Assembly: GCA_022841745.1 (NCBI GenBank)
Contig: JALHQW010000013.1
Location: forward strand, 62,001-126,000
Origin: Saprospiraceae bacterium
Lineage (GTDB): Bacteria; Bacteroidota; Bacteroidia; Chitinophagales; Saprospiraceae
Direction: 5' to 3'
DNA length: 64,000 bases
Shown here: positions 1 through 64,000 of the stretch, piece after piece
Layout of the letters: each line of letters starts with the position of its first letter
How positions within the stretch are numbered: position 1 is the stretch's first letter
Made by a program: the position numbers and the translations under genes
Notes under the pieces: model-generated
Told to the model about the DNA's origin: nothing
Seen by the model: only the letters and a program-made list of their open reading frames with translations
Database searches by the model: none

Positions 1-2559
1 CCCATCCATTTCTACGAAGTCGCCGGGCTTGAGTTTTGCCGTCAGGCCATTGATGCCCACGATGCAGGGGATGCCCATCTCACGGGACACGATGGCCGCG
101 TGGCTCAGCAGGCTGCCCCGCTCCACGAGGATGCCGGAAATGGACGGGAAAATCGTCACCCAACCGGGGTCGGTGGTGGTGGTCACGAGGATGTCGCCGT
201 CCATATTGAAGGCGTCTTCGGGCTTGTGAACGATTTTCACCTTGCCCCTCACCACGCCCTTGCAGCAGCCGATGCCTTTCAGGGCGTCGGGTTGCTCCGC
301 AATGGATTGGCTGGGCTTGTACGAGTTCCCCTGATAGACAATCCCGTGGGTCTTGATGCGCTCGCTTTGTGCCGTTTCTCGTTGAAAATCAGCGTATTGC
401 GCACAGCGCAAAGCGGCCAAGTCCCGCAGGTTGTAATTAACGGAAGTTCCTTTGATATAGTCGAACACCTCGTCCTTGGTGAGCCAGAAGATGTCGTCGG
501 GATGCTGTAGCAAGCCCTCGCTGAAGAAGATTTCGCCGAGCTTACAGAAGGCCGCCCTCGCATCCCCGAACGCACGGGTGCGGTACAGCCGCAGGTTCTC
601 CCGCCCGCTCACCAATTGCCTCGCCCGGCGCAGGATGTGGCGCAGCACCATGCGGGCAATGGGCTTGCCCCGCAACTTCTCCCAGACGGCTTTTTCAGCG
701 GCAAGGCATACCTCCGGCCCCGTCCGGAAGTCGAAGCTGTGCGGCTTGCGGTCGTTGAGGATATAGGATTGCAGCACGTCAATGAACAGTTCCGGGTGCT
801 GCCGGTAGGTCTTGGTTTCGAGTTTCAGTTCGCCAACCATGCGGTCACCGAATTGGTCAATATAGGCTTCCATATCCTGCTTTATTTCCACTAAATATGG
901 CTGGCTATTTATTTGATTTAAAATATGGTATTTATCGGGGTTTTTAAACAGTTTAATCAATTCATCAGCGGCATATATTTTATTGACGATGGCTGAAATT
1001 AATTCAGCGGGCTTGGTGGTGATGATAGTATTCCCCCCAATCAATAAATCGTTGTGGATATTGGTATCCTCGCCAAAAAGGTCGGTCATGCGCTTTTTCA
1101 ACAGGCCAAAATAAATCATGGCAAAAAAATCGTTGACCAGTGGTGCCTTCCATATTTTGAGCAATAAAGCCTCTTGTTTTTTATAAAGCCTTACGATTTG
1201 GTCAGGGGAAACCGATTCGGGGTCAATGGTTCGGATGCTCGCCTGCATTTCCTCGAACTGCCGCACGAAGTTTCGTTTTTGCGCCTCCAAGGTGAAGAGG
1301 TTGCGCAGGATGCTCACCACCATGTTTCCGATGCGCAGCGAGTCACGGAACTTGGAGCGGCGGTCGGTCGGTTCCAGGTCGAAGCGCTCCTTCACGCCCA
1401 TCATCTGCTCCATGAAACGGGCGTTGAACGAGTAGCCGGGCAACATCGAAATCATCTGGTACCACGAGCGTAGGTTGTAGTAAACCCGGCCATTCAGCAG
1501 GCCGAGCATATTGGCGAAATGCTCGGCGTTGGCCTCTATTTCCCGCACGGGCACGCCCATCAGCTCCACGAATTGGCGGTAGGCTTTTTCATACAATTGG
1601 ATGATGTACGAAAACGTGAGCGGCGAAGTGAGGCCAGGGTACGACTCGACGATATTGCTGTTGTCCCAAACGATGTACTGCCCGTGCGTGTCGGGCAGGT
1701 GGCGCAGCGTGGTCACGGGGCGGCTTTGCAGGATGTAGAGTTGGCTGCCGCAATAGGCGAACTCCACGTCCTGGTGCTTCCCGAAATGCCGCCGCAACTG
1801 CTCCACCCGCTGCACCACTTCCAGCACCTGCGCCTCGGTCAGGCAGGGCTGGTTTTGTTTTGCTGGCGTAATGGCCTGTTTCACCAAGCCCTTTCCCGCC
1901 GTTTCATCGAATACAAAGGTGTGCTCCTTCGTCGCAAGATGCGCCTCCACTTTCCCACTTGCCACCACGAACTGATCGGCGGGCAGGTCGCCAGAGACAA
2001 GGCCCTCCCCCACCCCATAGACCGCATTCACCACCTGTTGCTTGCGGTGGCCCGTGAGCGGGTTCAGGCTGAACGCCACGCCCGACACCTCCGGCTCCAG
2101 CATCTCCTGCACGATGACCGAAAGGTAATGCACGGGCTGCAAGCCATGCTCCCGCTGGTAGGTGCGCACATGGTCGCTGGCGCAAGAGGCCCAAACGTCG
2201 AGGATGGCTTGCGCCAATTCGGCGGCAGGCACGAAGAGCCGGGTCTTGAATTGCCCCGCAAACGAAAACTGGTCGGAGTCCTCATCCCGGTACGAGGAGC
2301 GCACGGCGAAATAGCGGGTCTTTTCATCGAAACTGCCCCTGATTTCGGCCACAAGGGCTTCGGGCAGTTGCAGTCCACCGAATTGCGGAGCACCCTGGCC
2401 ATCCAGCAATTGCCCGCCAAAATTCGCCTCAAACCACGTATCTGGTACCACCACGAACGGGGCCGTGGGGATGCCCATTGCAGCAAACTGCATCAAGCTG
2501 CGGGCCTTGCCGCCGATGGTGGGCGGGATGGGGTCGGCGGGATGGAGGAGGATTCTCAT
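1..2559 (-). CDS. PEP/pyruvate-binding dikinase, rifampin-phosphotransferase-like layout (3' end cut)
   Basis: Read from ATG at 2557-2559; 853 codons are visible and the frame is still open at the window edge. An ATP-grasp (PPDK_N) domain fills about residues 8-285 (IGGKARSL, AVRSSYRDED, SFAGQ, LQSRPVTTL). A mostly helical middle follows. A phosphohistidine swivel domain lies near 765-850, with the active His in SHAAIVSREMGIPCIVG (around residue 816). In true PEP synthase the swivel domain sits mid-protein and is followed by a PEP-binding barrel. Here it falls at the far end of a protein already over 850 residues, as in rifampin phosphotransferase-type enzymes, so a pyruvate/PEP substrate should not be assumed. 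The reaction expected for the fold is ATP-dependent phosphoryl transfer through His; the acceptor is unknown. A UbiA-like gene lies upstream on the same strand. Confidence 0.85.
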   Translation of the reverse strand, partial: MRILLHPADPIPPTIGGKARSLMQFAAMGIPTAPFVVVPDTWFEANFGGQLLDGQGAPQFGGLQLPEALVAEIRGSFDEKTRYFAVRSSYRDEDSDQFSFAGQFKTRLFVPAAELAQAILDVWASCASDHVRTYQREHGLQPVHYLSVIVQEMLEPEVSGVAFSLNPLTGHRKQQVVNAVYGVGEGLVSGDLPADQFVVASGKVEAHLATKEHTFVFDETAGKGLVKQAITPAKQNQPCLTEAQVLEVVQRVEQLRRHFGKHQDVEFAYCGSQLYILQSRPVTTLRHLPDTHGQYIVWDNSNIVESYPGLTSPLTFSYIIQLYEKAYRQFVELMGVPVREIEANAEHFANMLGLLNGRVYYNLRSWYQMISMLPGYSFNARFMEQMMGVKERFDLEPTDRRSKFRDSLRIGNMVVSILRNLFTLEAQKRNFVRQFEEMQASIRTIDPESVSPDQIVRLYKKQEALLLKIWKAPLVNDFFAMIYFGLLKKRMTDLFGEDTNIHNDLLIGGNTIITTKPAELISAIVNKIYAADELIKLFKNPDKYHILNQINSQPYLVEIKQDMEAYIDQFGDRMVGELKLETKTYRQHPELFIDVLQSYILNDRKPHSFDFRTGPEVCLAAEKAVWEKLRGKPIARMVLRHILRRARQLVSGRENLRLYRTRAFGDARAAFCKLGEIFFSEGLLQHPDDIFWLTKDEVFDYIKGTSVNYNLRDLAALRCAQYADFQRETAQSERIKTHGIVYQGNSYKPSQSIAEQPDALKGIGCCKGVVRGKVKIVHKPEDAFNMDGDILVTTTTDPGWVTIFPSISGILVERGSLLSHAAIVSREMGIPCIVGINGLTAKLKPGDFVEMDG

Positions 2560-2621
2560 TGCAAATAGCTACTTTAGGTTTAGTGAGCAATAGCTGCCAG
2601 TGTCAAAATTTGGCAGTCATC

Positions 2622-2691
2622 CTTTGAGAGGCGGGGTTATCGAACCCCGCAGTTCCGGAACTACGGGGTTCAATAACCCCGCCTCTCAAAG
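2622..2691. repeat. 70-bp near-perfect palindrome
   Basis: Two 35-base arms meet without a loop and differ at only two paired positions. The outer arm reads CTTTGAGAGGCGGGGTTAT. It lies in the 182-bp gap between the UbiA-like gene and the dikinase gene. There is no T-tract on either strand, so a simple terminator is unlikely; a dispersed REP-like or other palindromic element is more plausible. Confidence 0.85.
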
Positions 2692-2741
2692 ACGGCTGCA
2701 AGGTTGCAAGTACCGAACATCAATTTCAAATACGCCTATCA

Positions 2742-3680
2742 TTAATACCCCGCCCACTTCAAAATCATCGGCAGCGCCCCCAGCGTCAGGTACATCAGTA
2801 GCCCCCAGCCGCCGGAGGCCAGTTCGATGAGCTTGGAGAGCTTGACCGTTGGTTTGCGAAGGAACAAAATCCCATAGACCAGCGACGAACCATAGATGAC
2901 CAGCAACACGCCCGCCCCCAGCCAACCGAGGTTGACGTAGGTAGCGGCGGCCACGGCCATTGCGAAGGCAAGGGTGATGATGCTCATCCAAATCCAGACG
3001 GCCTTGCGCTGGCCGTACATTTTGGTATAGCTGTTGAATTCCTCGTTTTCGGGCGTGCGGATTTTGCGGCCCACCTCCCACACCAGCCCGTTGATGTACG
3101 ACACGGCGAAGAAGAACGCCATGCCGACAGGCGCCTGGCCGGGGCCTTCCAAGTACCAGTCCATGGCGCTGGAGTACATATCAATGGCCGGGAAAAAAAA
3201 CATGTGGCTGAGCACGTAGGCCACCCAATGGCGGTTCAGCCAGTCCGGCACGAAGAAGTTGAACAGCATCAGCACGAGGAAGGCTTGCGGCACGAGCAGC
3301 CAGCCGAGCATCTGCGGCGTTAGGAGCAGGTTCACAACGATTTGCACTGCAAAGGCCGCCCAGCCCAGCCATTTCAATTCCCGAAAGCTGATGAGGCCCC
3401 TCGGCACGGGCAGGTAGGGGCGGTGCGCTGCATCAATTTCCCGGTCCTTGAACTCGTCAGCCACCCGCAATAGGAAGAAAAAACTGAAAGTGGTGACAGC
3501 AGCGGAAACGAACAGCTTCCAGTCCACAAACCCTGTTTCGCCTCGACAGATGCGGGAATACGAAATGGCCGAAAACGCAAACGCCGTCAGGAAGATGCCG
3601 TTGGCAAGGAACGGGAACCGCTCTTTTTGGTATATCAAAAAGCGGCGGAAGAAGGGAAGGTTGTTTTCGTTGGTGAGCAT
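2742..3680 (-). CDS. UbiA-family prenyltransferase-like membrane protein
   Basis: 312 residues with eight or nine hydrophobic segments. The first Asp-rich motif is seen around residues 72-88 (RVADEFKDREIDAAHRP), matching the prenyl-diphosphate/Mg site of UbiA enzymes. The second motif, near 200-211 (EVGRKIRTPENE), is degenerate, with Glu and Lys where most members have Asp. I chose ATG at 3680 (MLTNENN) over the in-frame ATG at 3722, because the added 14 residues are not conserved-looking. The expected reaction is transfer of an isoprenoid chain in the inner membrane; the acceptor is unknown. The gene is followed on the same strand, after a 70-bp palindrome, by the dikinase gene, suggesting a shared pathway. 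Confidence 0.75.
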   Translation of the reverse strand: MLTNENNLPFFRRFLIYQKERFPFLANGIFLTAFAFSAISYSRICRGETGFVDWKLFVSAAVTTFSFFFLLRVADEFKDREIDAAHRPYLPVPRGLISFRELKWLGWAAFAVQIVVNLLLTPQMLGWLLVPQAFLVLMLFNFFVPDWLNRHWVAYVLSHMFFFPAIDMYSSAMDWYLEGPGQAPVGMAFFFAVSYINGLVWEVGRKIRTPENEEFNSYTKMYGQRKAVWIWMSIITLAFAMAVAAATYVNLGWLGAGVLLVIYGSSLVYGILFLRKPTVKLSKLIELASGGWGLLMYLTLGALPMILKWAGY

Positions 3681-3773
3681 GGTGGGGCAAAGGTAGGGGG
3701 AAAGCAATAAGCTATCACCCAAAGGTTATTTTCTATGCTAAACTCCTACCCTTGCCCGGTTCGATAGGAACCC

Positions 3774-4508
3774 TTATTTCCTAAAAACATAATCGGCTGT
3801 ACCAAGCACCGTATCCACAACGATGCTTTTGTTCGTGCCAATCACAAATTCGCTCAGTCCGACGTGGCGTTTGTTCTTTCGGTTCCAGTCGTAGGTATAG
3901 CCGAGTTGCGTGAAGGGGTAACGATTGTAAAGTGTAGAATCGGCAAAGGAAGCACGGGTTTGGTCCATTAGCCAAACCAAGTTTTCGCAATCGGGGCTGG
4001 CCCCGTTGGGGATGAGAAGCTCGCAACTGGTGTCGGTTACCTCCGTGTCCACACAGGGGCGAACGAGGTCTTGGGGGCGCACCCAAAACGTCACAAAGAC
4101 TTTTTTATCGGCGTTTGGCGGCAGGCCGAGCAACTGGTGAAGGCGCTTGTCGAGGGCTTTTTCCCGATTGTACTTGCGCTTCTGCGCCTTTAGCCAATTG
4201 TGCATATCGGGTTCTGCCGTCACCCAAATCGGATATTTGCCCGTGTTGTAAAAGCCCGTTTTGGGATCGTTTTTGTAGTATTTGGCATCGGCCTTCCAAG
4301 AAGAAACGAGCAGGTACTGCTCGCCATTGATGGTCTTCCATTTTAGCCCAGGGTTCTCCTTGGAAAGCATCGTTAGGCTTTTGGAGACCTTCGAGGCATC
4401 CAATTGGGAAGCGTCGGCGAGGGATTTCTTGTACAATTGCTTGGTGCAGCCAAGGCTTGCCAATAGCACGAAAACGGCCAAGGCAATCAGGTAGTAGTTG
4501 TTTTTCAT
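3774..4508 (-). CDS. putative lipoprotein, unknown function
   Basis: 244 residues from ATG at 4508 (MKNNYYLIALAVFVLLAS), giving a hydrophobic signal ending in SLGC, a loose lipobox. An in-frame upstream ATG at 4652 would add 48 residues running into the preceding gene and is less likely. After the signal there is one soluble domain rich in aromatic and charged residues, with a Cys pair around DTEVTDTSCELL. I do not recognise a family. It lies 92 bp after a thioredoxin-fold gene on the same strand and may share its transcript. Confidence 0.65.
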   Translation of the reverse strand: MKNNYYLIALAVFVLLASLGCTKQLYKKSLADASQLDASKVSKSLTMLSKENPGLKWKTINGEQYLLVSSWKADAKYYKNDPKTGFYNTGKYPIWVTAEPDMHNWLKAQKRKYNREKALDKRLHQLLGLPPNADKKVFVTFWVRPQDLVRPCVDTEVTDTSCELLIPNGASPDCENLVWLMDQTRASFADSTLYNRYPFTQLGYTYDWNRKNKRHVGLSEFVIGTNKSIVVDTVLGTADYVFRK

Positions 4509-4600
4509 AATAGCTGGTTGATTCGTTGTTTTGAATGCTGTACTATATCGAATGGGTTGGGTGGGGATTGAGGTGCCACTTGCAAATGGCAGGCTCCCGT

Positions 4601-5098
4601 TCAATCCTTTTCTTTCTTGTACGTCCCAGGGTTGAGCGCCGCAGGTGTCCATGCCTTCAGCATCCCTTCCACCTTTTTGCGGTCGTAGCCGTCGCCTGAC
4701 TCCAGCAGGCCCGTGTCCTGCGTATGGACGCGGTTCCCGTTTCCATCCAAAACGATGAGCACCGGATACCCAAACCGCTGCGGAAAACCATACTGCGCAA
4801 AGACCGCCTCATTGGGGTTTTCCTTGCTGTAATTCAGGTGGTAAAGGAGGTAATTGTCCTCCAACAGCTTTTTCAGTTCCGCATCTTTTTCGATGAAATC
4901 ATGGAACTTGTAGCACCAAACGCACCAGTTGCCGCCGCCCTGCAAGATGACGTGCTTGCCCTCCGCCGCCGCTTTTTGGACCATTTGCGCAATCTCCTCC
5001 GTGGCATTTGCCTCGGGGTGGTAAAGGTTGCCGTAGGTCTTTTGCGCCGAGGCGGCGAGGGAAAAGGATAGTAGGAACGATGCGAGTAGGATTTTCAT
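4601..5098 (-). CDS. secreted thioredoxin-fold protein
   Basis: 165 residues from ATG at 5098. Residues 1-18 form a signal peptide (MKILLASFLLSFSLAASA). A thioredoxin-like domain follows, with the redox motif CVWC at 59-62 inside GGGNWCVWCYKFHDF and the cis-Pro region FGYPVLIVLDGNGN. The motif style resembles the thioredoxin_7/DUF255-like group, predicted to handle disulfides in the periplasm. The in-frame ATG at 5155 would bury the signal peptide and was rejected. Neighbours on the same strand encode a TMEM220-like protein (upstream) and a lipoprotein (downstream). Confidence 0.8.
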   Translation of the reverse strand: MKILLASFLLSFSLAASAQKTYGNLYHPEANATEEIAQMVQKAAAEGKHVILQGGGNWCVWCYKFHDFIEKDAELKKLLEDNYLLYHLNYSKENPNEAVFAQYGFPQRFGYPVLIVLDGNGNRVHTQDTGLLESGDGYDRKKVEGMLKAWTPAALNPGTYKKEKD

Positions 5099-5157
5099 GA
5101 CAATGATTTTAAAAGAAATGGTTGGTAAATATAGCGAAGATTGCTGAGCTGACATTT

Positions 5158-5514
5158 TTACTGTTTATTGCTCCGCCAATATTGCCATATCAGCACGATT
5201 AGACAGGTGGCTACTCCCAAGAACTCCCGTGTCAGCTCCACGTGCGGCTCCGTGGCCTTCATTTCAGAAACAATACTTGGCTCGCCCATGCTTATCCAGT
5301 CTATGAAATCATGCGCAGTGACAATCAACCAAACAGCACAAACGGCCAGGCCTACCCAAAGCACATATTTGTTGTATTTACCAAACGCTGCGAAGCCACA
5401 GACCGCCGCCACGAACAGGTACAGCGCCATCCAATGGATGGGGTCGGGGTCGTTGTATTGCACCGCAGCGAAGAGGACGAAAAGGATGGTCAGAATTAGA
5501 TGGAGGATTTTCAT
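5158..5514 (-). CDS. TMEM220-like small membrane protein
   Basis: 118 residues from ATG at 5514 (MKILHLILTILFVLFAAVQ). Four hydrophobic helices are visible, with the signature VQYNDPDPIHWM between helices 1 and 2, which I associate with the transmembrane 220 family (function unknown). The earlier ATG at 5556 adds a charged 14-residue leader and is less likely. It is co-directional with the thioredoxin-fold gene, 59 bp away. Confidence 0.7.
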   Translation of the reverse strand: MKILHLILTILFVLFAAVQYNDPDPIHWMALYLFVAAVCGFAAFGKYNKYVLWVGLAVCAVWLIVTAHDFIDWISMGEPSIVSEMKATEPHVELTREFLGVATCLIVLIWQYWRSNKQ

Positions 5515-5660
5515 GGTGCGAGATAATTGAAAATCTAATCTAGCCTTTTTTAACACCGTTATGGGTTTCTACTCAATTGATTTTGTTTCAAAAGACTAAA
5601 ATTTTTTCCGCAATCAATTTCAGTTGTTTAAGGGCCATCCAGTAGGATGGGTTTTGACAA

Positions 5661-5693
5661 AAAAAAATTGCCGGGGGGTGTCCCCGGCAATTG
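5661..5693 (-). terminator. intrinsic terminator after the aspartic-protease-like gene
   Basis: Read on the minus strand, ATTGCCGGGG / CCCCGGCAAT form a 10-bp stem, followed directly by a run of T (the A-run at 5659-5667 on plus). It lies about 105 bp past the stop of the gene at 5798-6730. Confidence 0.85.
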
Positions 5694-5797
5694 ATTCAAA
5701 ATTGCTGCCTTCCGCATTAGTTGATGTTATAGGTTACTTCAAATGGGCATAAACGTCTTTGCAAAAAGCATCGGTTATTTGGTTCCCCATGAAATCA

Positions 5798-6730
5798 TTA
5801 TTTATCCCTGGTTTTACCGGCGGCTGCCAACTGCTCATCCACCGTTTTCCGGTCCCATAGATAAATTTCTTTTTTCCGGAAGTTGATGGCCACTCGGAAG
5901 TTACTTAGAAATTCATATCCAAGCAGGCCATCCAGCCTTGCTCCCGACCTATTTTGATTGAGGTGGTCTAATGAGACTATTAGTGTTTTCATGGGTGGAC
6001 AAGAAAGGCCGCCCACCATTAATTCGTGCATGGTTAATGATTTTACTGAAGTTGTTTCATGACCGAAACTTGTCAATGAATCGTTCATTACCCTGGAAAA
6101 ACAAGCGTTCAGCAGGTCAGTTTTCCGGTTATCAATCACATTGGCACTGGCGCCTGAATCCAGGCCCATTTTTAAGCATTGTCCGTTCGCAGTAACCTGC
6201 AAGAAAGGCTCACTTCCACCTTGAGAGAAGGAAAGCGTTTCCAGAGGTCTCTGGTGTATCTGTTTTGAAGCTAAACAGTTTCCTTTTTTATCGAGTTGAT
6301 AAATGGTCACTTCCCCAAAGGTATAGTCTAAAACCACTTCGCAATTCTTGAACAGGTTGTTCCCAATTACTCCCATTAATTGCATACCCATTGTTCTCTC
6401 CAAAGCATTGAAATCGGTCAAGGTGGCAGTTATTTTTTTTTCAAACCCCGCCAGGTTAATCCTTATGAAGTCAATTTCTTTTTCGGTCTCACAACCGTTG
6501 ACACCATAAAATTTCTCCCCAGTTGGAAAGCCTTTGAAAAACCGGTTATTCAGCGTGACATCCGGTACGCCGGTGTCCAGAATGAACAGGCCTTCATTAC
6601 CCGACACTGTGGCATTGACTATTATAAGTTTTCGTATTAGTTGGAATGAAACGGTGGTGACAGGAGGGTTTGTCTGGCCGTAAAACGGTACGCTGATTAA
6701 GAGTGCAAGGAAAAATAAGATGGTTTTCAT
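5798..6730 (-). CDS. secreted retropepsin-like aspartic protease
   Basis: 310 residues with a signal peptide (MKTILFFLALLISVPFYGQ). Two aspartic-protease motifs are visible: LDTG at about 51-54 and LDSGASANVID near 190. Each is followed by a hydrophobic strand, and DGLLGYEFLSNF in the C-terminal half matches the usual LG motif. The double-lobed arrangement fits the bacterial pepsin/retropepsin-like family found in Bacteroidota, expected to act in the periplasm or at the cell surface. It is a single gene with its own terminator and a large gap upstream. Confidence 0.8.
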   Translation of the reverse strand: MKTILFFLALLISVPFYGQTNPPVTTVSFQLIRKLIIVNATVSGNEGLFILDTGVPDVTLNNRFFKGFPTGEKFYGVNGCETEKEIDFIRINLAGFEKKITATLTDFNALERTMGMQLMGVIGNNLFKNCEVVLDYTFGEVTIYQLDKKGNCLASKQIHQRPLETLSFSQGGSEPFLQVTANGQCLKMGLDSGASANVIDNRKTDLLNACFSRVMNDSLTSFGHETTSVKSLTMHELMVGGLSCPPMKTLIVSLDHLNQNRSGARLDGLLGYEFLSNFRVAINFRKKEIYLWDRKTVDEQLAAAGKTRDK

Positions 6731-7043
6731 TTTTGCGGCGTTGAAACTGTTAAAACTTCTTTTTCCAATAAAAAGGCGGGGTAGTTTTTGATGCTACCAG
6801 TCTTTGATTATTGTCAAGAGCTTCTTGAAAATGATGGGGGAAAGATGAAGGGCTTTTGCAGGAAACCTGTTGGACGGGGATGGCGCAAACAGGACGGAAA
6901 TGGCGGCAGTTGGACGGAGAGTGCATCAGTTGGACTGAGAATGCATTTTTGGCAAGCCGTTTTAAAAAATGCAAAAAAAAACGCCGCTTTTCACTCAAAA
7001 AAATGAAAAGCGGCGTAGAACGGAGGAGTAGTCTTTTTTGTCT
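6731..7043. other. intergenic stretch, 313 bp
   Basis: No convincing gene. It contains the terminator of the hybrid sensor gene at its right end. A short imperfect direct repeat (TTGGACGGAGAGTGCAT / TTGGACTGAGAATGCAT) lies around 6911-6945. The promoter of the aspartic-protease-like gene should lie here but I cannot place it. Confidence 0.5.
6977..7016 (-). terminator. terminator of the hybrid sensor gene
   Basis: Minus strand: ACGCCGCTTTTCA / TGAAAAGCGGCGT, a 13-bp perfect stem with a T-rich loop, followed by a run of T. It lies about 30 bp beyond the stop codon at 7044. Confidence 0.85.
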
Positions 7044-10000
7044 CTAACCGGCGTTTTGCTCCCGCCACACTTGCGGGGAAACGCCAAATTCTTGTTTGAA
7101 TACCCGGCTGAAATAGGCGGGGTCATTGAACCCGCAGTCAATGGCAATCGCCGCAAGGCTGTACCCGGAATGGATGATCATCTCCTTGGCTTTCACCAAT
7201 CGAACATAGCGGATGAAATGGGTGGCAGACAGCCCGGTCAAAGCGGAGAGCTTACGGTGGACTTGCGAGTGGCTCATCGCCAAGGTACGGCAGAGCTTTT
7301 CAACATCAAAATCGGTGGCGTCCAAATTGGCTTCTATTGTTTTCCTGACTTTAATGACGAAGGCGTTTTCTAAACTGTTGGCTAAAGGAACATTTTGGGT
7401 TTTACTTCCCTGTTCAACCTCTTTTAAAATGCTGATGTCGGAAGCCAGCATTGGACTTTCGGGAGGGGACGGCAGTTCTTCGGACAAACTCACCTCCAAG
7501 CTGGAGCGATAATACTGTTGCAATTGCCGACGCAATTCAAGCAGATTCCTGATACGCAGCAAAAGTTCTTTCTTGTGAAACGGTTTCGTTAGGTAATCGT
7601 CAGCGCCCTGCTCCAAACCCTCCAATCGGCTGTCCATATCGGCCTTGGCAGTCAGCATGATGATGGGAATATGGCTGGTGCGTTCATCGGTTTTCAGCGA
7701 TTTGCACACTTCAAAGCCGTCCTTGAGCGGCATCATCACATCCAATATTATAAGGTCGGGCGTGGTGTTGAAAGCTATATCCTCACATTCCTTTCCGTTC
7801 TTGGCGATTTCAATTATGTAGTCGTTTTTCAGGCAGGTGGCGAGATAAGTGCGCACATCCTCGTTGTCGTCCGCAATCAATATATGCGGAAGGTCACTGT
7901 CTTTATTGTCCGTCAAAACTTGTGGTTCATCCACTGAATCAGGGGCATCCACATTGATTTTAGACGTTAAAACAGGCGCTTTTATTTGCTTTTCCTCCAC
8001 GTCCAAATTATGCTGCAACGGGAAAGTCACTTTAAATTCAGCACCCTTGCCTTGATGGCTCTTGACCGCAATCGTGCCGTCCATCAGTTTTACCAATTCA
8101 CGAGTCAGTGCCAGGCCGATGCCAGTGCCTTCGCCCTGCCTCGTATGCGTGCCATCAGATTGATAAAAGCGGTCAAAAATAAGCGGTAAATCCGCTTCGG
8201 CGATGCCAATGCCCGTGTCTTTTATTTTAAGGATAAATCGGTCATTATGCGTATTGACCCATATATATACATGGCCATCTTTCGGCGTAAATTTAATCGC
8301 ATTGGATAGGATATTGGAAACGATTTGCTGCATTCTTACTTCGTCAAAATCCATGATTAATTCCTCCTCCGCTGGGATGAAATGTAACTGCACGCCTTTG
8401 TTTTCTGCCAAAGAGTGGAAGCTTTCAACGATATATTCAAGAAAAGCCACCATATCTGCCCGATGGTAATGCAAGGTTAATTTACCGCTTTCCAGTTTAC
8501 TCAGGTCGAGCATTTGGTTGACGAGCGTCAGTAGGTTTTGCCCATTTCGGATTATCATTTTCAGACCTTCACGAAAATGGTCTTTCGGGTTATCCAACAC
8601 CTGGTGCGCCATGCCCAGAATAACCGTCAACGGGGTGCGGAATTCGTGGGTAATATTGGTATATAATATAGTTTTGACCGCATCCAATTCCTTTAACCGC
8701 AAGGCTTCCGCCTGTTGCAGTCGCTGCCTGAGTTCAAATCGGTATAAGGCAAAAATGCTTCCACCAATCAGTAATAAATAGCATAAATAAGCCCACCAAG
8801 TCCGCCACCACGGTGGGCGGATGGTAAAGGTATAGCGTAATTCTTCGCTCCAAGCGCCTTCGCTTTTCTTGGCTTTTACTTTGAACGTATAAGTTCCCGG
8901 TGACAGATTGCCATAAGTTGCTTCGTTGTGCGTGGAAATAGCGCTCCATTGGTCTTCCAATCCTTCGAGTTGGTATTGGTATTTCACCGACTTGGGCGAT
9001 TGCAAAGTTATGCCTGTAAAATTGAACGTGAGGTAATTATTATTATATGCCAGACTTAAACCCTGTGGGATGTTATACCATTTTGAAAGGCTATCCAACT
9101 GAAAATCCATCAGTTTTACGCCATTCCCCAGCGTAATACTGGTATCTTTTTTATGCGCTAATTTCCCCCATGCGATGTTTTCGTTAAACAGCGCCACATT
9201 GGTTAATTGCAAATTAGGAGCGGAAGTATCGGCCCTTAATATTTCAGGATTAAATACGGAGAGCCTGTCACCAGAACCCAACCATAATGCGCCGTCATTG
9301 GCTTCAAATATCATCCCAGCACTGAACGAACCATCTTCATTCGTATAATTTTTGAAAAATGAATGGTTTTCATTGTTAGTCACTAGCCTGGCTTTTTCGG
9401 CCATTTCATGCTGTTTGGCTTGCGTTAGCAACGACAAACCTGAATCGGAACTGAACCAGAGGTCACCATTTCGAGCCGCTGTCATACTGGAAACATGATT
9501 GCTCAATCCTTCTTTTTCGGCGAAATACGTGAAATTTTTACCGTCATATAGTACAACGCCATCGTTCAAGGTGCCGAACCAGAGATTGCCATTTTGGGCG
9601 ACTTTGATGCTCAGTATATCATTGCTCAATCCTTGTTTTTCGGCAAAATGCGTAAAATGTTGACCATTGAATTTCGTAACTCCACCGCCCTTGGTGCCGA
9701 ACCATAAATTACCGTTTTTATCTTCTGCTATACCCGAAACAATATTATGACTGAGTCCCTCCTTGGTCGTATAATTGGTAAAATTTTTTCCATCATATTT
9801 TGAAGCGCCACCGAAATCAGTGCCTATCCATATATTGCCGCTTTTATCTTCCAGCATACTGGTAACTCGATTGCCGCTCAGTCCTTCGTTTTCGGTAAAA
9901 TGGGTGAAATTTTTTCCATCGTATTTCACAATGCCGCCACCCCAGGAGCCGAACCAAAGGTTTCCCGTTTTGTCTATCAACATTTTCGTAACCAAACTGG

Positions 10001-11480
10001 TATAACCTGGGTCTTTTTCAATAAGCTGTAAAAAATCTGCCTGACCTGCAAGCTGATTTTTGCCACCGTATTCCAATATGCCACCACCGATTGTACCTAT
10101 CCAGGTGGTTCCAGTCTTGTCTTCTATAACAGCGCTAACCCTGTTAACCAGCCCATCTTTTTTGGTAAAATGTTTAATCCCTTGGCCATTGTATTTCGAA
10201 ATTCCATCATCACCAGTTCCAAACCATATATTGCCGTTTTTACCTTCCAGTATGGCTTGAACCTGATTGGTGCGAAGCCCCTCCAATGCCTTATAGTAGG
10301 TGAAATTTTTCCCATCATATTTCGTGACGCCACCACCCGCATTGCTGAACCAAATATTACCGGCTTTGTCAGCCATCATACTCAGCACGAAATCATTGGG
10401 CAGTCCATCTTTTTGGGTGAAATGCGTAAAATGATGCCCATCGAATTTCGAAATGCCACCACCTTGCGTGCCGAACCATATATCGCCGTTTTTATCTTCC
10501 GTCAAGCAAGTGACAATATTATTGCTGAGCCCTCCTTTCACAGTATAGTTCGTGAATGATTTCCCATCGTATTTTGAAACGCCCCCGCCATCACTACCCA
10601 TCCATAAATTTTCGTTTCTGTCTTCGGTAATGCTCAGGATGCTATTAAAACACAGCCCTTCTTTGGTGGTATAATGGGTGAATTTTTCTCCATCGTATTT
10701 TGATACGCCACCATCCAAGGTGCCAATCCATAAATTGCCGCCTCGGTCTCCCATGATGCTAAAGACATAATCATTGCTAAGTCCTTCTTTTGTGGTAAAA
10801 TGCGTAAAGTTTTGCCCATCATATTTAGTAACGCCGCCGCCCCAAGTGCCGAACCATATATTCCCTTTTTCATCTTCGTATAGGCACGAAATATTATTAT
10901 TGCTAAGCCCTTCCTGTTGGCTAAAGAGCGTGAAATTTTGTCCATCATATTTCGCTACGCCACCGCCACCCGTACCGAACCATAAATTCCCGCTTTTATC
11001 CCCTATTATAGCACTTATGCTGGTGTATCCTAAGCCTTGCAGCTTATTAAAAGCGCTGAAGTTTTCCGGGTTGGGGTCAATGCCAGCCACTTCTTTTGCC
11101 GGTACTATCTTCGGCAAACCTGCCATGATAGGGCTGTCAATAGCAGGAACTATTTTGGGAAGGGAAAAACTGTCCTGACCGGGCGTACCTACCTTTGGAA
11201 TGCCAGCTACCAAAATTTTTGGCACACCGACAGGATGAATGTTTGCACGGGCGGCCTCTACTTTATGTTTTTCAACAGGTACTATTTTAGGATTGCCAAC
11301 AGGTATTATTTTAGGTGGCGCAATACTATCTTGCGGTACTTTATATCCTTTAGCTTCGACTACATTCAGTGGGTAAATTCCCAATGGTTCATTCGGGTGT
11401 TTTTTGCAGGATAAAAACGGTATTGCTATCAATATATTCAGCATGCAAACCCAATAAACATTGTTTTTAAACTGGGGCAT
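7044..11480 (-). CDS. hybrid two-component sensor/regulator (HTCS), AraC output
   Basis: 1478 residues. In order: hydrophobic N-terminus ending FLSC (Cys 25, lipobox-like); a Pro/Lys/Val stretch (~30-140) with repeated PKIVPA/PKIIPV words; 14 Reg_prop-type blade motifs (pattern GNLWFGTxGGG), enough for two seven-bladed propellers; a Y_Y_Y domain (~823-886); one transmembrane helix (~893-913); HisKA with ITHEFRTPL (~943); HATPase (DTGIGI, GTGIGLAL); a receiver (~1197-1315) with LIILDVMMP; an AraC-type HTH at the C-terminus. Such one-protein systems sense an extracellular ligand, classically a glycan breakdown product, and switch on nearby genes. No SusC/SusD or glycosidase lies adjacent, so the ligand is not suggested by context. 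The Lys/Pro-rich leader and lipobox are unusual for this class. Confidence 0.93.
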   Translation of the reverse strand: MPQFKNNVYWVCMLNILIAIPFLSCKKHPNEPLGIYPLNVVEAKGYKVPQDSIAPPKIIPVGNPKIVPVEKHKVEAARANIHPVGVPKILVAGIPKVGTPGQDSFSLPKIVPAIDSPIMAGLPKIVPAKEVAGIDPNPENFSAFNKLQGLGYTSISAIIGDKSGNLWFGTGGGGVAKYDGQNFTLFSQQEGLSNNNISCLYEDEKGNIWFGTWGGGVTKYDGQNFTHFTTKEGLSNDYVFSIMGDRGGNLWIGTLDGGVSKYDGEKFTHYTTKEGLCFNSILSITEDRNENLWMGSDGGGVSKYDGKSFTNYTVKGGLSNNIVTCLTEDKNGDIWFGTQGGGISKFDGHHFTHFTQKDGLPNDFVLSMMADKAGNIWFSNAGGGVTKYDGKNFTYYKALEGLRTNQVQAILEGKNGNIWFGTGDDGISKYNGQGIKHFTKKDGLVNRVSAVIEDKTGTTWIGTIGGGILEYGGKNQLAGQADFLQLIEKDPGYTSLVTKMLIDKTGNLWFGSWGGGIVKYDGKNFTHFTENEGLSGNRVTSMLEDKSGNIWIGTDFGGASKYDGKNFTNYTTKEGLSHNIVSGIAEDKNGNLWFGTKGGGVTKFNGQHFTHFAEKQGLSNDILSIKVAQNGNLWFGTLNDGVVLYDGKNFTYFAEKEGLSNHVSSMTAARNGDLWFSSDSGLSLLTQAKQHEMAEKARLVTNNENHSFFKNYTNEDGSFSAGMIFEANDGALWLGSGDRLSVFNPEILRADTSAPNLQLTNVALFNENIAWGKLAHKKDTSITLGNGVKLMDFQLDSLSKWYNIPQGLSLAYNNNYLTFNFTGITLQSPKSVKYQYQLEGLEDQWSAISTHNEATYGNLSPGTYTFKVKAKKSEGAWSEELRYTFTIRPPWWRTWWAYLCYLLLIGGSIFALYRFELRQRLQQAEALRLKELDAVKTILYTNITHEFRTPLTVILGMAHQVLDNPKDHFREGLKMIIRNGQNLLTLVNQMLDLSKLESGKLTLHYHRADMVAFLEYIVESFHSLAENKGVQLHFIPAEEELIMDFDEVRMQQIVSNILSNAIKFTPKDGHVYIWVNTHNDRFILKIKDTGIGIAEADLPLIFDRFYQSDGTHTRQGEGTGIGLALTRELVKLMDGTIAVKSHQGKGAEFKVTFPLQHNLDVEEKQIKAPVLTSKINVDAPDSVDEPQVLTDNKDSDLPHILIADDNEDVRTYLATCLKNDYIIEIAKNGKECEDIAFNTTPDLIILDVMMPLKDGFEVCKSLKTDERTSHIPIIMLTAKADMDSRLEGLEQGADDYLTKPFHKKELLLRIRNLLELRRQLQQYYRSSLEVSLSEELPSPPESPMLASDISILKEVEQGSKTQNVPLANSLENAFVIKVRKTIEANLDATDFDVEKLCRTLAMSHSQVHRKLSALTGLSATHFIRYVRLVKAKEMIIHSGYSLAAIAIDCGFNDPAYFSRVFKQEFGVSPQVWREQNAG

Positions 11481-11749
11481 CTTTATAATTTTATGAATAT
11501 GGAAATTGGGTAGGAAATGCTGCTAAAACTGCTTTCAAAAACAAGCCCCAGTCGTATTTTCCGAAAGAAATTCACCAAACCTTCCACTTTCCTCAAAGAA
11601 GAAGGTTCAAAGCCGCCATCAAAAATGACAGTGGAAACAGGACTATAAATGGATGGTATTCTCATTTGGCTTTATTTTGGCCAAATGTATAGGTTTTTCC
11701 GAAAAATCTATCACCCGCAATTCTCCATTCTCCATTTTCAACTCCCCAA

Positions 11750-14700
11750 TCACCCCTTTATCAACGCCAACAACTCCTCCGCATTCAACTTCGCACTCAC
11801 CTCTGTCCCATCCAGCAGGCTGTCTGCCAGTTCCCGCTTGTCGGCATGGAGCTTCACGATTTTCTCCTCGATGGTCTCCTCGGCCACGAGGCGGTAAATT
11901 GTCACAGGGCGCAACTGCCCGATGCGGTGGGCACGGTCGCTGGCCTGGTCTTCCACGGCGGGGTTCCACCACGGGTCGAGGTGGATGACGTAGTCGGCGG
12001 CGGTGAGGTTGAGGCCGAAGCCGCCCGCCTTGAGGCTGATGAGGAAGAGGTCGCCCTCGCCCGCTTGGAAGGCCCGGATGGCCTTGTCACGCATGGGCAG
12101 CGGGGTGCTGCCGTCGAGGTATTGGTAGCTGATGCCTTTGCTTTTCGCCCATTCTTCGATGAGGGCGAGGTGCTTCACGAACTGGCTGAAAACCAGCGCC
12201 TTGTGCCCGCCTTCTATGAGTTCCTCCACCGTTTCGGCAAAGAGGTTCAGCTTGCTGCTGGGTAGTTGACTGTCCGGCTGGATGAGCCTTGGATGGCAGG
12301 CCGCTTGGCGCAGCCGCATGAGTTCCGCCAAGATTTTGAAGCGCTTGTCGGAGGGGTCGCCGCCCTTTGAACCCTCGATATTTTCGATGGCCTTGCGCCG
12401 CAGCGCCTCGTAGAATGCCCGCTCCTCTGGCGACAGCTCCACGGTAAGCGTGATTTCCGTTTTTTCCGGCAACTCGTCCAATACATCGTTTTTGCGCCTG
12501 CGCAAAATAAAGGGCTGGATATGCCGCCTGAGTTGGTTGCGTCGCTCCCGGTCTTGCAGTTTTTCGATGGGCACGGCGTAGTTGTCGTTGAAGCGGTCAA
12601 TGGAGCCGAGCAGGCCGGGGTTCAGGAAGTTGAACAGGTTCCAAAGCTCGCCGAGGTGGTTCTCCACGGGCGTACCCGTCGTGATGACCTTGAAATCGCC
12701 CTGCAAGAGCATGGCCGTCTGCGAACGTTTCGTCGCCCGGTTTTTGATGGCCTGCGCCTCGTCCAGCACGATGGTGGTGAAGTGGCGCTCGGTCAGCATC
12801 TCGCCCACCTGCTGCATCAGGCCGTAGCTGCATAGCAACAGGTCGAAGGGCTGGAGGTTGTCGAGCATCTCCTTGCGGTCGCCCTCGCCGAAGATGAGCG
12901 GGCGCAGCGTCGGGGTGAACTTGATGGCCTCGTGCCACCAGTTGCGCACCACCGAGGCGGGGGCACAGACGAGCGCCGGGCCTTGCTTCGCCCGGTCGAG
13001 GAGGAGGGCCAGAGCCTGCACGGTTTTACCCAAACCCATGTCGTCGGCGAGGCAAGCGCCCACGCCCCAGTAGGCGAGTTGCGACAGCCACTTGAAGCCG
13101 TCCTCTTGGTAAGGGCGCAGCTCTGCCTTGAAGGTCGAGGGCACTTTCGGGTTGATGTCCCGGCTTTCCCGAAGGCGGCTCAGCTGCTTTTTCCAAGCGG
13201 TGTCCACCTCCACATCGTGCAGCAGTTCGGTGAAGCCTTCGAGCGAGTGCGCCGCCAGCGGATGGAAGCGCAGGTCGTTTTTGGTTTTGGTGAAAATATT
13301 GTTCAGCTCCTCCAGTTTGCGCTGCAACTGGGAAGTGAGGGCTAGGAACTGCCCATCGTTCAATTGCACGAAACGACCCTTGGCGTTCTGTGCCAAGTCG
13401 AGCAGTTGTCGGAAGTCCATGACGAGGTTCTCGTTCACCTGCACCTTGCCGTCCATGCTGAACCAGTCCCGCTCTTTTTTGATGCCAATGCTCAGTTGGT
13501 CGAAGCCGACCTGCCCGGCAATGCGCAGCTTTTCGCCCTTGGGGTGCTCCAGAACGACCTCGCCAGCCGAGCGCAGCGGCTCCAATTCCATGAGGGCGTT
13601 CAGGGCATCCTCGGCCTCGTCGAAGAGCCATTCCCTGTTCTCGCTGGCCGTGCGCAGGAAGGTGGGGCATGCAGCCTCAACCCGCTTGGCGTTTTCCTTT
13701 TCCTTTTTCAAATCACGGGTCGCCTTCATGGGTTGGCCGCCCACTTCGGCGATGATGCTCTCCCGCCCCTCGCCCGGCTTGAAATAGGGCGGCTCGGTGG
13801 TGAAGGGTTTTACGAAGAACTCCATTTTGAAACCATTGCCGACCGGCAACAAATGCACGAAGGTGACGGGGTTGCCCTCGATGGTAGGTAAGTTCACACT
13901 CTCGCCGCCCACCTCGCTCTGCACTGTCACGATGGTGCTCAGGTTGCCCACGGCTTCTATGAGGCGCTGCTTGCCCTTGGGCGGCACCCGCAGCCGTCCG
14001 TGGTCGAGCAGGCGATTGATTTCGGCGTGCTGGTCGCTCACTTTCAGCAGCACGTAGCGGGTCGGGGTCTCCCGTGTGAGCTGTACGCCAGCGCCTTTGA
14101 ACTCATGGGAGAAGCGAAGCACATAGTCCTCGCCGATTTGCTCCACATGGATTTGCGGCTGCTGCGCAACGAGTTCCACGCTGATGCTGGGGTTGTCGAG
14201 GAGGAAAAGCAGGGGATGGCCAACGAGGGCGGGCATCAGTTTTTCAAAATCAAAATAATACTCCACGCCGCCGTAGTAGCCGTGGTTGCTAAGCTTGATG
14301 GCTTTGGCGGCCTCCTTGTCCTGGTCGGTCATATTGTCCACGCCGGCTTCCTTTAGGCGCTTGAGGGCGACGTTGCGGCCCTTGCTCCATGCGCCTTTGC
14401 CGAAGGTCTGCTCCACGGGCTGGATTTGGTTGTGCTGAAAATCCACCCACCAGACGAGGCGGGTCTGCTTTTCGGGAGCATCCACGGCGACTTTCTTTCC
14501 TTTTTTGGGTTGTATCTGTAAAAGGGCCTCCAGTGAGCGTTCCCATGCCTCGGTGCGGGGGAAAATGGTCGTGATGCTTTCCAGTCCAAGTTCCTGCTTC
14601 AATTTGGCGGCCACCTCGGCGTACTCGTCGGCCAGTGTTTTTTCTTTCTCAAAAATGGACAGCAAAGTGACCAGTTCCATTTCCACCCAACGGTAGCCTT

Positions 14701-15883
14701 GCTTGGCGGCGGCGAGGTAGTTGTTTTTGAGGTAAATCTTGACGTGGGCTGCCAATGGCATATCGTTCCAATAATGGGCGGCGGCGTAGAAAATCCAGTC
14801 GAGCGGCGTATCGGGCTGCGGGTCGAGCGACTGGCTTGCCCCCGTGAAATTGTTCAACTGGAACTGCAAGCCCGACTTCAAGTAAGAAAACAGCTTGGAA
14901 AACGGGTTGATGGTCGTTTCCTCCACCAATTTCAGCGCTGTGTTCAGGTAGTCCTTGTCCCGTTGCCTGATGGTAGAAAGCACGTGTACGATACCCTGAA
15001 AATTGGGCAAAGTGCCCTTGCGCAGCCCCGCATCCTTGCGGAACTGCTTCACAGATTCCTCCAAATAGTCGCCCGCCAATTTGTGCTGCCCCTTGAAAAA
15101 AAGCGGGATGGCCATGCGCCCATAGCGGTTCATGCCCATCTGGGAGTCCGCCTCTGCCATTCGGATTGCCGTATCGAACTCGCCACGCAGCGTATGGTAA
15201 AGCACCAAAATGCCGAGGATAGGCTTCTGCTTTTCCTTATCGGTCAGCCAATTGTTTGCAGCGATATAATCAAGGAATTCGGTGGCGGGCGAGAGGTCAT
15301 TGACGGCCTGTGAAAGGAGTTGGTGCAGCGCCATTCCCTGAATAACATCAGGGAAAGTGGCCAGCCACTCAGCATTAAAGGGCGTGAAGAAGTTCTTGAA
15401 AAAATCGGAACCGGCCCAGGCCTCTTTGTAGTAGCGGTCCATGTCGGCGATGACCTCCTCCACCCGTTTCACATTGCCTTCGTACAGGGCGATGCGCAGT
15501 TCCCGTATGCAGACCTCGAAATTCCTTGGCCCCCACATCCACTCCCGGTAAGGCAGCACTTTCTGAATATGGCGCACATAGCCTTTGAACTCCTTGTCAA
15601 TGACCGCCATGCGCATCACCAGTTCCCGGAACTTATCGGCCACCTTCATCTCCAATTTGAGGTTGAGGTGCAGCCAGCCGCCCGCATCGAGCAGTTCACG
15701 GTACTCCTTCACCTGCGGGCCTTGGAGGTAGTTGCCACGGTCGGTGCGAATATCGCACTCCCTCAGCAGGTTGACCATGGTGGTCTGGTTCACCGGCTCG
15801 TAGGCGATGGCGAGCAGCTTGAGCATGATGCGCTCCGTTTCGTCAAGTTCCTTGAAGCGCTGTCGGAAAGTCTGAATGTCCAT
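11750..15883 (-). CDS. SNF2-family DEAD/DEAH helicase with long N-terminal region
   Basis: 1377 residues from ATG at 15883 (MDIQTFRQRF); an in-frame ATG at 15970 adds 29 weak residues. The C-terminal third is a complete SNF2 motor: DDMGLGKT (Walker A, ~946), LDEAQAIKN (DEAQ box, ~1043), FSQFVKHLALIEEW, YLDGSTP, NPAVEDQASDRAHRIGQ (~1321). The first ~900 residues hold helical, possibly TPR-like segments and a beta-rich part that I cannot assign to a named domain. The protein should translocate on double-stranded DNA and remodel protein-DNA complexes. No methylase or nuclease lies beside it, so a restriction/defence role is not supported by context. Gap upstream: a CHAT remnant. Confidence 0.92.
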   Translation of the reverse strand: MDIQTFRQRFKELDETERIMLKLLAIAYEPVNQTTMVNLLRECDIRTDRGNYLQGPQVKEYRELLDAGGWLHLNLKLEMKVADKFRELVMRMAVIDKEFKGYVRHIQKVLPYREWMWGPRNFEVCIRELRIALYEGNVKRVEEVIADMDRYYKEAWAGSDFFKNFFTPFNAEWLATFPDVIQGMALHQLLSQAVNDLSPATEFLDYIAANNWLTDKEKQKPILGILVLYHTLRGEFDTAIRMAEADSQMGMNRYGRMAIPLFFKGQHKLAGDYLEESVKQFRKDAGLRKGTLPNFQGIVHVLSTIRQRDKDYLNTALKLVEETTINPFSKLFSYLKSGLQFQLNNFTGASQSLDPQPDTPLDWIFYAAAHYWNDMPLAAHVKIYLKNNYLAAAKQGYRWVEMELVTLLSIFEKEKTLADEYAEVAAKLKQELGLESITTIFPRTEAWERSLEALLQIQPKKGKKVAVDAPEKQTRLVWWVDFQHNQIQPVEQTFGKGAWSKGRNVALKRLKEAGVDNMTDQDKEAAKAIKLSNHGYYGGVEYYFDFEKLMPALVGHPLLFLLDNPSISVELVAQQPQIHVEQIGEDYVLRFSHEFKGAGVQLTRETPTRYVLLKVSDQHAEINRLLDHGRLRVPPKGKQRLIEAVGNLSTIVTVQSEVGGESVNLPTIEGNPVTFVHLLPVGNGFKMEFFVKPFTTEPPYFKPGEGRESIIAEVGGQPMKATRDLKKEKENAKRVEAACPTFLRTASENREWLFDEAEDALNALMELEPLRSAGEVVLEHPKGEKLRIAGQVGFDQLSIGIKKERDWFSMDGKVQVNENLVMDFRQLLDLAQNAKGRFVQLNDGQFLALTSQLQRKLEELNNIFTKTKNDLRFHPLAAHSLEGFTELLHDVEVDTAWKKQLSRLRESRDINPKVPSTFKAELRPYQEDGFKWLSQLAYWGVGACLADDMGLGKTVQALALLLDRAKQGPALVCAPASVVRNWWHEAIKFTPTLRPLIFGEGDRKEMLDNLQPFDLLLCSYGLMQQVGEMLTERHFTTIVLDEAQAIKNRATKRSQTAMLLQGDFKVITTGTPVENHLGELWNLFNFLNPGLLGSIDRFNDNYAVPIEKLQDRERRNQLRRHIQPFILRRRKNDVLDELPEKTEITLTVELSPEERAFYEALRRKAIENIEGSKGGDPSDKRFKILAELMRLRQAACHPRLIQPDSQLPSSKLNLFAETVEELIEGGHKALVFSQFVKHLALIEEWAKSKGISYQYLDGSTPLPMRDKAIRAFQAGEGDLFLISLKAGGFGLNLTAADYVIHLDPWWNPAVEDQASDRAHRIGQLRPVTIYRLVAEETIEEKIVKLHADKRELADSLLDGTEVSAKLNAEELLALIKG

Positions 15884-15980
15884 TGAATGGCCCCGGGTTT
15901 GGAAAAGGGCGGACAAAGGTACGTGGAAAGGTGGGGGAGTTGTTTGTGTTTTTAAAAAATGATTTGGCAAAAGGGGATTA

Positions 15981-16310
15981 TCACATTAAAACGAACCCCG
16001 CCCAGTAGTAAGGGTCTTCCCACCCCGGGGTGTCCCGCAATTCAGACTGCGCTTTGCGGAATGCTTCATTAATATCCATCCCAGACAGCCAGTGCCCATA
16101 AAATGATATCATAAACGCTGCCGTAGCCCGGTCGTCCACCTGCCAGAGGGTAACGAGGAGCCGCTCCACGCCCGCCATCTTGAAGGCACGCTGGAGGCCA
16201 TAGACGCCCTCGCTGCCCCGTAGGTCGCCAAGGCCAGTTTGGCAGGCGGAGAGCACTACCAGCTTGGTGTTGGAGAGGTTGAGTGGTGCTATTTCGTAGG
16301 AGATAAGCAT
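15981..16310 (-). pseudogene. C-terminal remnant of a CHAT-domain protease
   Basis: 109 residues covering only the end of a CHAT (caspase-like) domain: ISYEIAPLNLSNTKLVVLSA, then CQTGLGDLRGSEG with the catalytic Cys, then the usual LVTLWQVDDRATAAFM and YYWAGFVLM ending. The catalytic His block (ATHGF-like) and everything before it are missing. In-frame sequence upstream of 16310 shows no homology and hits a stop at 16401-16403. A start at the ATG at 16310 would give a protein with no His, so I call it a 5'-truncated remnant. Confidence 0.75.
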
Positions 16311-16582
16311 TATGGGGCTGATGGCAATATCCCAATTAGACCAACAATTTACAACGATAACGCTGATATGTTTGTGCCCAAACCGGGCAGGGGGCTGACT
16401 TTATGGCGTTTTATCCACCGGGGAATAGAGATTTTTTACGGGAATGATTGCACGGGGCAGAAGATTCCAGTTCCAATATCCTATTTTTGGCCAAATAGCT
16501 TGTCAAAGGCTTAACTTAGCTGCGTTGGACAACAGCTTTGGATGCGTTTTATCGCAAAACCTCTATAAAAATATTGAGTACC

Positions 16583-18205
16583 ATGTATTACGTCAGAAAT
16601 AACCCCTTATCCATCATAATTGCAATAACAGTTTTTCCATTGTTGATAGCAGGACAGAGTTACCCCTGTGACCTTCCAAGCCCAGCTTTCACCATCAAAA
16701 AAATAGAACTGCCCAACTCGCCGAAACACAAAGCCATCACTGGTTATTTGCCCAAAGGTCGCTTGTTGCTGCAATGCACCAACGAAGCCGACCTGCCCCC
16801 TGACAAAAAAGCCACCCGACAGTTTTGGGAAGTATCTCAAGACAAGGATGGTAACATTTCTCATAAAAAATCACGGCTCGACCTGCCTGGTGAGCTTGCC
16901 ACACTTGATGACTCTACTATATTTTACACTGTCGAAATGCAGGGCAAACGCTATTTCAGGCTCGCTAATTTGGGACAGGATGGAGGCATAGTGCTGGCAT
17001 CGGACAAGTCAGCACCATTGGATTGGGACAAGGAAGTGCGCAACCCATTTATTTTTAAACTATCCTATAATAGCCCAAGCGTGCTCATTTTTTCGGCCAG
17101 GGCGGATGGGAGAAATGACCAAGACCTTTTCATTTCGGAAATATTGTCCGCTTCTACTTGGACTAAGCCACGGCGGTTGGAAAACCCAGCGGTCAATTCC
17201 CCTTTTGATGAGCGATACCCTACAGTGGGCAGCGATGGCACATTGTACTTCTGCTCTAACCGCCCCGGTTCAGACTGCTACCAAGCCGAAGGTGGGGGCA
17301 AGTTGGACCCTTGGCGGGTATTCCCAGATTTCAACAAATACTGGCGAACAACGGCTGCCTCGCCCCTGCCCGCACCGCTTGCCTCCAAATCCGAGGAGCG
17401 AGCATTATTTTCGGTGTGGGGAAGCCCAGGGAACGGGTTTTTCATCTCCAACCGGGAAGATGGCAAGCAAATGGAACTTTATACCTATGAGACAGAAGGC
17501 GAGTCATTTGAAACCATTGAGCCGACCTACTACGCTTTAGTTATTGGTGTGAGTGGATATAAAGCGTTGGATATATTGCCAAATCCGGTGCCCAATGCCC
17601 GCCAATTGACCGAAACCCTGGAGAAACGACGGGGCTTCAGGGTGAAGCTGCTTGAAAACCCAACCAGTGAGGAAATTTTAGACCACCTCTCGCAGTATGG
17701 CCATTTACAGCCCAACGATTATTTGTTGGTGACATTCTTCGGGCATGGGATTGCACAGCCTGACGTTCAAAGCCCGCAGACTTGCTTATTAGCCGGGAAG
17801 GATGGCAAGGCCGATGGCAGCAATTGCATCACGCCGGATGCCTTCCAGGATAGATTGCTACGCAACATCCAGAACCCCCGACATGTGCTGGTGATTTTGG
17901 ATGCTTGTTTTGGTGGCTTATTTAAGCCGCAGGTGCTTAGGGGTGAGTTCGACAACGACAGCCGCAAGCTACTTGCCTCCACGAAGGGCGATTGGGTACC
18001 CGACGAGAGTTGTTTTTTAACTTTCTTGATGGAGAAACTCAATGAAGGCTATGCTTTCAATGGGCAACAGCTTTTCAACCATATTTACGATGGCATGAAA
18101 AACTCGCCCCCCCTGTCGCCCTGCCGGGAAAACAGCCCGAGCTATTTTGACCTTCCTGGCTCAAAAGGAGGTGACTTCCCATTCCCGGCTGTCATAAAGC
18201 ACTGA
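16583..18205 (+). CDS. secreted PD40-propeller/caspase-fold (C14) protein
   Basis: 540 residues from ATG 16583, giving a clean signal peptide (MYYVRNNPLSIIIAITVF...IAGQS); an ATG at 16538 would add 15 residues. The N-terminal ~300 residues contain PD40/TolB-like strands (FDERYPTVGSDGTLYFCSNR). The C-terminal half is a caspase-type peptidase: YYALVIGVSGY opens the fold, the His lies in TFFGHG (~387) and the Cys in ILDACFGGLF (~442). Both catalytic residues are present, so activity is plausible; substrates of such secreted bacterial caspase homologues are unknown. Transcribed alone, converging on the PorP/SprF gene. Confidence 0.85.
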   Translation: MYYVRNNPLSIIIAITVFPLLIAGQSYPCDLPSPAFTIKKIELPNSPKHKAITGYLPKGRLLLQCTNEADLPPDKKATRQFWEVSQDKDGNISHKKSRLDLPGELATLDDSTIFYTVEMQGKRYFRLANLGQDGGIVLASDKSAPLDWDKEVRNPFIFKLSYNSPSVLIFSARADGRNDQDLFISEILSASTWTKPRRLENPAVNSPFDERYPTVGSDGTLYFCSNRPGSDCYQAEGGGKLDPWRVFPDFNKYWRTTAASPLPAPLASKSEERALFSVWGSPGNGFFISNREDGKQMELYTYETEGESFETIEPTYYALVIGVSGYKALDILPNPVPNARQLTETLEKRRGFRVKLLENPTSEEILDHLSQYGHLQPNDYLLVTFFGHGIAQPDVQSPQTCLLAGKDGKADGSNCITPDAFQDRLLRNIQNPRHVLVILDACFGGLFKPQVLRGEFDNDSRKLLASTKGDWVPDESCFLTFLMEKLNEGYAFNGQQLFNHIYDGMKNSPPLSPCRENSPSYFDLPGSKGGDFPFPAVIKH

Positions 18206-18213
18206 CGGAGCAC

Positions 18214-19146
18214 TCATGAAGACCGCCGTTGCCACGACCAGGTGCCCTTGAAGTCAAAAATCAGGCTACCGCCCTGCACGTACTTTGAGAGGGGCTTGGA
18301 CAGGCCTGCACTCAGGGTCAGGAAGTGGTTGTTCCATTGCCCGGCAGAAGAGAGCAGCCGCTCATAGCCGAACTGGGCACCCACGGCATAGTGGCTTGCG
18401 TCGGAGCTGGCCATTGCGCCCAAGAAGAACCGCTCGTCCAAGAAATAATTGCGGATATAGGCATCGAGGGCAGTAGGTTGGTTCAGGCTGAGCCGAAGCC
18501 GACCACTCACCCAAACCGAGCCACGCCCGAAACCACCTTGGGCCAGCAGGTCATCTTCCGCTTGAGCCTTGCCGCTGCCCTGCGTTTCATCCAAAAAATT
18601 GACATGGCGAAACGAAAGCCCCGCAAACCAGTTCCATGCGGCGTTGCGGTCGTAGAAGGAATAGAAGGCGCCAATGCCCGAATGCAGTCGTAAGCGGGCA
18701 TTGCCCACTGTGGCCGCAAGGGGGTCGCCTTCATCGAACTGGTCGAGGTTTTCGATGGAGACCCTGTGCGATAGGAGGCCAACCGATACCCCGACCTTCA
18801 AGCCCTTTGCCAGCCGGATGGCATAACGACCCGAAAACCCCGTTTGCCGGGTCTCCCCTATTTTATCGCTGAGCACCGTGGCACCCATCTGATGCCGCTC
18901 AGAAGCATTGTCGAGCCAGGTTAGCGCCTGCGCCTGTGGGTAGCCGGGCGTGCTGAAGTTCCACCACTGGTTGCGCACCAACAGGTGGACCACCGTGCCC
19001 CGGTAGCGCATCTCCTCGATGGAAAGGCCCGCCGGGTTGTCCGTGCCGAATTCGTCGGCACTTTGGGCATAGCGGGAGGCTTGCTGCGCAATGGATGTTG
19101 TGCTCGACAGTATTGTGATAAAAAGGATTTGTAGGTACTTTTTCAT
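18214..19146 (-). CDS. PorP/SprF-family type IX secretion outer-membrane protein
   Basis: 310 residues from ATG 19146 (MKKYLQILFITILSSTTSIA signal peptide); the longer frame to 19278 enters the preceding gene and is rejected. It shows the family's opening (QSADEFGTDNPAGLSIEEMR, close to the usual NPA pattern) and alternating beta-strands through the C-terminus, as in PorP/SprF barrels. These barrels pair with T9SS type-B substrates and anchor or release them at the outer membrane. The immediately upstream gene (14-bp gap) encodes exactly such a substrate. Last gene of the sigma-factor operon. Confidence 0.85.
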   Translation of the reverse strand: MKKYLQILFITILSSTTSIAQQASRYAQSADEFGTDNPAGLSIEEMRYRGTVVHLLVRNQWWNFSTPGYPQAQALTWLDNASERHQMGATVLSDKIGETRQTGFSGRYAIRLAKGLKVGVSVGLLSHRVSIENLDQFDEGDPLAATVGNARLRLHSGIGAFYSFYDRNAAWNWFAGLSFRHVNFLDETQGSGKAQAEDDLLAQGGFGRGSVWVSGRLRLSLNQPTALDAYIRNYFLDERFFLGAMASSDASHYAVGAQFGYERLLSSAGQWNNHFLTLSAGLSKPLSKYVQGGSLIFDFKGTWSWQRRSS

Positions 19147-19160
19147 GGCAGACAAGTTTG

Positions 19161-21020
19161 TTAATGCACGACAGTGATGAATCCCCGATGTTGGATGGTC
19201 TCGTCGTTGGCAGCTATTCGCAGGGTGTAAAAATAGGTATCCGGCGGCACCAGTTCCCCGTTCCATTTGGCATCCCAAAGTTGATCGTAGTTGGTGACAG
19301 GGCCTTCCCTTAGCACACTGCCGTACCGGTTGTAGATGGTCAGTTCCACCTCATCGCTGGGATAGAGGAGTATGCCCGTGAACGTGAGATGGTCGTTCAT
19401 TCCGTCGCCATTGGGGGTGAGCAGGGGTTTTTCGGGGAAGCCGATGCGCTGGCGATTGGGGTTGTCAACTTTGGCCACGGTGCTGCCCGTACAACCCAAT
19501 GCATCCGTGACTTGGATGGCATACACGCCAGCCCGTAGTCCGGTCAGCTCGAAATTATTGTTGAGGCAGAGCACCTGAAGGCTGTCGGTCAGGAAACCTC
19601 GGTTGGGCTGCCAGTTGATGGTAAAAGGCGGTGTACCGCTTTCCAAGCAGAGGTAAATCTCGCCGTCGTCCTCGTTGATGGTCTCGTCCTTGGTCAGGGT
19701 GTCAATGCTCAAGCCGGCGATGTTCACGGTGAGTTCATCTAAAATGAAAAAGCAGCTGGGGTCGTTTTTAAGCCTTGCAATGACGTTGAAGTCGGTGGGT
19801 TGCGTCAGGCTGATGTCGGGGAAGCAGGCATCTTGTCCGTTGCCGCTCAACGTAAAGCCTGTTGCGGCCATTTCCTTAATCAGTTCGTAGTTGAAGTTGG
19901 CATTGGACTGTGCTACGCAAAGGGTAACGGAGTTGCCCTCGCAGGTGGAGCTTGGGGCGTTGGCCCATTGAAAGGCGGGAGCTGTAGTTGGGCAGGGGAC
20001 GCTGCCATCCGTCAGCACGACGGGGTTGGGATAGTTCACGGTGCATCCTGTGAGGCTATTCCGCACTTGGATATTGTAGCTGCCGATTGGGAGGCCAGTG
20101 AAATTGCCGCTTGTCTGGAAGCTGCTGCCGCCGTTGATGCTGTATTGGAGGTTAGCGCCAGCGGCGGCGATGGTGATTTGGCCGTTGTTGAAATCGGGTA
20201 GTGTGGGGTTGGTGGGGGTGACGGAGGCAATGGTAGGAGAGCATCCGGCGTCTGCGCAGTTGGCGCAGGGTTCATTCTGAGAAGTAGGGCAAATATTGAC
20301 ATAATTGCCGCCAGATAAGCTAAAAGAAGCATTAATATCTCCAATCTCATCACCATATTCAGTCATGGCAAGGACAGTATAGCAGCCCTCAGTTGGCAAT
20401 GGGGTAAAAATCTCTGCTTGAACATTTGAATAATCCCAATCCAGCAACTCACCTTCAGGTGAATAAATTTCTAATCTAATATAAGTCATGTCAACAGAAC
20501 TCAATAAGACCTGAATACTTGAATTGTTTGAAACACCAACGACAAATGCTTTCATTTCAGTTCCAAAATTCAAGAACCCATTATAAGTCGAATTATTTGA
20601 AATAACGACTGAAACAGGAGGGATATTCGCTTTTTGAATTGATATTAAATATGAGCCAGTTTCATCGCCATATTGTGTATTCGCAAAGATTTTATAAACT
20701 CCATTAACAGGCAAAATAATACCATCAATTCGAGCTTCAACGTTTGAATAGTCCCAACCCAACTGGGTAACCCCGTTAGGGTGGTAAAGCTCTAAGCGAA
20801 TATAGGTCATATCTGGTGATGCCATTCTTATTATTACAGCGTCTCCTTGCTGACCTTGAAATTCATAAACATCAACTTCGCCTAATACATCAATTGAAGT
20901 TTCTATACTTTCTCCATAACTTATTAAAACTGGTTGACTTTTTGCGAAATCCAATGCAATAAACTGAATTGCGAATGGCAGCAAATAGTAGATAAAATAC
21001 TGTTTTAATTTTCGTTGCAT
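19161..21020 (-). CDS. T9SS type-B secreted protein with PPC-like and SprB-like modules
   Basis: 619 residues. A signal peptide is followed by two PPC-like beta-sandwich modules (~30-235; each with DMTYIRLE and WDYSNV), a SprB-type repeat (ITIAAAGANLQYSINGGSSF), an Ig-like stretch, and a C-terminal type-B sorting domain (LLTPNGDGMNDHLTFTG ... TIYNRYGSVL ... WDAKWNGELVPPDTYFYTLR). It should be exported through the T9SS and stay attached via the PorP/SprF partner encoded just downstream. The DMTYIRLE modules are related to the larger array in the gene at 24978-29114. Confidence 0.9.
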   Translation of the reverse strand: MQRKLKQYFIYYLLPFAIQFIALDFAKSQPVLISYGESIETSIDVLGEVDVYEFQGQQGDAVIIRMASPDMTYIRLELYHPNGVTQLGWDYSNVEARIDGIILPVNGVYKIFANTQYGDETGSYLISIQKANIPPVSVVISNNSTYNGFLNFGTEMKAFVVGVSNNSSIQVLLSSVDMTYIRLEIYSPEGELLDWDYSNVQAEIFTPLPTEGCYTVLAMTEYGDEIGDINASFSLSGGNYVNICPTSQNEPCANCADAGCSPTIASVTPTNPTLPDFNNGQITIAAAGANLQYSINGGSSFQTSGNFTGLPIGSYNIQVRNSLTGCTVNYPNPVVLTDGSVPCPTTAPAFQWANAPSSTCEGNSVTLCVAQSNANFNYELIKEMAATGFTLSGNGQDACFPDISLTQPTDFNVIARLKNDPSCFFILDELTVNIAGLSIDTLTKDETINEDDGEIYLCLESGTPPFTINWQPNRGFLTDSLQVLCLNNNFELTGLRAGVYAIQVTDALGCTGSTVAKVDNPNRQRIGFPEKPLLTPNGDGMNDHLTFTGILLYPSDEVELTIYNRYGSVLREGPVTNYDQLWDAKWNGELVPPDTYFYTLRIAANDETIQHRGFITVVH

Positions 21021-21088
21021 TTTATGAAGTTTTGATTATTCTTAAACATGTGAGCACCTTTTTCCTTTAGATGGAAATTCAATAAAAA

Positions 21089-21880
21089 TTAAGGTGAACA
21101 CCCCTCCCGCACCCTCCCCCTCACCATTACCCCGTGCTGTGGCCTGAAGATGTCCCGCTGCGCTTGTTGAAGTGTCTGCTTGTGGGCCTCCTCGAACAGC
21201 TCTGCCCAGGTCAGGCGTTGGGTGCCCGTGTTGATGAACTTGTCGAGGGCCTCCACGAGGGCATTGGTGAAGATACTGCCCGTACGGGCATTGCCGTAGG
21301 AGAACTCAGAGCACTTGCTGCTGAGCAACTGCACCGTGCCGCAGGCGGAGAACAGCGACTGATAGACCTTGTTCAAGGCAGCGCCCCTCTTGCCGCCTTC
21401 ACCACGCACGGATCGGACGAGGCCACACCCGTCCACCACGACCACCGTGAGACGGGCCTGTTTTTTTTCCAAGGTTGGCACAATCCAAGCAGTGGAAAGC
21501 AGGTCGGTGGCATCCCTGCCAAGCTGGAGGGTGCGCATGGTGTCCGGCTCGGCAGCGTTGCAGAGCGCAGCACCGGAATAGTAGAAAAAGAAGATGTCCT
21601 TGTCGGGCAGAACTTGCATGGCGTTCATGGCCTCCATGAGCCTGGGCGAGGAGAAATCGGCCCCGGCCACCACCTTTGTCTCCAGTTTGTAGCCGATGCC
21701 GTTCGCCATTTCGGCGACCTCTTTTTTCATCTTTTCAAGGTCAATCTGACAGATCTTGGCGAACTCGGCGTTGGGGTCACCTGTGTCGGCGACGAGCAGG
21801 GCATGGAAGGTCTGGGCACGGGCAATCATGCTTGCAGCCAACAATAGGGCCAACAAGGATAAGGTGTTAGGTGCTTTCAT
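21089..21880 (-). CDS. secreted caspase-fold protein lacking the catalytic His
   Basis: 263 residues from ATG 21880 (MKAPNTLSLLALLLAASMIA signal peptide). The ATG overlaps the stop of the preceding gene as ATGA, so the two are probably translationally coupled. The fold matches a Bacteroidota caspase subfamily: FHALLVADTGDP, a long helix with EIA-type spacing, then IFFFYYSG where GHG should follow. Here the text is YYSGAALCN (~103), so the His is gone. The Cys strand is VVVVDGCG (~150), so a Cys is retained. It is most likely a non-catalytic caspase homologue used for binding or regulation. Third gene of the sigma operon. Confidence 0.75.
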   Translation of the reverse strand: MKAPNTLSLLALLLAASMIARAQTFHALLVADTGDPNAEFAKICQIDLEKMKKEVAEMANGIGYKLETKVVAGADFSSPRLMEAMNAMQVLPDKDIFFFYYSGAALCNAAEPDTMRTLQLGRDATDLLSTAWIVPTLEKKQARLTVVVVDGCGLVRSVRGEGGKRGAALNKVYQSLFSACGTVQLLSSKCSEFSYGNARTGSIFTNALVEALDKFINTGTQRLTWAELFEEAHKQTLQQAQRDIFRPQHGVMVRGRVREGCSP

Positions 21881-22710
21881 TTCAATTCGTTTAACAAAAT
21901 GACCGCCTGTTGGCGGATGGCCTCGTACTCGGCATTGCGTAGCAGGTTGGCCGTTCTTTTGGCTTGGGGAGCATCGTTGTTTTTCAAGTGGGCGAGCACC
22001 AACTGCCATTGCATCAGTTCTTTCAGGTAGCCGTAATTGACGGAGTCCACTACCCCCTCAATCCCTTTTTGCAGGGTTTCGATGGCCTTAGGGGCATCCT
22101 CTTTTTCGAGCCATGCCCGCGCAATATAGAGGTTCATTAGGTTTATTTCATCAGGCATTTCCTCCTCATCGGGCTTTGCCTTGGCAATGTAATCGGACAA
22201 TATGCCAATCGCAGCGTGCCATTCCTTCGATTCGTATGCTTCCAACCCTTTGGTTTTCAGTTCGTCGAGTTGTTGCGACCCAGTGATGCCCTTGTGATGA
22301 AGCCCTTCGTTGACGAGGGCGTAGGCTGCTTTGGGGTACAGTGCCGGCACGTCGTGTAGGGCGTAGAGCTGCTGGGCGTTGGGCGAAGATGCCCTTGTCC
22401 ACCACCAAGCAAAGGCCGCCAAAAGAAGCATAACTGAGGCTGCAATGGCCCATGCGTATGGCCACAACCGACGTACCTTGCCACCAGAACCCGTTTCCTG
22501 ATTCGAACGGGCGGGATGTGACTGCATGGCGTTTTCCTTGAATGCCAAAGTCTGCGCCCGGTGGTGGGCGGCCTTAGCGAGGCGGCGTAAGTCAAGCTCG
22601 GCTTTCATGGCCGGGTCGGCTGCTATGGCCCGAAGAAGGGAGGCCAACTCCTCATCATTCATCTCATTGTTGAAGTAGCGGTCAATCATGTCATATTGTG
22701 CTGTGGTCAT
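21877..22710 (-). CDS. anti-sigma-like membrane protein with periplasmic TPR region
   Basis: 277 residues. The N-terminal ~80 residues are cytoplasmic and begin MIDRYFNNEMNDEELASLL, a helical pattern seen at the start of many Bacteroidota anti-sigma/regulator proteins. One transmembrane helix follows (~84-104, YAWAIAASVMLLLAAFAWWW). The remaining ~170 residues contain TPR-like helical pairs (LEAYESKEWHAAIGILSDYI, NLYIARAWLEKEDAPKAIET). It lies directly after the ECF sigma gene and overlaps the pseudo-caspase gene by 4 nt. Role as anti-sigma is inferred from position and topology; no zinc motif is visible. Confidence 0.7.
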   Translation of the reverse strand: MTTAQYDMIDRYFNNEMNDEELASLLRAIAADPAMKAELDLRRLAKAAHHRAQTLAFKENAMQSHPARSNQETGSGGKVRRLWPYAWAIAASVMLLLAAFAWWWTRASSPNAQQLYALHDVPALYPKAAYALVNEGLHHKGITGSQQLDELKTKGLEAYESKEWHAAIGILSDYIAKAKPDEEEMPDEINLMNLYIARAWLEKEDAPKAIETLQKGIEGVVDSVNYGYLKELMQWQLVLAHLKNNDAPQAKRTANLLRNAEYEAIRQQAVILLNELK

Positions 22711-22781
22711 GGTTCGATTTTTTTAAAACAGTGGTGTTGAACAAGGAAATACAAATATTTGCCAGTGCAAGTAAAAGCGTT

Positions 22782-23396
22782 TCAAAAACTCAGCACCCCA
22801 TGTGAAAACAACCCTGGGAAGCGCCTTTCCGCTACTTCCTTCAATTTTAAGAAGCACCTGTTTCTTGCAACAGAGACACCCGTACGAGAGCTATACCCAA
22901 TCTGCCCCATGATTTCCTCGTCTTTTTTTCCTTCAAAATAAGCGTACAGGATAATGGGGTATTTATCATCCAATAGTTCCACTTCCTTTATGCAGGTATG
23001 GAGGGCATCAAGCCGCTCGGCCTTCATCAGGGCCACGAGGGGTGTCTCATCAGGGTCGCCGAGAAGGTCGTCAAGGCCATCGAGCGAGAGGTCGGGTCGG
23101 TTCTTTGCCGACCGTTCCCTCAGCTTCCGCCAGTAGTTCTTCATAAAACCGTGGAAGTAGGCGCATACGCTCGACGTGAGGCTGACTGTCCCGCTCTTTG
23201 CCCTTTCAGCCAAAGCCCTGACGGCTTCCCAGAACACGTTCTCGGCGAGGTCCTCCGAGCCGCTGTCCCGTGCGATTCGCTTTCGGAATGGCCCGGAGCA
23301 GCCCGCCCACAGACATTCCCAAATTTCGGGCACCCGGCTTTCGAGCAGGGCAGCGAGCATATTGCCCTCAGTGCAGGTGTCTTGATAGTTGGTCAT
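22782..23396 (-). CDS. ECF-type RNA polymerase sigma factor
   Basis: 204 residues. Region 2 is recognisable but divergent (RDSGSEDLAENVFWEAVRAL, with a downstream YFHGFMKNYWRKLRER). Region 4 is clearer: LLDDKYPIILYAYFEGKKDE, then EIMGQIGYSSRTGVSVARNR, an HTH with the usual acidic/aromatic lead-in. It is the first gene of a co-directional set: sigma, TPR/anti-sigma-like, pseudo-caspase, T9SS type-B protein, PorP/SprF. Autoregulation is likely for ECF systems, but I cannot identify its promoter. Confidence 0.8.
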   Translation of the reverse strand: MTNYQDTCTEGNMLAALLESRVPEIWECLWAGCSGPFRKRIARDSGSEDLAENVFWEAVRALAERAKSGTVSLTSSVCAYFHGFMKNYWRKLRERSAKNRPDLSLDGLDDLLGDPDETPLVALMKAERLDALHTCIKEVELLDDKYPIILYAYFEGKKDEEIMGQIGYSSRTGVSVARNRCFLKLKEVAERRFPGLFSHGVLSF

Positions 23397-23579
23397 GGTC
23401 GCTTGTTTTGAATTGGTTAAACTTTAATGTTCTATCCTCACAACTTTATTGATGTCAACAAAAAATCATGATTTTTTTTCAAAAATGATGTTGATTAAAA
23501 GGGGCTTTAAGATGAGGCATAAGTTTGGTAATACCAACCGGGAAAACAGCGTTTCCCGATTGGTATGCCTTTGTTTATA

Positions 23580-24098
23580 TTATTGGCAACATTCTTTGTC
23601 CCCAAGTAATGCTTTGCAGGGCGACCAGAACCAACCTCCATTGTCCCAACACCTTCCATAATCCAACTCCTTGACCAACATTTTGGCTGCTTGTAAGTCG
23701 TTGGTCCGTTCCTTGTGCTTGTTGCTGTCAATGTTAAAGAGGAAGTCCGCAGATTTCCCTTTTACAAATGCAGCAGTGGCAACATCGTTTAGTGCCCAAT
23801 TGCTGAATATTCGGCTCTTGTCCGCCTGCGAGACACTTCCAATTGGTGGGCATTTTGTTAGCGTTGCTTGTTGTTTCTTGGCATCTATTTCAAACTGAGT
23901 AATGCATAAATTGCAGGCTTGAATTGCTGCCTCGAATTTTGATACTGCCAGCTTGTTATTGCCAGAAGAACGGGCCGACACCCCAGCATTGTAATTTTCC
24001 CACGCATCTTTAAGGCACTGAACTTGACCGTTCAGAGAAGCAGCCCCGATGGTGAGAGCAGCCAAAAACATGAATGCGCTTTTTAAATTTGATTTCAT
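23580..24098 (-). CDS. secreted cysteine-containing protein, unknown
   Basis: 172 residues with a signal peptide (MKSNLKSAFMFLAALTIGAA). About eight Cys are spread through the mature part, including CNLCITQFEID and a terminal ECCQ, so disulfides are likely. A TPR-like helix (YNAGVSARSSGNNKLAVSKF) precedes them. I do not recognise the family. It follows the membrane protein at 24117 by 18 bp on the same strand, so the two probably form a unit. An imperfect inverted repeat (ATACCAA...TTGGTAT) lies past its stop at about 23532-23563. Confidence 0.65.
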   Translation of the reverse strand: MKSNLKSAFMFLAALTIGAASLNGQVQCLKDAWENYNAGVSARSSGNNKLAVSKFEAAIQACNLCITQFEIDAKKQQATLTKCPPIGSVSQADKSRIFSNWALNDVATAAFVKGKSADFLFNIDSNKHKERTNDLQAAKMLVKELDYGRCWDNGGWFWSPCKALLGDKECCQ

Positions 24099-24116
24099 TT
24101 TCAGAATATTTAAAGG

Positions 24117-24776
24117 TTAATGTTGAAGAATTACCGTAATTTTTTTGCTCTTAGTGAATGATGGAAGCTCCTGTATTCCTTGGCTTGCTGGGTCTTTTCG
24201 GGCCGCAAGTATGGTTTGTTGAGCTGCACTCTTTTCTGGTACCACCAAAGCATATATATGGAATGTCTTTCCCTCGTCATCAAATGAGCCGATTGACAAG
24301 TTTGGGACTTCCCATTGTCCCTTCCTCTCATTGCCGACTCTAGTTGCCATGGGGCTATCGAAGAAAAAAATCCCACTTTCCTTGTCCTGAACCGCTACCC
24401 AAATAATATTGTCTTTTGGAAGATTCCTATAACATCCACTTACTGTAATTGGCGATGTTGTATGTTGGGAATCAACAGGGTTGCACAATTTGAACACTTC
24501 CCTTGAGTTTATCCATGTTGCCAAAAGTGCAGCAATGCTTGCAATTAGCAGGATAGGCGCTATTTTCTTGAGCCAATCAGGCCAACCTTTCTTGCCTTTG
24601 GATTTTGCCCAATAACCCAGAACCGTTGGAAGGCTTAAAAGGAAAGCTATTATAGCCTCGAAATTGAACCAATATGCCATTGACCAAGCCAGCGACAACG
24701 CCATAACCATGATGGAAATTCCCAAACCTAATTTATCAAGCATGACTTTGAATTTATGCTTACCAATATTTGCCAA
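24117..24776 (-). CDS. membrane protein with C-terminal soluble domain, unknown
   Basis: 219 residues. Hydrophobic helices at roughly 15-35, 37-55 and 70-88 are followed by a soluble domain of ~130 residues with a Cys pair (KLCNPVD, SGCYRN) and a stretch of beta-strands (IIWVAVQDKESGIFFFDSP). The start is uncertain: ATG 24776 or ATG 24743 (MLDKLGLGI). No family recognised. Paired with the secreted Cys-containing protein just downstream. Confidence 0.6.
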   Translation of the reverse strand: MANIGKHKFKVMLDKLGLGISIMVMALSLAWSMAYWFNFEAIIAFLLSLPTVLGYWAKSKGKKGWPDWLKKIAPILLIASIAALLATWINSREVFKLCNPVDSQHTTSPITVSGCYRNLPKDNIIWVAVQDKESGIFFFDSPMATRVGNERKGQWEVPNLSIGSFDDEGKTFHIYALVVPEKSAAQQTILAARKDPASQGIQELPSFTKSKKITVILQH

Positions 24777-24796
24777 CTTATAAAAAACTAATTAAC

Positions 24797-24937
24797 CTAA
24801 GTTGCGGATGTGGGTTGATAATAGTTTATAAAATGGATGCGGGTTGATACGGGTCAGAGTATCTTTAAAAATCAACCCTTATCAACCTCATATGCTTCAT
24901 CAACCTCCACATTCCAAAATTATCCGCAACTTGAGCT
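24797..24937. repeat. intergenic hairpin with GGTTGAT-repeat arms
   Basis: Left arm 24797-24855 begins AAGTTGCGGATGTGGGTTGA and repeats GGTTGAT. Right arm 24870-24937 is the imperfect complement (ATCAACC repeated, ending ATCCGCAACTT). The outer 12 bases pair exactly. It has the same design as the hairpins in the ribosomal cluster but a different repeat word. Confidence 0.75.
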
Positions 24938-24977
24938 AATTAAGGTCAACCATTTGGTTTTCACTGAAGACACGGTT

Positions 24978-27900
24978 TCAGAGAATAATAACCACCCTCC
25001 CAACAGCCACCAACCTACCATCCTCCGCCACTAACTGCAAGAGGCACAAACCGCTAGGTAATCCAATCGTTTCCACCGTTAGCAGCTTGCAATTCTGTGC
25101 AGGCACCTGCTTGATGAGCTGTCCCCTCGCATCGCAAAGCCGCAGCAAACAGGGCGGAAGGCCATCGGACACCTCCACATTGATAAAGCTGGAAGCAGGG
25201 TTTGGGAAAACTGCGAGGTCGGCAATGGACTGGCGCTCCCCAACGGCATTGACGCCATCTTGTTGAACCACGATTGTATAACTGACCCCACAGCCCGTAA
25301 TAGTGATGGAAGCAGTTCGGGGCGCTGTGCCCGTGTTTTCATCATAGTAAAAAATGATGGTTTCATCAAAGCCACCTTCGGCGGGGTCAACCACCAGCCA
25401 GTTGGCACTCACTTCTATTTCCCAGTCGCTGCAGTTGCTGAATACTTCGAAAGTTCCTTGGCCTGCGTCATTTCCCACCAATGTAAAATCAGGGCTGGCA
25501 GTAGTAGTGGTGGGGCCACCGCCGTTGCCTTGCTGCGTGAGTATAAACTCGGCCACCTCGCCACAGCAAGTGATTGTGACTTTTGCCGTTCGTGATTGGC
25601 TATCAGTGTTCGCATCATAATTAACCGTGACAGTATTCCCAGAAATGGAAGTCGAGACCCAAGTGGCGTCGTCGCTCACTGTCCAATTGCAGTTGCTTGT
25701 CACTGTAAAGCTCGTGCTGCCAGCCCCTGCCCCCACAGGTTGCGACGTTTGGCTGAGGGAGAGCACTGCTTCCCCAGCCTGCTCTACTTCCACTGTGTCC
25801 GTCACCCCACATCCCGTTATGGTGATGGTAGCCTCCCTGCTTTCACAATCAGGGTTTTCATCGTAAAACACAGTGACCGTTCCATTCAAGCTGCCCTCGT
25901 CCGGGCTGACGACGAGCCAAGGCACGTTCTCTGACACCGACCAATCGCTGCAGTTGCTCGAAATGGTCAGGGTGGCCAGGCCGCTGTTTTGTTCAAAACT
26001 AAAGGCACTTGGGCTGGCGGTAATGATAACTGTGGCTTGGCCTGCTTGGGAAAGCACGATGGTTCGGCTCATCCCGCATCCCGTAACGGTGATCGTCGCT
26101 GTGCGGGTGCTTTGGCTGGTATTTGCACCGTAGTTGATGGTTACAGTACCGGGTTGCGTACCGATTTCGGGGCTGATGGTGGGCCAAGACTCGCTGGAGC
26201 TTACCGACCACTCGCAGCAAGTGCCCGAAACGGAGAAGGTCACTTGGCCTGCCGCTTGGCCTGCGTTGATAAATGTAGGGCTGACGTTCAGCGTTGCAGC
26301 GGCTTGCGTTACCGTGATGTTTTCCGTCAGGCAGCAGCCCGTCAGGGTGAGGGTACCTGTCCGGGAAATGGGGCTACTGTTTTTTCCGTAAGAAATTGCC
26401 AGCGATCCATTGTTGCTGCCCGAAGTTGGCGTCACGGTGAGCCATGAAATAGTGTCGGTGACTGCCCATGCGTTGCAATTGCTCGTCACGTTCACGGTGG
26501 CTTGGCCTGCGGGAACACCGAGGTTCAGGAACGTCGGGCTGGCGTCGAGGGTGGAGGGGGCTTGGGTCACTGGCACGTTCACTGTGAGGCCGCAGCCGCT
26601 TAGTGTGAGGGTGGTGGTGCGGGCCGTGCCGCTGCAATTTGGTTCAAAGGTCAGGTTGATAAGCTGGCTGCCCGTTCCACTTACCGTATCCGGGCTTATC
26701 CAAGGGGCAGTTCCAGGCACGATCAATGTCCAGGCAATGCAGGTACTGTTGACGTTGAGGCCAAGGGTCTCGCCGTCGTTGGAGATGCTCAAAGAGGTCG
26801 GGCTGGCGGCAAGCGTGGCCCCTGCCTGCGAGATGGAGATGGGCACGGAGTGGCAGCAGCCTTCGAGCATGACACTGCACGAACGGGCAACGGAGGTAGG
26901 GTTCGGCTGGAAGTTGACGGCCACCGTGGCGGTGCCATTGCCATTGGTTGGGGTTAGCGTGAACCAAGGGCAGCCCCCCATTATTGACCAATCGGGGCAA
27001 TCGGTGGCCACTTCGAAGGATTGGTTGCCGCCGAGGGCGTTGATGCTGACGGTGCCAGCGCTTGACGTCAAGGTCGGGCTGAGGCAGACGAGGGAAAGCG
27101 AATAATCGCCCGTGTTGTTGCCTTCGTTTTCTTCCACCACGATGATGAAATCGTCATAATTCAAAGCTGCGTTCAGGATTGCCGAGTTGGAAGAGCTAGC
27201 AGTGTTCGACGCAATGAAATCGCCAGCCCCGCTGTACAGCGTTAGGGTTTCGTTGAAGGAAAATGACGAAGACGTGAAAATCAATTGCATGGAGTTGCAG
27301 GATTCAGCGTCAAAATAGAACGCATCCATTTCGGCGGACTTGCCAATATTGCCTGTGAAGTTCCCTACACATTCCACCAATTGGGCACACGACGGCTTCA
27401 ATACTTGCAGCGATGCGCCGTATCCCTCCTCGTCGTCGCCGCCATTGTCCATTGCCAGCAGGATGTAAGTGCCCGTCTGTGTGAGGTTCACCACCGGGCT
27501 GCCAAGCCGGGCAAGGCTGCTGTTGGTGTTGGTGTTGGAGGTAAGTTGCTGACCGTCGGGGCCATAGAGTTCCAAGGCGGCGTCGAGGGAGAACTGGTCG
27601 CCCTTCATCCGGGCGATGAGCTTCTCCCCTGCTGTGCCCTCAAAGTAGTAGGCGTCCATTTCGGCGGACTTGCCGATGTCGGCGCCCAGGTCGCCATCGC
27701 AGCCGATGGGCTGGGCGCACGACTGTTTGAGGAATTGCATTGAAAGGCCATATCCTTCTTCGTCGTCGCCGGTGTTGTCCATCGCCAACAAGATGTAAGT
27801 GCCTGTTTTGGAAAGGTTTACCACCGGGCTGCCAAGCCGGGCAAGTCCGCTGCTCGTGCTGGCATTGGCCTCTACCTGCTGCCCGTCGGGGTCGTACAGT

Positions 27901-29114
27901 TCCAAGGCGGCGTCGAGGGAGAACTGGTCGCCCTTCATCCGGGCGATGAGCTTCTCCCCTGCCGTGCCCTCAAAGTAGTAGGCGTCCATTTCGGCGGACT
28001 TGCCGATATCGGCACTCAGGTCGCCATCGCAGCCGATGGGCTGGGCGCACGACTGTTTGAGGAATTGCATTGAAAGGCCATATCCTTCTTCGTCGTCGCC
28101 GGTGTTGTCCATCGCCAACAAGATGTAAGTGCCTGTTTTGGAAAGGTTTACCACCGGGCTGCCAAGCCGGGCAAGTCCGCTGCTCGTGCTGGCATTGGCC
28201 TCTACCTGCTGCCCGTCGGGGTCGTACAGTTCCAAGGCGGCGTCGAGGGAGAACTGGTCGCCCTTCATCCGGGCGATGAGCTTCTCCCCTGCCGTGCCCT
28301 CAAAGTAGTAGGCGTCCATTTCGGCGGACTTGCCGATATCGGCACTCAGGTCGCCATCGCAGCCGATGGGCTGGGCGCACGACTGTTTGAGGAATTGCAT
28401 TGAAAGGCCATATCCTTCTTCGTCGTCGCCGGTGTTGTCCATCGCCAACAAGATGTAAGTGCCTGTTTTGGAAAGGTTTACCACCGGGCTGCCAAGCCGG
28501 GCAAGTCCGCTGCTCGTGCTGGCATTGGCCTCTACCTGCTGCCCGTCGGGGTCGTACAGTTCCAAGGCAGCGTCGAGGGAGAACTGGTCGCCCTTCATCC
28601 GGGCGATGAGTTTTTCCCCTGCCGTGCCCTCAAAGTAGTAGGCGTCCATTTCGGCGGACTTGCCGATGTCGGCGCTCAGGTCGCCATCGCAGCCGATGGG
28701 CTGGGCGCACGACTGTTTTATGATTTGGAATGAGATGCCATAGCCCTCCACATCATTGTTGCCATTGTCGGAAGCCAAGATGGTAAAGTTGCCGGAAACC
28801 GGAAGCGTAAACGTAGGGCTGCCGATGCGGGCCACCCCACTTGATGTACTGGCATTGCTGGCGAGCATCGTCCCCGTTGGGCCGAAAAGCTCCAGTTTGG
28901 CATCCAGCGAAAACTGGTCGCCCTTCATGCGGATAATGACCCGTTCGCCAGCCTGCCCTTGGAAGGTGTATTGATCCACCTCGCCCACAGCGCCGATAGA
29001 AGCACTAATATCCCCATCGCAGGCAATGGGCGTTTGAGCAAACGCCCCGTTTATTCCTATAAAAAACAGCAATGCGAAAAGGGAATATGCGAAGTTTGTA
29101 AAGTTCTTTTTCAT
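24978..29114 (-). CDS. large T9SS type-A secreted protein: six PPC-like and seven BACON-like domains
   Basis: 1378 residues. Signal peptide (~1-26), then six ~110-residue PPC-like modules (each with GDQFSLDA, LGSPVVNL and EEGYG in the well-kept copies). Seven BACON-like domains of ~85 residues follow (~650-1280), each with a paired Cys pattern (SNCSDW near the start, ITGCG near the end) that suggests a disulfide. A type-A T9SS sorting domain closes the protein (VFPNPASSFINVEVSDG...). BACON domains are thought to bind carbohydrate or mucin; that role here is inference. PPC modules 2-4 are encoded by nearly identical 330-bp DNA repeats. Likely a long cell-surface or released adhesin-like protein. 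Followed 42 bp upstream by an outer-membrane barrel gene on the same strand. Confidence 0.9.
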   Translation of the reverse strand: MKKNFTNFAYSLFALLFFIGINGAFAQTPIACDGDISASIGAVGEVDQYTFQGQAGERVIIRMKGDQFSLDAKLELFGPTGTMLASNASTSSGVARIGSPTFTLPVSGNFTILASDNGNNDVEGYGISFQIIKQSCAQPIGCDGDLSADIGKSAEMDAYYFEGTAGEKLIARMKGDQFSLDAALELYDPDGQQVEANASTSSGLARLGSPVVNLSKTGTYILLAMDNTGDDEEGYGLSMQFLKQSCAQPIGCDGDLSADIGKSAEMDAYYFEGTAGEKLIARMKGDQFSLDAALELYDPDGQQVEANASTSSGLARLGSPVVNLSKTGTYILLAMDNTGDDEEGYGLSMQFLKQSCAQPIGCDGDLSADIGKSAEMDAYYFEGTAGEKLIARMKGDQFSLDAALELYDPDGQQVEANASTSSGLARLGSPVVNLSKTGTYILLAMDNTGDDEEGYGLSMQFLKQSCAQPIGCDGDLGADIGKSAEMDAYYFEGTAGEKLIARMKGDQFSLDAALELYGPDGQQLTSNTNTNSSLARLGSPVVNLTQTGTYILLAMDNGGDDEEGYGASLQVLKPSCAQLVECVGNFTGNIGKSAEMDAFYFDAESCNSMQLIFTSSSFSFNETLTLYSGAGDFIASNTASSSNSAILNAALNYDDFIIVVEENEGNNTGDYSLSLVCLSPTLTSSAGTVSINALGGNQSFEVATDCPDWSIMGGCPWFTLTPTNGNGTATVAVNFQPNPTSVARSCSVMLEGCCHSVPISISQAGATLAASPTSLSISNDGETLGLNVNSTCIAWTLIVPGTAPWISPDTVSGTGSQLINLTFEPNCSGTARTTTLTLSGCGLTVNVPVTQAPSTLDASPTFLNLGVPAGQATVNVTSNCNAWAVTDTISWLTVTPTSGSNNGSLAISYGKNSSPISRTGTLTLTGCCLTENITVTQAAATLNVSPTFINAGQAAGQVTFSVSGTCCEWSVSSSESWPTISPEIGTQPGTVTINYGANTSQSTRTATITVTGCGMSRTIVLSQAGQATVIITASPSAFSFEQNSGLATLTISSNCSDWSVSENVPWLVVSPDEGSLNGTVTVFYDENPDCESREATITITGCGVTDTVEVEQAGEAVLSLSQTSQPVGAGAGSTSFTVTSNCNWTVSDDATWVSTSISGNTVTVNYDANTDSQSRTAKVTITCCGEVAEFILTQQGNGGGPTTTTASPDFTLVGNDAGQGTFEVFSNCSDWEIEVSANWLVVDPAEGGFDETIIFYYDENTGTAPRTASITITGCGVSYTIVVQQDGVNAVGERQSIADLAVFPNPASSFINVEVSDGLPPCLLRLCDARGQLIKQVPAQNCKLLTVETIGLPSGLCLLQLVAEDGRLVAVGRVVIIL
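27393..28712 (-). repeat. tandem 330-bp coding repeats
   Basis: Three units, 27723-28052, 28053-28382 and 28383-28712, are each 330 bp. The first two appear identical base for base and the third differs by a few silent changes. A fourth unit, 27393-27722, is clearly related but diverged. Each encodes one 110-residue PPC-like module. The unit length is a multiple of three, so copy-number change keeps the frame. Confidence 0.95.
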
Positions 29115-29155
29115 GGCAAATGATTGAATTTCAATGATTTTAAAAATGGAATAAA

Positions 29156-30667
29156 TTAAAGAAACACCCCAAACCCAATGCGCAGTCCGTAGCTCCCTTG
29201 GGTTTTTTCTTCCTTTGTCTCCTTGTCCTTCACCGATAGCCGCTCATACACGCCCTGCACCTCCACTGTCACCCGTTCGCCTAGGAAGTAGGCAAGGCCA
29301 GGGCCCAGACTGAGGGAAAACAGCCCGTCCACGTTCTCGTAAACTTGGTCAAATACCTTGACCTTGTTCTTTGCAGAGCCAAAGGCAAGAGCGGCCTCAG
29401 CGGTCCATTTCAGCTTGGGATTTGGTAGGTTGCCATAGTACCTAACGAAGGGGCCAAAGGCAAAAAGGGAACTCGTTTCCGTCCGGCCATCTTCCTTTGC
29501 CTTGGCAGAGACCAAGCTTAAGCTGACTCCTCCCAATAGGTTGTCGCTTAAGAAGTACCCCGCATTGGGCGAAAGTCCGGTGGTTGTGTATTTCACTCCG
29601 TCTTGTTCGGAAGTACTGAATCCAGCGGAGTTCCTCCCGCCCGTTGCCGTTGAGGTAGCATTGTTGGCAAGCCCAGTGGCCGAGGCCACCATGATGCTGC
29701 CCTTGCGCATGGGGGTTGAGCGTTTTGAGGACTGGGTCAAGTTCGGATTATTGGGCTGGGGCGGGTTAGCTGGCTTGGTGGGTGTTGTCTGGTCAGCCGG
29801 TGGCTCCACATGGTTGCCACTATTGGATATCACGTCGCCAGCGCCAATGGTGATGGGTGGCTTTTGGCTTGCCGCCATTTGGTTAGCTGCATACCAGTTC
29901 CAATGGAACCGGGCGTACAACATGGCATTGGTCGACTTGGAGGAAGAAAACGCTTCTTCCCATTGTGGAAAAAGTGCCTTCGCACCCAACTCAAAATTGA
30001 AGGAGCGGCCCATGTTATTCACCCGCATTATTTCCTGCGTCCAGCCAATGGTAGCTTGCGTGGTGGAATAGTCGCCCATCAGTTGCCCCAAACGTATGGC
30101 TAAACCATGTGCCTTGTACTTGAAGTTGCTTGGTTTCAGCTTTCTCTTGCCGTAAAAGTTGGCGCCTGCTTCTAAAACCAGTCCCGGTGCCACAGCGATG
30201 GTCTGTGCTTCCAAAAAGGGGTCTTCTTCTATCAGCCAAGTAGCGCCTAAGCCCCCGCTGAACTGGAAGGTCTGCTTCGCTGTCTTGGCATACCGCACGG
30301 TAAACAAGAGCCCGTCACCGAAAGACCCCCCATACCCAATCCGTCGGCTGTAGGCTGCTTCGTCAAAAACCCTGTTGTTCATGACGCCAGTTGGCGAAAC
30401 GGGCTTCACTGCTTGGGATATGCTCTCTATTTCGTTTATTTCGAAGGCGAACACGCTCCCGTCCGCCGTCCTGATTTTCACCACAGAATCGTCCCGGTGG
30501 AAGATTTCGCCTCTCACCTCGCTGCCCTTTTTGGTTTTCAAAACGTCAACACTTTGCTGTGAATAACCAGCAAACACTAATAGAAATAGGCATATAACCA
30601 AAGCAGCAGATTTTTTTAGCAATAAGTTGTTAGGCCCATTAAAGGGTATGGTGTAAATTTCAAGCAT
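29156..30667 (-). CDS. outer-membrane beta-barrel protein, two-part
   Basis: 503 residues. A hydrophobic signal lies at about 14-36 (LLLKKSAALVICLFLLVFAG), after an unusual 13-residue leader. Residues ~40-85 form a small domain (KKGSEVRGEIFHRDDSVVKI) common before barrels. A first set of strands follows (~105-275), then a Pro/Asn/Thr linker (~290-325), then an OMP_b-brl-type barrel (~325-503) ending with aromatic LRIGFGVFL. Probably an outer-membrane partner of the neighbouring large secreted protein. Function otherwise unknown. Confidence 0.7.
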   Translation of the reverse strand: MLEIYTIPFNGPNNLLLKKSAALVICLFLLVFAGYSQQSVDVLKTKKGSEVRGEIFHRDDSVVKIRTADGSVFAFEINEIESISQAVKPVSPTGVMNNRVFDEAAYSRRIGYGGSFGDGLLFTVRYAKTAKQTFQFSGGLGATWLIEEDPFLEAQTIAVAPGLVLEAGANFYGKRKLKPSNFKYKAHGLAIRLGQLMGDYSTTQATIGWTQEIMRVNNMGRSFNFELGAKALFPQWEEAFSSSKSTNAMLYARFHWNWYAANQMAASQKPPITIGAGDVISNSGNHVEPPADQTTPTKPANPPQPNNPNLTQSSKRSTPMRKGSIMVASATGLANNATSTATGGRNSAGFSTSEQDGVKYTTTGLSPNAGYFLSDNLLGGVSLSLVSAKAKEDGRTETSSLFAFGPFVRYYGNLPNPKLKWTAEAALAFGSAKNKVKVFDQVYENVDGLFSLSLGPGLAYFLGERVTVEVQGVYERLSVKDKETKEEKTQGSYGLRIGFGVFL

Positions 30668-30722
30668 GGCATTTTAATTTTTAAATTGGTGGATTTGTTG
30701 CTTAAATGGGTCATGGCGCACT

Positions 30723-31322
30723 TCAACCTTTTTGCAATAGGCAATTGGCAGCGTTCCTGCACTTTTCCTTTTTTGCATCGGCCTCAATGGTATGTCGGAA
30801 GAATACGTTGCCCTGTGCATCACTTGACCAGCCGCTGCCCCCATCGTCTTGGCGCGTGGTGATAGGTGTTTCAGGCGGAAACTGAATCTGTATGCTAGCT
30901 ACCTTGTCAGTGGCCAATATTTGGAGTTGTTCCTTGCTCAAGGTAAAATAGCACCCCAACGCATGCCAGGTAATTAATCGCCCGCCTTTGTATATTCCAT
31001 TGGGGTAAACTACCACCTGTTGCCCAGACGCTGTATTCAGTGTCATGGCATTGGTGGGCCGTAGCTCAAATGATGGACTCATTGCTCGGGCCAAGTGCAA
31101 AAAGAGATAGTATTGGCCGCCCTCTTTTGCAAAGCCAACTTCCCCCATAAAATACACCCGGTCGAACAAAAAACTCAGGCTTGTAGCCACGTCTGGGTTG
31201 GGCTTGCTTTCGGAAACACTGTAACGTCTAATTTTTCGGGGCACGCCTTTAAAATTGCACTGAGCCTCCAGTATGTGCAGTGACAAGAAGAAAAGGCATA
31301 GAATTGTAGTTGCTTTTTTCAT
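30723..31322 (-). CDS. secreted protein, unknown
   Basis: 199 residues with a signal peptide (MKKATTILCLFFLSLHILEA). The mature part reads as one small beta-rich domain with few Cys (QCNFKG near the start, KCRNAANCLLQ at the end). No family recognised. It heads the minus-strand run containing the barrel and the large T9SS protein (55-bp gap) and may share their transcript. Confidence 0.6.
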   Translation of the reverse strand: MKKATTILCLFFLSLHILEAQCNFKGVPRKIRRYSVSESKPNPDVATSLSFLFDRVYFMGEVGFAKEGGQYYLFLHLARAMSPSFELRPTNAMTLNTASGQQVVVYPNGIYKGGRLITWHALGCYFTLSKEQLQILATDKVASIQIQFPPETPITTRQDDGGSGWSSDAQGNVFFRHTIEADAKKEKCRNAANCLLQKG

Positions 31323-31605
31323 TTAGTCTCGTTTTTAAATGTGAATGAAATGGCCTTTCAGTTGACCTTCACTCTTACATACCCTAGCCCCTCCCCATGT
31401 CAACAGCAAACCGATTTATTTTTTTATTTTTAATAATTTTTTCCAACCCATATTCCTTCACAAGAACCAAATCCTCTTTCCCCTGACAAAAGCCATTTTT
31501 AGCTCAATTTACGGAGAAAAAAGCGGTCAACTATTTTACAACCAACTGATTTTCAATAACTTGCCAGACGATTTATAACCCAATCCTTACGTTCAAAAAA
31601 CAGCC

Positions 31606-33192
31606 ATGACAGCACACCTGCACCTAAATTTGTTCACCCTGCTGGCCACCCTCAGCAACGAGGAGTTCAAGCGGTTCGGGAAGTTCCTCGACAGCCGCTA
31701 CTTCACCCAAAGCAATGGGGCAAGGCGGTTTTATGCTTTTTTGAGAAAACACCATCCCTGTTACGCCCCTGAAAAGCTGCGCTTGGAGGTCAATTTCGGG
31801 GAACTGTTCCCGGAGCGGCTCATGCCCGCCATGCCCACTGAAAACCCCACCGATGAGGCCGGCCTCCTCCAAAAAATGCGTTACCAAAAGCTCGCCCACC
31901 TTCTTTCCGACATGTACCGCCTTTTGGAGACCTTCCTCGTGGTGGAGGAAGCCCTGTTCGAGCCGAGCAAGCTTGGCCAAGGCGATACCCAACTGCCCGC
32001 TCGCCAATCGGGCGGCATTTCCCTGAAGGAAGAACTCCTCGTAAAGGCACTCGCCCGCCGGCCAGCCTATGACTTGTACCTCAAGAAATCGCATGCACTT
32101 GCACAGCGCACCGAAGCCCTGCCCGCCAAGAACTCCGACGACTATTGGCTTCTCTCCCAACTTCACCACTGGCAGTACTACCACCCCAGCACTCAGAAGC
32201 TGAACCACCAAGTGCCCGGCATCCCGGAGGCCATGCGCCAGCTCGACCGCTGCTACCTGCTGTCTAAGCTGCGCTACATCGCCGAGCTATGTGCGCTGTC
32301 TGAAATGAGCGCAACCCACAGGGCAACTACCATTTTGGAAGAAGCCGTTGTCCAAGAGGCGGAGAAGATGTTGGAAGCGCCCGGCACGGGCAACGCACAG
32401 CCCGACGAGCATTCCCTGATTTCCGTTTACCTTCAACTGGTGCGCCTCTACCTTGATAGCGGGGATGCCTCGAAGTACCAAAAAGCACACGAAATTTTCC
32501 TAATGCATGCCGATAGTTTGCCCCTGCCGGAGGTGCGGCTCCTGTTCGCACACCTCTCCAGCATCGGCGCAAGGCGCTACTCGCTGGAAGGTCAGCCCAT
32601 CGGGCAAGAACTGCTCTCCCTGCACCTGCGGGCACTGGAAAAAGGCCTGCACATGGCCAACCACCAGATGACCGAGGCAACCTACCTCAACATCAGCGCA
32701 CTGCTCGCCGATTGCGGCCATCTGGACGAGGCCAAGGCTTTCATCGAAAAACGGAAGAACTTCCTACGGGCGGACGCAAGTGAGGAAGCCCACCGCGCCG
32801 CACTCGCCATCTATTGCTTCGCAATGGGCGACTTCGACCAAGCGCAGGGTCATATCAATCAAGTGATAACGAACCAACCGCCCTACGGCCTCCTTTCGAG
32901 GGGGCTCCTGCTGAAAATCTATTTCGAGCGGCTCGGAACGGACGAGGGGCAGATAAACCCGCTCATGGACCTCGCCCTCGCCTTCGACCGCTTCATCCAA
33001 AACCAGGACATTGGGAGGACAAAGCGGGAGGCATGGACGAACTTCGTTCGCTTCGCAAAAAAGGTGGCCACCCGCTGGGCGAAAAACAGTGGCCTCGACC
33101 AAAGCGCCAAGGACAGGCTGCTCGCCGAGCTGGGATCTATGCGACTGCTGTACTCAAAAAACTGGCTCCGCAAAAAAATCGGCGAGCTGTGA
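31606..33192 (+). CDS. lineage-type helical-repeat protein (paralogue of 58330-59727)
   Basis: 528 residues, no signal peptide, almost entirely helical with TPR-like periodicity (ALADCGHLDEAKAFIEKRKN). The N-terminus carries LFTLLATLSNEEFKRFGKFL then DSRYF. The gene at 58330 has the same pattern (LLRSFSKLEMRDFRRYLQSP, YF), and both end in a similar Arg/Lys/Glu helical tail. The two clearly form one family, which I cannot connect to a named domain. Cytoplasmic, probably a protein-binding scaffold; function unknown. Confidence 0.75.
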   Translation: MTAHLHLNLFTLLATLSNEEFKRFGKFLDSRYFTQSNGARRFYAFLRKHHPCYAPEKLRLEVNFGELFPERLMPAMPTENPTDEAGLLQKMRYQKLAHLLSDMYRLLETFLVVEEALFEPSKLGQGDTQLPARQSGGISLKEELLVKALARRPAYDLYLKKSHALAQRTEALPAKNSDDYWLLSQLHHWQYYHPSTQKLNHQVPGIPEAMRQLDRCYLLSKLRYIAELCALSEMSATHRATTILEEAVVQEAEKMLEAPGTGNAQPDEHSLISVYLQLVRLYLDSGDASKYQKAHEIFLMHADSLPLPEVRLLFAHLSSIGARRYSLEGQPIGQELLSLHLRALEKGLHMANHQMTEATYLNISALLADCGHLDEAKAFIEKRKNFLRADASEEAHRAALAIYCFAMGDFDQAQGHINQVITNQPPYGLLSRGLLLKIYFERLGTDEGQINPLMDLALAFDRFIQNQDIGRTKREAWTNFVRFAKKVATRWAKNSGLDQSAKDRLLAELGSMRLLYSKNWLRKKIGEL

Positions 33193-33196
33193 AATG

Positions 33197-33234
33197 AAAA
33201 AGGGCGAAACGGTTTACACGCCTCGCCCCCTTTT
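33197..33234. terminator. bidirectional terminator between convergent genes
   Basis: AAAAGGGCGA and TCGCCCCCTTTT pair around a 15-base loop, with A/T runs on both sides. It lies in the 50-bp gap between the genes ending at 33192 (plus) and 33243 (minus). Confidence 0.7.
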
Positions 33235-33242
33235 ACAAAGGC

Positions 33243-33590
33243 TCAGCCCACGATCGTATCCTCAACACCAATCCACCCACTCGTGCCGCCGCTGCAAACC
33301 GTGGCGACTTGGAACGTGTATCCCCCGGCCTGCAGCCCGCCGAAGCTGTGGGAGGTGGTGGTGGTCTGGACGGTGGGGCCAACGAGACCGTCCGAAGTCC
33401 GCACCCACCGCACCTCGTACCCCAGGGCGCCCGGCACGGCGTCCCAAGCGATGGCAACGGACTGCCCCGACTTGGCCGTGGTGCAGAGGCCCGATGGCGC
33501 AGGGCAATTCTGGATTTGGAACTCGGAGCCAGTGCTAGCCCCCATGCATAGGAAGCCCGCAAGCAGCAGTGCTGCAATGAAGTTTGACAT
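33243..33590 (-). CDS. small secreted fibronectin-III-like protein
   Basis: 115 residues. The signal peptide (MSNFIAALLLAGFLCMGAST) is followed by a single FN3-like beta-sandwich (VAIAWDAVPGALGYEVRWVR ... TTSHSFGGLQAGGYTFQVAT). Such single-domain forms often occur as fragments of larger surface proteins; here it has its own signal peptide and stop, so I treat it as a gene. Confidence 0.7.
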   Translation of the reverse strand: MSNFIAALLLAGFLCMGASTGSEFQIQNCPAPSGLCTTAKSGQSVAIAWDAVPGALGYEVRWVRTSDGLVGPTVQTTTTSHSFGGLQAGGYTFQVATVCSGGTSGWIGVEDTIVG

Positions 33591-34070
33591 AGCTGAACAG
33601 TTTTACAGTGAATAAAAAAGCCTAAGCCTACCCATTGGCAAAAGCCAATCAACTGCTACTTACCAAAGCGAAGAAGCATAGACGCCGGGCAGGGTGCCCG
33701 GTCGTTAGGTTATTGCACTGATGCAGGGAATGTCAACAAATTGTGGCTGGAAAATGAAAGTAGCGCTATGCTGATTTATGATGAGGCAGGTATTTTAAAT
33801 AACCCAAGTTGCGGAGTACCAAAGCTTCTCTTAAAAAGCGTGTTTTTGCGGGCTGGAGGCCCACAAAAACACGCTTTAAATCTCTTTTTCGGCAACTGCG
33901 CCGCCGCAAAAGAGATTTAATTTGATATCCACAACATGGGGTAAATAATTGAAATCGGATGGTAACCAAACCGCACATTTAGGAATGAATTCGGGAGGGT
34001 ATTCCAAAAAGCCTACATTTACCTCCGTTTTCTCCTCAAAAATCCCAGAACAAGCACTAAACATCCTATT
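33591..34070. other. intergenic stretch, 480 bp, rich in inverted repeats
   Basis: No gene seen. It holds a short GC hairpin (CCGGGCA/TGCCCGG, about 33686-33702) and two adjacent longer hairpins at 33833-33919. Promoters for both flanking, divergently read genes should lie here but I cannot place them. Confidence 0.5.
33833..33919. repeat. two adjacent inverted repeats
   Basis: First: AAAGCGTGTTTTTGCGGGC and its near-complement across an 8-base loop (33833-33878). Second: TAAATCTCTTTTTCGGC and GCCGCAAAAGAGATTTA (33877-33919), one mismatch. The two abut, sharing a TTTAA junction. Confidence 0.75.
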
Positions 34071-36275
34071 ATGTTCGACATAGCCAAACTAAAACAAACC
34101 CTTCGGGAACTCGTGACCGACCAGGGAATGGACATCGCACTGGCCGAACTCGAAAAGCACTTGCCGCCCGATGTGCCCAAGTACGACGCCCTATTGCAAT
34201 TACAGGCGAGGCACAACGAGATTGACAACCAGCGCATCAAGAACGTGGTCTCCAACGAACAGGCCACCCTCCAATACGACAAGCTGCGGGACGACGTACT
34301 CACCTTTTTCAGCGGCTTGCTGGAAAGCGATTTTTCAAAGGAAACTGCCAAAAAAGCCAATATGGGCAGCGTGCTGTACCGCATCCCCGACAAGATGCAG
34401 CACCAGAAAAAATCCAAGTGCATCGTACGGGTGGCCTACCTCGAAGAACTGTTGAAGGACAAGCTCGACAACACAGTGGACGTAGTCATAGAGGCCCTGA
34501 AAGTCTCTAAAAACATGGAAGTGAAGATTGTGGACGAGGAAGGCGATGGCGAGTATTTTGAAATCACCAGCCGCAGCACGCCAGAGCAGTTCCTCGTACA
34601 GGACGAGTTCACGGAGTGGACGTTTTTCGTGAAACCACTGGAAATCGGCACCTATCCCCTTGCCCTCATCATTTCCCTCATCGTTTACGAAGACGGCAAG
34701 GACCGCAAAAAGGACATCGTGCTGGAGCGCACCGTCAGCGTCGTGACCGAGGCCGTGCCCGAAGAGGCAGGCGACCATACGATGCGCAAGGCGGGCATCC
34801 TCTTTGCCCTCACCGATAGGCCATCGCCTGGGGATGGTGGCGGCGAAAAAGCACCCAAGAAAAAACCGTGGGTGAAAGTGGCCATTGGTGTCCTGTTGGC
34901 CATTGCCTTGGGCTGGCTGATGATGACGTTGTTCAACAAACAAGGTACAGGGCCGGATGGCCTCGGCACCCAAGTACGGCAGGAATTCGATGCCGCCGTG
35001 GCGCAAGGCTCGCCCGAACTGCTCATCGGCTTTTTGGCTCAATACCAAAACAGCGAATTTGAAGGGCAGGCTAAGGAACTGGCTGGGAAGCAATTGCCCG
35101 GCATCAACCTCGATTCGGCCATCACGGCGCAACGGGCGCAGCACGGCATACAGCCTGTGGACGTGGGGCAGTTGCTCCGCAACGCCCCAACAAGCACAAG
35201 CGGCAGCGAAAGCACCGAGTCCCAGCCATCGGGCACTGGCGACGGCACCCCCACGCCCGCCAACGAAGGAACGGCCACACCGCCCGATTCGGCGCCGGGA
35301 AACGCCCCCAATGGCGCAGCCAACCCCAATGCACCTATCGGCGGTACCACGCCCCCCACGGGCGGCAGCGGGCCAGCCAATCCCAACCAACCTTCCAGCA
35401 CCCAAGGCGGCCAGCCGATAAGCACCGCTGTTAGCACTGACGGCAATGTCACCCCTGACAATAGCGGCGAAACTCCCAAAACCGACGAGGCCCGTTGGGA
35501 CAACAAGGTAATGGCCAAGGAAGATCCCGTGAAATGGCTGCCCACTACGATGGTGAAAGTGAAGGGCGGCAGCTTCAAGATGGGCTGCAGCCTAAAGCTC
35601 GAAAGCACGGGCTGCTCCGCCACCGCCGAGCCTTCGCACGAGGTGCGGGTGCAGGAGTTCAGCATCAGCCGCTTCGAGGTGACGCAGGCGCTCTGGGCCG
35701 CCGTGATGGGCGGGCGCAAGAACCCCAGCCGCTTCGACGACTGCGACCTCTGCCCCGTGGAGCAGGTATCCTGGGACGAAGCGCAGCAGTTTATCAAAAA
35801 ACTGAACGCAGCAGTTGGCTTTCCCCCTTCAGGGGGCAGGGGGTACCGCCTGCCCACTGAGGCCGAATGGGAGTACGCCGCCCGCCAAGCCGGCAAGGAC
35901 AACCGCTTCGGCGATGGCACCAACACGGCCATGACCACCAATTTCAATTTCAACTCGGACGACCTGCCCGAACGCAGGTTCGTGGTGAAGGGCGAGACCC
36001 GTGGCCGCACGGTGGACGTGTTCATGCTAAAGTCCAATGGCCTTGGCCTCTTCAACATGTCCGGTAACGTGGCCGAATGGTGCGAGGACCGCTGGCACCC
36101 CGACTACGAGGGTGCCCCCGCCGACGGCAGCGCCTGGCTCGACGGCAACGACAACCGACGGGTCGTACGTGGCGGCGGCTGGGACAACGAACCCTACGCC
36201 GCCCGCACCTACGACCGGGATGCGAAGAAGGCGAGCACGGGGGACGATGAGGTGGGGTTTAGGTTGGTGTGGTGA
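34071..36275 (+). CDS. EAD-like / beta-sandwich / TM / FGE-domain protein
   Basis: 734 residues. Residues ~1-85 are helical (IALAELEKHLPPDVPKYDAL, LQARHNEID...) and resemble effector-associated domains (EAD11-like) that recruit partners in bacterial NTP-dependent conflict systems. Residues ~100-232 form a beta-sandwich (DEFTEWTFFVKPLEIGTYPL). A transmembrane helix lies at ~268-290 (WVKVAIGVLLAIALGWLMM). After a Pro/Gly/Thr/Asn linker (~345-480) comes a formylglycine-generating-enzyme/sulfatase-modifying-factor domain (~490-734: GGSFKMGC, RLPTEAEWEYAARQ, NMSGNVAEWCEDRW, VRGGGWDN, ending GFRLVW). The FGE part is the firm call; the EAD assignment is by eye. Topology: N-terminus in the cytoplasm, FGE domain outside. 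No STAND ATPase or matching EAD effector is seen in the window. Confidence 0.8.
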   Translation: MFDIAKLKQTLRELVTDQGMDIALAELEKHLPPDVPKYDALLQLQARHNEIDNQRIKNVVSNEQATLQYDKLRDDVLTFFSGLLESDFSKETAKKANMGSVLYRIPDKMQHQKKSKCIVRVAYLEELLKDKLDNTVDVVIEALKVSKNMEVKIVDEEGDGEYFEITSRSTPEQFLVQDEFTEWTFFVKPLEIGTYPLALIISLIVYEDGKDRKKDIVLERTVSVVTEAVPEEAGDHTMRKAGILFALTDRPSPGDGGGEKAPKKKPWVKVAIGVLLAIALGWLMMTLFNKQGTGPDGLGTQVRQEFDAAVAQGSPELLIGFLAQYQNSEFEGQAKELAGKQLPGINLDSAITAQRAQHGIQPVDVGQLLRNAPTSTSGSESTESQPSGTGDGTPTPANEGTATPPDSAPGNAPNGAANPNAPIGGTTPPTGGSGPANPNQPSSTQGGQPISTAVSTDGNVTPDNSGETPKTDEARWDNKVMAKEDPVKWLPTTMVKVKGGSFKMGCSLKLESTGCSATAEPSHEVRVQEFSISRFEVTQALWAAVMGGRKNPSRFDDCDLCPVEQVSWDEAQQFIKKLNAAVGFPPSGGRGYRLPTEAEWEYAARQAGKDNRFGDGTNTAMTTNFNFNSDDLPERRFVVKGETRGRTVDVFMLKSNGLGLFNMSGNVAEWCEDRWHPDYEGAPADGSAWLDGNDNRRVVRGGGWDNEPYAARTYDRDAKKASTGDDEVGFRLVW

Positions 36276-36329
36276 GGGGGTTCATCCTATCGTCAAGCTG
36301 TCTGAAGCTTGTGAACTTTGAAGCGTCCA

Positions 36330-36533
36330 TTACAGGTTGAGTCGTCGGAACAACGACAGTAAGAACTCCAATTCTTTAGCATTGGCAGCGGTCACCTCGA
36401 CTTTTACAGGCCCAGCTTGCCGTTCAGCCTTGTACTTTTCAAGAAACAAGGCGATTTCCTCCGCCTCAGCCGCTGTATGGCGGTTGGGAAGTACTGTAAA
36501 ATCGATGCCAGCAGGTTCTTGGATGACTTTCAT
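36330..36533 (-). CDS. small protein, unknown
   Basis: 67 residues from ATG 36533 (MKVIQEPAGIDFTVLPNRHT). An alpha/beta pattern with a charged helix (AAEAEEIALFLEKYKAERQ) and no signal peptide. An in-frame ATG at 36551 adds six residues. Size and charge recall an antitoxin, but no toxin partner is visible, so I leave it unassigned. Confidence 0.5.
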   Translation of the reverse strand: MKVIQEPAGIDFTVLPNRHTAAEAEEIALFLEKYKAERQAGPVKVEVTAANAKELEFLLSLFRRLNL

Positions 36534-36563
36534 GGCGATATTATTTTGCAAAGTAAATTTGAA

Positions 36564-36764
36564 TTAGTTGCCGTGCCTGTGTGCTTCGTCTATGAACATC
36601 CTGATGGAATTGCCGATGCGTTGGGCACCAAGTCTCCCAAACTGTGGTTTGACAGCCAGAAATCATCTGCACAAATGGTTGATATTTTCTGAAAAACTGC
36701 TTTGCTGCGCTTTCAATAATTGAAATGAGAGACAAAGCATGAGAAAGGTAAAATGCTTCTTCAT
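36564..36764 (-). pseudogene. remnant A of a secreted-protein gene
   Basis: From ATG 36764 the frame reads a signal peptide (MKKHFTFLMLCLSFQLLKAQ) and then QSSFSENINHL, stops at TGA 36663-36665, and continues in the same frame to TAA at 36564-36566. The SSFSENIN stretch is shared with remnant B (37428-37676). It sits directly after the intact lipoprotein gene, as remnant B sits after the broken one. Confidence 0.6.
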
Positions 36765-36801
36765 GGAAATCGGTTTATGGTGATGAAAAAAGGTTGAATT
36801 G

Positions 36802-37350
36802 CTATAAGTGTGAGTCGGCGTCGAATCGTCCCTCTGTAATTCTTATTGTATCTTGACAGTCGTCGTTTATCGCCGTGAAATAAAATGTACCGGAGGCAAT
36901 ATAATTAATAGTGTCAAGCCTAGTTACAAACAATTTATGTTGGCTAAGCGTGTCTAAATGATACCTGCCACAACCCTTGGCATCCCTATATACTCCCTTT
37001 AGGAAAGTAAGGTCATTTTCACCCAATACAGGACACCAAACATTGAGTATTATCTCTTGATAAATATCCTTCTCGCTAGAATAAATCTTCGTCGCACCAA
37101 TAAATAATTGGTCACAACCTACCCATCCTCTGTCGTGTTTCACATTTAATGCCTCATCCCAAATGCTCCCAGAATGCGGCAGCCACACCTCCCCGTTCAC
37201 GAGGCAGCCAAAGGTATTGGCGCCGTACATGGTGGCGGGTGGCAGCTTGTCGGCGGGGGTAGGCTCAGGGGCGTTGTCGCAAGCGGCGGCGAGGAGCAAA
37301 GCCGCAAGCAAGAAAGGAAGAAGTAGCTGGGATTGGTACAGATTTTTCAT
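36802..37350 (-). CDS. lipoprotein, intact member of a tandem pair
   Basis: 182 residues from ATG 37350. Signal peptide with lipobox ending LLAAAC, then an APEPTPADKLPPAT spacer and a soluble domain with conserved NTFGCLVNGEVWLP, WVGCDQL, LNVWC, KGCGRYHLDTLS and a C-terminal FYFTAINDDCQDTIRITEGR. The same blocks appear in the broken copy at 37716-38433. The Cys positions are kept in both, suggesting disulfides. Family not recognised; outer-membrane or periplasmic. Confidence 0.7.
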   Translation of the reverse strand: MKNLYQSQLLLPFLLAALLLAAACDNAPEPTPADKLPPATMYGANTFGCLVNGEVWLPHSGSIWDEALNVKHDRGWVGCDQLFIGATKIYSSEKDIYQEIILNVWCPVLGENDLTFLKGVYRDAKGCGRYHLDTLSQHKLFVTRLDTINYIASGTFYFTAINDDCQDTIRITEGRFDADSHL

Positions 37351-37427
37351 GGCCGCCCAAGTTGATTTGAAGATAAGCACAAGTTAGTGTTGCTGTGGAT
37401 TGCAGTCAAGTAGTTGGGTGAAATTTT

Positions 37428-37676
37428 TTAATAATTTATTATGTACAGCACCCCGAACTGGTCCACGTCCATCTTGTTGAACGCCGCCAATGAGGTGCCG
37501 CTGAACGAATCCACCCTGGCAACAGGAATGGCTCGCTGCAACAACAGGTTCGTGGTCACCTCCGTGAAATCGAGATGCTCGAAAAGTTGGTTGATATTCT
37601 CAGAAAAACTGCTCTATTGTGCCTGTACGATATGTACAGACATGCAGAGCCATGGAAGGGAGATACACTTCTTCAT
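37428..37676 (-). pseudogene. remnant B of a secreted-protein gene
   Basis: ATG 37676 starts a signal peptide (MKKCISLPWLCMSVHIVQAQ) ending at an in-frame TAG. The same frame then reads SSFSENINQLFEHLDFTEVT and goes on for about 60 codons to TAA at 37428. The EHLDFTEVTTNLLLQRAIPV pattern looks like the mature start of a large Bacteroidota secreted protein. Nonsense plus early truncation make it non-functional. Confidence 0.65.
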
Positions 37677-37715
37677 GGTAAAAGGTTTTTGTTATGAAAA
37701 ATGGATAATGCCTAA

Positions 37716-38433
37716 TTATAGATGCGAATCTGCATCGAACCTGCCCTCGGCAACTCTAATGGTGTCTTTGCAGTCGTCGTTAATGGCTGTAAAATAGAAA
37801 GTACCGGATGCGGTAAAATTTATAGTGTCCAGTTTTGTTATCGTCATAACATGTGGGCTGAGGGTATCAACACGATAAAAGCCACAGCCTTTAAAGTCAG
37901 TGAAAATTGAATTAAATTGAGTCATTTGATTATCTCCTACTATTAGACTTGCACGAGCTTGATAATCAGTGAATTACGAATTTTTACATCTTAAGTTAGG
38001 CTGTCAAAATATTGACATAAAGCACCATTTTTAACAAAAAGCCTCGAATCAACGATTTTACGCCCTATAATAGGCTTTTTTATAAGGTTTAATTTTAGTA
38101 AGTTACTGATAATCAACACCGTGCAAGTCTATTAGACACCAAACATTTAGGCTAAATTCTTGTGTCCCATTGTTACCATCTTTACCATCCTTTCTTGCTC
38201 CAATTTTTAATTGGTCACATCCAACCCAATAAGTATCGTGTACCACACTTAAAGCCGGGTCCCAAAAAGCTTCCGTATACGGCAGCCATACCCCCCCCAT
38301 TCACGAGGCAGCCGAAGGTGTTGGCACCGGTCATGGTGGCGAGGGGCAGCTTGTCGGCGGGGGTAGGCTCAGGGGCGTTGTCGCAAGCGGCGGCGAGAAG
38401 GAAAGGTAGTAGCAGGAAGTACAATTTTTTCAT
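37716..38433 (-). pseudogene. lipoprotein paralogue broken by a frameshift and a MITE
   Basis: The N-terminus (ATG 38433, MKKLYFLLLPFLLAAACDNA) matches the intact paralogue through NTFGCLVNG. The frame is then lost in a run of eight C (around 38289-38297). It resumes as VWLPYTEAFWDP and WVGCDQLKIGARK to LNVWCLI, where the 184-bp insertion at 37946-38129 cuts it. Beyond the insertion it continues (VGDNQMTQFNSIFTDFKGCG) to FYFTAINDDCKDTIRVAEGR. Removing the insertion and one 5-bp duplication restores NVWCLIVGDNQ, aligning with NVWCPVLGEND of the intact copy. Confidence 0.85.
37946..38129. mobile_element. 184-bp MITE-like insertion with TIRs and 5-bp TSD
   Basis: Terminal inverted repeats of ~30 bp: one end GACTTGCACGAGCTTGATAA, the other GACTTGCACGGTGTTGATTA (both read inward). 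Flanked by TATTA on each side (37941-37945 and 38130-38134), the likely target duplication. No coding capacity. Internal AAAAAGCCT...AGGCTTTTTT can form a stem. It interrupts the lipoprotein pseudogene precisely. Confidence 0.85.
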
Positions 38434-38540
38434 GGTGACTTTATCGCAGTAAAATATTACGCAATTTACTGTTATTTGGAATAGCTGCCAAGTGCAAGGG
38501 GGTACTATTTTTGCCATAGCTGCGGAGGCATGGCCAAGTC

Positions 38541-38590
38541 ATCTCCGCGAAGTTGAGGTGCTCGAAAATATTGTGGTGTGCGGAAGGTTC
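38541..38590 (-). pseudogene. remnant C, short match to the secreted-protein remnants
   Basis: In one minus-strand frame the segment reads NIFEHLNFAEMTWPCL, resembling NQLFEHLDFTEVTTNLL of remnant B. No signal peptide or start remains in register. It stands upstream of the broken lipoprotein copy, as expected for a third unit of the same tandem array. Confidence 0.4.
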
Positions 38591-38676
38591 ATGCGGTTTT
38601 GAACGGGCATAAAGGTTCAGGTTGAGAACGTGAAAATAAGGAAAGAATTGATTTTCAGGGGGATAGGTCATGGGCA

Positions 38677-38709
38677 AGTCAGGCGGTGACTCGAAGTCAC
38701 CGCCTGACT
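38677..38709. repeat. 33-bp perfect palindrome
   Basis: Arms AGTCAGGCGGTGACT and AGTCACCGCCTGACT, 15 bp each with a 3-base loop. No T-run follows, so it is not an obvious terminator. Confidence 0.8.
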
Positions 38710-38725
38710 GAATTCCCCAAACGAA

Positions 38726-38760
38726 CAAAGCCCCTCCCGCTTGCGCAGGAAGGGCTTTTG
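38726..38760 (-). terminator. probable rpoC terminator
   Basis: Minus strand: AAAGCCCTTCCTGC / GCGGGAGGGGCTTT with a GCAA loop (two G-U pairs) and trailing T residues, about 125 bp after the rpoC stop. Confidence 0.65.
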
Positions 38761-38786
38761 TCATCTGTTAATATCCTTGAGTCAAG

Positions 38787-38878
38787 GAAAAAATAAAAAG
38801 TTTAAAGGCAAAAGTTCGGAGCCTGCTGTAAAACCAATGCCCCCCACTTTTTCCTTTGTACTTTTTCCTTTGTACTTC
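38787..38878. repeat. intergenic imperfect hairpin, AAAGGAAAAAGT repeats
   Basis: Right arm contains ACTTTTTCCTTTGT twice in tandem (38846-38878). Left arm (38787-38816) is the imperfect complement (AAAAAATAAAAAGTTTAAAG). It lies just past the rpoC stop and matches the design of the other cluster hairpins. Confidence 0.55.
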
Positions 38879-38882
38879 TATA

Positions 38883-41800
38883 TCAATCCTCGTAAGCCTC
38901 ATCGTACTCCTCCTCTTCCATCAGCGCACGGCGGTCCTTGAAGGATTTGTGCGACTCCATGCTGGTCACGAAGAGGTCGTCGAACTTGCGCATGCCCGTA
39001 CCGGCCGGGATGCGCTTGCCCACGATGACGTTCTCCTTCAAGCCGTATAGCATATCGGGCTTGGCCTCGATGGCAGCGGTGCTGAGTACCTTGGTCGTCT
39101 CCTGGAACGAAGCAGCGGAAATCCAGCTCTCCGTACCCAGCGATGAGCGGGTGATACCTTGCAGCATGGAGCTGGAGGTGGCGGCCACGGCATCCCGATA
39201 GACCACGAGCTTGCGGTCGTTGCGCTTCAGGTAGGAGTTTTCCTCCCTGATTTGGCGCAGGTTCACCAACTGGCCAGCCTTCAAGCGGTTGCTCTCGCCA
39301 GCGTCGGTGATGACTTTTTTGTCGTAGATCCAATCGTTCTGCTCCAGGAACTCCCATTTCTCCACGGCCTCGCTTTCGAGGAAGGTCGTGTCGCCTGGGT
39401 CGGCGATGGTCACCCGGCGCATCATCTGGCGCACGATGACCTCGATGTGCTTGTCGTTGATGGCAATACCCTGCGAGCGGTAAACTTCCTGTACGCCGTT
39501 CACGAGGTAAGACTGCACCGCAAATGGGCCTTTGATGGCCAAGATGTCCTTGGGTGAAGTCGTGCCATCAGACAGTGAAGTTCCGGCCCGTACGAAGTCG
39601 CCCTCTTGCACGAGTACGTGCTTCGACAGCGGGATGAGGTAGCGGTGGATCTGGCCGTCTTTTGCCTTCACGGTCACCTCCTGGTTGCCCCGCTTGATTT
39701 TGCCGAAGATTACCTCGCCGTCAATCTCGGAAACGACCGCTGGGTTGGATGGGTTACGGGCCTCGAAAAGCTCCGTTACACGTGGGAGACCACCCGTGAT
39801 GTCCTGGATCTTGCCCAGCTTACGAGGAATCTTCACGATTTTTTGACCCGATTTCACCTCTTGGTTGTCCTCGATGGAGATATAAGCACCCACTGGCAAG
39901 CTGTACCGGCGGAGTTCTTCCCCGTCTGGGCTTACGATGGTGATGGCGGGCACCTTCTTCTTGTTCTTGCTCTCGATGATTACCTTCTCGGCGTAGCCGG
40001 TCTGGTCGTCACGCTCCATACGGAAAGTGACGCCTTCCTCGATGCTGTCGAACTGGGCAATTCCATTGAATTCAGAGATGATCATGGCGTTGAATGGATC
40101 CCATTCGCAAATCATGTCGCCCTTGGCAATGGTTTGTCCGTTCTGCACGTGCAGCGTGGCACCGTAAGGAATGTGGTGCGACGAGAATTGGCGCTTGCCT
40201 TCCTCGTCCGTGATACGGATTTCGCCCGTACGGGAGAGAACCACATCCGTCTTATTGCCGTCGTTGTCCTTGTAGGTCGTGACACGGATGGCGTCATAAT
40301 CGATTTTGCCATCGAACTTGGCCGTAATCTCGCTCTCCGACTTCGTAACCGAAGCGATACCACCCACGTGGAAGGTACGAAGGGTAAGCTGCGTACCCGG
40401 CTCGCCGATGGATTGCGCAGCAATGATACCCACTGCATCGCCACGCTCAGTCACACGACCCGAAGCGAGGTTTTTGCCATAACACTTCGTGCAAACGCCA
40501 CGTTTGGTCTCGCAAGTGAGCACCGAACGGATGGTCACCTCTTCGATGCCAGCGTCCTCAATGTACTTCGCATGGTGGTCGGTGATGTACTCACCTGCTT
40601 TGAGGATGAGTTCGTCAGAAACCGGGTGGTAGATATCGTGCAGGGTAAAGCGTCCTACAATCCTGTTGGACAGTGGGTCAATGACCTTTTCGTTGTCCTT
40701 GAGGGCTTGGGTCGCAATGCCACGCAGTGTGTCGCAATCTTCCTCGATGATGACCACGTCCTGCGATACGTCCACAAGACGGCGGGTGAGGTAACCTGCG
40801 TCAGCCGTTTTCAAGGCCGTATCCGCAAGGCCCTTACGGGCACCGTGCGTAGAAATGAAGTATTCGAGTACCGAGAGGCCGTCCACGAAGTTGGCGAGGA
40901 TGGGGTTCTCGATGATGGCTCCACCCGAGTCGCCGGATTTTTTCGGCTTGGCCATAAGGCCCCGAAGGCCGCAAAGCTGCTTGATCTGCTGCTTGGAACC
41001 CCGGGCACCGGAGTCGAGCATCATGAACACCGAGTTAAAGCCCTGCTTGTGCGTCGAAAGCTCCTTCATCAGGGCATCGGTGATGCGGTTGTCGGCATAC
41101 GTCCACTTGTCAATGATCTGGTTGTACCGCTCATTGAACGTGATAAGACCCATGTTGTAGTTGTCCCAAACCTCGTCCACCTCGGATTGTGCCTGGTTGA
41201 GGATGCGCTCCTTGATGGTAGGCGTGATAAGGTCGCCAAGGTTGAACGAAAGTCCGCCACGGAATGCCCAAGTGAAGCCAAGTTCTTTTGCAGCGTCAAG
41301 GAATTCGGCAGTAGCTGCGAAATTGGTGCGGCGCAGGATATCGGAAATGATCTTCTTCAAGTTCCGCTTGGTGAGCAGTTCGTTGATGAAGGGCACTCCC
41401 TCCGGCACGGCTTCGTTGAAAAGCACCCGGCCACAAGTGGTGTCTATCACTTTGAGAACCAATTCGCCCTTCTCGTTTTCCACCGAGCAACGACATTTGA
41501 TAGGGGCATGGAGTTCGAGTTTGCCTTCGTTGAAAGCGATACGAACTTCCTCGGCGGAGTAAAACTTGCCGCCCTCCCCTTTCACCACGAAATCGCCAAG
41601 CGATTTCTTGGCCTTGGTAATATAGTACAGCCCCAACACCATGTCCTGCGATGGCAGGGTGACGGGCGAGCCGTCCTGTGGGTTGAGCATGTTGTGCGAA
41701 GAAAGCATGAGCAGCTGCGCTTCCAAAATAGCACCTTGGCTCAACGGTACGTGTACGGCCATTTGGTCACCGTCGAAGTCGGCGTTGAAGGCACCGCAAA

Positions 41801-43208
41801 CCAGCGGGTGAAGCTGGATGGCCTTGCCCTCCACGAGCCTTGGCTGGAACGCCTGAATGGACAAGCGGTGGAGCGTAGGGGCACGGTTGAGGAGCACGGG
41901 GTGTCCCTTCAAGATGTTTTCGAGGATGTCCCAAATCACGTTGTCCTTGCGGTCAACGAGTTTTTTGGCCGACTTCACCGTCTTCACCACGCCCCGCTCG
42001 ATGAGCTTGCGGATGATGAACGGCTTGAACAACTCGGCAGCCATGCCTTTTGGCAAACCGCACTCGTGCAACTTGAGGGTCGGGCCTACCACGATGACCG
42101 AACGGCCAGAGTAGTCAACACGTTTACCCAAAAGGTTCTGACGGAAACGGCCTTGCTTGCCCTTTAGAATGTCGGACAGCGACTTGAGCGCCCGGCCACC
42201 CTCGGCCTTCACGGCGTTGGACTTTCGGCTGTTGTCGAACAGTGAGTCAACGGCCTCTTGGAGCATCCTTTTCTCGTTCCTCAAGATTACCTCTGGTGCC
42301 TTGATTTCGAGCAGACGCTTCAAGCGGTTGTTACGGATGATGACCCTGCGGTAGAGGTCGTTCAAGTCGGAACTTGCGAAACGGCCACCATCCAACGGCA
42401 CCAGCGGGCGAAGTTCTGGCGGAACAACAGGCAGGTACTGAATGATCATCCACTCCGGACGGTTCTCCATGCGGGTCTGCGCATTGCGGAACGCCTCAAC
42501 AACACGAAGGCGCTTGAGGGCCTCGCTCTTGCGCTGCTGGCTGGTTTCGTTGGCAGCCTGGTGGCGCAGGTCATAGCTGAGTTGGTCGAGGTCGAGCCTG
42601 TTTAGCAGGTCACGCACGGCCTCGGCACCCATGCGGGCGATGAACTTGTTCGGGTCGCTTTCGTCTAATTGCTGGTTGTCCGGTGGCAAGGTGTCCATGA
42701 TGTCCATGTACTCCTCTTCCGACAGCAGGGCTTGCTCCTCGTCGGCGTTGTCTGGGCGAACGGCAGCACCCCACTGGAGTACCACGTAGCGCTCGTAGTA
42801 AATCACGCTTTCGAGCTTTTTGGAAGAAAGGCCGAGCAGGTAGCCGATTTTGTTGGGCAATGATTTGAAGAACCAGATGTGTACAACTGGCACGACCAAT
42901 TTTATGTGTCCCATGCGCTCCCGGCGAACCTTCTTCTCCGTCACCTCAACGCCGCAACGGTCGCAAACGATGCCCTTGTAACGGATACGCTTGTACTTGC
43001 CGCAATAGCATTCGTAGTCCTTGACGGGGCCAAAGATGCGCTCGCAGAAAAGGCCATCACGCTCCGGCTTGTAGGAGCGGTAGTTGATGGTCTCTGGTTT
43101 CAACACCTCGCCGTAGCTGCGCTCCAGGATGTCGTCTGGAGAAGTAAGGCTGATGGTGATTGAATCGAAATTGGAGCCAGGGGCTGCAAAATTCTTTTTG
43201 AAAGACAT
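38883..43208 (-). CDS. rpoC: RNA polymerase subunit beta'
   Basis: 1441 residues, a full-length Bacteroidota-type beta' subunit. Visible landmarks: N-terminal zinc ribbon [19 protein letters not shown], the catalytic Mg loop [12 protein letters not shown], the trigger-loop region [16 protein letters not shown], and a second zinc site ([17 protein letters not shown]). It forms the active-site pincer of RNA polymerase with RpoB. Start [11 protein letters not shown] at 43208. Follows rpoB after a 96-bp gap filled by repeats. Confidence 0.99.
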
Positions 43209-43214
43209 ACCTTA

Positions 43215-43308
43215 TTGGTGATTGGTAATCGGTGATTAGTGATTGGTGATTGGTGATTGGGCTGGCCAATCACGAGTCACTAATCACTAATCACTAATCA
43301 CTAATTAT
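43215..43308. repeat. rpoB-rpoC intergenic hairpin of 7-bp repeats
   Basis: Left arm (43215-43260) is tandem GGTGATT/AGTGATT units. Right arm (43266-43308) is tandem ACTAATC units, complementary to the left. It fills almost the entire gap between rpoB and rpoC and reaches the rpoB stop codon. Confidence 0.85.
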
Positions 43309-46300
43309 TCAAACTTGATATCCAATGCGAGGCCACGCAATTCGTGGACGAGTACGTTGAACGACTCAGGGATGTTAGGCTCTGGTAGCACATCGCCCTT
43401 GACGATGGCCTCGTAAGCCTTGGCACGGCCTGAAATATCGTCCGACTTAACAGTGAGCAACTCCTGGAGGATGTGCGCTGCACCGAATGCTTCGAGTGCC
43501 CAAACCTCCATCTCACCAAAGCGCTGACCACCGAACTGCGCCTTACCACCCAACGGTTGCTGTGTGATAAGCGAGTATGGGCCGATGGAACGAGCGTGCA
43601 TCTTGTCGTCAACCATGTGGCTGAGTTTCAAGATGTAGATAACACCCACCGTGGCTTGCTGGTGGAAGCGGTCGCCCGTTTCACCGTCCGTTAGCCAAGT
43701 CTGGCCGAGGGAAGGCAGTCCCGATTCTTGGATGAACTGCTCAATTTCGTCACGGCTTGCACCGTCGAATATCGGGGATGCGAAGCGGACGCCCATTTTC
43801 TTGCCTGCCCAGCCAAGAACCGTTTCCAGGATTTGGCCGAGGTTCATCCTCGAAGGTACGCCCAATGGGTTGAGTACCACATCAACGGGTTCGCCATCTT
43901 CGGTGAACGGCATGTCCTCCAAGCGCACGATACGTGACACGATACCTTTGTTACCGTGACGGCCTGCGAGCTTGTCGCCCACTTTCAGCTTGCGCTTCTT
44001 GGCGATGTAAACCTTGGCGAGTTTCAATACGCCAGCAGGTAGCTCGTCGCCAATGCTGATGTTGAACTTCTCCCGCTTGTAACGGCCTACCTCTTCGTTC
44101 AGCTTGATGCTATAGTTGTGCAACAGCCTGGCAATCAGTTCGTTGATGGAATCGTCGTTCGTCCAGCCGCTGTAGTCGAGTTGGGTGAACTCCATGGTAC
44201 GGAGCAATTCCTGCGTGAACTTGGTTCCTTTCGGAATCATGCTCTCGCCATAGATGCTCTTCACGCCCTGCGATGTTTTGTCCTTCACCAAGACCAAGAG
44301 TTTGTCAATCAAAATGGTCTTCAACTCGTTGGTGGCAATGGCGTGGTTGTCGTCGAGCTTTTTCAGCACCTCGGTCTCCTGCGTCTTCTGCACGTTGCTC
44401 TTTTTCGCACGGGCGAACAATTGCTTGTCAATCACCACACCGCTGATGGATGGTGGCACTTTTAGCGAAGCATCTTTTACGTCGCCTGCCTTGTCGCCAA
44501 AGATGGCACGGAGCAGTTTCTCCTCCGGGGTCGGGTCAGTCTCGCCTTTTGGCGTGATCTTACCGATGAGGATGTCGCCTTCCTTTACCCATGCACCGAT
44601 ACGGATGATACCGTTCTCGTCAAGGTCTTTGGTGGCGTCTTCGCTCACGTTCGGGATGTCGTTGGTGAGTTCTTCCTCGCCCAGTTTAGTATCCCGCACG
44701 TCCATTTCAAAGGATTCGATGTGAACGCTGGTAAACACGTCTTCCCGAACAACCCGCTCGGACAACACTATGGCATCCTCAAAGTTGTAACCCTTCCAAG
44801 GCATGAAGGCCACTTTCAGGTTTTGGCCGAGTGCCAATTCGCCCTTGTCGGTAGCGTAGCCGTCGCAAAGGATTTCGCCTTTGTTCACCCGCTGGCCCTT
44901 GCGGACGATGGGTTTCAGGTTCACGCAAGTTGCCTGGTTGGTACGCAGAAACTTGGTGAGTTTATACGTCTTGCGGTTGTCTTCGAAAGAAACCAACTGC
45001 TCGTTCTCGGTGCGGTCGTAGCGGATGACGACTTCCGTTGCATCCACGTACTCCACTACGCCATCGCCTTCAGCGTTGATGAGCATCCGAGAGTCACGGG
45101 CTACTTTGCCTTCCAATCCCGTACCTACTATAGGGGCAGTTGGGCGGATGAGCGGCACGGCCTGGCGTTGCATGTTCGAGCCCATCAAGGCACGGTTGGC
45201 GTCATCGTTTTCGAGGAACGGAATCATGGAAGCAGATACGCCCACGATTTGGTTTGGCGCCACGTCCATGTACTCGATTTCTTCTGGCGAAAGCACCGGG
45301 AAATCGCCATGCTCCCTCGATTTGATTTTGTCCAAGAGGAAACGGCCCTCCCCATCGAATGGAGCATTGGCCTGGGCTACTTTCAGGTTGTCTTCTGCTT
45401 CGGCAGAAAGGTACTGGGCTGCGTTGTTGATGTCCACGACACCATCGTTCACCTTGCGGTAAGGTGTTTCGAGGAAGCCCATTTTATTCACTTTCGCATG
45501 TACACAGAGCGTAGAGATGAGACCGATGTTCGGGCCCTCTGGTGTCTCGATGGTACAAAGGCGACCGTAGTGGGAGTAGTGAACGTCACGTACCTCGAAG
45601 CCTGCACGCTCACGGCTGAGACCACCTGGACCGAGTGCCGAGATACGGCGCTTGTGGGTGATTTCGGACAGCGGATTCGTCTGGTCGAGGAACTGCGACA
45701 ACTGGCTGGTTCCGAAGAAAGAGTTGATAACAGAGGAAAGTGTCCTTGCGTTGATCAAGTCAATCGGCGTGAACACCTCATTGTCACGCACGTTCATGCG
45801 CTCCCGGATGGTACGTGCCATACGGGCAAGACCTACACCGAACTGGGCATAGAGCTGCTCGCCCACGGTGCGCACACGGCGGTTGCTAAGGTGGTCAATA
45901 TCGTCAATCTCCGCACGCTGGTTCATCAGGCGAACCAAGTATTTCACGATAGCAATGATGTCCTCCTTTGTTAAAACCAAGGTCTCAAGCGAGGTCTCCA
46001 TGCCCAACTTGCGGTTGATTTTGTACCGACCCACTTCGCCAAGGTTGTAGCGCTTGTCGGAGAAGAAAAGTTTGTCAATGATACCACGAGCCGTCTCGTC
46101 ATCTGGTGGCTCGGCGCCACGAAGCTGACGGTAGATGTAGTTGACGGCCTCCATTTCGGAGCTGGTCGGGTCTTTCTGGAGCGTATTGTAGATGATGGTG
46201 TAATCCTCTTCAATGTCCTCCCGCTGAAGGATGATGGTGGCAAGGCCAGAGTTGATGACCTGCTCGATATTGTCCTCATCCAGGATGACATCACGCTCAA

Positions 46301-47126
46301 GGATGATTTCGTTCCGTTCGATGGTTACGACCTCGCCCGTGTCCTCATCTACGAAGTCTTCCGTCCAAGAGCGGAGTACCCGTGCTGCGAGTTTGCGGCC
46401 AATGGCCGCTTCCACATTGGCCCTGGTGTTGGCGATTTCGTCGGCGAGGTTGAACAGGTCAAGGATGGCCTTGTCGTTGTCGAAGCCGATGGAACGGAGC
46501 AGCGTCGTTACCGGGAATTTCTTCTTCCGGTCAATGTAGGCATACATCACGTTGTTGATGTCCGTGGCGAACTCCATCCAAGCGCCCTTGAACGGGATAA
46601 CCCTTGCGGAGTAGATGGCCGTACCGTTCGGGTGGTAGTTTTGGCCAAAGAATACACCCGGCGAGCGGTGCAATTGCGACACTACCACTCGCTCTGCGCC
46701 ATTGATGACAAAGGTTCCCTTTGGCGTCATGTAGGGGATGTTCCCAAGGAACACGTCCTGCACGATGGTCTCGAAGTCCACGTGCTCAACGTCGTTGCAA
46801 GACAAGCGGAGCTTTGCTTTCAGGGGAACGCTATAGGTAAGGCCACGCTGCATACACTCCTCGATGGTGTAGCGGGGCGGATCCACGTAATAGTCAAGGA
46901 ATTCCAGAACGAAGATGTTCCGGGCATCGGTGATGGGGAAATTTTCTTTGAAAACCTTGTAAAGCCCTTCATTGCCCCTGTTTTCTGGTGTGGTTTCCAA
47001 TTGGAAGAATTCCTGGAAGGACTTCAATTGGATTTCCAGCAGGTCCGGGTGTTCGGAAGGCAATTTGATTTTGCCAAAGCTCAACCTACCTGTTTCAGTG
47101 ACACTGACATTTGGAAGTGATGCCAT
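43305..47126 (-). CDS. rpoB: RNA polymerase subunit beta
   Basis: 1273 residues from ATG 47126 ([20 protein letters not shown]). An in-frame ATG at 47177 adds 17 residues; related proteins begin close to the RLSFGK block, so I prefer the shorter form. Landmarks: [59 protein letters not shown], the rifampicin pocket ([39 protein letters not shown]), and the C-terminal [20 protein letters not shown]. Confidence 0.99.
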
Positions 47127-47614
47127 ATTTTTCGAAAAATTAATTTGTGATGGAGTTGCGGTAAAGGCCGCATTCAATTATACCGGATGGACAATGTGTA
47201 ATAATGAATGGCATATTTTTAGTTTACATGAACCCGATGCCCTTCGTTACCTTATCCGCTGTGGCTCAATAGAAAACTTCTCGTAACTACTTAGAAGGTT
47301 GCGGGAGGGGGCGTAAAAAATCATTTGATCACCCCTATCGCTTTTTCTGTTTTTGCTGGAGAAAATTTACAATTTGCCCCAAAAAAACCCTATTCCAAGT
47401 AGGTGCTAAATCTCGGCGAACTGCCTTCCTTTGGTAAGGAAGGTACAGCATAATAACACATGAAACGACAATAGGCTTAACCAATCTACCTGCGTAGATT
47501 AGTTAAGCCTCCTGTACTAAAAATGCTATGTAGCAAAAAAGTTGTAACTAAACATTGAATTGGATTAGTAAATAACTGCTTTGCTAATAGCCCGGTTTCT
47601 TACCGGGTATCAGC
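47127..47614. other. rplL-rpoB intergenic stretch, 488 bp
   Basis: No gene. Holds a short stem just after rplL (CCCGGTTTCTTACCGGG, ~47591-47607), a stem CCTTCC...GGAAGG (~47424-47445) and a longer hairpin at 47473-47510. A long leader before rpoB with structures of this kind suits attenuation between ribosomal protein and polymerase genes. Confidence 0.5.
47473..47510 (-). promoter_or_regulatory. hairpin in the rplL-rpoB leader, candidate attenuator
   Basis: AGGCTTAACCAATCTAC and GTAGATTAGTTAAGCCT pair with one mismatch around a four-base loop. No T-run on the minus strand, so not a plain terminator. The position between rplL and rpoB is where E. coli has an attenuator and an RNA-processing site; a role here is inference. 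Confidence 0.45.
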
Positions 47615-47992
47615 TTACTTCAGTTCCACTTGTGCGCCGGCATCTTCCAAAGTCGCTTTCAGCTTGTTAGCTTCGTCTTTGGAAACGCCCTGCTTCACTG
47701 GACCAGGAGCAGCATCTACCAATGCTTTTGCTTCTACGAGGCCCAAACCAAGGGCATCTTTAACGGCCTTTACTACCTGCAATTTGGCAGCACCAGCAGA
47801 AGTCAAAATCACATCAAATTCAGTTTGTTCAGCAACCGCAGCAGGACCTGCAGAAGCAGGGCCAGCAGCAACAGCTACTGCAGCAGCAGCAGGCTTAATG
47901 CCGTAATCATTTTCCATAATGCCTGTCAGTTCAGTCACCTCTTTAATGGTGAGGCCAACTAACTGTTCAGCAAGCGCTTTCAAATCAGCCAT
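47615..47992 (-). CDS. rplL: 50S ribosomal protein L7/L12
   Basis: 125 residues. An N-terminal dimerisation helix ([20 protein letters not shown]), an Ala/Gly hinge ([17 protein letters not shown]), and the C-terminal domain ([40 protein letters not shown]) are all present. It forms the ribosomal stalk that recruits translation GTPases, bound through L10, encoded just upstream. Confidence 0.98.
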
Positions 47993-48052
47993 TTTTTTTA
48001 CGTTTTAATTTTTTAAGAAACTATGTGCGAAGCTTGGAAGCCAAATTTAAGT

Positions 48053-48133
48053 CTGAAGGTATGAGGTATGGAGGTATGTTTGGGGCATTGGTATTTTCTT
48101 CCTGTCATACCTTCAAACCTTATACCTCCATAG
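48053..48133. repeat. rplJ-rplL intergenic hairpin, GGTATG repeats
   Basis: Left arm 48053-48080 (GAAGGTATGAGGTATGGAGG...) and right arm 48103-48133 (CATACCTTCAAACCTTATAC...) are complementary strings of GGTATG-type words. Confidence 0.75.
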
Positions 48134-48137
48134 CTTT

Positions 48138-48671
48138 TTACCCCCTTTCTTCGAGCGCCTTCAACAAGCCCATGACGTTCTGTCCACCAGAACCGAGCTG
48201 AGAAAGGAGGCTCGACATTGGCGAGTTGAGCAGGCCGATGAGTTCGCCCAGCAAATCCTCTTTGGATTTGAGGTTGACGAGTGCATCGAGCTGGTCGTCG
48301 CCGACGTAGATAGCGGAATCAATATACGCAGCCTTGATCTGCGGCTTTTCCGAATCCTTTTCCTTGCGGAATGCCTTGATAATTTTTGCTGGCGCATTGG
48401 CTACATCCGTAAAGATGATAGCAGTTGGGCCATGCAACGTGTCGTAAAGACCCTCGAAGTTGGTGCTGTCAGTGGATGCAGCTTCGAGTGCCTTGCGGGT
48501 GAGGGTGTTTTTAACCACCGTCATGGTCATGCCCTGCTCGTTCAGTTGGCGGCGGAGCACGTTTACTTGAGCGACTGTCATCGCAGAAGAGTCTGCGAGG
48601 TAGAAAAAGGAGGAATTGGAGATTTTCTCCTTGAGTTCCTCAATCGCTGCCGTTTTTTCTTCCCTGGTCAT
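48138..48671 (-). CDS. rplJ: 50S ribosomal protein L10
   Basis: 177 residues. Opens MTREEKTAAIEELKEKISNS and contains FYLADSSAMTVAQVNVLRRQ and GPTAIIFTDVANAPAKIIKA, standard for L10. Its C-terminal helix (LLSQLGSGGQNVMGLLKALE) binds L7/L12 dimers. In E. coli L10-L7/L12 represses its own mRNA leader; I see no clear equivalent. Confidence 0.98.
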   Translation of the reverse strand: MTREEKTAAIEELKEKISNSSFFYLADSSAMTVAQVNVLRRQLNEQGMTMTVVKNTLTRKALEAASTDSTNFEGLYDTLHGPTAIIFTDVANAPAKIIKAFRKEKDSEKPQIKAAYIDSAIYVGDDQLDALVNLKSKEDLLGELIGLLNSPMSSLLSQLGSGGQNVMGLLKALEERG

Positions 48672-48736
48672 TTTATATAATGATTGTATGAACGCCGAGC
48701 CGGTTGGTCAACAGGTTTTGGCCTTCACTTTAGGAT

Positions 48737-49429
48737 TTAACGAATTGATTTCGAGTCAACTTTGATGCCCGGGCTCATGGTGCTGGCTACCGTGATGGAT
48801 TTCAGGTAAATACCTTTGGCAGAGGACGGCTTCATCTTGATAAGGGTGTGAATAAGTTCGTTGGCGTTGTCGACCAGCTTGTTGGGTGTGAACGACACAC
48901 GGCCTACCGAAGAGTGGATGATACCGTACTTGTCTACGCGGAATGCAACCTTACCGCCCTTCACATCGGTGATGGCAGTAGCCAAGTCCATGGTCACCGT
49001 ACCCGTTTTAGGGTTGGGCATAAGGCCACGTGGGCCGAGCACACGGGCTACTTTACCAACCTGTGCCATGACAGTCGGCGTTGCAACAGCTACGTCGAAG
49101 TCCGTCCAGCCACCCAAAATTTTTGTGAGCAATTCGTCGAGACCGACATGGTCTGCGCCAGCGTCTTTGGCTTCCTGCTCCTTGTCGGGCGTACAGAAAA
49201 CGAGCACACGCTTGGTTTTACCAGTACCGTGAGGAAGGTTGGCGGTGCCCCTTATGGCTTGATCAGCCTTACGGGGGTCAATGCCGAGGCGGACGTGGAT
49301 GTCCACAGAAGCATCGAACTTTGTCGTGTTCACATCTTTGACGATGGCCATGGCCTCATCCAGTGTGTGGAGCTTTGCGCTGTCAATTTTTTTATCAACA
49401 GCTTTTCTCTTTTTAGGAACTCTTGACAT
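48737..49429 (-). CDS. rplA: 50S ribosomal protein L1
   Basis: 230 residues of the usual length. Typical blocks: KKIDSAKLHTLDEAMAIVKD, DIHVRLGIDPRKADQAIRGT, NLPHGTGKTKRVLVF, LGPRGLMPNPKTGTVT, DKYGIIHSSVGRVSF. Binds 23S rRNA at the L1 stalk and often represses the L11-L1 transcript. Part of rplKAJL. Confidence 0.98.
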   Translation of the reverse strand: MSRVPKKRKAVDKKIDSAKLHTLDEAMAIVKDVNTTKFDASVDIHVRLGIDPRKADQAIRGTANLPHGTGKTKRVLVFCTPDKEQEAKDAGADHVGLDELLTKILGGWTDFDVAVATPTVMAQVGKVARVLGPRGLMPNPKTGTVTMDLATAITDVKGGKVAFRVDKYGIIHSSVGRVSFTPNKLVDNANELIHTLIKMKPSSAKGIYLKSITVASTMSPGIKVDSKSIR

Positions 49430-49497
49430 TTTATAAAAAAAATTGTGAGGTAATTAGCGCCTTTTCAGTCTTTACTGCCAAGGCTCCCTACTTGAAA

Positions 49498-49574
49498 GGA
49501 TTGAAGGGGTGAAGGATTGAAGGATTGAATACCAAGGGTAAATTCAATCCTTATATCATTCAATCATTCAATCC
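49498..49574. repeat. rplK-rplA intergenic hairpin, GGATTGAA repeats
   Basis: Two 33-base arms (49498-49530 and 49542-49574) pair with six mismatches around an 11-base loop. Each arm is made of GGATTGAA-type words. It ends one base before the rplK stop codon. Confidence 0.9.
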
Positions 49575-50021
49575 TTATGATTCTGCCGGGGGCGTACCGC
49601 CTTCCACCTTCAAGCCCATGCTGCGGGCCGTGCCTGCCACCATCCGCATAGCGGAATCAACGGTGAAGCAGTTGAGGTCGGACATTTTGTCTTCTGCGAT
49701 GGTACGGACTTGATCCCAAGTCACTTTACCTACCTTGTTGCGGTTTGGTTCAGGAGAACCACTCTTCAACTTGGCTATTTCCTTAAGCTGGATAGCGGCA
49801 GGAGCAGTCTTGATGACGTACTCAAAGGTCTTGTCCTTATAGACGGAGATTTGAACTGGCAATATCTTGCCCATCCTATCCTGCGTATCGGCGTTGAAAC
49901 GCTTGCAGAACTCCATGATATTGACACCCTTAGAACCGAGTGCCGGGCCAATAGGCGGTGAAGGATTGGCTTGGCCACCTTTCGCCTGTAGTTTGATGAG
50001 AAATTCGACTTCTTTTGCCAT
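49575..50021 (-). CDS. rplK: 50S ribosomal protein L11
   Basis: 148 residues. Opens [20 protein letters not shown] and [20 protein letters not shown], with the C-terminal rRNA-binding part ([29 protein letters not shown]). Binds the GTPase-associated region of 23S rRNA. First of rplKAJL, downstream of nusG. Confidence 0.98.
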
Positions 50022-50025
50022 TGTT

Positions 50026-50103
50026 GTGACTGGTGATTAGTGACTCATGACTCGTGACTCGCTGCGGGCTTCCCAATCACGAGTTACGAATCAGGAGTTA
50101 CCA
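50026..50103. repeat. nusG-rplK intergenic hairpin, GTGACT-type repeats
   Basis: Left arm (50026-50061) strings GTGACT/GTGATT words. Right arm (50074-50103) is the imperfect complement (CAATCACGAGTTACGAATCA...). Fills the gap between the two genes. Confidence 0.7.
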
Positions 50104-50652
50104 CTACTGTGTTTTTTCAACTTGCATGAAGTTCAGTTCGACCTCGGTGCCACGACCGAATATCTTCACGATTACCTTCAGCTTTTTCTTTTCTTCATTG
50201 ACCTCTTGCACATCGCCAATGAAATCGGCGAACGGGCCATCTATGATTTTCACCGTCTCCCCTACGAGGAACGGCTCCAACATTTGCTCACCTGCGTCCT
50301 TCGACTCGTCCACCTTGCCCAGCAAGCGGTTAGCCTCGGATGTTAGCATGGGTATTGGGGTGTTCTTTCCAAGAAAATGGATGACGTTCTGAACGTTGGC
50401 TATCGCCTGCACAACTTCGCCCGAAAATTTGGTGGGTTCAGCCTCTATCAAAATATAGCCCGGAAGGATGTTCCGCTCTGAAATCACCTTCTTGCCGGTC
50501 CTAATCTTATAGACCTTCTCGGTAGGCACGATGACTTGGAAAATGAAGGTATCCCAGCCGTTGCGCTTTATTTCAAGCTCAACACGCTCTTTGATTTTCT
50601 TCTCCTTGCCACTGATTACCCGGAGGGAGTACCATTTTTTATCTTCAGTCAT
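50104..50652 (-). CDS. nusG: transcription termination/antitermination factor NusG
   Basis: 182 residues. NGN domain (KKWYSLRVISGKEKKIKERV ... ERNILPGYILIEAEPTKFSG) and a C-terminal KOW motif (FLVGETVKIIDGPFADFIGD). Binds RNA polymerase and couples transcription with Rho or the ribosome. Directly downstream of secE. Confidence 0.98.
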   Translation of the reverse strand: MTEDKKWYSLRVISGKEKKIKERVELEIKRNGWDTFIFQVIVPTEKVYKIRTGKKVISERNILPGYILIEAEPTKFSGEVVQAIANVQNVIHFLGKNTPIPMLTSEANRLLGKVDESKDAGEQMLEPFLVGETVKIIDGPFADFIGDVQEVNEEKKKLKVIVKIFGRGTEVELNFMQVEKTQ

Positions 50653-50704
50653 GAAGTGTTCGTTTGGCTAATTCCTCAATAGAATAAAACCGGCTACGAT
50701 TTGA

Positions 50705-50902
50705 TTAGCCTCTCATCTTGTAGATAAGGCCATCCATCAGACCCTTGGAAGCAGAGTCCATGATGAAAACACAAAGCGTAAACAGCAACAATCCAATCAA
50801 AACCACAACGGTGGTGCTTTGGAGGTTCGGCCAAGTTGGCCAAGTCACCTTCGTCATCAATTCGTTATAGCTTTCTTGAAAGTAAAGTTTTATCTTATCC
50901 AT
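50705..50902 (-). CDS. secE: preprotein translocase subunit SecE
   Basis: 65 residues, short single-span form: an amphipathic helix (KLYFQESYNELMTKVTWPTW) and one transmembrane helix (TTVVVLIGLLLFTLCVFIMD). Stabilises SecY in the Sec translocon. Position between tRNA-Trp and nusG is the usual one. Confidence 0.97.
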   Translation of the reverse strand: MDKIKLYFQESYNELMTKVTWPTWPNLQSTTVVVLIGLLLFTLCVFIMDSASKGLMDGLIYKMRG

Positions 50903-50986
50903 TTTGAACGGTAAATGGTTTGAAGGCGGCTGGCGACTTTCTGCTAAAGCAATTGGTCAACCGTTGGCCAAACAACGTTAACATGG

Positions 50987-51059
50987 CACGGGCGGAAGGA
51001 CTCGAACCCTCAGCCTACGGTTTTGGAGACCGTCGCTCTACCACTTGAGCTACGCCCGT
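50987..51059 (-). tRNA. tRNA-Trp (CCA)
   Basis: 73 nt cloverleaf. Acceptor ACGGGCG / CGCCCGT, G discriminator, anticodon loop CTCCAAA within GACGGTCTCCAAAACCGTAGG's stem, T-arm GGGTTCGAGTCC. CCA tail not encoded. Confidence 0.97.
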
Positions 51060-51067
51060 ATTCAATC

Positions 51068-51144
51068 TGTTTGACTTGTTTGATGGGTTTGATTTGCGTT
51101 TAACAATTCAAACGTTCAAAACTCATCAAACAATTTCAAACAAC
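51068..51144. repeat. tuf-tRNA-Trp intergenic hairpin, GTTTGA repeats
   Basis: Left arm GTTTGACTTGTTTGATGGGT... (51068-51103), right arm ATTCAAACGTTCAAAACTCA... (51106-51144), imperfectly complementary, each of TTTGA/TCAAA words. Confidence 0.75.
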
Positions 51145-51162
51145 TAAATTCTATAAGTGCAG

Positions 51163-51197
51163 AAAAGTTAAGCGCCCATTTACAGGGCACTTAACTT
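51163..51197 (-). terminator. tuf intrinsic terminator
   Basis: Minus strand AAAGTTAAGTGCCC / GGGCGCTTAACTTTT, stem with one mismatch, 7-base loop, T-run. About 40 bp after the tuf stop. Confidence 0.85.
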
Positions 51198-51233
51198 TCT
51201 TTATTTCAAAGTAAACTGGGAGTGCCTCCCTGA

Positions 51234-52430
51234 TTACTGAATAATCTCAGTCACCTGACCTGCGCCTACGGTACGGCCACCTTCACGGATAGCGAAGCGG
51301 AGGCCTTTTTCCATAGCGATTGGGTTGATGAGGTTTACTTCCAGCGAAACGTTGTCGCCAGGCATTACCATTTCAACGCCATCAGGCAGTTTGCAATCGC
51401 CAGTTACATCCGTTGTACGGAAGTAGAATTGTGGGCGGTAGCCGTTGAAGAATGGCGTGTGACGGCCACCTTCGTCTTTGCCAAGTACGTAAACCTCGCA
51501 CTTGAACTTCAAGTGAGGCTTTACAGAGCCAGGCTTGCAGATAACCATACCACGGCGGATGGCATCCTTGTCAATACCACGGAGAAGAAGACCAGCGTTG
51601 TCGCCAGCTTCACCACGGTCGAGCAGCTTGCGGAACATCTCCACACCAGTCACTGTAGAAGTCAGCGGCTTTTGGTCAGCAGCCATCATACCGATGATTT
51701 CAACTGGATCGCCCACGTTGATGACACCACGCTCAATACGGCCAGTGGCAACAGTACCACGACCAGTAATTGAGAATACGTCCTCGATTGGCATTAAGAA
51801 ATCCTTATCAACGGCACGAACTGGCTCAGGAATCCACGAGTCAACGGCATCCATGAGTGCCTGGATTTGCTTCACGCCCTCTGGGTCGCCGGAAAGGCCC
51901 TTGATGGCAGAACCCGCTATAACTGGGGTCTTGTTGCCATCGAACTGGTAGGCGGCCAAGAGGTCACGCATTTCCATTTCAACAAGCTCCAACATTTCTG
52001 GGTCGTCAACTAGGTCAACTTTGTTCATGAAAACAACCAACGCAGGTACACCTACCTGACGAGCGAGCAGGATGTGCTCACGGGTTTGTGGCATCGGGCC
52101 GTCGGTAGCAGCCACCACGATGATGGCGCCGTCCATCTGGGCAGCACCCGTTACCATGTTCTTCACATAGTCGGCGTGGCCTGGGCAGTCAACGTGCGCA
52201 TAGTGACGCTTTACGGTCTCATACTCAACGTGTGCAGTGTTGATGGTGATACCGCGCTCTTTTTCTTCTGGAGCGGCGTCAATTGAATCGTAATCTTTCT
52301 TTTGAGCAAGACCTTGTTCCGCTAGTACATACGTGATGGCAGCGGTCAGTGTAGTCTTGCCGTGGTCAACGTGGCCGATCGTACCGATATTTACGTGCGG
52401 CTTGTTCCTCTTAAATTGTTCTTTTGCCAT
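51234..52430 (-). CDS. tuf: elongation factor Tu
   Basis: 398 residues. GTP-binding motifs GHVDHGKT (19-26), DCPGHAD, NKVD and the switch region [14 protein letters not shown] are intact. Domains 2 and 3 are complete through [11 protein letters not shown] at the C-terminus. Delivers aminoacyl-tRNA to the ribosome. Sits between tRNA-Thr(GGT) and tRNA-Trp, as in the E. coli thrT-tufB arrangement. Confidence 0.99.
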
Positions 52431-52528
52431 CGGAGAATTTAGTTTAAAAAATTATTGAGTTAAGGAGTTTCTGATTCTGCAAACATGCCGTAGGGATCAA
52501 TTCATCCGTGATAAGGCTGCTTACTTTG

Positions 52529-52600
<72 letters not shown>

Positions 52601-52703
52601 TTAACCGAGTTGGTTTTATGCTAAAATGGCTAAATGGTTTCAAAACAATGGCTGTTTTTTACCCACAGGGCCATTCAAGCAAGCAACTCAACCTGGTCTT
52701 TAG

Positions 52704-52776
52704 AGCGGGAGACGAGACTCGAACCCGCGACCCTCAGCTTGGAAGGCTGATGCTCTACCAACTGAGCTACTCCCGC
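52704..52776 (-). tRNA. tRNA-Gly (TCC)
   Basis: 73 nt. Acceptor GCGGGAG / CTCCCGC, anticodon loop CTTCCAA in a TCAGC/GCTGA stem, T-arm GCGGGTTCGAGTCTCG. Confidence 0.95.
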
Positions 52777-52790
52777 ATGATATTTCAAGG

Positions 52791-52869
52791 TTTGAAGGAT
52801 TGAATGATGAAAAGGATTGAAGAATCATTGGGCTACCCCTTCAATCCTTCAATTCTTCAATTCTTCAAG
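52791..52869. repeat. tRNA-Tyr/tRNA-Gly intergenic hairpin, GGATTGAA repeats
   Basis: Left arm TTGAAGGATTGAATGATGAA... and right arm TTCAATCCTTCAATTCTTCA... pair imperfectly. The word is the same as in the rplK-rplA hairpin. Confidence 0.8.
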
Positions 52870-52872
52870 TAG

Positions 52873-52956
52873 TGGGGGTGATAGGATTCGAACCTATTCA
52901 GCAGTAAAGCAACAGATTTACAGTCTGCCCCGTCTCTCCAACTTCGGCGCACCCCC
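52873..52956 (-). tRNA. tRNA-Tyr (GTA)
   Basis: 84 nt, class II with a long variable arm. Acceptor GGGGGTG / CACCCCC, anticodon loop CTGTAAA. Confidence 0.95.
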
Positions 52957-52960
52957 TTGT

Positions 52961-53080
52961 GATTTCGGATTTTCGATTGCGGATTTCAAGCTCAGTAACT
53001 TCTCTTTTTGAGGAGAAAAACACAGCGCCTGGGCGAATATCGCCCCAAATCCAAAATCCGCAATCCCCATTCCGTAATCG
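52961..53080. repeat. tRNA-Thr/tRNA-Tyr intergenic hairpin, GGATTT repeats
   Basis: Left arm 52961-52990 (GATTTCGGATTTTCGATTGC) and right arm 53046-53080 (CCAAATCCAAAATCCGCAAT) are near-complements; the loop is about 55 bases. Confidence 0.75.
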
Positions 53081-53084
53081 AATG

Positions 53085-53157
53085 AGCCAGTAGAGGGACT
53101 CGAACCCCCGACCAGCTGATTACAAATCAGCTGCTCTACCAACTGAGCTACACTGGC
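53085..53157 (-). tRNA. tRNA-Thr (TGT)
   Basis: 73 nt. Acceptor GCCAGTG / TACTGGC, anticodon loop TTTGTAA in a GCTGA/TCAGC stem, T-arm GGGGGTTCGAGTCCC. First of four tRNAs before tuf. Confidence 0.95.
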
Positions 53158-53397
53158 TTATGAATGGAAATTTATCCGAATAAATTCCCGTGCTTACAAT
53201 GAACTTTTTGGCCAGAAGCCCCGCTTTTTCAAAAGCGCCCGCAAAGATAGCGCTTTGGAGAAAAAAAGAAAATTTTGTGCTTTCTTTTTGTTCTTTTTTT
53301 TTGGAGGCGCAAAAGTAAGCGCTCTGTCTTGAATTGCAAACCCAAGAACAGGTTGATTTTAAAAAAAAGTTCGTTGAAAGGTAAGATTGGGCAAAAA

Positions 53398-53440
53398 AAA
53401 TTGGGCTTGCCCCCGAAATCGGATTGGCAAGCCCAATTTT
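53398..53440 (-). terminator. hpf intrinsic terminator
   Basis: Minus strand AAAATTGGGCTTGCC / GGCAAGCCCAATTTT, perfect 15-bp stem, followed by T-run. It lies about 17 bp after the hpf stop. Confidence 0.9.
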
Positions 53441-53456
53441 AACCCTGTTTTAGGTA

Positions 53457-53765
53457 TTATGCTGGCGTCTGCTCTCGCAGCTTGTCTTTATATTTCGTCA
53501 ACTGTCTTCGGAGATTGTCCACGGCGCCGTCTATTGATTGCTCGAAAGTTTTATTTGTTTCTTTGGCGAAAAGGCTCTGACCCGGAACTTGGAGTTGAAT
53601 CTCAGCCACCTTGTCCTTTACTTGGCCGGAGTTTTCGAGCCTGAGCTTAATCTCGACATTGATGATCCGGTCAAAATAGGTCGTCAGTTTCTCCATTTTC
53701 TTGGCGATGTAATCATGCAACTTCTGGTCAGCTTTGAACTGAACCGCTTCAGTGTGAATTTTCAT
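53457..53765 (-). CDS. hpf: ribosome hibernation factor, short HPF/RaiA type
   Basis: 102 residues from ATG 53765 (MKIHTEAVQFKADQKLHDYI). The beta-alpha-beta-beta-beta-alpha pattern includes FDRIINVEIKLRLENSGQVK and ends YKDKLREQTPA, with no C-terminal dimerisation domain, so this is the short form. It binds the 30S subunit in slow growth. The in-frame ATG at 53888 runs through the hairpin region and was rejected. Name hpf versus raiA is uncertain. Confidence 0.88.
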   Translation of the reverse strand: MKIHTEAVQFKADQKLHDYIAKKMEKLTTYFDRIINVEIKLRLENSGQVKDKVAEIQLQVPGQSLFAKETNKTFEQSIDGAVDNLRRQLTKYKDKLREQTPA

Positions 53766-53853
53766 AGATATCAAAATTGATAAGTTAAACATTGTGGTTC
53801 CGTTGCAGCCCATTTTGCTTCGGCACAGGGTAGCACCGATGGGCCTGTATTTA

Positions 53854-53987
53854 AGTTCGCAGTTCGACAGTTGGCAGTTGGCGGTCATTTTGCAGTTTTT
53901 CAGCCTTGAAGTCTTTTTGCGTTCATATCAGCACTGACTAAACAACCTTGAACTGACTGCTAACTGCCAACTGGCGAACTGCGGACT
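53854..53987. repeat. hpf-xerC intergenic hairpin, CAGTTGGC repeats
   Basis: Two 34-base arms (53854-53887 and 53954-53987) match with five differences: AGTTCGCAGTTCGACAGTTG... against the complement of ...CAACTGGCGAACTGCGGACT. Loop ~66 bases. The right arm overlaps the xerC stop codon. Confidence 0.88.
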
Positions 53988-54879
53988 AAGAAGTCTCTGC
54001 TTTAGGATGAGCCTGTTGATAGACTTTCCTTAGTTTTTCGATAGAGTTGTGCGTGTACACCTGGGTGGAGGCGAGGCTTGAATGCCCCAACAGTTCTTTG
54101 ATGGCGTTCAAATCAGCTCCCCCGTTGGACAAGTGAGTAGCAAAACTATGCCGAAGCACGTGAGGGCTTCGTTTTTCTTGCGTCGTCACAAGCGAAAGGT
54201 ATTTTTTCACGAGATTATAAACGAAGCCGGGTGTCAAGGGTTGTCCCTTCTCGGTTAAAATCAGATTAGGGACCTCATTTGCCGGATAAACAGCACGGCG
54301 CAACGTTTTGTACCGTTCCATCAATTCGGCCAAGTGCCTTGCAACTGGGATGAGGCGCTCCTTCCCCCCCTTGCCGTACACCTTTATATTATTGGCGATG
54401 GGGTCAATGTCTGCCGTCTTCAGCCCTATGAGTTCTGATTGGCGGATGCCCGTACAATATAGCAGTTCCATCACGAGCTTGTTGCGCAGCCCAGTATGGC
54501 CGTCCCCAAAGTCCACCTGCTCGAACAGGAGCGACATGCTCTTCTCCGGCACGAACTCCGGCAACCGCTTGCCAGTTTTCGGCGGGATTACCTTCAGCAT
54601 CGGGTTGGCGGTGATTTCGCCTTGTTTGCGCAAGAACTTGAAAAACGATTTCAGGCAAGAAAGCTTTCGGTTCACGCTACGGGGCACGTTGCCCCGCTCC
54701 ATGAGGTCTACCATCCAAGAGCGCACATGGGTGTGCCGGATGAGAGAAGGGTCGGTCAGTTCAAAACTGCTTTGAAGGAACTCAACGAACTGGCCCAAAT
54801 CGGATTCGTAGGCCGTAAGGGTATGCGGTGAAAACCTTTTCTCGTATCTCAAATAATCCAAAAATCGCTCGTGGTTCAT
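53986..54879 (-). CDS. xerC: tyrosine recombinase XerC/XerD
   Basis: 297 residues. A SAM-like N-terminal core-binding domain (FSPHTLTAYESDLGQFVEFL) is followed by the catalytic domain with its full set of residues: Arg in CTGIRQSELIGL (~144), Lys in GKGGKER, His/Arg in SPHVLRHSFATHL, and His-Tyr in LLGHSSLASTQVYTH. It resolves chromosome dimers at dif. XerC versus XerD cannot be told from motifs alone. Confidence 0.92.
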   Translation of the reverse strand: MNHERFLDYLRYEKRFSPHTLTAYESDLGQFVEFLQSSFELTDPSLIRHTHVRSWMVDLMERGNVPRSVNRKLSCLKSFFKFLRKQGEITANPMLKVIPPKTGKRLPEFVPEKSMSLLFEQVDFGDGHTGLRNKLVMELLYCTGIRQSELIGLKTADIDPIANNIKVYGKGGKERLIPVARHLAELMERYKTLRRAVYPANEVPNLILTEKGQPLTPGFVYNLVKKYLSLVTTQEKRSPHVLRHSFATHLSNGGADLNAIKELLGHSSLASTQVYTHNSIEKLRKVYQQAHPKAETS

Positions 54880-55170
54880 TCTTGTCTGACTATGTTAAGA
54901 GGGGAGGAGTATCAGGGGACAATGTAGGGGCAGGATGGGAAAGATGCAAGCCTCGGCTCGAACATATTTAAAGATTTTTTTCACCTATACTGGGGAGCAA
55001 AGGTCATTGCAGCGGCGAAAAGCATTGGCAACCATGAACCGAATCCCAATTTCTGCGCTTTAAGAGCATGTTTGGGATTTACCAACAGGCTGGTTCAAAA
55101 AGGTTGTAGCCGACATTTCCAACCTTATCCCATCGTTTAGCCGTCTAATTGGTCATAAATATTCCTTTCC

Positions 55171-56198
55171 ATGAAAAACAGTCTAGTATTTCCTTTATTC
55201 GTTCTCTTTTTGATGGGTTGCGTAGAAGACGACCAAGCACCTAATTTTGAACTCGATGGCTGTGGCATGCCCACTAATATGAGCTTTATCGAAAAGTACC
55301 CGGTCACTACTAACCTGACCTTCAATCCCAACAACCCCGATGAGTTCGCTTTTTTGAAAGACAAGTTTTTTTCCATCTGTTGCCAACAAGAACTGGTCAT
55401 CCACAACATGGCAACCAAAGAAACAAGAACCATCTATGAAGGCAACATAATTAGCTTTGAATGGAGCAAGCTAGGGAAATCATTTGGCAGAACCCCATTA
55501 CCCGGTTTCTATATAGTATGAACATCGAGGGGGACAGCATTTTTCAACTCCCACTCGACACGATAAATGCAGGCGGCGCAGTTACCGATAGCTTGTCGTT
55601 AGAAAGACAGCCTAACATTTATACCCTAAGTCCGGACGGTAAAAGGATTTTCTACGACTATTACGACGCAAGTGGGGGAGGCAGGTATGTTGCAATCGCT
55701 GACCTAAATGGGCGAAAACTTATGCAACAGCTATCCTGGGCCTTCTATTCCATCAGCCGTTGGCAACAGGATGATGTGCTCACCTCCTTGGCTTATTACG
55801 ACGATTATATCAGGTTTGAATTCTTCGACCTTGATCAAGTGTTCGAAGTACCGGACCAACTGTCAGCCTCTTCGGTCTCTATTCCCAATTTAGGCAATGT
55901 GGTTCACATGGATTGGGCTGATGATAGAACCTTGGTGCTGTCCTCCGAAAAAGGGATTTACACAGCGTATTTGCACAGCAACCTGAGCGGCAGCGCAACT
56001 GTCAACCTTCTCATGGAAGCTAGATGCCCCGCCGAAGGCTTTATGCGGTTCGGCATTGACCGACAGCACCAGAAGCTGCTGGTACAGCGATTCATGCCCG
56101 AAGAAACCGAAATAAATCCTGGCACTAAGACTTCTCAGTACATATTGATGAACCTCGATGGTTCGGACAAGGAAATTATTGAAATCCCAGGGCTTTGA
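55171..56198 (+). pseudogene. lipoprotein with propeller-like repeats, frameshifted
   Basis: ATG 55171 starts a signal peptide with lipobox LFLMGC and reads through FNPNNPDEFAFLKDKFFS to ISFEWSKLGK. The matching continuation (IIWQNPITRFLYSMNIEGDS to IEIPGL, stop 56198) is in the neighbouring frame. One missing A in AGGGAAATC (about 55475-55482) would explain it. Combined length ~342 residues, TolB/PD40-like strands. A mutation, assembly error or programmed shift are possible; no slippery heptamer is seen. Confidence 0.7.
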
Positions 56199-56388
56199 GG
56201 CGCTCTTCTTCCCTACCCTCTCGCATCATTTCTTTCGGAACCATCGGTCTTGCGATAATGGCTTGACATAAATCAATGCCGTGGATGCGGAATGATGCTA
56301 CAAATGCCACCCATGCACCCTGAATTTGCGTTGGGCAAATGAAGGCGGAACCCTTCCATTGACCCCGTATCACAAAAATCTCGGTGCC

Positions 56389-56700
56389 ATGATTAGCGTA
56401 TCCATTTATTATCCGAATGTTAGCGGCAGCCGTTTTGACCTCGAATATTATAAGGCAAAGCACCTGCCCATGATTGACCACTTGCTCAAACCGATGGGCC
56501 TCCAACAGGTGGTTGTCGAGCAGGGGATTGGCACACCCATACCAAGCGAGCCTGCACCTTACACGGTCGTCACCCGTTTGTTGTTCAATAATATTGAGGA
56601 AATGGAGATGGGCATGGGGCATTGCGGGGTTGCCCTGATGGATGATGTCGCAAATTTTTTCAACCATCGGCCTTTGGTGCAAATCAGCAGGATATTATAG
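56389..56700 (+). CDS. EthD-family protein
   Basis: 103 residues from ATG 56389 (MISVSIYYPNVSGSRFDLEY). The motif YYKAKHLPMIDHLLKPMGLQ and the ferredoxin-like alpha/beta pattern match EthD-type proteins, a dimeric barrel family whose role outside ether degradation is unclear. The frame open to 56326 has no better start. Confidence 0.8.
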   Translation: MISVSIYYPNVSGSRFDLEYYKAKHLPMIDHLLKPMGLQQVVVEQGIGTPIPSEPAPYTVVTRLLFNNIEEMEMGMGHCGVALMDDVANFFNHRPLVQISRIL

Positions 56701-56827
56701 CAATACAGAAAAATTGCGCCGATTTTGTTAAGCCTTTACTAGCAAGGGATTGTTAAATTTTAAGTGCCAATTGATTTGTAAAATGGCATGTGTTTTGAGT
56801 TTGGCATTACCAACAAACACTTAGACA

Positions 56828-58321
56828 ATGGTTTTGAGACGACTACTTTTAAAGACAATAGAGGCTTTCGACAATGCTTTCATCCATGAAAAGTTAAGGC
56901 ATTCTACCCTTCCCTATCGGAAAGCTCAGTTTTTCCTTTTCTTCCATCTTGTCATCATACTCATTTCTGCTACCTGCGCCATCACAGCTTTGCTGTCAGG
57001 CCAGATTACTAATGTACCCAATATTGAATTTGGGTTCGTGTGTACTGTTCTTTCGTTGATGTTCATCCGAAAGACTGGCAACCTGACCATCGGCGGAAAC
57101 CTGGTTGCCTTCATCTATGCAGTCATCGTGGGCGAGGCAGTCTCCCGTACTGGAGGGCTATACTCCGATAATCTATTGTGGCTAATGTTAGCCCCGCTAC
57201 TTGCTGCCATGCTCGCAGGCAGGGCTTCTGGGGTTGTGTGGCTGCTCGCACTTTTTGGCTATACTTATTACCAATATCAGCTGGAGACTGGCGGCCAATC
57301 GGTGTACAGGGACCAGTTGGCAAATTTTGACCACTCGTACTACCTTACCAGCTACCTACTCCTTTTTGGTTCCGTGAGTTTGATTGTTTACCTGTTCATG
57401 CATGCCTCGGAGCTGTTGACGAAGGAACTGTTCATCAGCAGAAACATTGCAAATCAGAAAGCAGAAGCCCTCCGTGAAGCCGAAAAGCTACTGATGGAGA
57501 AGAACCGGGAACTGGAAGAGTTTGCCTATGCTGCCACCCACGACCTCAAGGAGCCGCTCAGGATGATATATTCCTATTCTTCCATTCTGAACAAGCGGCT
57601 TGACAGCCAGCTCGACGATGCCTCCAAGGAGTACCTCAACTATGTTACCGACGGAGCCAAAAGGATGGACAAGATGTTGAACGATTTGATGGAATATGCC
57701 AAATCAGGGTCAACAGTGGGCAAGTTGGAAGAAGTTGACCTCAACAATGCGCTTTGCAAGGCTATCGCCAACCTGCAATCTCAAATTCAGGAAACTTCCT
57801 CCACCGTTGAAATGGACAATTTGCCCAAATTGCAGTGCTCCGAGACCCAACTAATGAGGCTGTTCCAAAACCTGATTGGCAACGCCATCAAGTTCCGCAG
57901 AAAGGACATACCCTTGAAGGTCGAAGTACGATACCAACAAACGGACGCTCAGACACACCGGCTCGTAATCAAGGACAATGGCATAGGAATACCAGAAGAG
58001 CACCGGGAGCGTGTGTTCAAAGTGTTCGAAAAACTCCACGCCAAATCAGAGTACGATGGCTCAGGCGTTGGACTTGCCTCTTGCAAAAAAATTGTCAACA
58101 GCCTCGGTGGTGAAATCACCGTGCTGCCACAATCTGAATGCGGCACGGCCTTTTGCATAGACCTGCCCATCAAAGGCATAGAGGCCAAGAAGCTGGCAAT
58201 AAATGAAGCTTCCAGCACGAAAATGAGCACGAAAACTAACCCGATGATGCCAATGGAAATGGAGGGCATGTCCATACTTGCCTCACTGCTGCGCAACGGC
58301 ATGGCCTCGGTCAAGCAATAA
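56828..58321 (+). CDS. membrane sensor histidine kinase
   Basis: 497 residues. Five or six transmembrane helices lie at ~35-200, then a coiled coil (NQKAEALREAEKLLMEKNRE), HisKA with the phospho-acceptor in THDLKEPLRMIYSY (~240), and HATPase (NLIGNAIKFRRK, DNGIGIP, GSGVGLASCKKIV). Typical of phytochrome-type kinases without a GAF/PHY input. No response regulator is adjacent, so the partner is unknown. Converges on the next gene with an 8-bp gap. Confidence 0.9.
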   Translation: MVLRRLLLKTIEAFDNAFIHEKLRHSTLPYRKAQFFLFFHLVIILISATCAITALLSGQITNVPNIEFGFVCTVLSLMFIRKTGNLTIGGNLVAFIYAVIVGEAVSRTGGLYSDNLLWLMLAPLLAAMLAGRASGVVWLLALFGYTYYQYQLETGGQSVYRDQLANFDHSYYLTSYLLLFGSVSLIVYLFMHASELLTKELFISRNIANQKAEALREAEKLLMEKNRELEEFAYAATHDLKEPLRMIYSYSSILNKRLDSQLDDASKEYLNYVTDGAKRMDKMLNDLMEYAKSGSTVGKLEEVDLNNALCKAIANLQSQIQETSSTVEMDNLPKLQCSETQLMRLFQNLIGNAIKFRRKDIPLKVEVRYQQTDAQTHRLVIKDNGIGIPEEHRERVFKVFEKLHAKSEYDGSGVGLASCKKIVNSLGGEITVLPQSECGTAFCIDLPIKGIEAKKLAINEASSTKMSTKTNPMMPMEMEGMSILASLLRNGMASVKQ

Positions 58322-58329
58322 CGCCGATA

Positions 58330-59727
58330 TCAAACTTGCCCCAAAAGCCATTCTTTCTCTCCAACATTCCTCGCTTCTTCTATCTCCGACCGCAGCAAGA
58401 CCCTGGCTTCTTTGTCGAATGGGTTTGTCTCCAACAGTTTCCTGGCAAACTGAATGGTGTTCAGGTAATTTTCCCGGTGATAGCCCAGTTCCTTTTTGCG
58501 CCGCAAGAAGGTCTTGAAGGCCACCAAATGCGCTTCCAACAGGTCGGTCTCATCCAACTCGAAATAGATTTTCAATTGCAGCGTCTTGGCGGCAAGGTTC
58601 AGCAGCAAGTCTTTGTACTCGGCCTTTTGCAGTAACGGCAGCGCAGCGTCAAACTGCTTGCGCTCGTAGGCGAGGCGGGCCAGGTTGAAGCTAAATACAC
58701 TTTCCTGATAGGGTGCCGCCAATTTATCACGGTAAGCTTGGATGAACCGCTCCACCCACTCGTACTCCCGCATCACCAGGCCGCTGGTCACGGCGTTCTG
58801 GTAGGTATAGCGGCTCAGTTCGCCATCGGTGAGGAAGTAGCCAAGGCGCAGTCCGTTTTTATAAAAATCGAACTGGTCGCTGAGGTAGGCCGGGTTGCCA
58901 GCATTGTAGCGCCTGATGCAGAAGTTGATGGCGAGGATGTACAGGTCGCTCACCTCCTCCATGGGAAACAGCCCACCATGCTCCAACACCAATGCCTTGA
59001 ATTTTTGGAAAAAAGCAGGCTCGTCGGGGTTCGTTAGCGCCCTATAGCAAAAATAATAGACAGCGATTGCTGATGTTTTGAGCGCTTTGCTTTGCTCCGC
59101 AAAACGGAGGGCGTCGTCGAGAAGGCCAAAGTCATAGCTGGTGTTGGAGACGGCCTCGTGGGAGAGCAGGAAGCAGGCCTGCCAGAGTTTTCGTGCCAAG
59201 AAAGCAGTGTCAAGTTCATCGGAAAACGCCTGTAATTGCTGCGCATTCACTTCCCGAAGGTCGAAGGAGTTCCGGTATTTTTCGAGCGTAGCGAGGTATT
59301 TGTATTGGTAAAAATCTGCATTGCGCAGCGGCTGGTTTTCAAGTTGCTCCGCAACATCGGCGGCAGTTTGGGCAAAATGCGCCGCCAATTTTCGCTTGCG
59401 CAACACCTGCCCAAGCGCCATGAGCGGCTGCACCCCATCTGCCAAAAACGCCTGCACAGCAAGGAACTGCCCCGCCAACTGGTATAACTGGCTCATCAGC
59501 ATCCGCAGCCGATGGTCGTCGAACGGGTCATTGGGGAAAACCGCGGAGTAGGCGGCTTCCTTTTCCGGCACGGGCTTTCCGCTTTTCAAGTATATTTCCA
59601 GCCACTCGAACAGCAACGAGGTCTCGGCACGGCGGCTGAAATAGGGCGATTGCAGGTATCGCCGAAAGTCCCGCATTTCCAGCTTTGAAAAGCTGCGGAG
59701 CAATTGCACAAGCCGTGATTTTTCCAC
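58330..59727 (-). CDS. lineage-type helical-repeat protein (paralogue of 31606-33192)
   Basis: 465 residues, cytoplasmic, almost all helical. The N-terminus has LVQLLRSFSKLEMRDFRRYL then QSPYF; the middle holds TPR-like pairs (FNLARLAYERKQFDAALPLL); it ends ARNVGEKEWLLGQV. It shares its opening motif and overall plan with the 528-residue protein at 31606. Function unknown. Confidence 0.75.
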   Translation of the reverse strand: MEKSRLVQLLRSFSKLEMRDFRRYLQSPYFSRRAETSLLFEWLEIYLKSGKPVPEKEAAYSAVFPNDPFDDHRLRMLMSQLYQLAGQFLAVQAFLADGVQPLMALGQVLRKRKLAAHFAQTAADVAEQLENQPLRNADFYQYKYLATLEKYRNSFDLREVNAQQLQAFSDELDTAFLARKLWQACFLLSHEAVSNTSYDFGLLDDALRFAEQSKALKTSAIAVYYFCYRALTNPDEPAFFQKFKALVLEHGGLFPMEEVSDLYILAINFCIRRYNAGNPAYLSDQFDFYKNGLRLGYFLTDGELSRYTYQNAVTSGLVMREYEWVERFIQAYRDKLAAPYQESVFSFNLARLAYERKQFDAALPLLQKAEYKDLLLNLAAKTLQLKIYFELDETDLLEAHLVAFKTFLRRKKELGYHRENYLNTIQFARKLLETNPFDKEARVLLRSEIEEARNVGEKEWLLGQV

Positions 59728-60170
59728 AGGATTTGATTTTTATGGTTTTATTGAGAAAAAAAGTGCAGCATTTTGCTTGATTTTCAAAGACAAAATTAGT
59801 CATAATAACTCAGCAAAGGCTTTCGTAGAATAATTAAAATGCTTCTTTTACTCAAAGACAAAACCACTAAAATGTTTTTGCCCGACAGCAACTGTTGCTA
59901 CACTTTTGTAACGTCAAAAGAATCAATTGGCCAACAGCGCCACCCAAGCCCACAAACCAAGATCCTAAAAACCAAAAACTTGAGCCCCTGAACCCAAAAT
60001 CCCCCGGCACCGAAGTCATTTGGTTCTTTTGACTCTAAACCATTGACTTTCAACCTAATCCGGCAAAAGGAAAGCACAAAGAGGGCCATCAAGGCAAGCC
60101 ATTCGTTGACGCCCGATGCCCCCACTTTTTACTTTATCCTTTTTACTTTTTACTTAAAATAATTCGTCCC
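59728..60170. other. intergenic stretch, 443 bp
   Basis: No gene seen. Near its right end, 60122-60156 holds a TTTTTACTTT-type tandem run like the right arm of the hairpin downstream of rpoC, with only a weak complementary partner around 60060-60085. Promoter of the T9SS gene likely here; not placed. Confidence 0.5.
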
Positions 60171-62504
60171 ATGTGTCCGAATCTACTTAAAAGCCTAAAA
60201 ATGAAAATGAGCCTCGTGCTCTTGCTGGCCGTCGCAGCTATACAGCTGGGCTGGTCGCAGCAGACCTACACGGTGTCAGGCACCATCACCACCGAGGATG
60301 GCACTCCCATGCCGGGTGTGGAGGTTTTCTCTGGCAACGCTAATGTGCCAGTAGTTTATACCAATTCAGATGGCCAGTATCAAATTGTACTCACGGAGGG
60401 GAGTGATGCCGTGATTAGTCCATTCAATGACAACGATCCAATCAATGGTGTGTCAACTTTTGATTTTGTCCTGATTGGAAAACATATGGAGGGAGTGACG
60501 CTTTTGAGTTCACCTTATAAAATGATTGCAGCGGATGTTGACAACTCAGAAGAAATAGACTCATTGGATATACTTGCAATATACAACGCTATACTATGGA
60601 TCAACCCCGGTTTCCCGAACAACACCTCATGGCGATTCGTCGATGCCGATTTCAACTTCCCCAACCCTAGCAACCCATTCGAATCACCATTCCCAGAGGT
60701 CATCGCCATCAGCGACATTTCCAGTGATGTGACTGGCCTCGACTTCATCGCCGTCAAAGTTGGCGATGTAAATGGCACAAGCATTGCTGGCGCATTCTGG
60801 ACTTCATCCATCAGGGGGAAAGTATTTTTCGACCAAGACGAAACCTGCACCCAAACCAACGGCGACACACCGCTTGCTAATTGGAATGTGGTCGCAACAG
60901 GCACCAATGGTAGTTTTTACGGCAACACTGATGGTGCGGGCAACTATTCTATCGCCTTATCACCGGGCACTTATGATGTATCAGTGTTTCAGGAGAACAG
61001 CCTATGGTCACCCTGCACCGCAACCGTTCCCAATGTGACCGTAGCCCAATACGCAGCCTCCACAGTGGACTTTGCGCAGCAGGCCGTAGCGGATTGCCCC
61101 GCAATGGAGCTTAACCTCTCCACATGGTTTTTGCGCCGCTGTTTCTCAAACAGCTACACCGTCAACTATTGCAACCAAGGTACCGTCACGGCCACCAACG
61201 CCTCCGTGGAAGTCACGCTCGACCCCTATTTCATCAATGTGACCAGCAGCATACCCTGGGCTTCCGTGAATGGCAACACCTATACTTTCAACATTGGAAA
61301 CGTGGCACCGGGCGAGTGCGGGTATTTCGGTATCCAATTCGTGGTGAGTTGCGATGCAAACCTCAACCAGGCCCACTGCACCAGCGCTCATGTTTATCCT
61401 GATTCATCCTGTGTGCAGCCCAATGCACTATGGAGCGGTGCCGACCTGTTGGTCACAGGCGAATGCGTCGGCGATGACGTGGTCTTCACCATCACCAACA
61501 TCGGCGACGACATGACGGAGCCAGTTGAATACGTGATAATTGAGGACATCATGATTCAAATGACAGCCGACGTGCAACTCCCTGCGGGCGAGTCCCAGAC
61601 CGTCACCGTACCCGCCAACGGCTCCACTTGGCGCCTGGAAACCGATGAAGCGGCCTACCATCCGCTCGAAACCTTTGCCAGCGCAACGATTGAGGGATGC
61701 CCGGACGGCTTCAACCCCATGAGCTATGGATTCTTCAACTTATTCCCGATGCCCGACGAGGCACCTTTCGAGGACATTGACTGCCGGGAAAATATCGGCA
61801 GCTTCGATCCCAATGACAAAAAGGGCTACCCGCTCGGCGTGGGCGAGCAGCGCTTCATCGAGCCAGGCCAGCCCCTCGACTACCTCATCCGATTCCAGAA
61901 CACGGGCACCGACACGGCCTTCAATATCATCGTGATTGATTCGCTACCACAAACGGTTGACCCAGCTTCCATCAAGCTACTTGGCAGCAGCCATCCAATG
62001 ACCTTCGTGCTTGGCGACAGGGGCGTGGCAAGGTTCATTTTCAACAATATCATGCTGCCCGACAGCAACGTGAACGAGGCGCTTTCCCATGGTTTCGTGA
62101 AGTTCAGCATCGCCCAAAAAACGGGGTTGGAACTTGGTACCACCATCGAAAATGAGGCGGAAATCTATTTCGACTTCAATGAGGCCATCGTGACCAACCG
62201 CACGCTGCATACCCTTGGCGTCGAGTTCTTGGAGGTTTCTGCTACGCAAACACAAGTAAAAGGCGTAGAAATGGAGGTGTTCCCCAATCCTACAATGGCC
62301 ATCGCTAATTTCCGATTCAAAGGACTTGAACTGCGAGACGGGCTGCTCACCGTCCTCGACCAACAAGGCCGCCCCGTCAGCGCTACACCGTTCACGGGCA
62401 CGACCTGCCAATTCGACGGCACGTGCTTGGCAAGCGGGGTCTATTTCTTTAAAATTGAAGACGCTGGCAAAGGCATTGCCACTGGTAAACTGTTAGTGAA
62501 GTAA
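60171..62504 (+). CDS. T9SS type-A secreted protein with dockerin-like module
   Basis: 777 residues. A signal peptide is clear (MKMSLVLLLAVAAIQLGWSQ starting at ATG 60201; the frame opens at ATG 60171). Then a carboxypeptidase-regulatory-like domain (YTVSGTITTEDGTPMPGVEV), a calcium-site/dockerin-like segment (ADVDNSEEIDSLDILAIYNA ... VGDVNGTS), a second regulatory-like repeat, and DUF11-like sandwich domains (FDPNDKKGYPLGVGEQRFIE, LIRFQNTGTDTAFNIIVIDS). A type-A sorting tail ends in VFPNPTMAIANFRFKGL and GKLLVK. Probable surface or secreted adhesin. Confidence 0.9.
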   Translation: MCPNLLKSLKMKMSLVLLLAVAAIQLGWSQQTYTVSGTITTEDGTPMPGVEVFSGNANVPVVYTNSDGQYQIVLTEGSDAVISPFNDNDPINGVSTFDFVLIGKHMEGVTLLSSPYKMIAADVDNSEEIDSLDILAIYNAILWINPGFPNNTSWRFVDADFNFPNPSNPFESPFPEVIAISDISSDVTGLDFIAVKVGDVNGTSIAGAFWTSSIRGKVFFDQDETCTQTNGDTPLANWNVVATGTNGSFYGNTDGAGNYSIALSPGTYDVSVFQENSLWSPCTATVPNVTVAQYAASTVDFAQQAVADCPAMELNLSTWFLRRCFSNSYTVNYCNQGTVTATNASVEVTLDPYFINVTSSIPWASVNGNTYTFNIGNVAPGECGYFGIQFVVSCDANLNQAHCTSAHVYPDSSCVQPNALWSGADLLVTGECVGDDVVFTITNIGDDMTEPVEYVIIEDIMIQMTADVQLPAGESQTVTVPANGSTWRLETDEAAYHPLETFASATIEGCPDGFNPMSYGFFNLFPMPDEAPFEDIDCRENIGSFDPNDKKGYPLGVGEQRFIEPGQPLDYLIRFQNTGTDTAFNIIVIDSLPQTVDPASIKLLGSSHPMTFVLGDRGVARFIFNNIMLPDSNVNEALSHGFVKFSIAQKTGLELGTTIENEAEIYFDFNEAIVTNRTLHTLGVEFLEVSATQTQVKGVEMEVFPNPTMAIANFRFKGLELRDGLLTVLDQQGRPVSATPFTGTTCQFDGTCLASGVYFFKIEDAGKGIATGKLLVK

Positions 62505-62524
62505 GTTGGCTTTATCCCATCAAC

Positions 62525-62560
62525 AAAAAGCCGGGCGCTGTGTGCGCCCGGCTTTTCTTT
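62525..62560. terminator. bidirectional terminator
   Basis: AAAAGCCGGGCGC / GCGCCCGGCTTTT, perfect stem with a 5-base loop, A/T runs on both sides, between the convergent T9SS and LytTR genes. Confidence 0.9.
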
Positions 62561-63324
62561 TATCCTTCCATGATTCTCCGCACCAATTCATCCTTCCGCT
62601 GGTTCGACACCATGATTTCCTGCCCGTTCTCCAGGATGACCGAGCCACCCTTGCCTTTGATGTACCGCTTCACGTATTCCAAGTTGACGATGTGCGAGCG
62701 GTGTACCCGGCAGAAGCCGAAGGGTTCCAGCAGTGGTTCGTAATATTTCAAATGCCTGCAAATCAACGACTTGCGGCCATCGGTGAAATGGAAGCAGGTG
62801 AAATTGTCCTCCGCTTCGCAATACAGCACATCGGACATGCGCACCACGTCGAAACCTTCCAGTAGGGGCAACACGAGCTTGCGGTTCTGGCCCGCCGTGT
62901 TCTGTGCGGCCATGTTCTCCAGCAGGATTTTAGCCCTTACCAACTGCTCTTTTTGCGACAGCAGCACGGCCACATGCGCCACGGCTTTTTCGAGTTCCTC
63001 GATGTCAACGGGCTTCAACAGGTAGTGCGCCGCACTGAGGTTGAACGCCTGCACGGCATATTGGCTATAAGCGGTGATGAAGATGATTTCAAAATCAATA
63101 TGCTCCCCGAACTGTTCCAGCAGGTCGAAGGCCGTGCCATGCGGCATCTCGATGTCGAGGAAGATGAGCTGTGGCCGCAGCTTGAGGATGGCCGCCCGTG
63201 CCTCGATGATGTTGGCGCACTCGCCCACTAGCTGCACTTGGGGGCAATACCTGCCAACGTAGCTGCGGAGGGTACTGCGGCTGTCGAGTTCGTCGTCAAT
63301 GATGAGGGCGGAGATGGGTTGCAT
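62560..63324 (-). CDS. LytTR-family response regulator
   Basis: 254 residues from ATG 63324 (MQPISALIIDDELDSR), the usual length of the family; upstream in-frame codons to 63597 are non-homologous and cross a remnant on the other strand. Receiver with the phospho-acceptor in LIFLDIEMPHG and FITAYSQYAVQAF; LytTR DNA-binding domain (LYCEAEDNFTCFHFTDGR, CRVHRSHIVNLEYVKRYIKG). Its usual sensor, a LytS-like kinase, seems to survive only as the scrap at 63709-63780. Confidence 0.92.
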   Translation of the reverse strand: MQPISALIIDDELDSRSTLRSYVGRYCPQVQLVGECANIIEARAAILKLRPQLIFLDIEMPHGTAFDLLEQFGEHIDFEIIFITAYSQYAVQAFNLSAAHYLLKPVDIEELEKAVAHVAVLLSQKEQLVRAKILLENMAAQNTAGQNRKLVLPLLEGFDVVRMSDVLYCEAEDNFTCFHFTDGRKSLICRHLKYYEPLLEPFGFCRVHRSHIVNLEYVKRYIKGKGGSVILENGQEIMVSNQRKDELVRRIMEG

Positions 63325-63393
63325 ATTCAGGTTGAAGTATTTGGACAAATTTAGGGACTGCCAGGTTGTGTGGCCTAAATTTTTCAAACCGAC

Positions 63394-63579
63394 ATGGACC
63401 GCTTTAAAAAACTCCTCCCGCAGCAATTGGGCAGGGTGGTTTTCGGCAAAAAAATCGAGGAGGGAACGCACAGTTTCCAGCTTGATTTGGCGGGTCAAAA
63501 CATCAGCAGCGGCGAGTATTTCGTTCGGGTCGTCAGTGCGGGCGGCATCGTTACGAGGATGTTGGTTGTGTCGAAATAA
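63394..63579 (+). pseudogene. orphan T9SS type-A sorting-domain fragment
   Basis: The frame reads GTHSFQLDLAGQNISSGEYF then VRVVSAGGIVTRMLVVSK and stops: the last ~50 residues of a type-A sorting domain. A stop lies six codons before its ATG and no body of a secreted protein precedes it. It lies antisense to the region just upstream of the LytTR gene. Confidence 0.6.
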
Positions 63580-63600
63580 GTACATCCGAACGCACAAAAC

Positions 63601-63664
63601 ACAAGGTCGTCGAGGTTTGAAACCTCGACGACCTTGTTAGTTTTCCTGCCTACCGGCAGGCAGG
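63601..63664. repeat. 37-bp perfect palindrome plus a second short one
   Basis: ACAAGGTCGTCGAGGTTT and its exact complement around a single G (63601-63637). Immediately after comes CCTGCCTACCGGCAGGCAGG (63645-63664), a second inverted repeat. Confidence 0.85.
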
Positions 63665-63708
63665 CAATTTCCTCAATTTACTTGCGAATCTTCGATTTCC
63701 AATTCCCC

Positions 63709-63780
63709 TCACCCCACCGGAACCCGCAATACCACCCTTGTCCCCACATCCTCTGCTGCCTGGTCGAGGTCGCTGTCCAA
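63709..63780 (-). pseudogene. C-terminal scrap of a histidine kinase
   Basis: About 23 codons: DSDLDQAAEDVGTRVVLRVPVG then stop at 63709-63711. The GTRVVLRVPV end is typical of LytS-like kinases. An in-frame stop lies directly upstream, so the rest is absent. Short, hence modest confidence. Confidence 0.4.
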
Positions 63781-64000
63781 TCACGGCACCTGCCTTTTCC
63801 CCCACCAATTCGCCAGCAGCGACCCCGTAAAGTTCATCAGCGGCCCGAAGAGCACGGCAGCGAGGCCCATCGTGGCGATTTTGCCGAGCTTGAGTGCAAT
63901 GCCCGATGCGATGCCAGCATTTTGCAGCCCTACCTCGATGCTCACCGTGCGGCAGTCCTGTTCGTTCAGTCCGAAAAGGCGGGCGCTCCAGTAGCCGAGC
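63781..64000 (-). CDS. bile acid:sodium symporter (BASS) family, C-terminal part
   Basis: Runs off the right edge; 72 residues are visible: CRTVSIEVGLQNAGIASGIA, LAAVLFGPLMNFTGSLLANW, ending WWGKRQVP and TGA at 63781-63783. The IEVGLQNAGIA motif and final helices match BASS-family transporters of the inner membrane. Substrate cannot be told from this part. Confidence 0.8.
   Translation of the reverse strand, partial: LGYWSARLFGLNEQDCRTVSIEVGLQNAGIASGIALKLGKIATMGLAAVLFGPLMNFTGSLLANWWGKRQVP

What the first reader, a model, noticed from the sequence alone, without database searches (positions are those of the whole stretch)
43209..53987. Intergenic hairpins built from different short repeats throughout the RNAP/ribosomal/tRNA cluster
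At least seven gaps here (rpoB-rpoC, rplJ-rplL, rplK-rplA, nusG-rplK, tuf-tRNA-Trp, two tRNA-tRNA gaps, hpf-xerC) hold a long imperfect hairpin. Each arm is a string of 6-8 bp degenerate words, and the word changes from gap to gap (GATTAGT, GGTATG, GGATTGAA, GTGACT, GTTTGA, GGATTT, CAGTTGGC). Several end exactly at a stop codon. A conserved form with unconserved sequence suggests the fold, or a process that makes it, is what matters: RNA processing, mRNA stabilisation, or a replication-slippage/template-switch mechanism. I know of no named element with this property.
Basis: partly seen in the sequence, partly recalled or inferred. Interest (0 to 1): 0.75.

Follow-up and report, generated by a model that had tools for sequence, protein, structure and literature searches.

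The report
Word-repeat DNA hairpins behind genes
Many gaps between genes in this Saprospiraceae bacterium hold long hairpins whose two arms are each a string of one short repeated word; the word differs between gaps and between related species, and the evidence leans towards a DNA-copying process rather than an RNA signal.

Summary
All eight named gaps hold a hairpin whose arms repeat a 6-8 bp word (RNA fold z -4.4 to -10.0; 0 of 100 shuffles as good). It is genome-wide: 119 such elements in 1.664 Mb sampled of 8.43 Mb, 0 in shuffled sequence.

They fall into word families shared by many loci, sit just behind stop codons (64 of 89 within 25 nt) and have a G-rich, C-poor 5' arm (82 of 89). Of 229 tandem word arrays 87 have only an inverted partner nearby and 7 only a direct one. 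In sister genomes a gap may hold another word, a plain hairpin or none.

The pairing does not look kept as RNA. On the transcribed strand word hairpins show G.U 52 and A.C 67; non-word hairpins of the operon gaps show 136 and 53. They lack T-tracts (0 of 54), REP tags and, except for one MITE family, detectable target duplications.

Best reading: fast-turning, dispersed palindromes with tandem-word arms, kept symmetric at the DNA level and tolerated behind genes. How words spread is unknown. Closest in form: LIMP palindromes of an algal mitochondrion.

The parts
43214..43305 (.). rpoB-rpoC word hairpin (GTGATTA/GTGATTG, period 7); arms 43214-43253 and 43266-43305; overlaps the end of rpoB by 1 nt
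   Evidence: orthologous gap
48054..48130 (.). rplJ-rplL word hairpin (GGTATGA, period 7-8); arms 48054-48078 and 48106-48130
   Evidence: G007, G001 and G006 hold a GGGATGA-word hairpin here
49496..49576 (.). rplK-rplA word hairpin (GGATTGAA, period 8); arms 49496-49530 and 49542-49576; overlaps the end of rplK by 2 nt
50031..50103 (.). nusG-rplK word hairpin (GTGACTC/GTGATTA, period 7); arms 50031-50057 and 50077-50103, 74% complementary; abuts the nusG stop
   Evidence: another word or a plain gap in the 12 sister genomes
51060..51150 (.). tuf-tRNA-Trp word hairpin (GTTTGA); core arms 51076-51090 and 51119-51133
   Evidence: a separate ordinary hairpin lies between it and tuf
52781..52871 (.). 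tRNA-Gly/tRNA-Tyr word hairpin (GGATTGAA, period 8); arms 52781-52815 and 52837-52871
   Evidence: same gap GTGAGAG in G008/G009 and ATGATGA in G006
52961..53079 (.). tRNA-Tyr/tRNA-Thr word hairpin (GGATTTC/GGATTGC, period 7); arms 52961-52986 and 53054-53079
53854..53987 (.). hpf-xerC word hairpin (CAGTTGG, period 7); arms 53854-53890 and 53951-53987; not found in the 8 other genus genomes in which this gap was read
38784..38877 (.). further word hairpin downstream of rpoC, outside the reported range (AAAGTAC family); arms 38784-38815 and 38846-38877

Best explanation
These are dispersed, fast-turning intergenic palindromes whose two arms are inverted tandem arrays of one 7-8 bp word. Shown: they are families (one word, many loci); about half of the tandem word arrays have an inverted partner nearby and very few only a direct one; they lie mostly directly behind genes; the 5' arm is G-rich and C-poor on both strands; the resident word differs between species at one gap; the arms match within an element better than the average between elements or between species; the mismatches carry no RNA-strand signature. 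Inferred: the arms are made and kept alike by a DNA process (fold-back or template-switch copying of one arm from the other, with slippage adding and homogenising word units), words spread within a genome by copying from one hairpin to another through a route not identified here, and purifying selection leaves them mostly in the 3' flanks of genes. Where a gap needs a hairpin anyway, as rpoB-rpoC may, a word hairpin can stand in for a plain one.
For: Detection: 119 elements in 1.664 Mb against 0 in shuffles; periods 7 (45) and 8 (41) of the 98 with z>=2. Families: the GTGATT 20-mer with up to 2 mismatches has 154 overlapping matches, reversed control 28; the strict GGATTGA hairpin 19 overlapping matches, reversed control 0; word groups. 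Inverted form: 118 of 229 intergenic tandem arrays have an inverted partner within 1.5 kb, against 1 of 229 for random stretches; inverted only 87, direct only 7, both 27, neither 108. Place: median 4 nt from a facing stop codon, 64 of 89 within 25 nt; of 59 in codirectional gaps 42 nearer the stop and 15 nearer the start. Polarity: 82 of 89 with G>C in the 5' arm, other intergenic inverted repeats 80 of 136; 18 of 19 convergent, 11 of 11 divergent, 53 of 59 codirectional; 50 of 54 in other genomes. Turnover at one gap. Concerted arms: within-element identity 0.88 against 0.79 to others of the same word, 53 of 61 elements above their own between-mean; rpoB-rpoC arm-arm mismatch 0.07-0.26 within a species (four genomes) against 0.19-0.56 for the same arm between non-sister species. 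DNA rather than RNA: G.U 52 and A.C 67 in 70 codirectional word elements, G.U 33 and A.C 48 in 50 word hairpins of the operon gaps, against 136 and 53 in 209 non-word hairpins of those gaps.
Against: No copying machinery was identified, and no excess of target duplications was found outside one MITE family. 108 of 229 tandem arrays have neither kind of partner, so the palindrome is not obligatory. Against the best other member of the same word, an element's own arm is at least as good in only 30 of 61, and in the GGATTGAA group it beats even the mean in only 3 of 6. The strand test's control is strong in the operon gaps but weak in the window's own genome: its non-word codirectional inverted repeats show 50:36 (19 elements against 15, n 83). 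In the four-genome rpoB-rpoC alignment the mismatches are G.U 13 to A.C 1, which is RNA-like, although that structure was chosen with RNA energies. Hairpins at rpoB-rpoC and between tRNA-Tyr and tRNA-Gly persist over the genus (12 of 12 and 9 of 10), which suggests a use. Arms are somewhat less self-complementary than unit-permuted controls (mean p 0.79), which selection for clean folding could also give.
Confidence: 0.5

Rival explanations
1. RNA elements: the hairpins are selected in the transcript as processing sites (RNase III-like), 3'-end protectors or intercistronic dampers, and any sequence that folds will do.
For: Position just behind stop codons and between tRNAs; rpoB-rpoC folded (z<-2) in 12 of 12 genus genomes and 25 of 37 other Saprospiraceae whatever the word; in four genomes 7 of 27 pairs with two-sided change and 94.4% of cells paired, 0 of 500 shuffles as high on both (43 of 500 on the number of pair types); G.U 13 to A.C 1 in that alignment.
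Against: No G.U excess on the mRNA strand for word hairpins in the wider counts (52:67 and 33:48), while non-word hairpins of the operon gaps have it (136:53; 88 elements against 26). Sense folds are not better than antisense folds (lower in 27, higher in 39 of 70). Word hairpins also fill convergent and divergent gaps. Several gaps have them in one or few species.
Confidence: 0.22
2. Birth in place only: each hairpin arises from local sequence by slippage and fold-back template switching, with no movement between loci.
For: Inverted pairs far outnumber direct ones; arms mirrored; words one substitution apart, as at rplJ-rplL where G007 has GGGATGA and the window GGTATGA.
Against: The same words, some with shared irregular spacing, recur at many unlinked loci of one genome. 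Two strict word hairpins were found only in this genome, or in it and one other, of 296 phylum genomes (none of them from the same genus). The sister pair G008/G009 (95% identical in four genes) has a whole word hairpin against a plain gap at nusG-rplK.
Confidence: 0.15
3. They are MITEs: non-autonomous DNA transposons whose terminal inverted repeats happen to be periodic.
For: One family with GGGTTTTC words (ends CAATGGTTCGTGAAG) has internal homology and flanking matches of at least 5 nt in the six copies aligned, with 134 end matches in the genome at up to 1 mismatch.
Against: Of 84 elements 10 have a flanking match of 5 nt or more, six of them this family; about 4 are expected by chance. 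In the GGATTGAA and GATTTAAG families the loops are mostly unrelated. Arm lengths vary widely.
Confidence: 0.08
4. They are REPs or REPINs moved by the genome's RAYT (Y1) transposases.
For: Nine Y1_Tnp matches in the genome; the position behind genes is that of REPs (PMC3733652, section 15 read).
Against: Within 1.5 kb of eight of the nine Y1 matches the palindromes are mainly non-word ones; word hairpins (z>=2) lie about 0.7 and 1.4 kb from two, and one periodic composite of a REP-like palindrome about 0.2 kb from a third. GTAG or CGTC stands at the ends of 5 of 89 word elements, against 245 of 1780 random places. REPs have a fixed family sequence.
Confidence: 0.04

Closest known systems
LIMP, the Lobosphaera incisa mitochondrial palindrome (PMC4524435; passages seen)
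   Same: Intergenic palindrome of (word)n - loop - (complementary word)n; unit number varies; one constant polarity; unequal arms and decayed remnants reported.
   Different: One pentanucleotide (AACCA), an invariant 7-nt loop and 19 copies in an organelle. Here there are many 7-8 bp words, mostly variable loops, arms with degenerate units, the opposite polarity (G-rich 5' arm), and a bacterial chromosome.
REP palindromes (PMC3733652; abstract and section 15 read)
   Same: Small dispersed palindromes close behind stop codons, mainly between codirectional and convergent genes, sometimes supplying the stop codon.
   Different: Those REPs carry a GTAG or CGTC tag and, for GTAG types, are linked to RAYTs; here no tag excess (5 of 89) and no word hairpin abutting the Y1 genes examined.
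Heptamer direct repeats: TAACTGA of Beggiatoaceae, Cyanobacteria and some Bacteroidetes (PMC4679880; passages and section 12 seen)
   Same: Intergenic tandem 7-mers, sometimes mixed with other 7-mers, present in one relative and not in another.
   Different: Described there as direct repeats, mostly just upstream of start codons, with one indirect set among 170 in the main genome; here inverted pairs prevail and lie behind genes.
MITEs
   Same: One family here has terminal inverted repeats, a homologous interior and 5-nt flanking duplications.
   Different: No excess of duplications outside that family, and the GGATTGAA and GATTTAAG families have mostly unrelated loops.
Palindromic microsatellite repeats of Fusarium mitochondria (PMC7218506; title and passages only)
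   Same: Named there as a mobile palindromic repeat.
   Different: Details were not read; organelle of a fungus.

Membership tests
Intrinsic (Rho-independent) terminator | T-tract directly after the stem on the transcribed strand | tested here: not met
   0 of 54 codirectional word elements have at least 6 T in the next 8 nt, mean T fraction 0.28; non-word inverted repeats 4 of 83, 0.34
REP (GTAG/CGTC superfamilies) | GTAG or CGTC tag at one end of the palindrome | tested here: not met
   5 of 89 word elements, 14 of 136 other inverted repeats, 245 of 1780 random places
REP / REPIN | RAYT gene flanked by the same palindromes | tested here: not met
   8 of 9 Y1_Tnp matches of the genome examined within 1.5 kb: mainly non-word palindromes; word hairpins near two but not abutting
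REP / REPIN | location in 3' flanks of genes | tested here: met
   median 4 nt from a facing stop, 64 of 89 within 25 nt
MITE | target-site duplication | tested here: not met
   10 of 84 elements have a flanking match of 5 nt or more, six of them copies of the CAATGGTTCG family; about 4 expected. Duplications of 2-4 nt could not be told from chance
MITE | homologous interior between copies | tested here: inconclusive
   met for the CAATGGTTCG and CAGT families, mostly not for GGATTGAA and GATTTAAG; the other families were not aligned
LIMP-like palindrome | both arms are tandem copies of one short word, inverted | tested here: met
   98 elements with same-period arms at z>=2, 0 in shuffles; inverted only 87, direct only 7 of 229 arrays
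LIMP-like palindrome | invariant loop | tested here: not met
   loops vary in sequence and length within word families
Selected RNA hairpin | G.U tolerated over A.C on the transcribed strand | tested here: not met
   52:67 in G000 and 33:48 in operon gaps, against 136:53 for non-word hairpins there; the control is weaker in G000 itself, 50:36
Known RNA families (Rfam 15) | match at gathering score | tested here: not met
   only the five tRNAs of the window match

The most novel reading that the evidence does not exclude
A class of bacterial intergenic repeat defined by architecture and not by sequence: inverted tandem arrays of a 7-8 bp word, G-rich arm first, maintained by continual hairpin-templated copying at the DNA level. 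The word at a locus can drift, be homogenised over both arms, or be overwritten by a word from another hairpin of the genome, so that the form persists while the sequence is rewritten, even between rpoB and rpoC.
Probability: 0.3. Interest if true: 0.75.

Novelty: new variant of a known kind. Interest (0 to 1): 0.56.

Why it matters
If right, essential operons of a bacterial group carry hairpins whose sequence is rewritten quickly while the fold stays, which looks like RNA covariation but is not kept as RNA. That is a warning for covariation-based RNA discovery. It also gives a natural system in which template switching at hairpins, concerted evolution of inverted arms, and the exchange of one hairpin for another at fixed loci can be followed between close species.

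Tried and rejected
Intrinsic terminators: rejected, no T-tract. All-frame stop-codon cassettes: rejected; frames with a stop 1.48 per 5' arm against 1.64 in unit-permuted controls. Self-priming of the G/T/A arm through G.T pairs as the reason for the G-rich 5' arm: not supported; arms are less self-complementary than permuted ones. RAYT-moved REPs: not supported. General transposition with target duplication: only one family. Loss of the hairpin nuclease SbcCD in hairpin-rich genomes: not supported; SbcD is over the family cut-off in 11 of 14 genomes, G000, G001, G008 and G013 included, and the one genome without any match is G002, where I found no word hairpin in 69 kb. Each gap edge carrying its own independent array: weak; the far edge of single-array gaps has period z>=2.5 in 10% of 60 against 3.9% of 1036 edges, polarity 35 of 60. 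Upstream-of-start G avoidance may explain part of the polarity, since array-free gaps show some, but not the convergent gaps (18 of 19). The within/between arm comparison mixed several words in one cluster of 63 and was replaced by that (61 elements in nine word groups; groups under three members dropped). The G.U excess in the four-genome rpoB-rpoC alignment is biased by an RNA-energy structure; the strand-neutral count at that site over all species read is 11:16 for word and 4:10 for non-word hairpins.

The library holds open-licence PMC papers only, and most listed papers were not opened.

Full report
What the window is. The proteins around the finding match Saprospiraceae (Bacteroidota): NusG is 95-89% identical in the five nearest named records, labelled Saprospiraceae, Saprospirales or Bacteroidetes. 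The window is contig 13, 62001-126000, of an unnamed 8.43-Mb, 178-contig genome. Fourteen genomes of its genus are held, itself included; 13 have a NusG match, and those 13 are compared below.

The observation. I folded the 15 gaps of the cluster in transcript sense against dinucleotide shuffles. Inverted and direct repeats are as described. In a sample of 20 contigs x 80 kb plus the window (1.664 Mb) a detector of inverted repeats with the same arm periodicity on both sides finds 119 elements at z>=1.5 and 98 at z>=2, against 0 and 0 in shuffled sequence; periods of the 98 are 7 (45), 8 (41), and 6, 9 or 10 (12). The detector finds four of the eight named hairpins, so these counts are low.

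Families, place, polarity. Of 117 elements with genes on both sides, 107 are intergenic. Words recur: GTGATT, GGATTGAA, GGTATG, ATGGCTT, GACGGTG, CAGTTGG, AAAGTAC, GATTTAAG, GGGATGA, GATTGCG, GGGTTTTC and others. For 89 elements (z>=2, period 7-10, at most 60% in a gene; up to six MITE copies are among them) the median distance to a facing stop codon is 4 nt and 64 lie within 25 nt of one. Elements against gaps of at least 50 nt: convergent 19 to 133, codirectional 59 to 595, divergent 11 to 188. Placed at random in the same gaps the median would be 8 nt. The 5' arm has more G than C in 82 of 89, against 80 of 136 other intergenic inverted repeats. It holds in convergent gaps (18 of 19) and in other genomes (50 of 54). 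Since a palindrome reads the same on both strands, this is a property of the element and not of the transcript.

Palindrome or tandem array? There are 229 intergenic period-7/8 arrays; 118 have an inverted partner within 1.5 kb, against 1 of 229 for random stretches. Counting partners at least 12 nt away, 87 have an inverted one only, 7 a direct one only, 27 both and 108 neither. So the inverted form is strongly favoured but not obligatory.

Sister genomes. At rpoB-rpoC the GTGATT word is in WIN, G007, G005, G009, G001, G008, G012 and G004, a GGGAATT word in G006, and plain hairpins in G002, G011 and G013; the fold is strong in 12 of 12 (G003 lacks the gap). At nusG-rplK the window has GTGACTC/GTGATT, G007, G001 and G008 an ATGATGA word, and the other nine a plain gap, several with a CCAG..CTGG hairpin; G009 is 95% identical to G008 in four neighbouring genes and has the plain form. 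At rplJ-rplL the hairpin changes between the rplJ stop and a conserved downstream stretch. At hpf-xerC only the window has it (1 of 9). Among the 80 named loci (1.23 Mb) 30 elements reach z>=2, 19 of them outside the genus loci L001-L005 and with other words, some of period 6. Per Mb at z>=2, from small samples except G000: G000 59, G001 114 (8 in 70 kb), G008 87 (6 in 69 kb), G013 75 (9 in 120 kb), G005 28 (3 in 106 kb), G011 23 (1 in 44 kb), G002 0 (in 69 kb); the cluster locus is counted for G001, G008, G011 and G002 but not for G005 and G013. In 10 kb each from eight genomes outside the genus only G305 had any (2), and its stretch was chosen for a known hit. Strict GTGATT hairpins occur in 1 of 296 phylum genomes and strict GGATTGA hairpins in 2 of 296; the 296 held no other genome of the genus.

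RNA or DNA? A hairpin kept as RNA tolerates G.U on the transcribed strand but not A.C; one kept as DNA treats them alike. Over the operon gaps of all species read, 209 non-word hairpins show G.U 136 and A.C 53 (88 elements against 26), so the test works here; without the tuf site it is 86 and 42 in 136. Word hairpins of the same gaps show 33 and 48 in 50, and 70 codirectional word hairpins of the window's genome 52 and 67. A Fisher test of 52:67 against 86:42 gives p 0.0003 by cells and 0.004 by elements. Cells and elements are not independent and the two sets come from different gaps, so the p-values are rough. In the window's own genome the non-word control is weak, 50:36 in 83. Still, arms covary: in the clean rpoB-rpoC alignment of four genomes, two of them sisters, 7 of 27 pairs changed on both sides against 2.3 in shuffles, and arm-arm mismatch within species is 0.07-0.26 where the same arm differs by 0.19-0.56 between non-sister species. 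Covariation without an RNA strand bias points to copying between the arms. In that one alignment the mismatches are G.U 13 to A.C 1, but the structure was chosen with RNA energies; counted strand-neutrally over all species read, the site gives 11:16 for word and 4:10 for non-word hairpins.

What it is not. No T-tract (0 of 54), no excess of stop codons, no excess of target duplications except in one MITE family, no REP tag, no RAYT abutting in eight of nine cases examined, no Rfam family at gathering score in the window, no loss of SbcD in the hairpin-rich genomes.

Judgement. The best-supported account is dispersed palindromic repeats with tandem-word arms, symmetric through a DNA process, tolerated behind genes, occasionally standing in for a needed hairpin. 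How words move between loci is not known. LIMPs in an algal mitochondrion (PMC4524435, passages) are the nearest in build, REPs (PMC3733652, abstract and section 15) in placement, TAACTGA heptamers (PMC4679880, passages and one section) in unit. A 2026 survey of perfect inverted repeats (PMC13155455, passages) reports a general bacterial peak of inverted repeats behind stop codons and attributes it to termination; the elements here share the place but not the T-tract.

Noticed in passing
G000 C4 31198, C8 57873, C11 85807, C3 46167, C2 67197, C10 38042 (contig coordinates; the six aligned copies): A MITE of about 165 bp with ends CAATGGTTCGTGAAG, homologous interior and flanking matches of at least 5 nt in the six aligned copies; 134 end matches in the whole genome at up to 1 mismatch.
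   Followed up: partly
window 2622-2691; L254, L256, L257, L260: Separate REP-like palindromes with fixed sequence (GAGAGG..GGTTATCAAACC and others); some lie beside Y1/RAYT transposase genes.
   Followed up: partly
window 51160-51205 (tuf-tRNA-Trp gap) and 47450-47520 (rplL-rpoB gap): Ordinary hairpins in these gaps (AAGTTAAGTGCCCC..GGGGCGCTTAACTT; GGCTTAACTAATC..GATTGGTTAAGCC) recur in relatives; non-word hairpins at the two sites show a strong G.U over A.C excess on the mRNA strand (50:11 in 73 and 44:8 in 64), so they look kept as RNA.
   Followed up: partly
window 49432-49495 (rplK-rplA gap): A conserved stretch like GTAGGGAGCCTTGG..AAAG..GGCGCTAATTACCTCA just upstream of rplA in the six genus genomes; perhaps an rplA leader or L1 site (recalled, not tested).
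   Followed up: no
window 47993-48045 (rplJ-rplL gap): A GGCTTCCAAG-like motif upstream of rplL, downstream of the exchanged hairpins, in the genus genomes listed.
   Followed up: no
G000 C2 50632-50744 and 62946-63043, C12 83922-84050 (contig coordinates): One-sided word arrays of about 100-130 bp (GGATTGAA, AGGTATG) without an inverted partner within 250 nt by the test.
   Followed up: no
L222 (G013 C3:60001-80000): Six word hairpins in 20 kb; two of the words (TTAATGG, GGTTGAG) each occur at two places in it.
   Followed up: no
L045 5636-5823: A long imperfect palindrome with 90-nt arms that strings several different words in succession.
   Followed up: no
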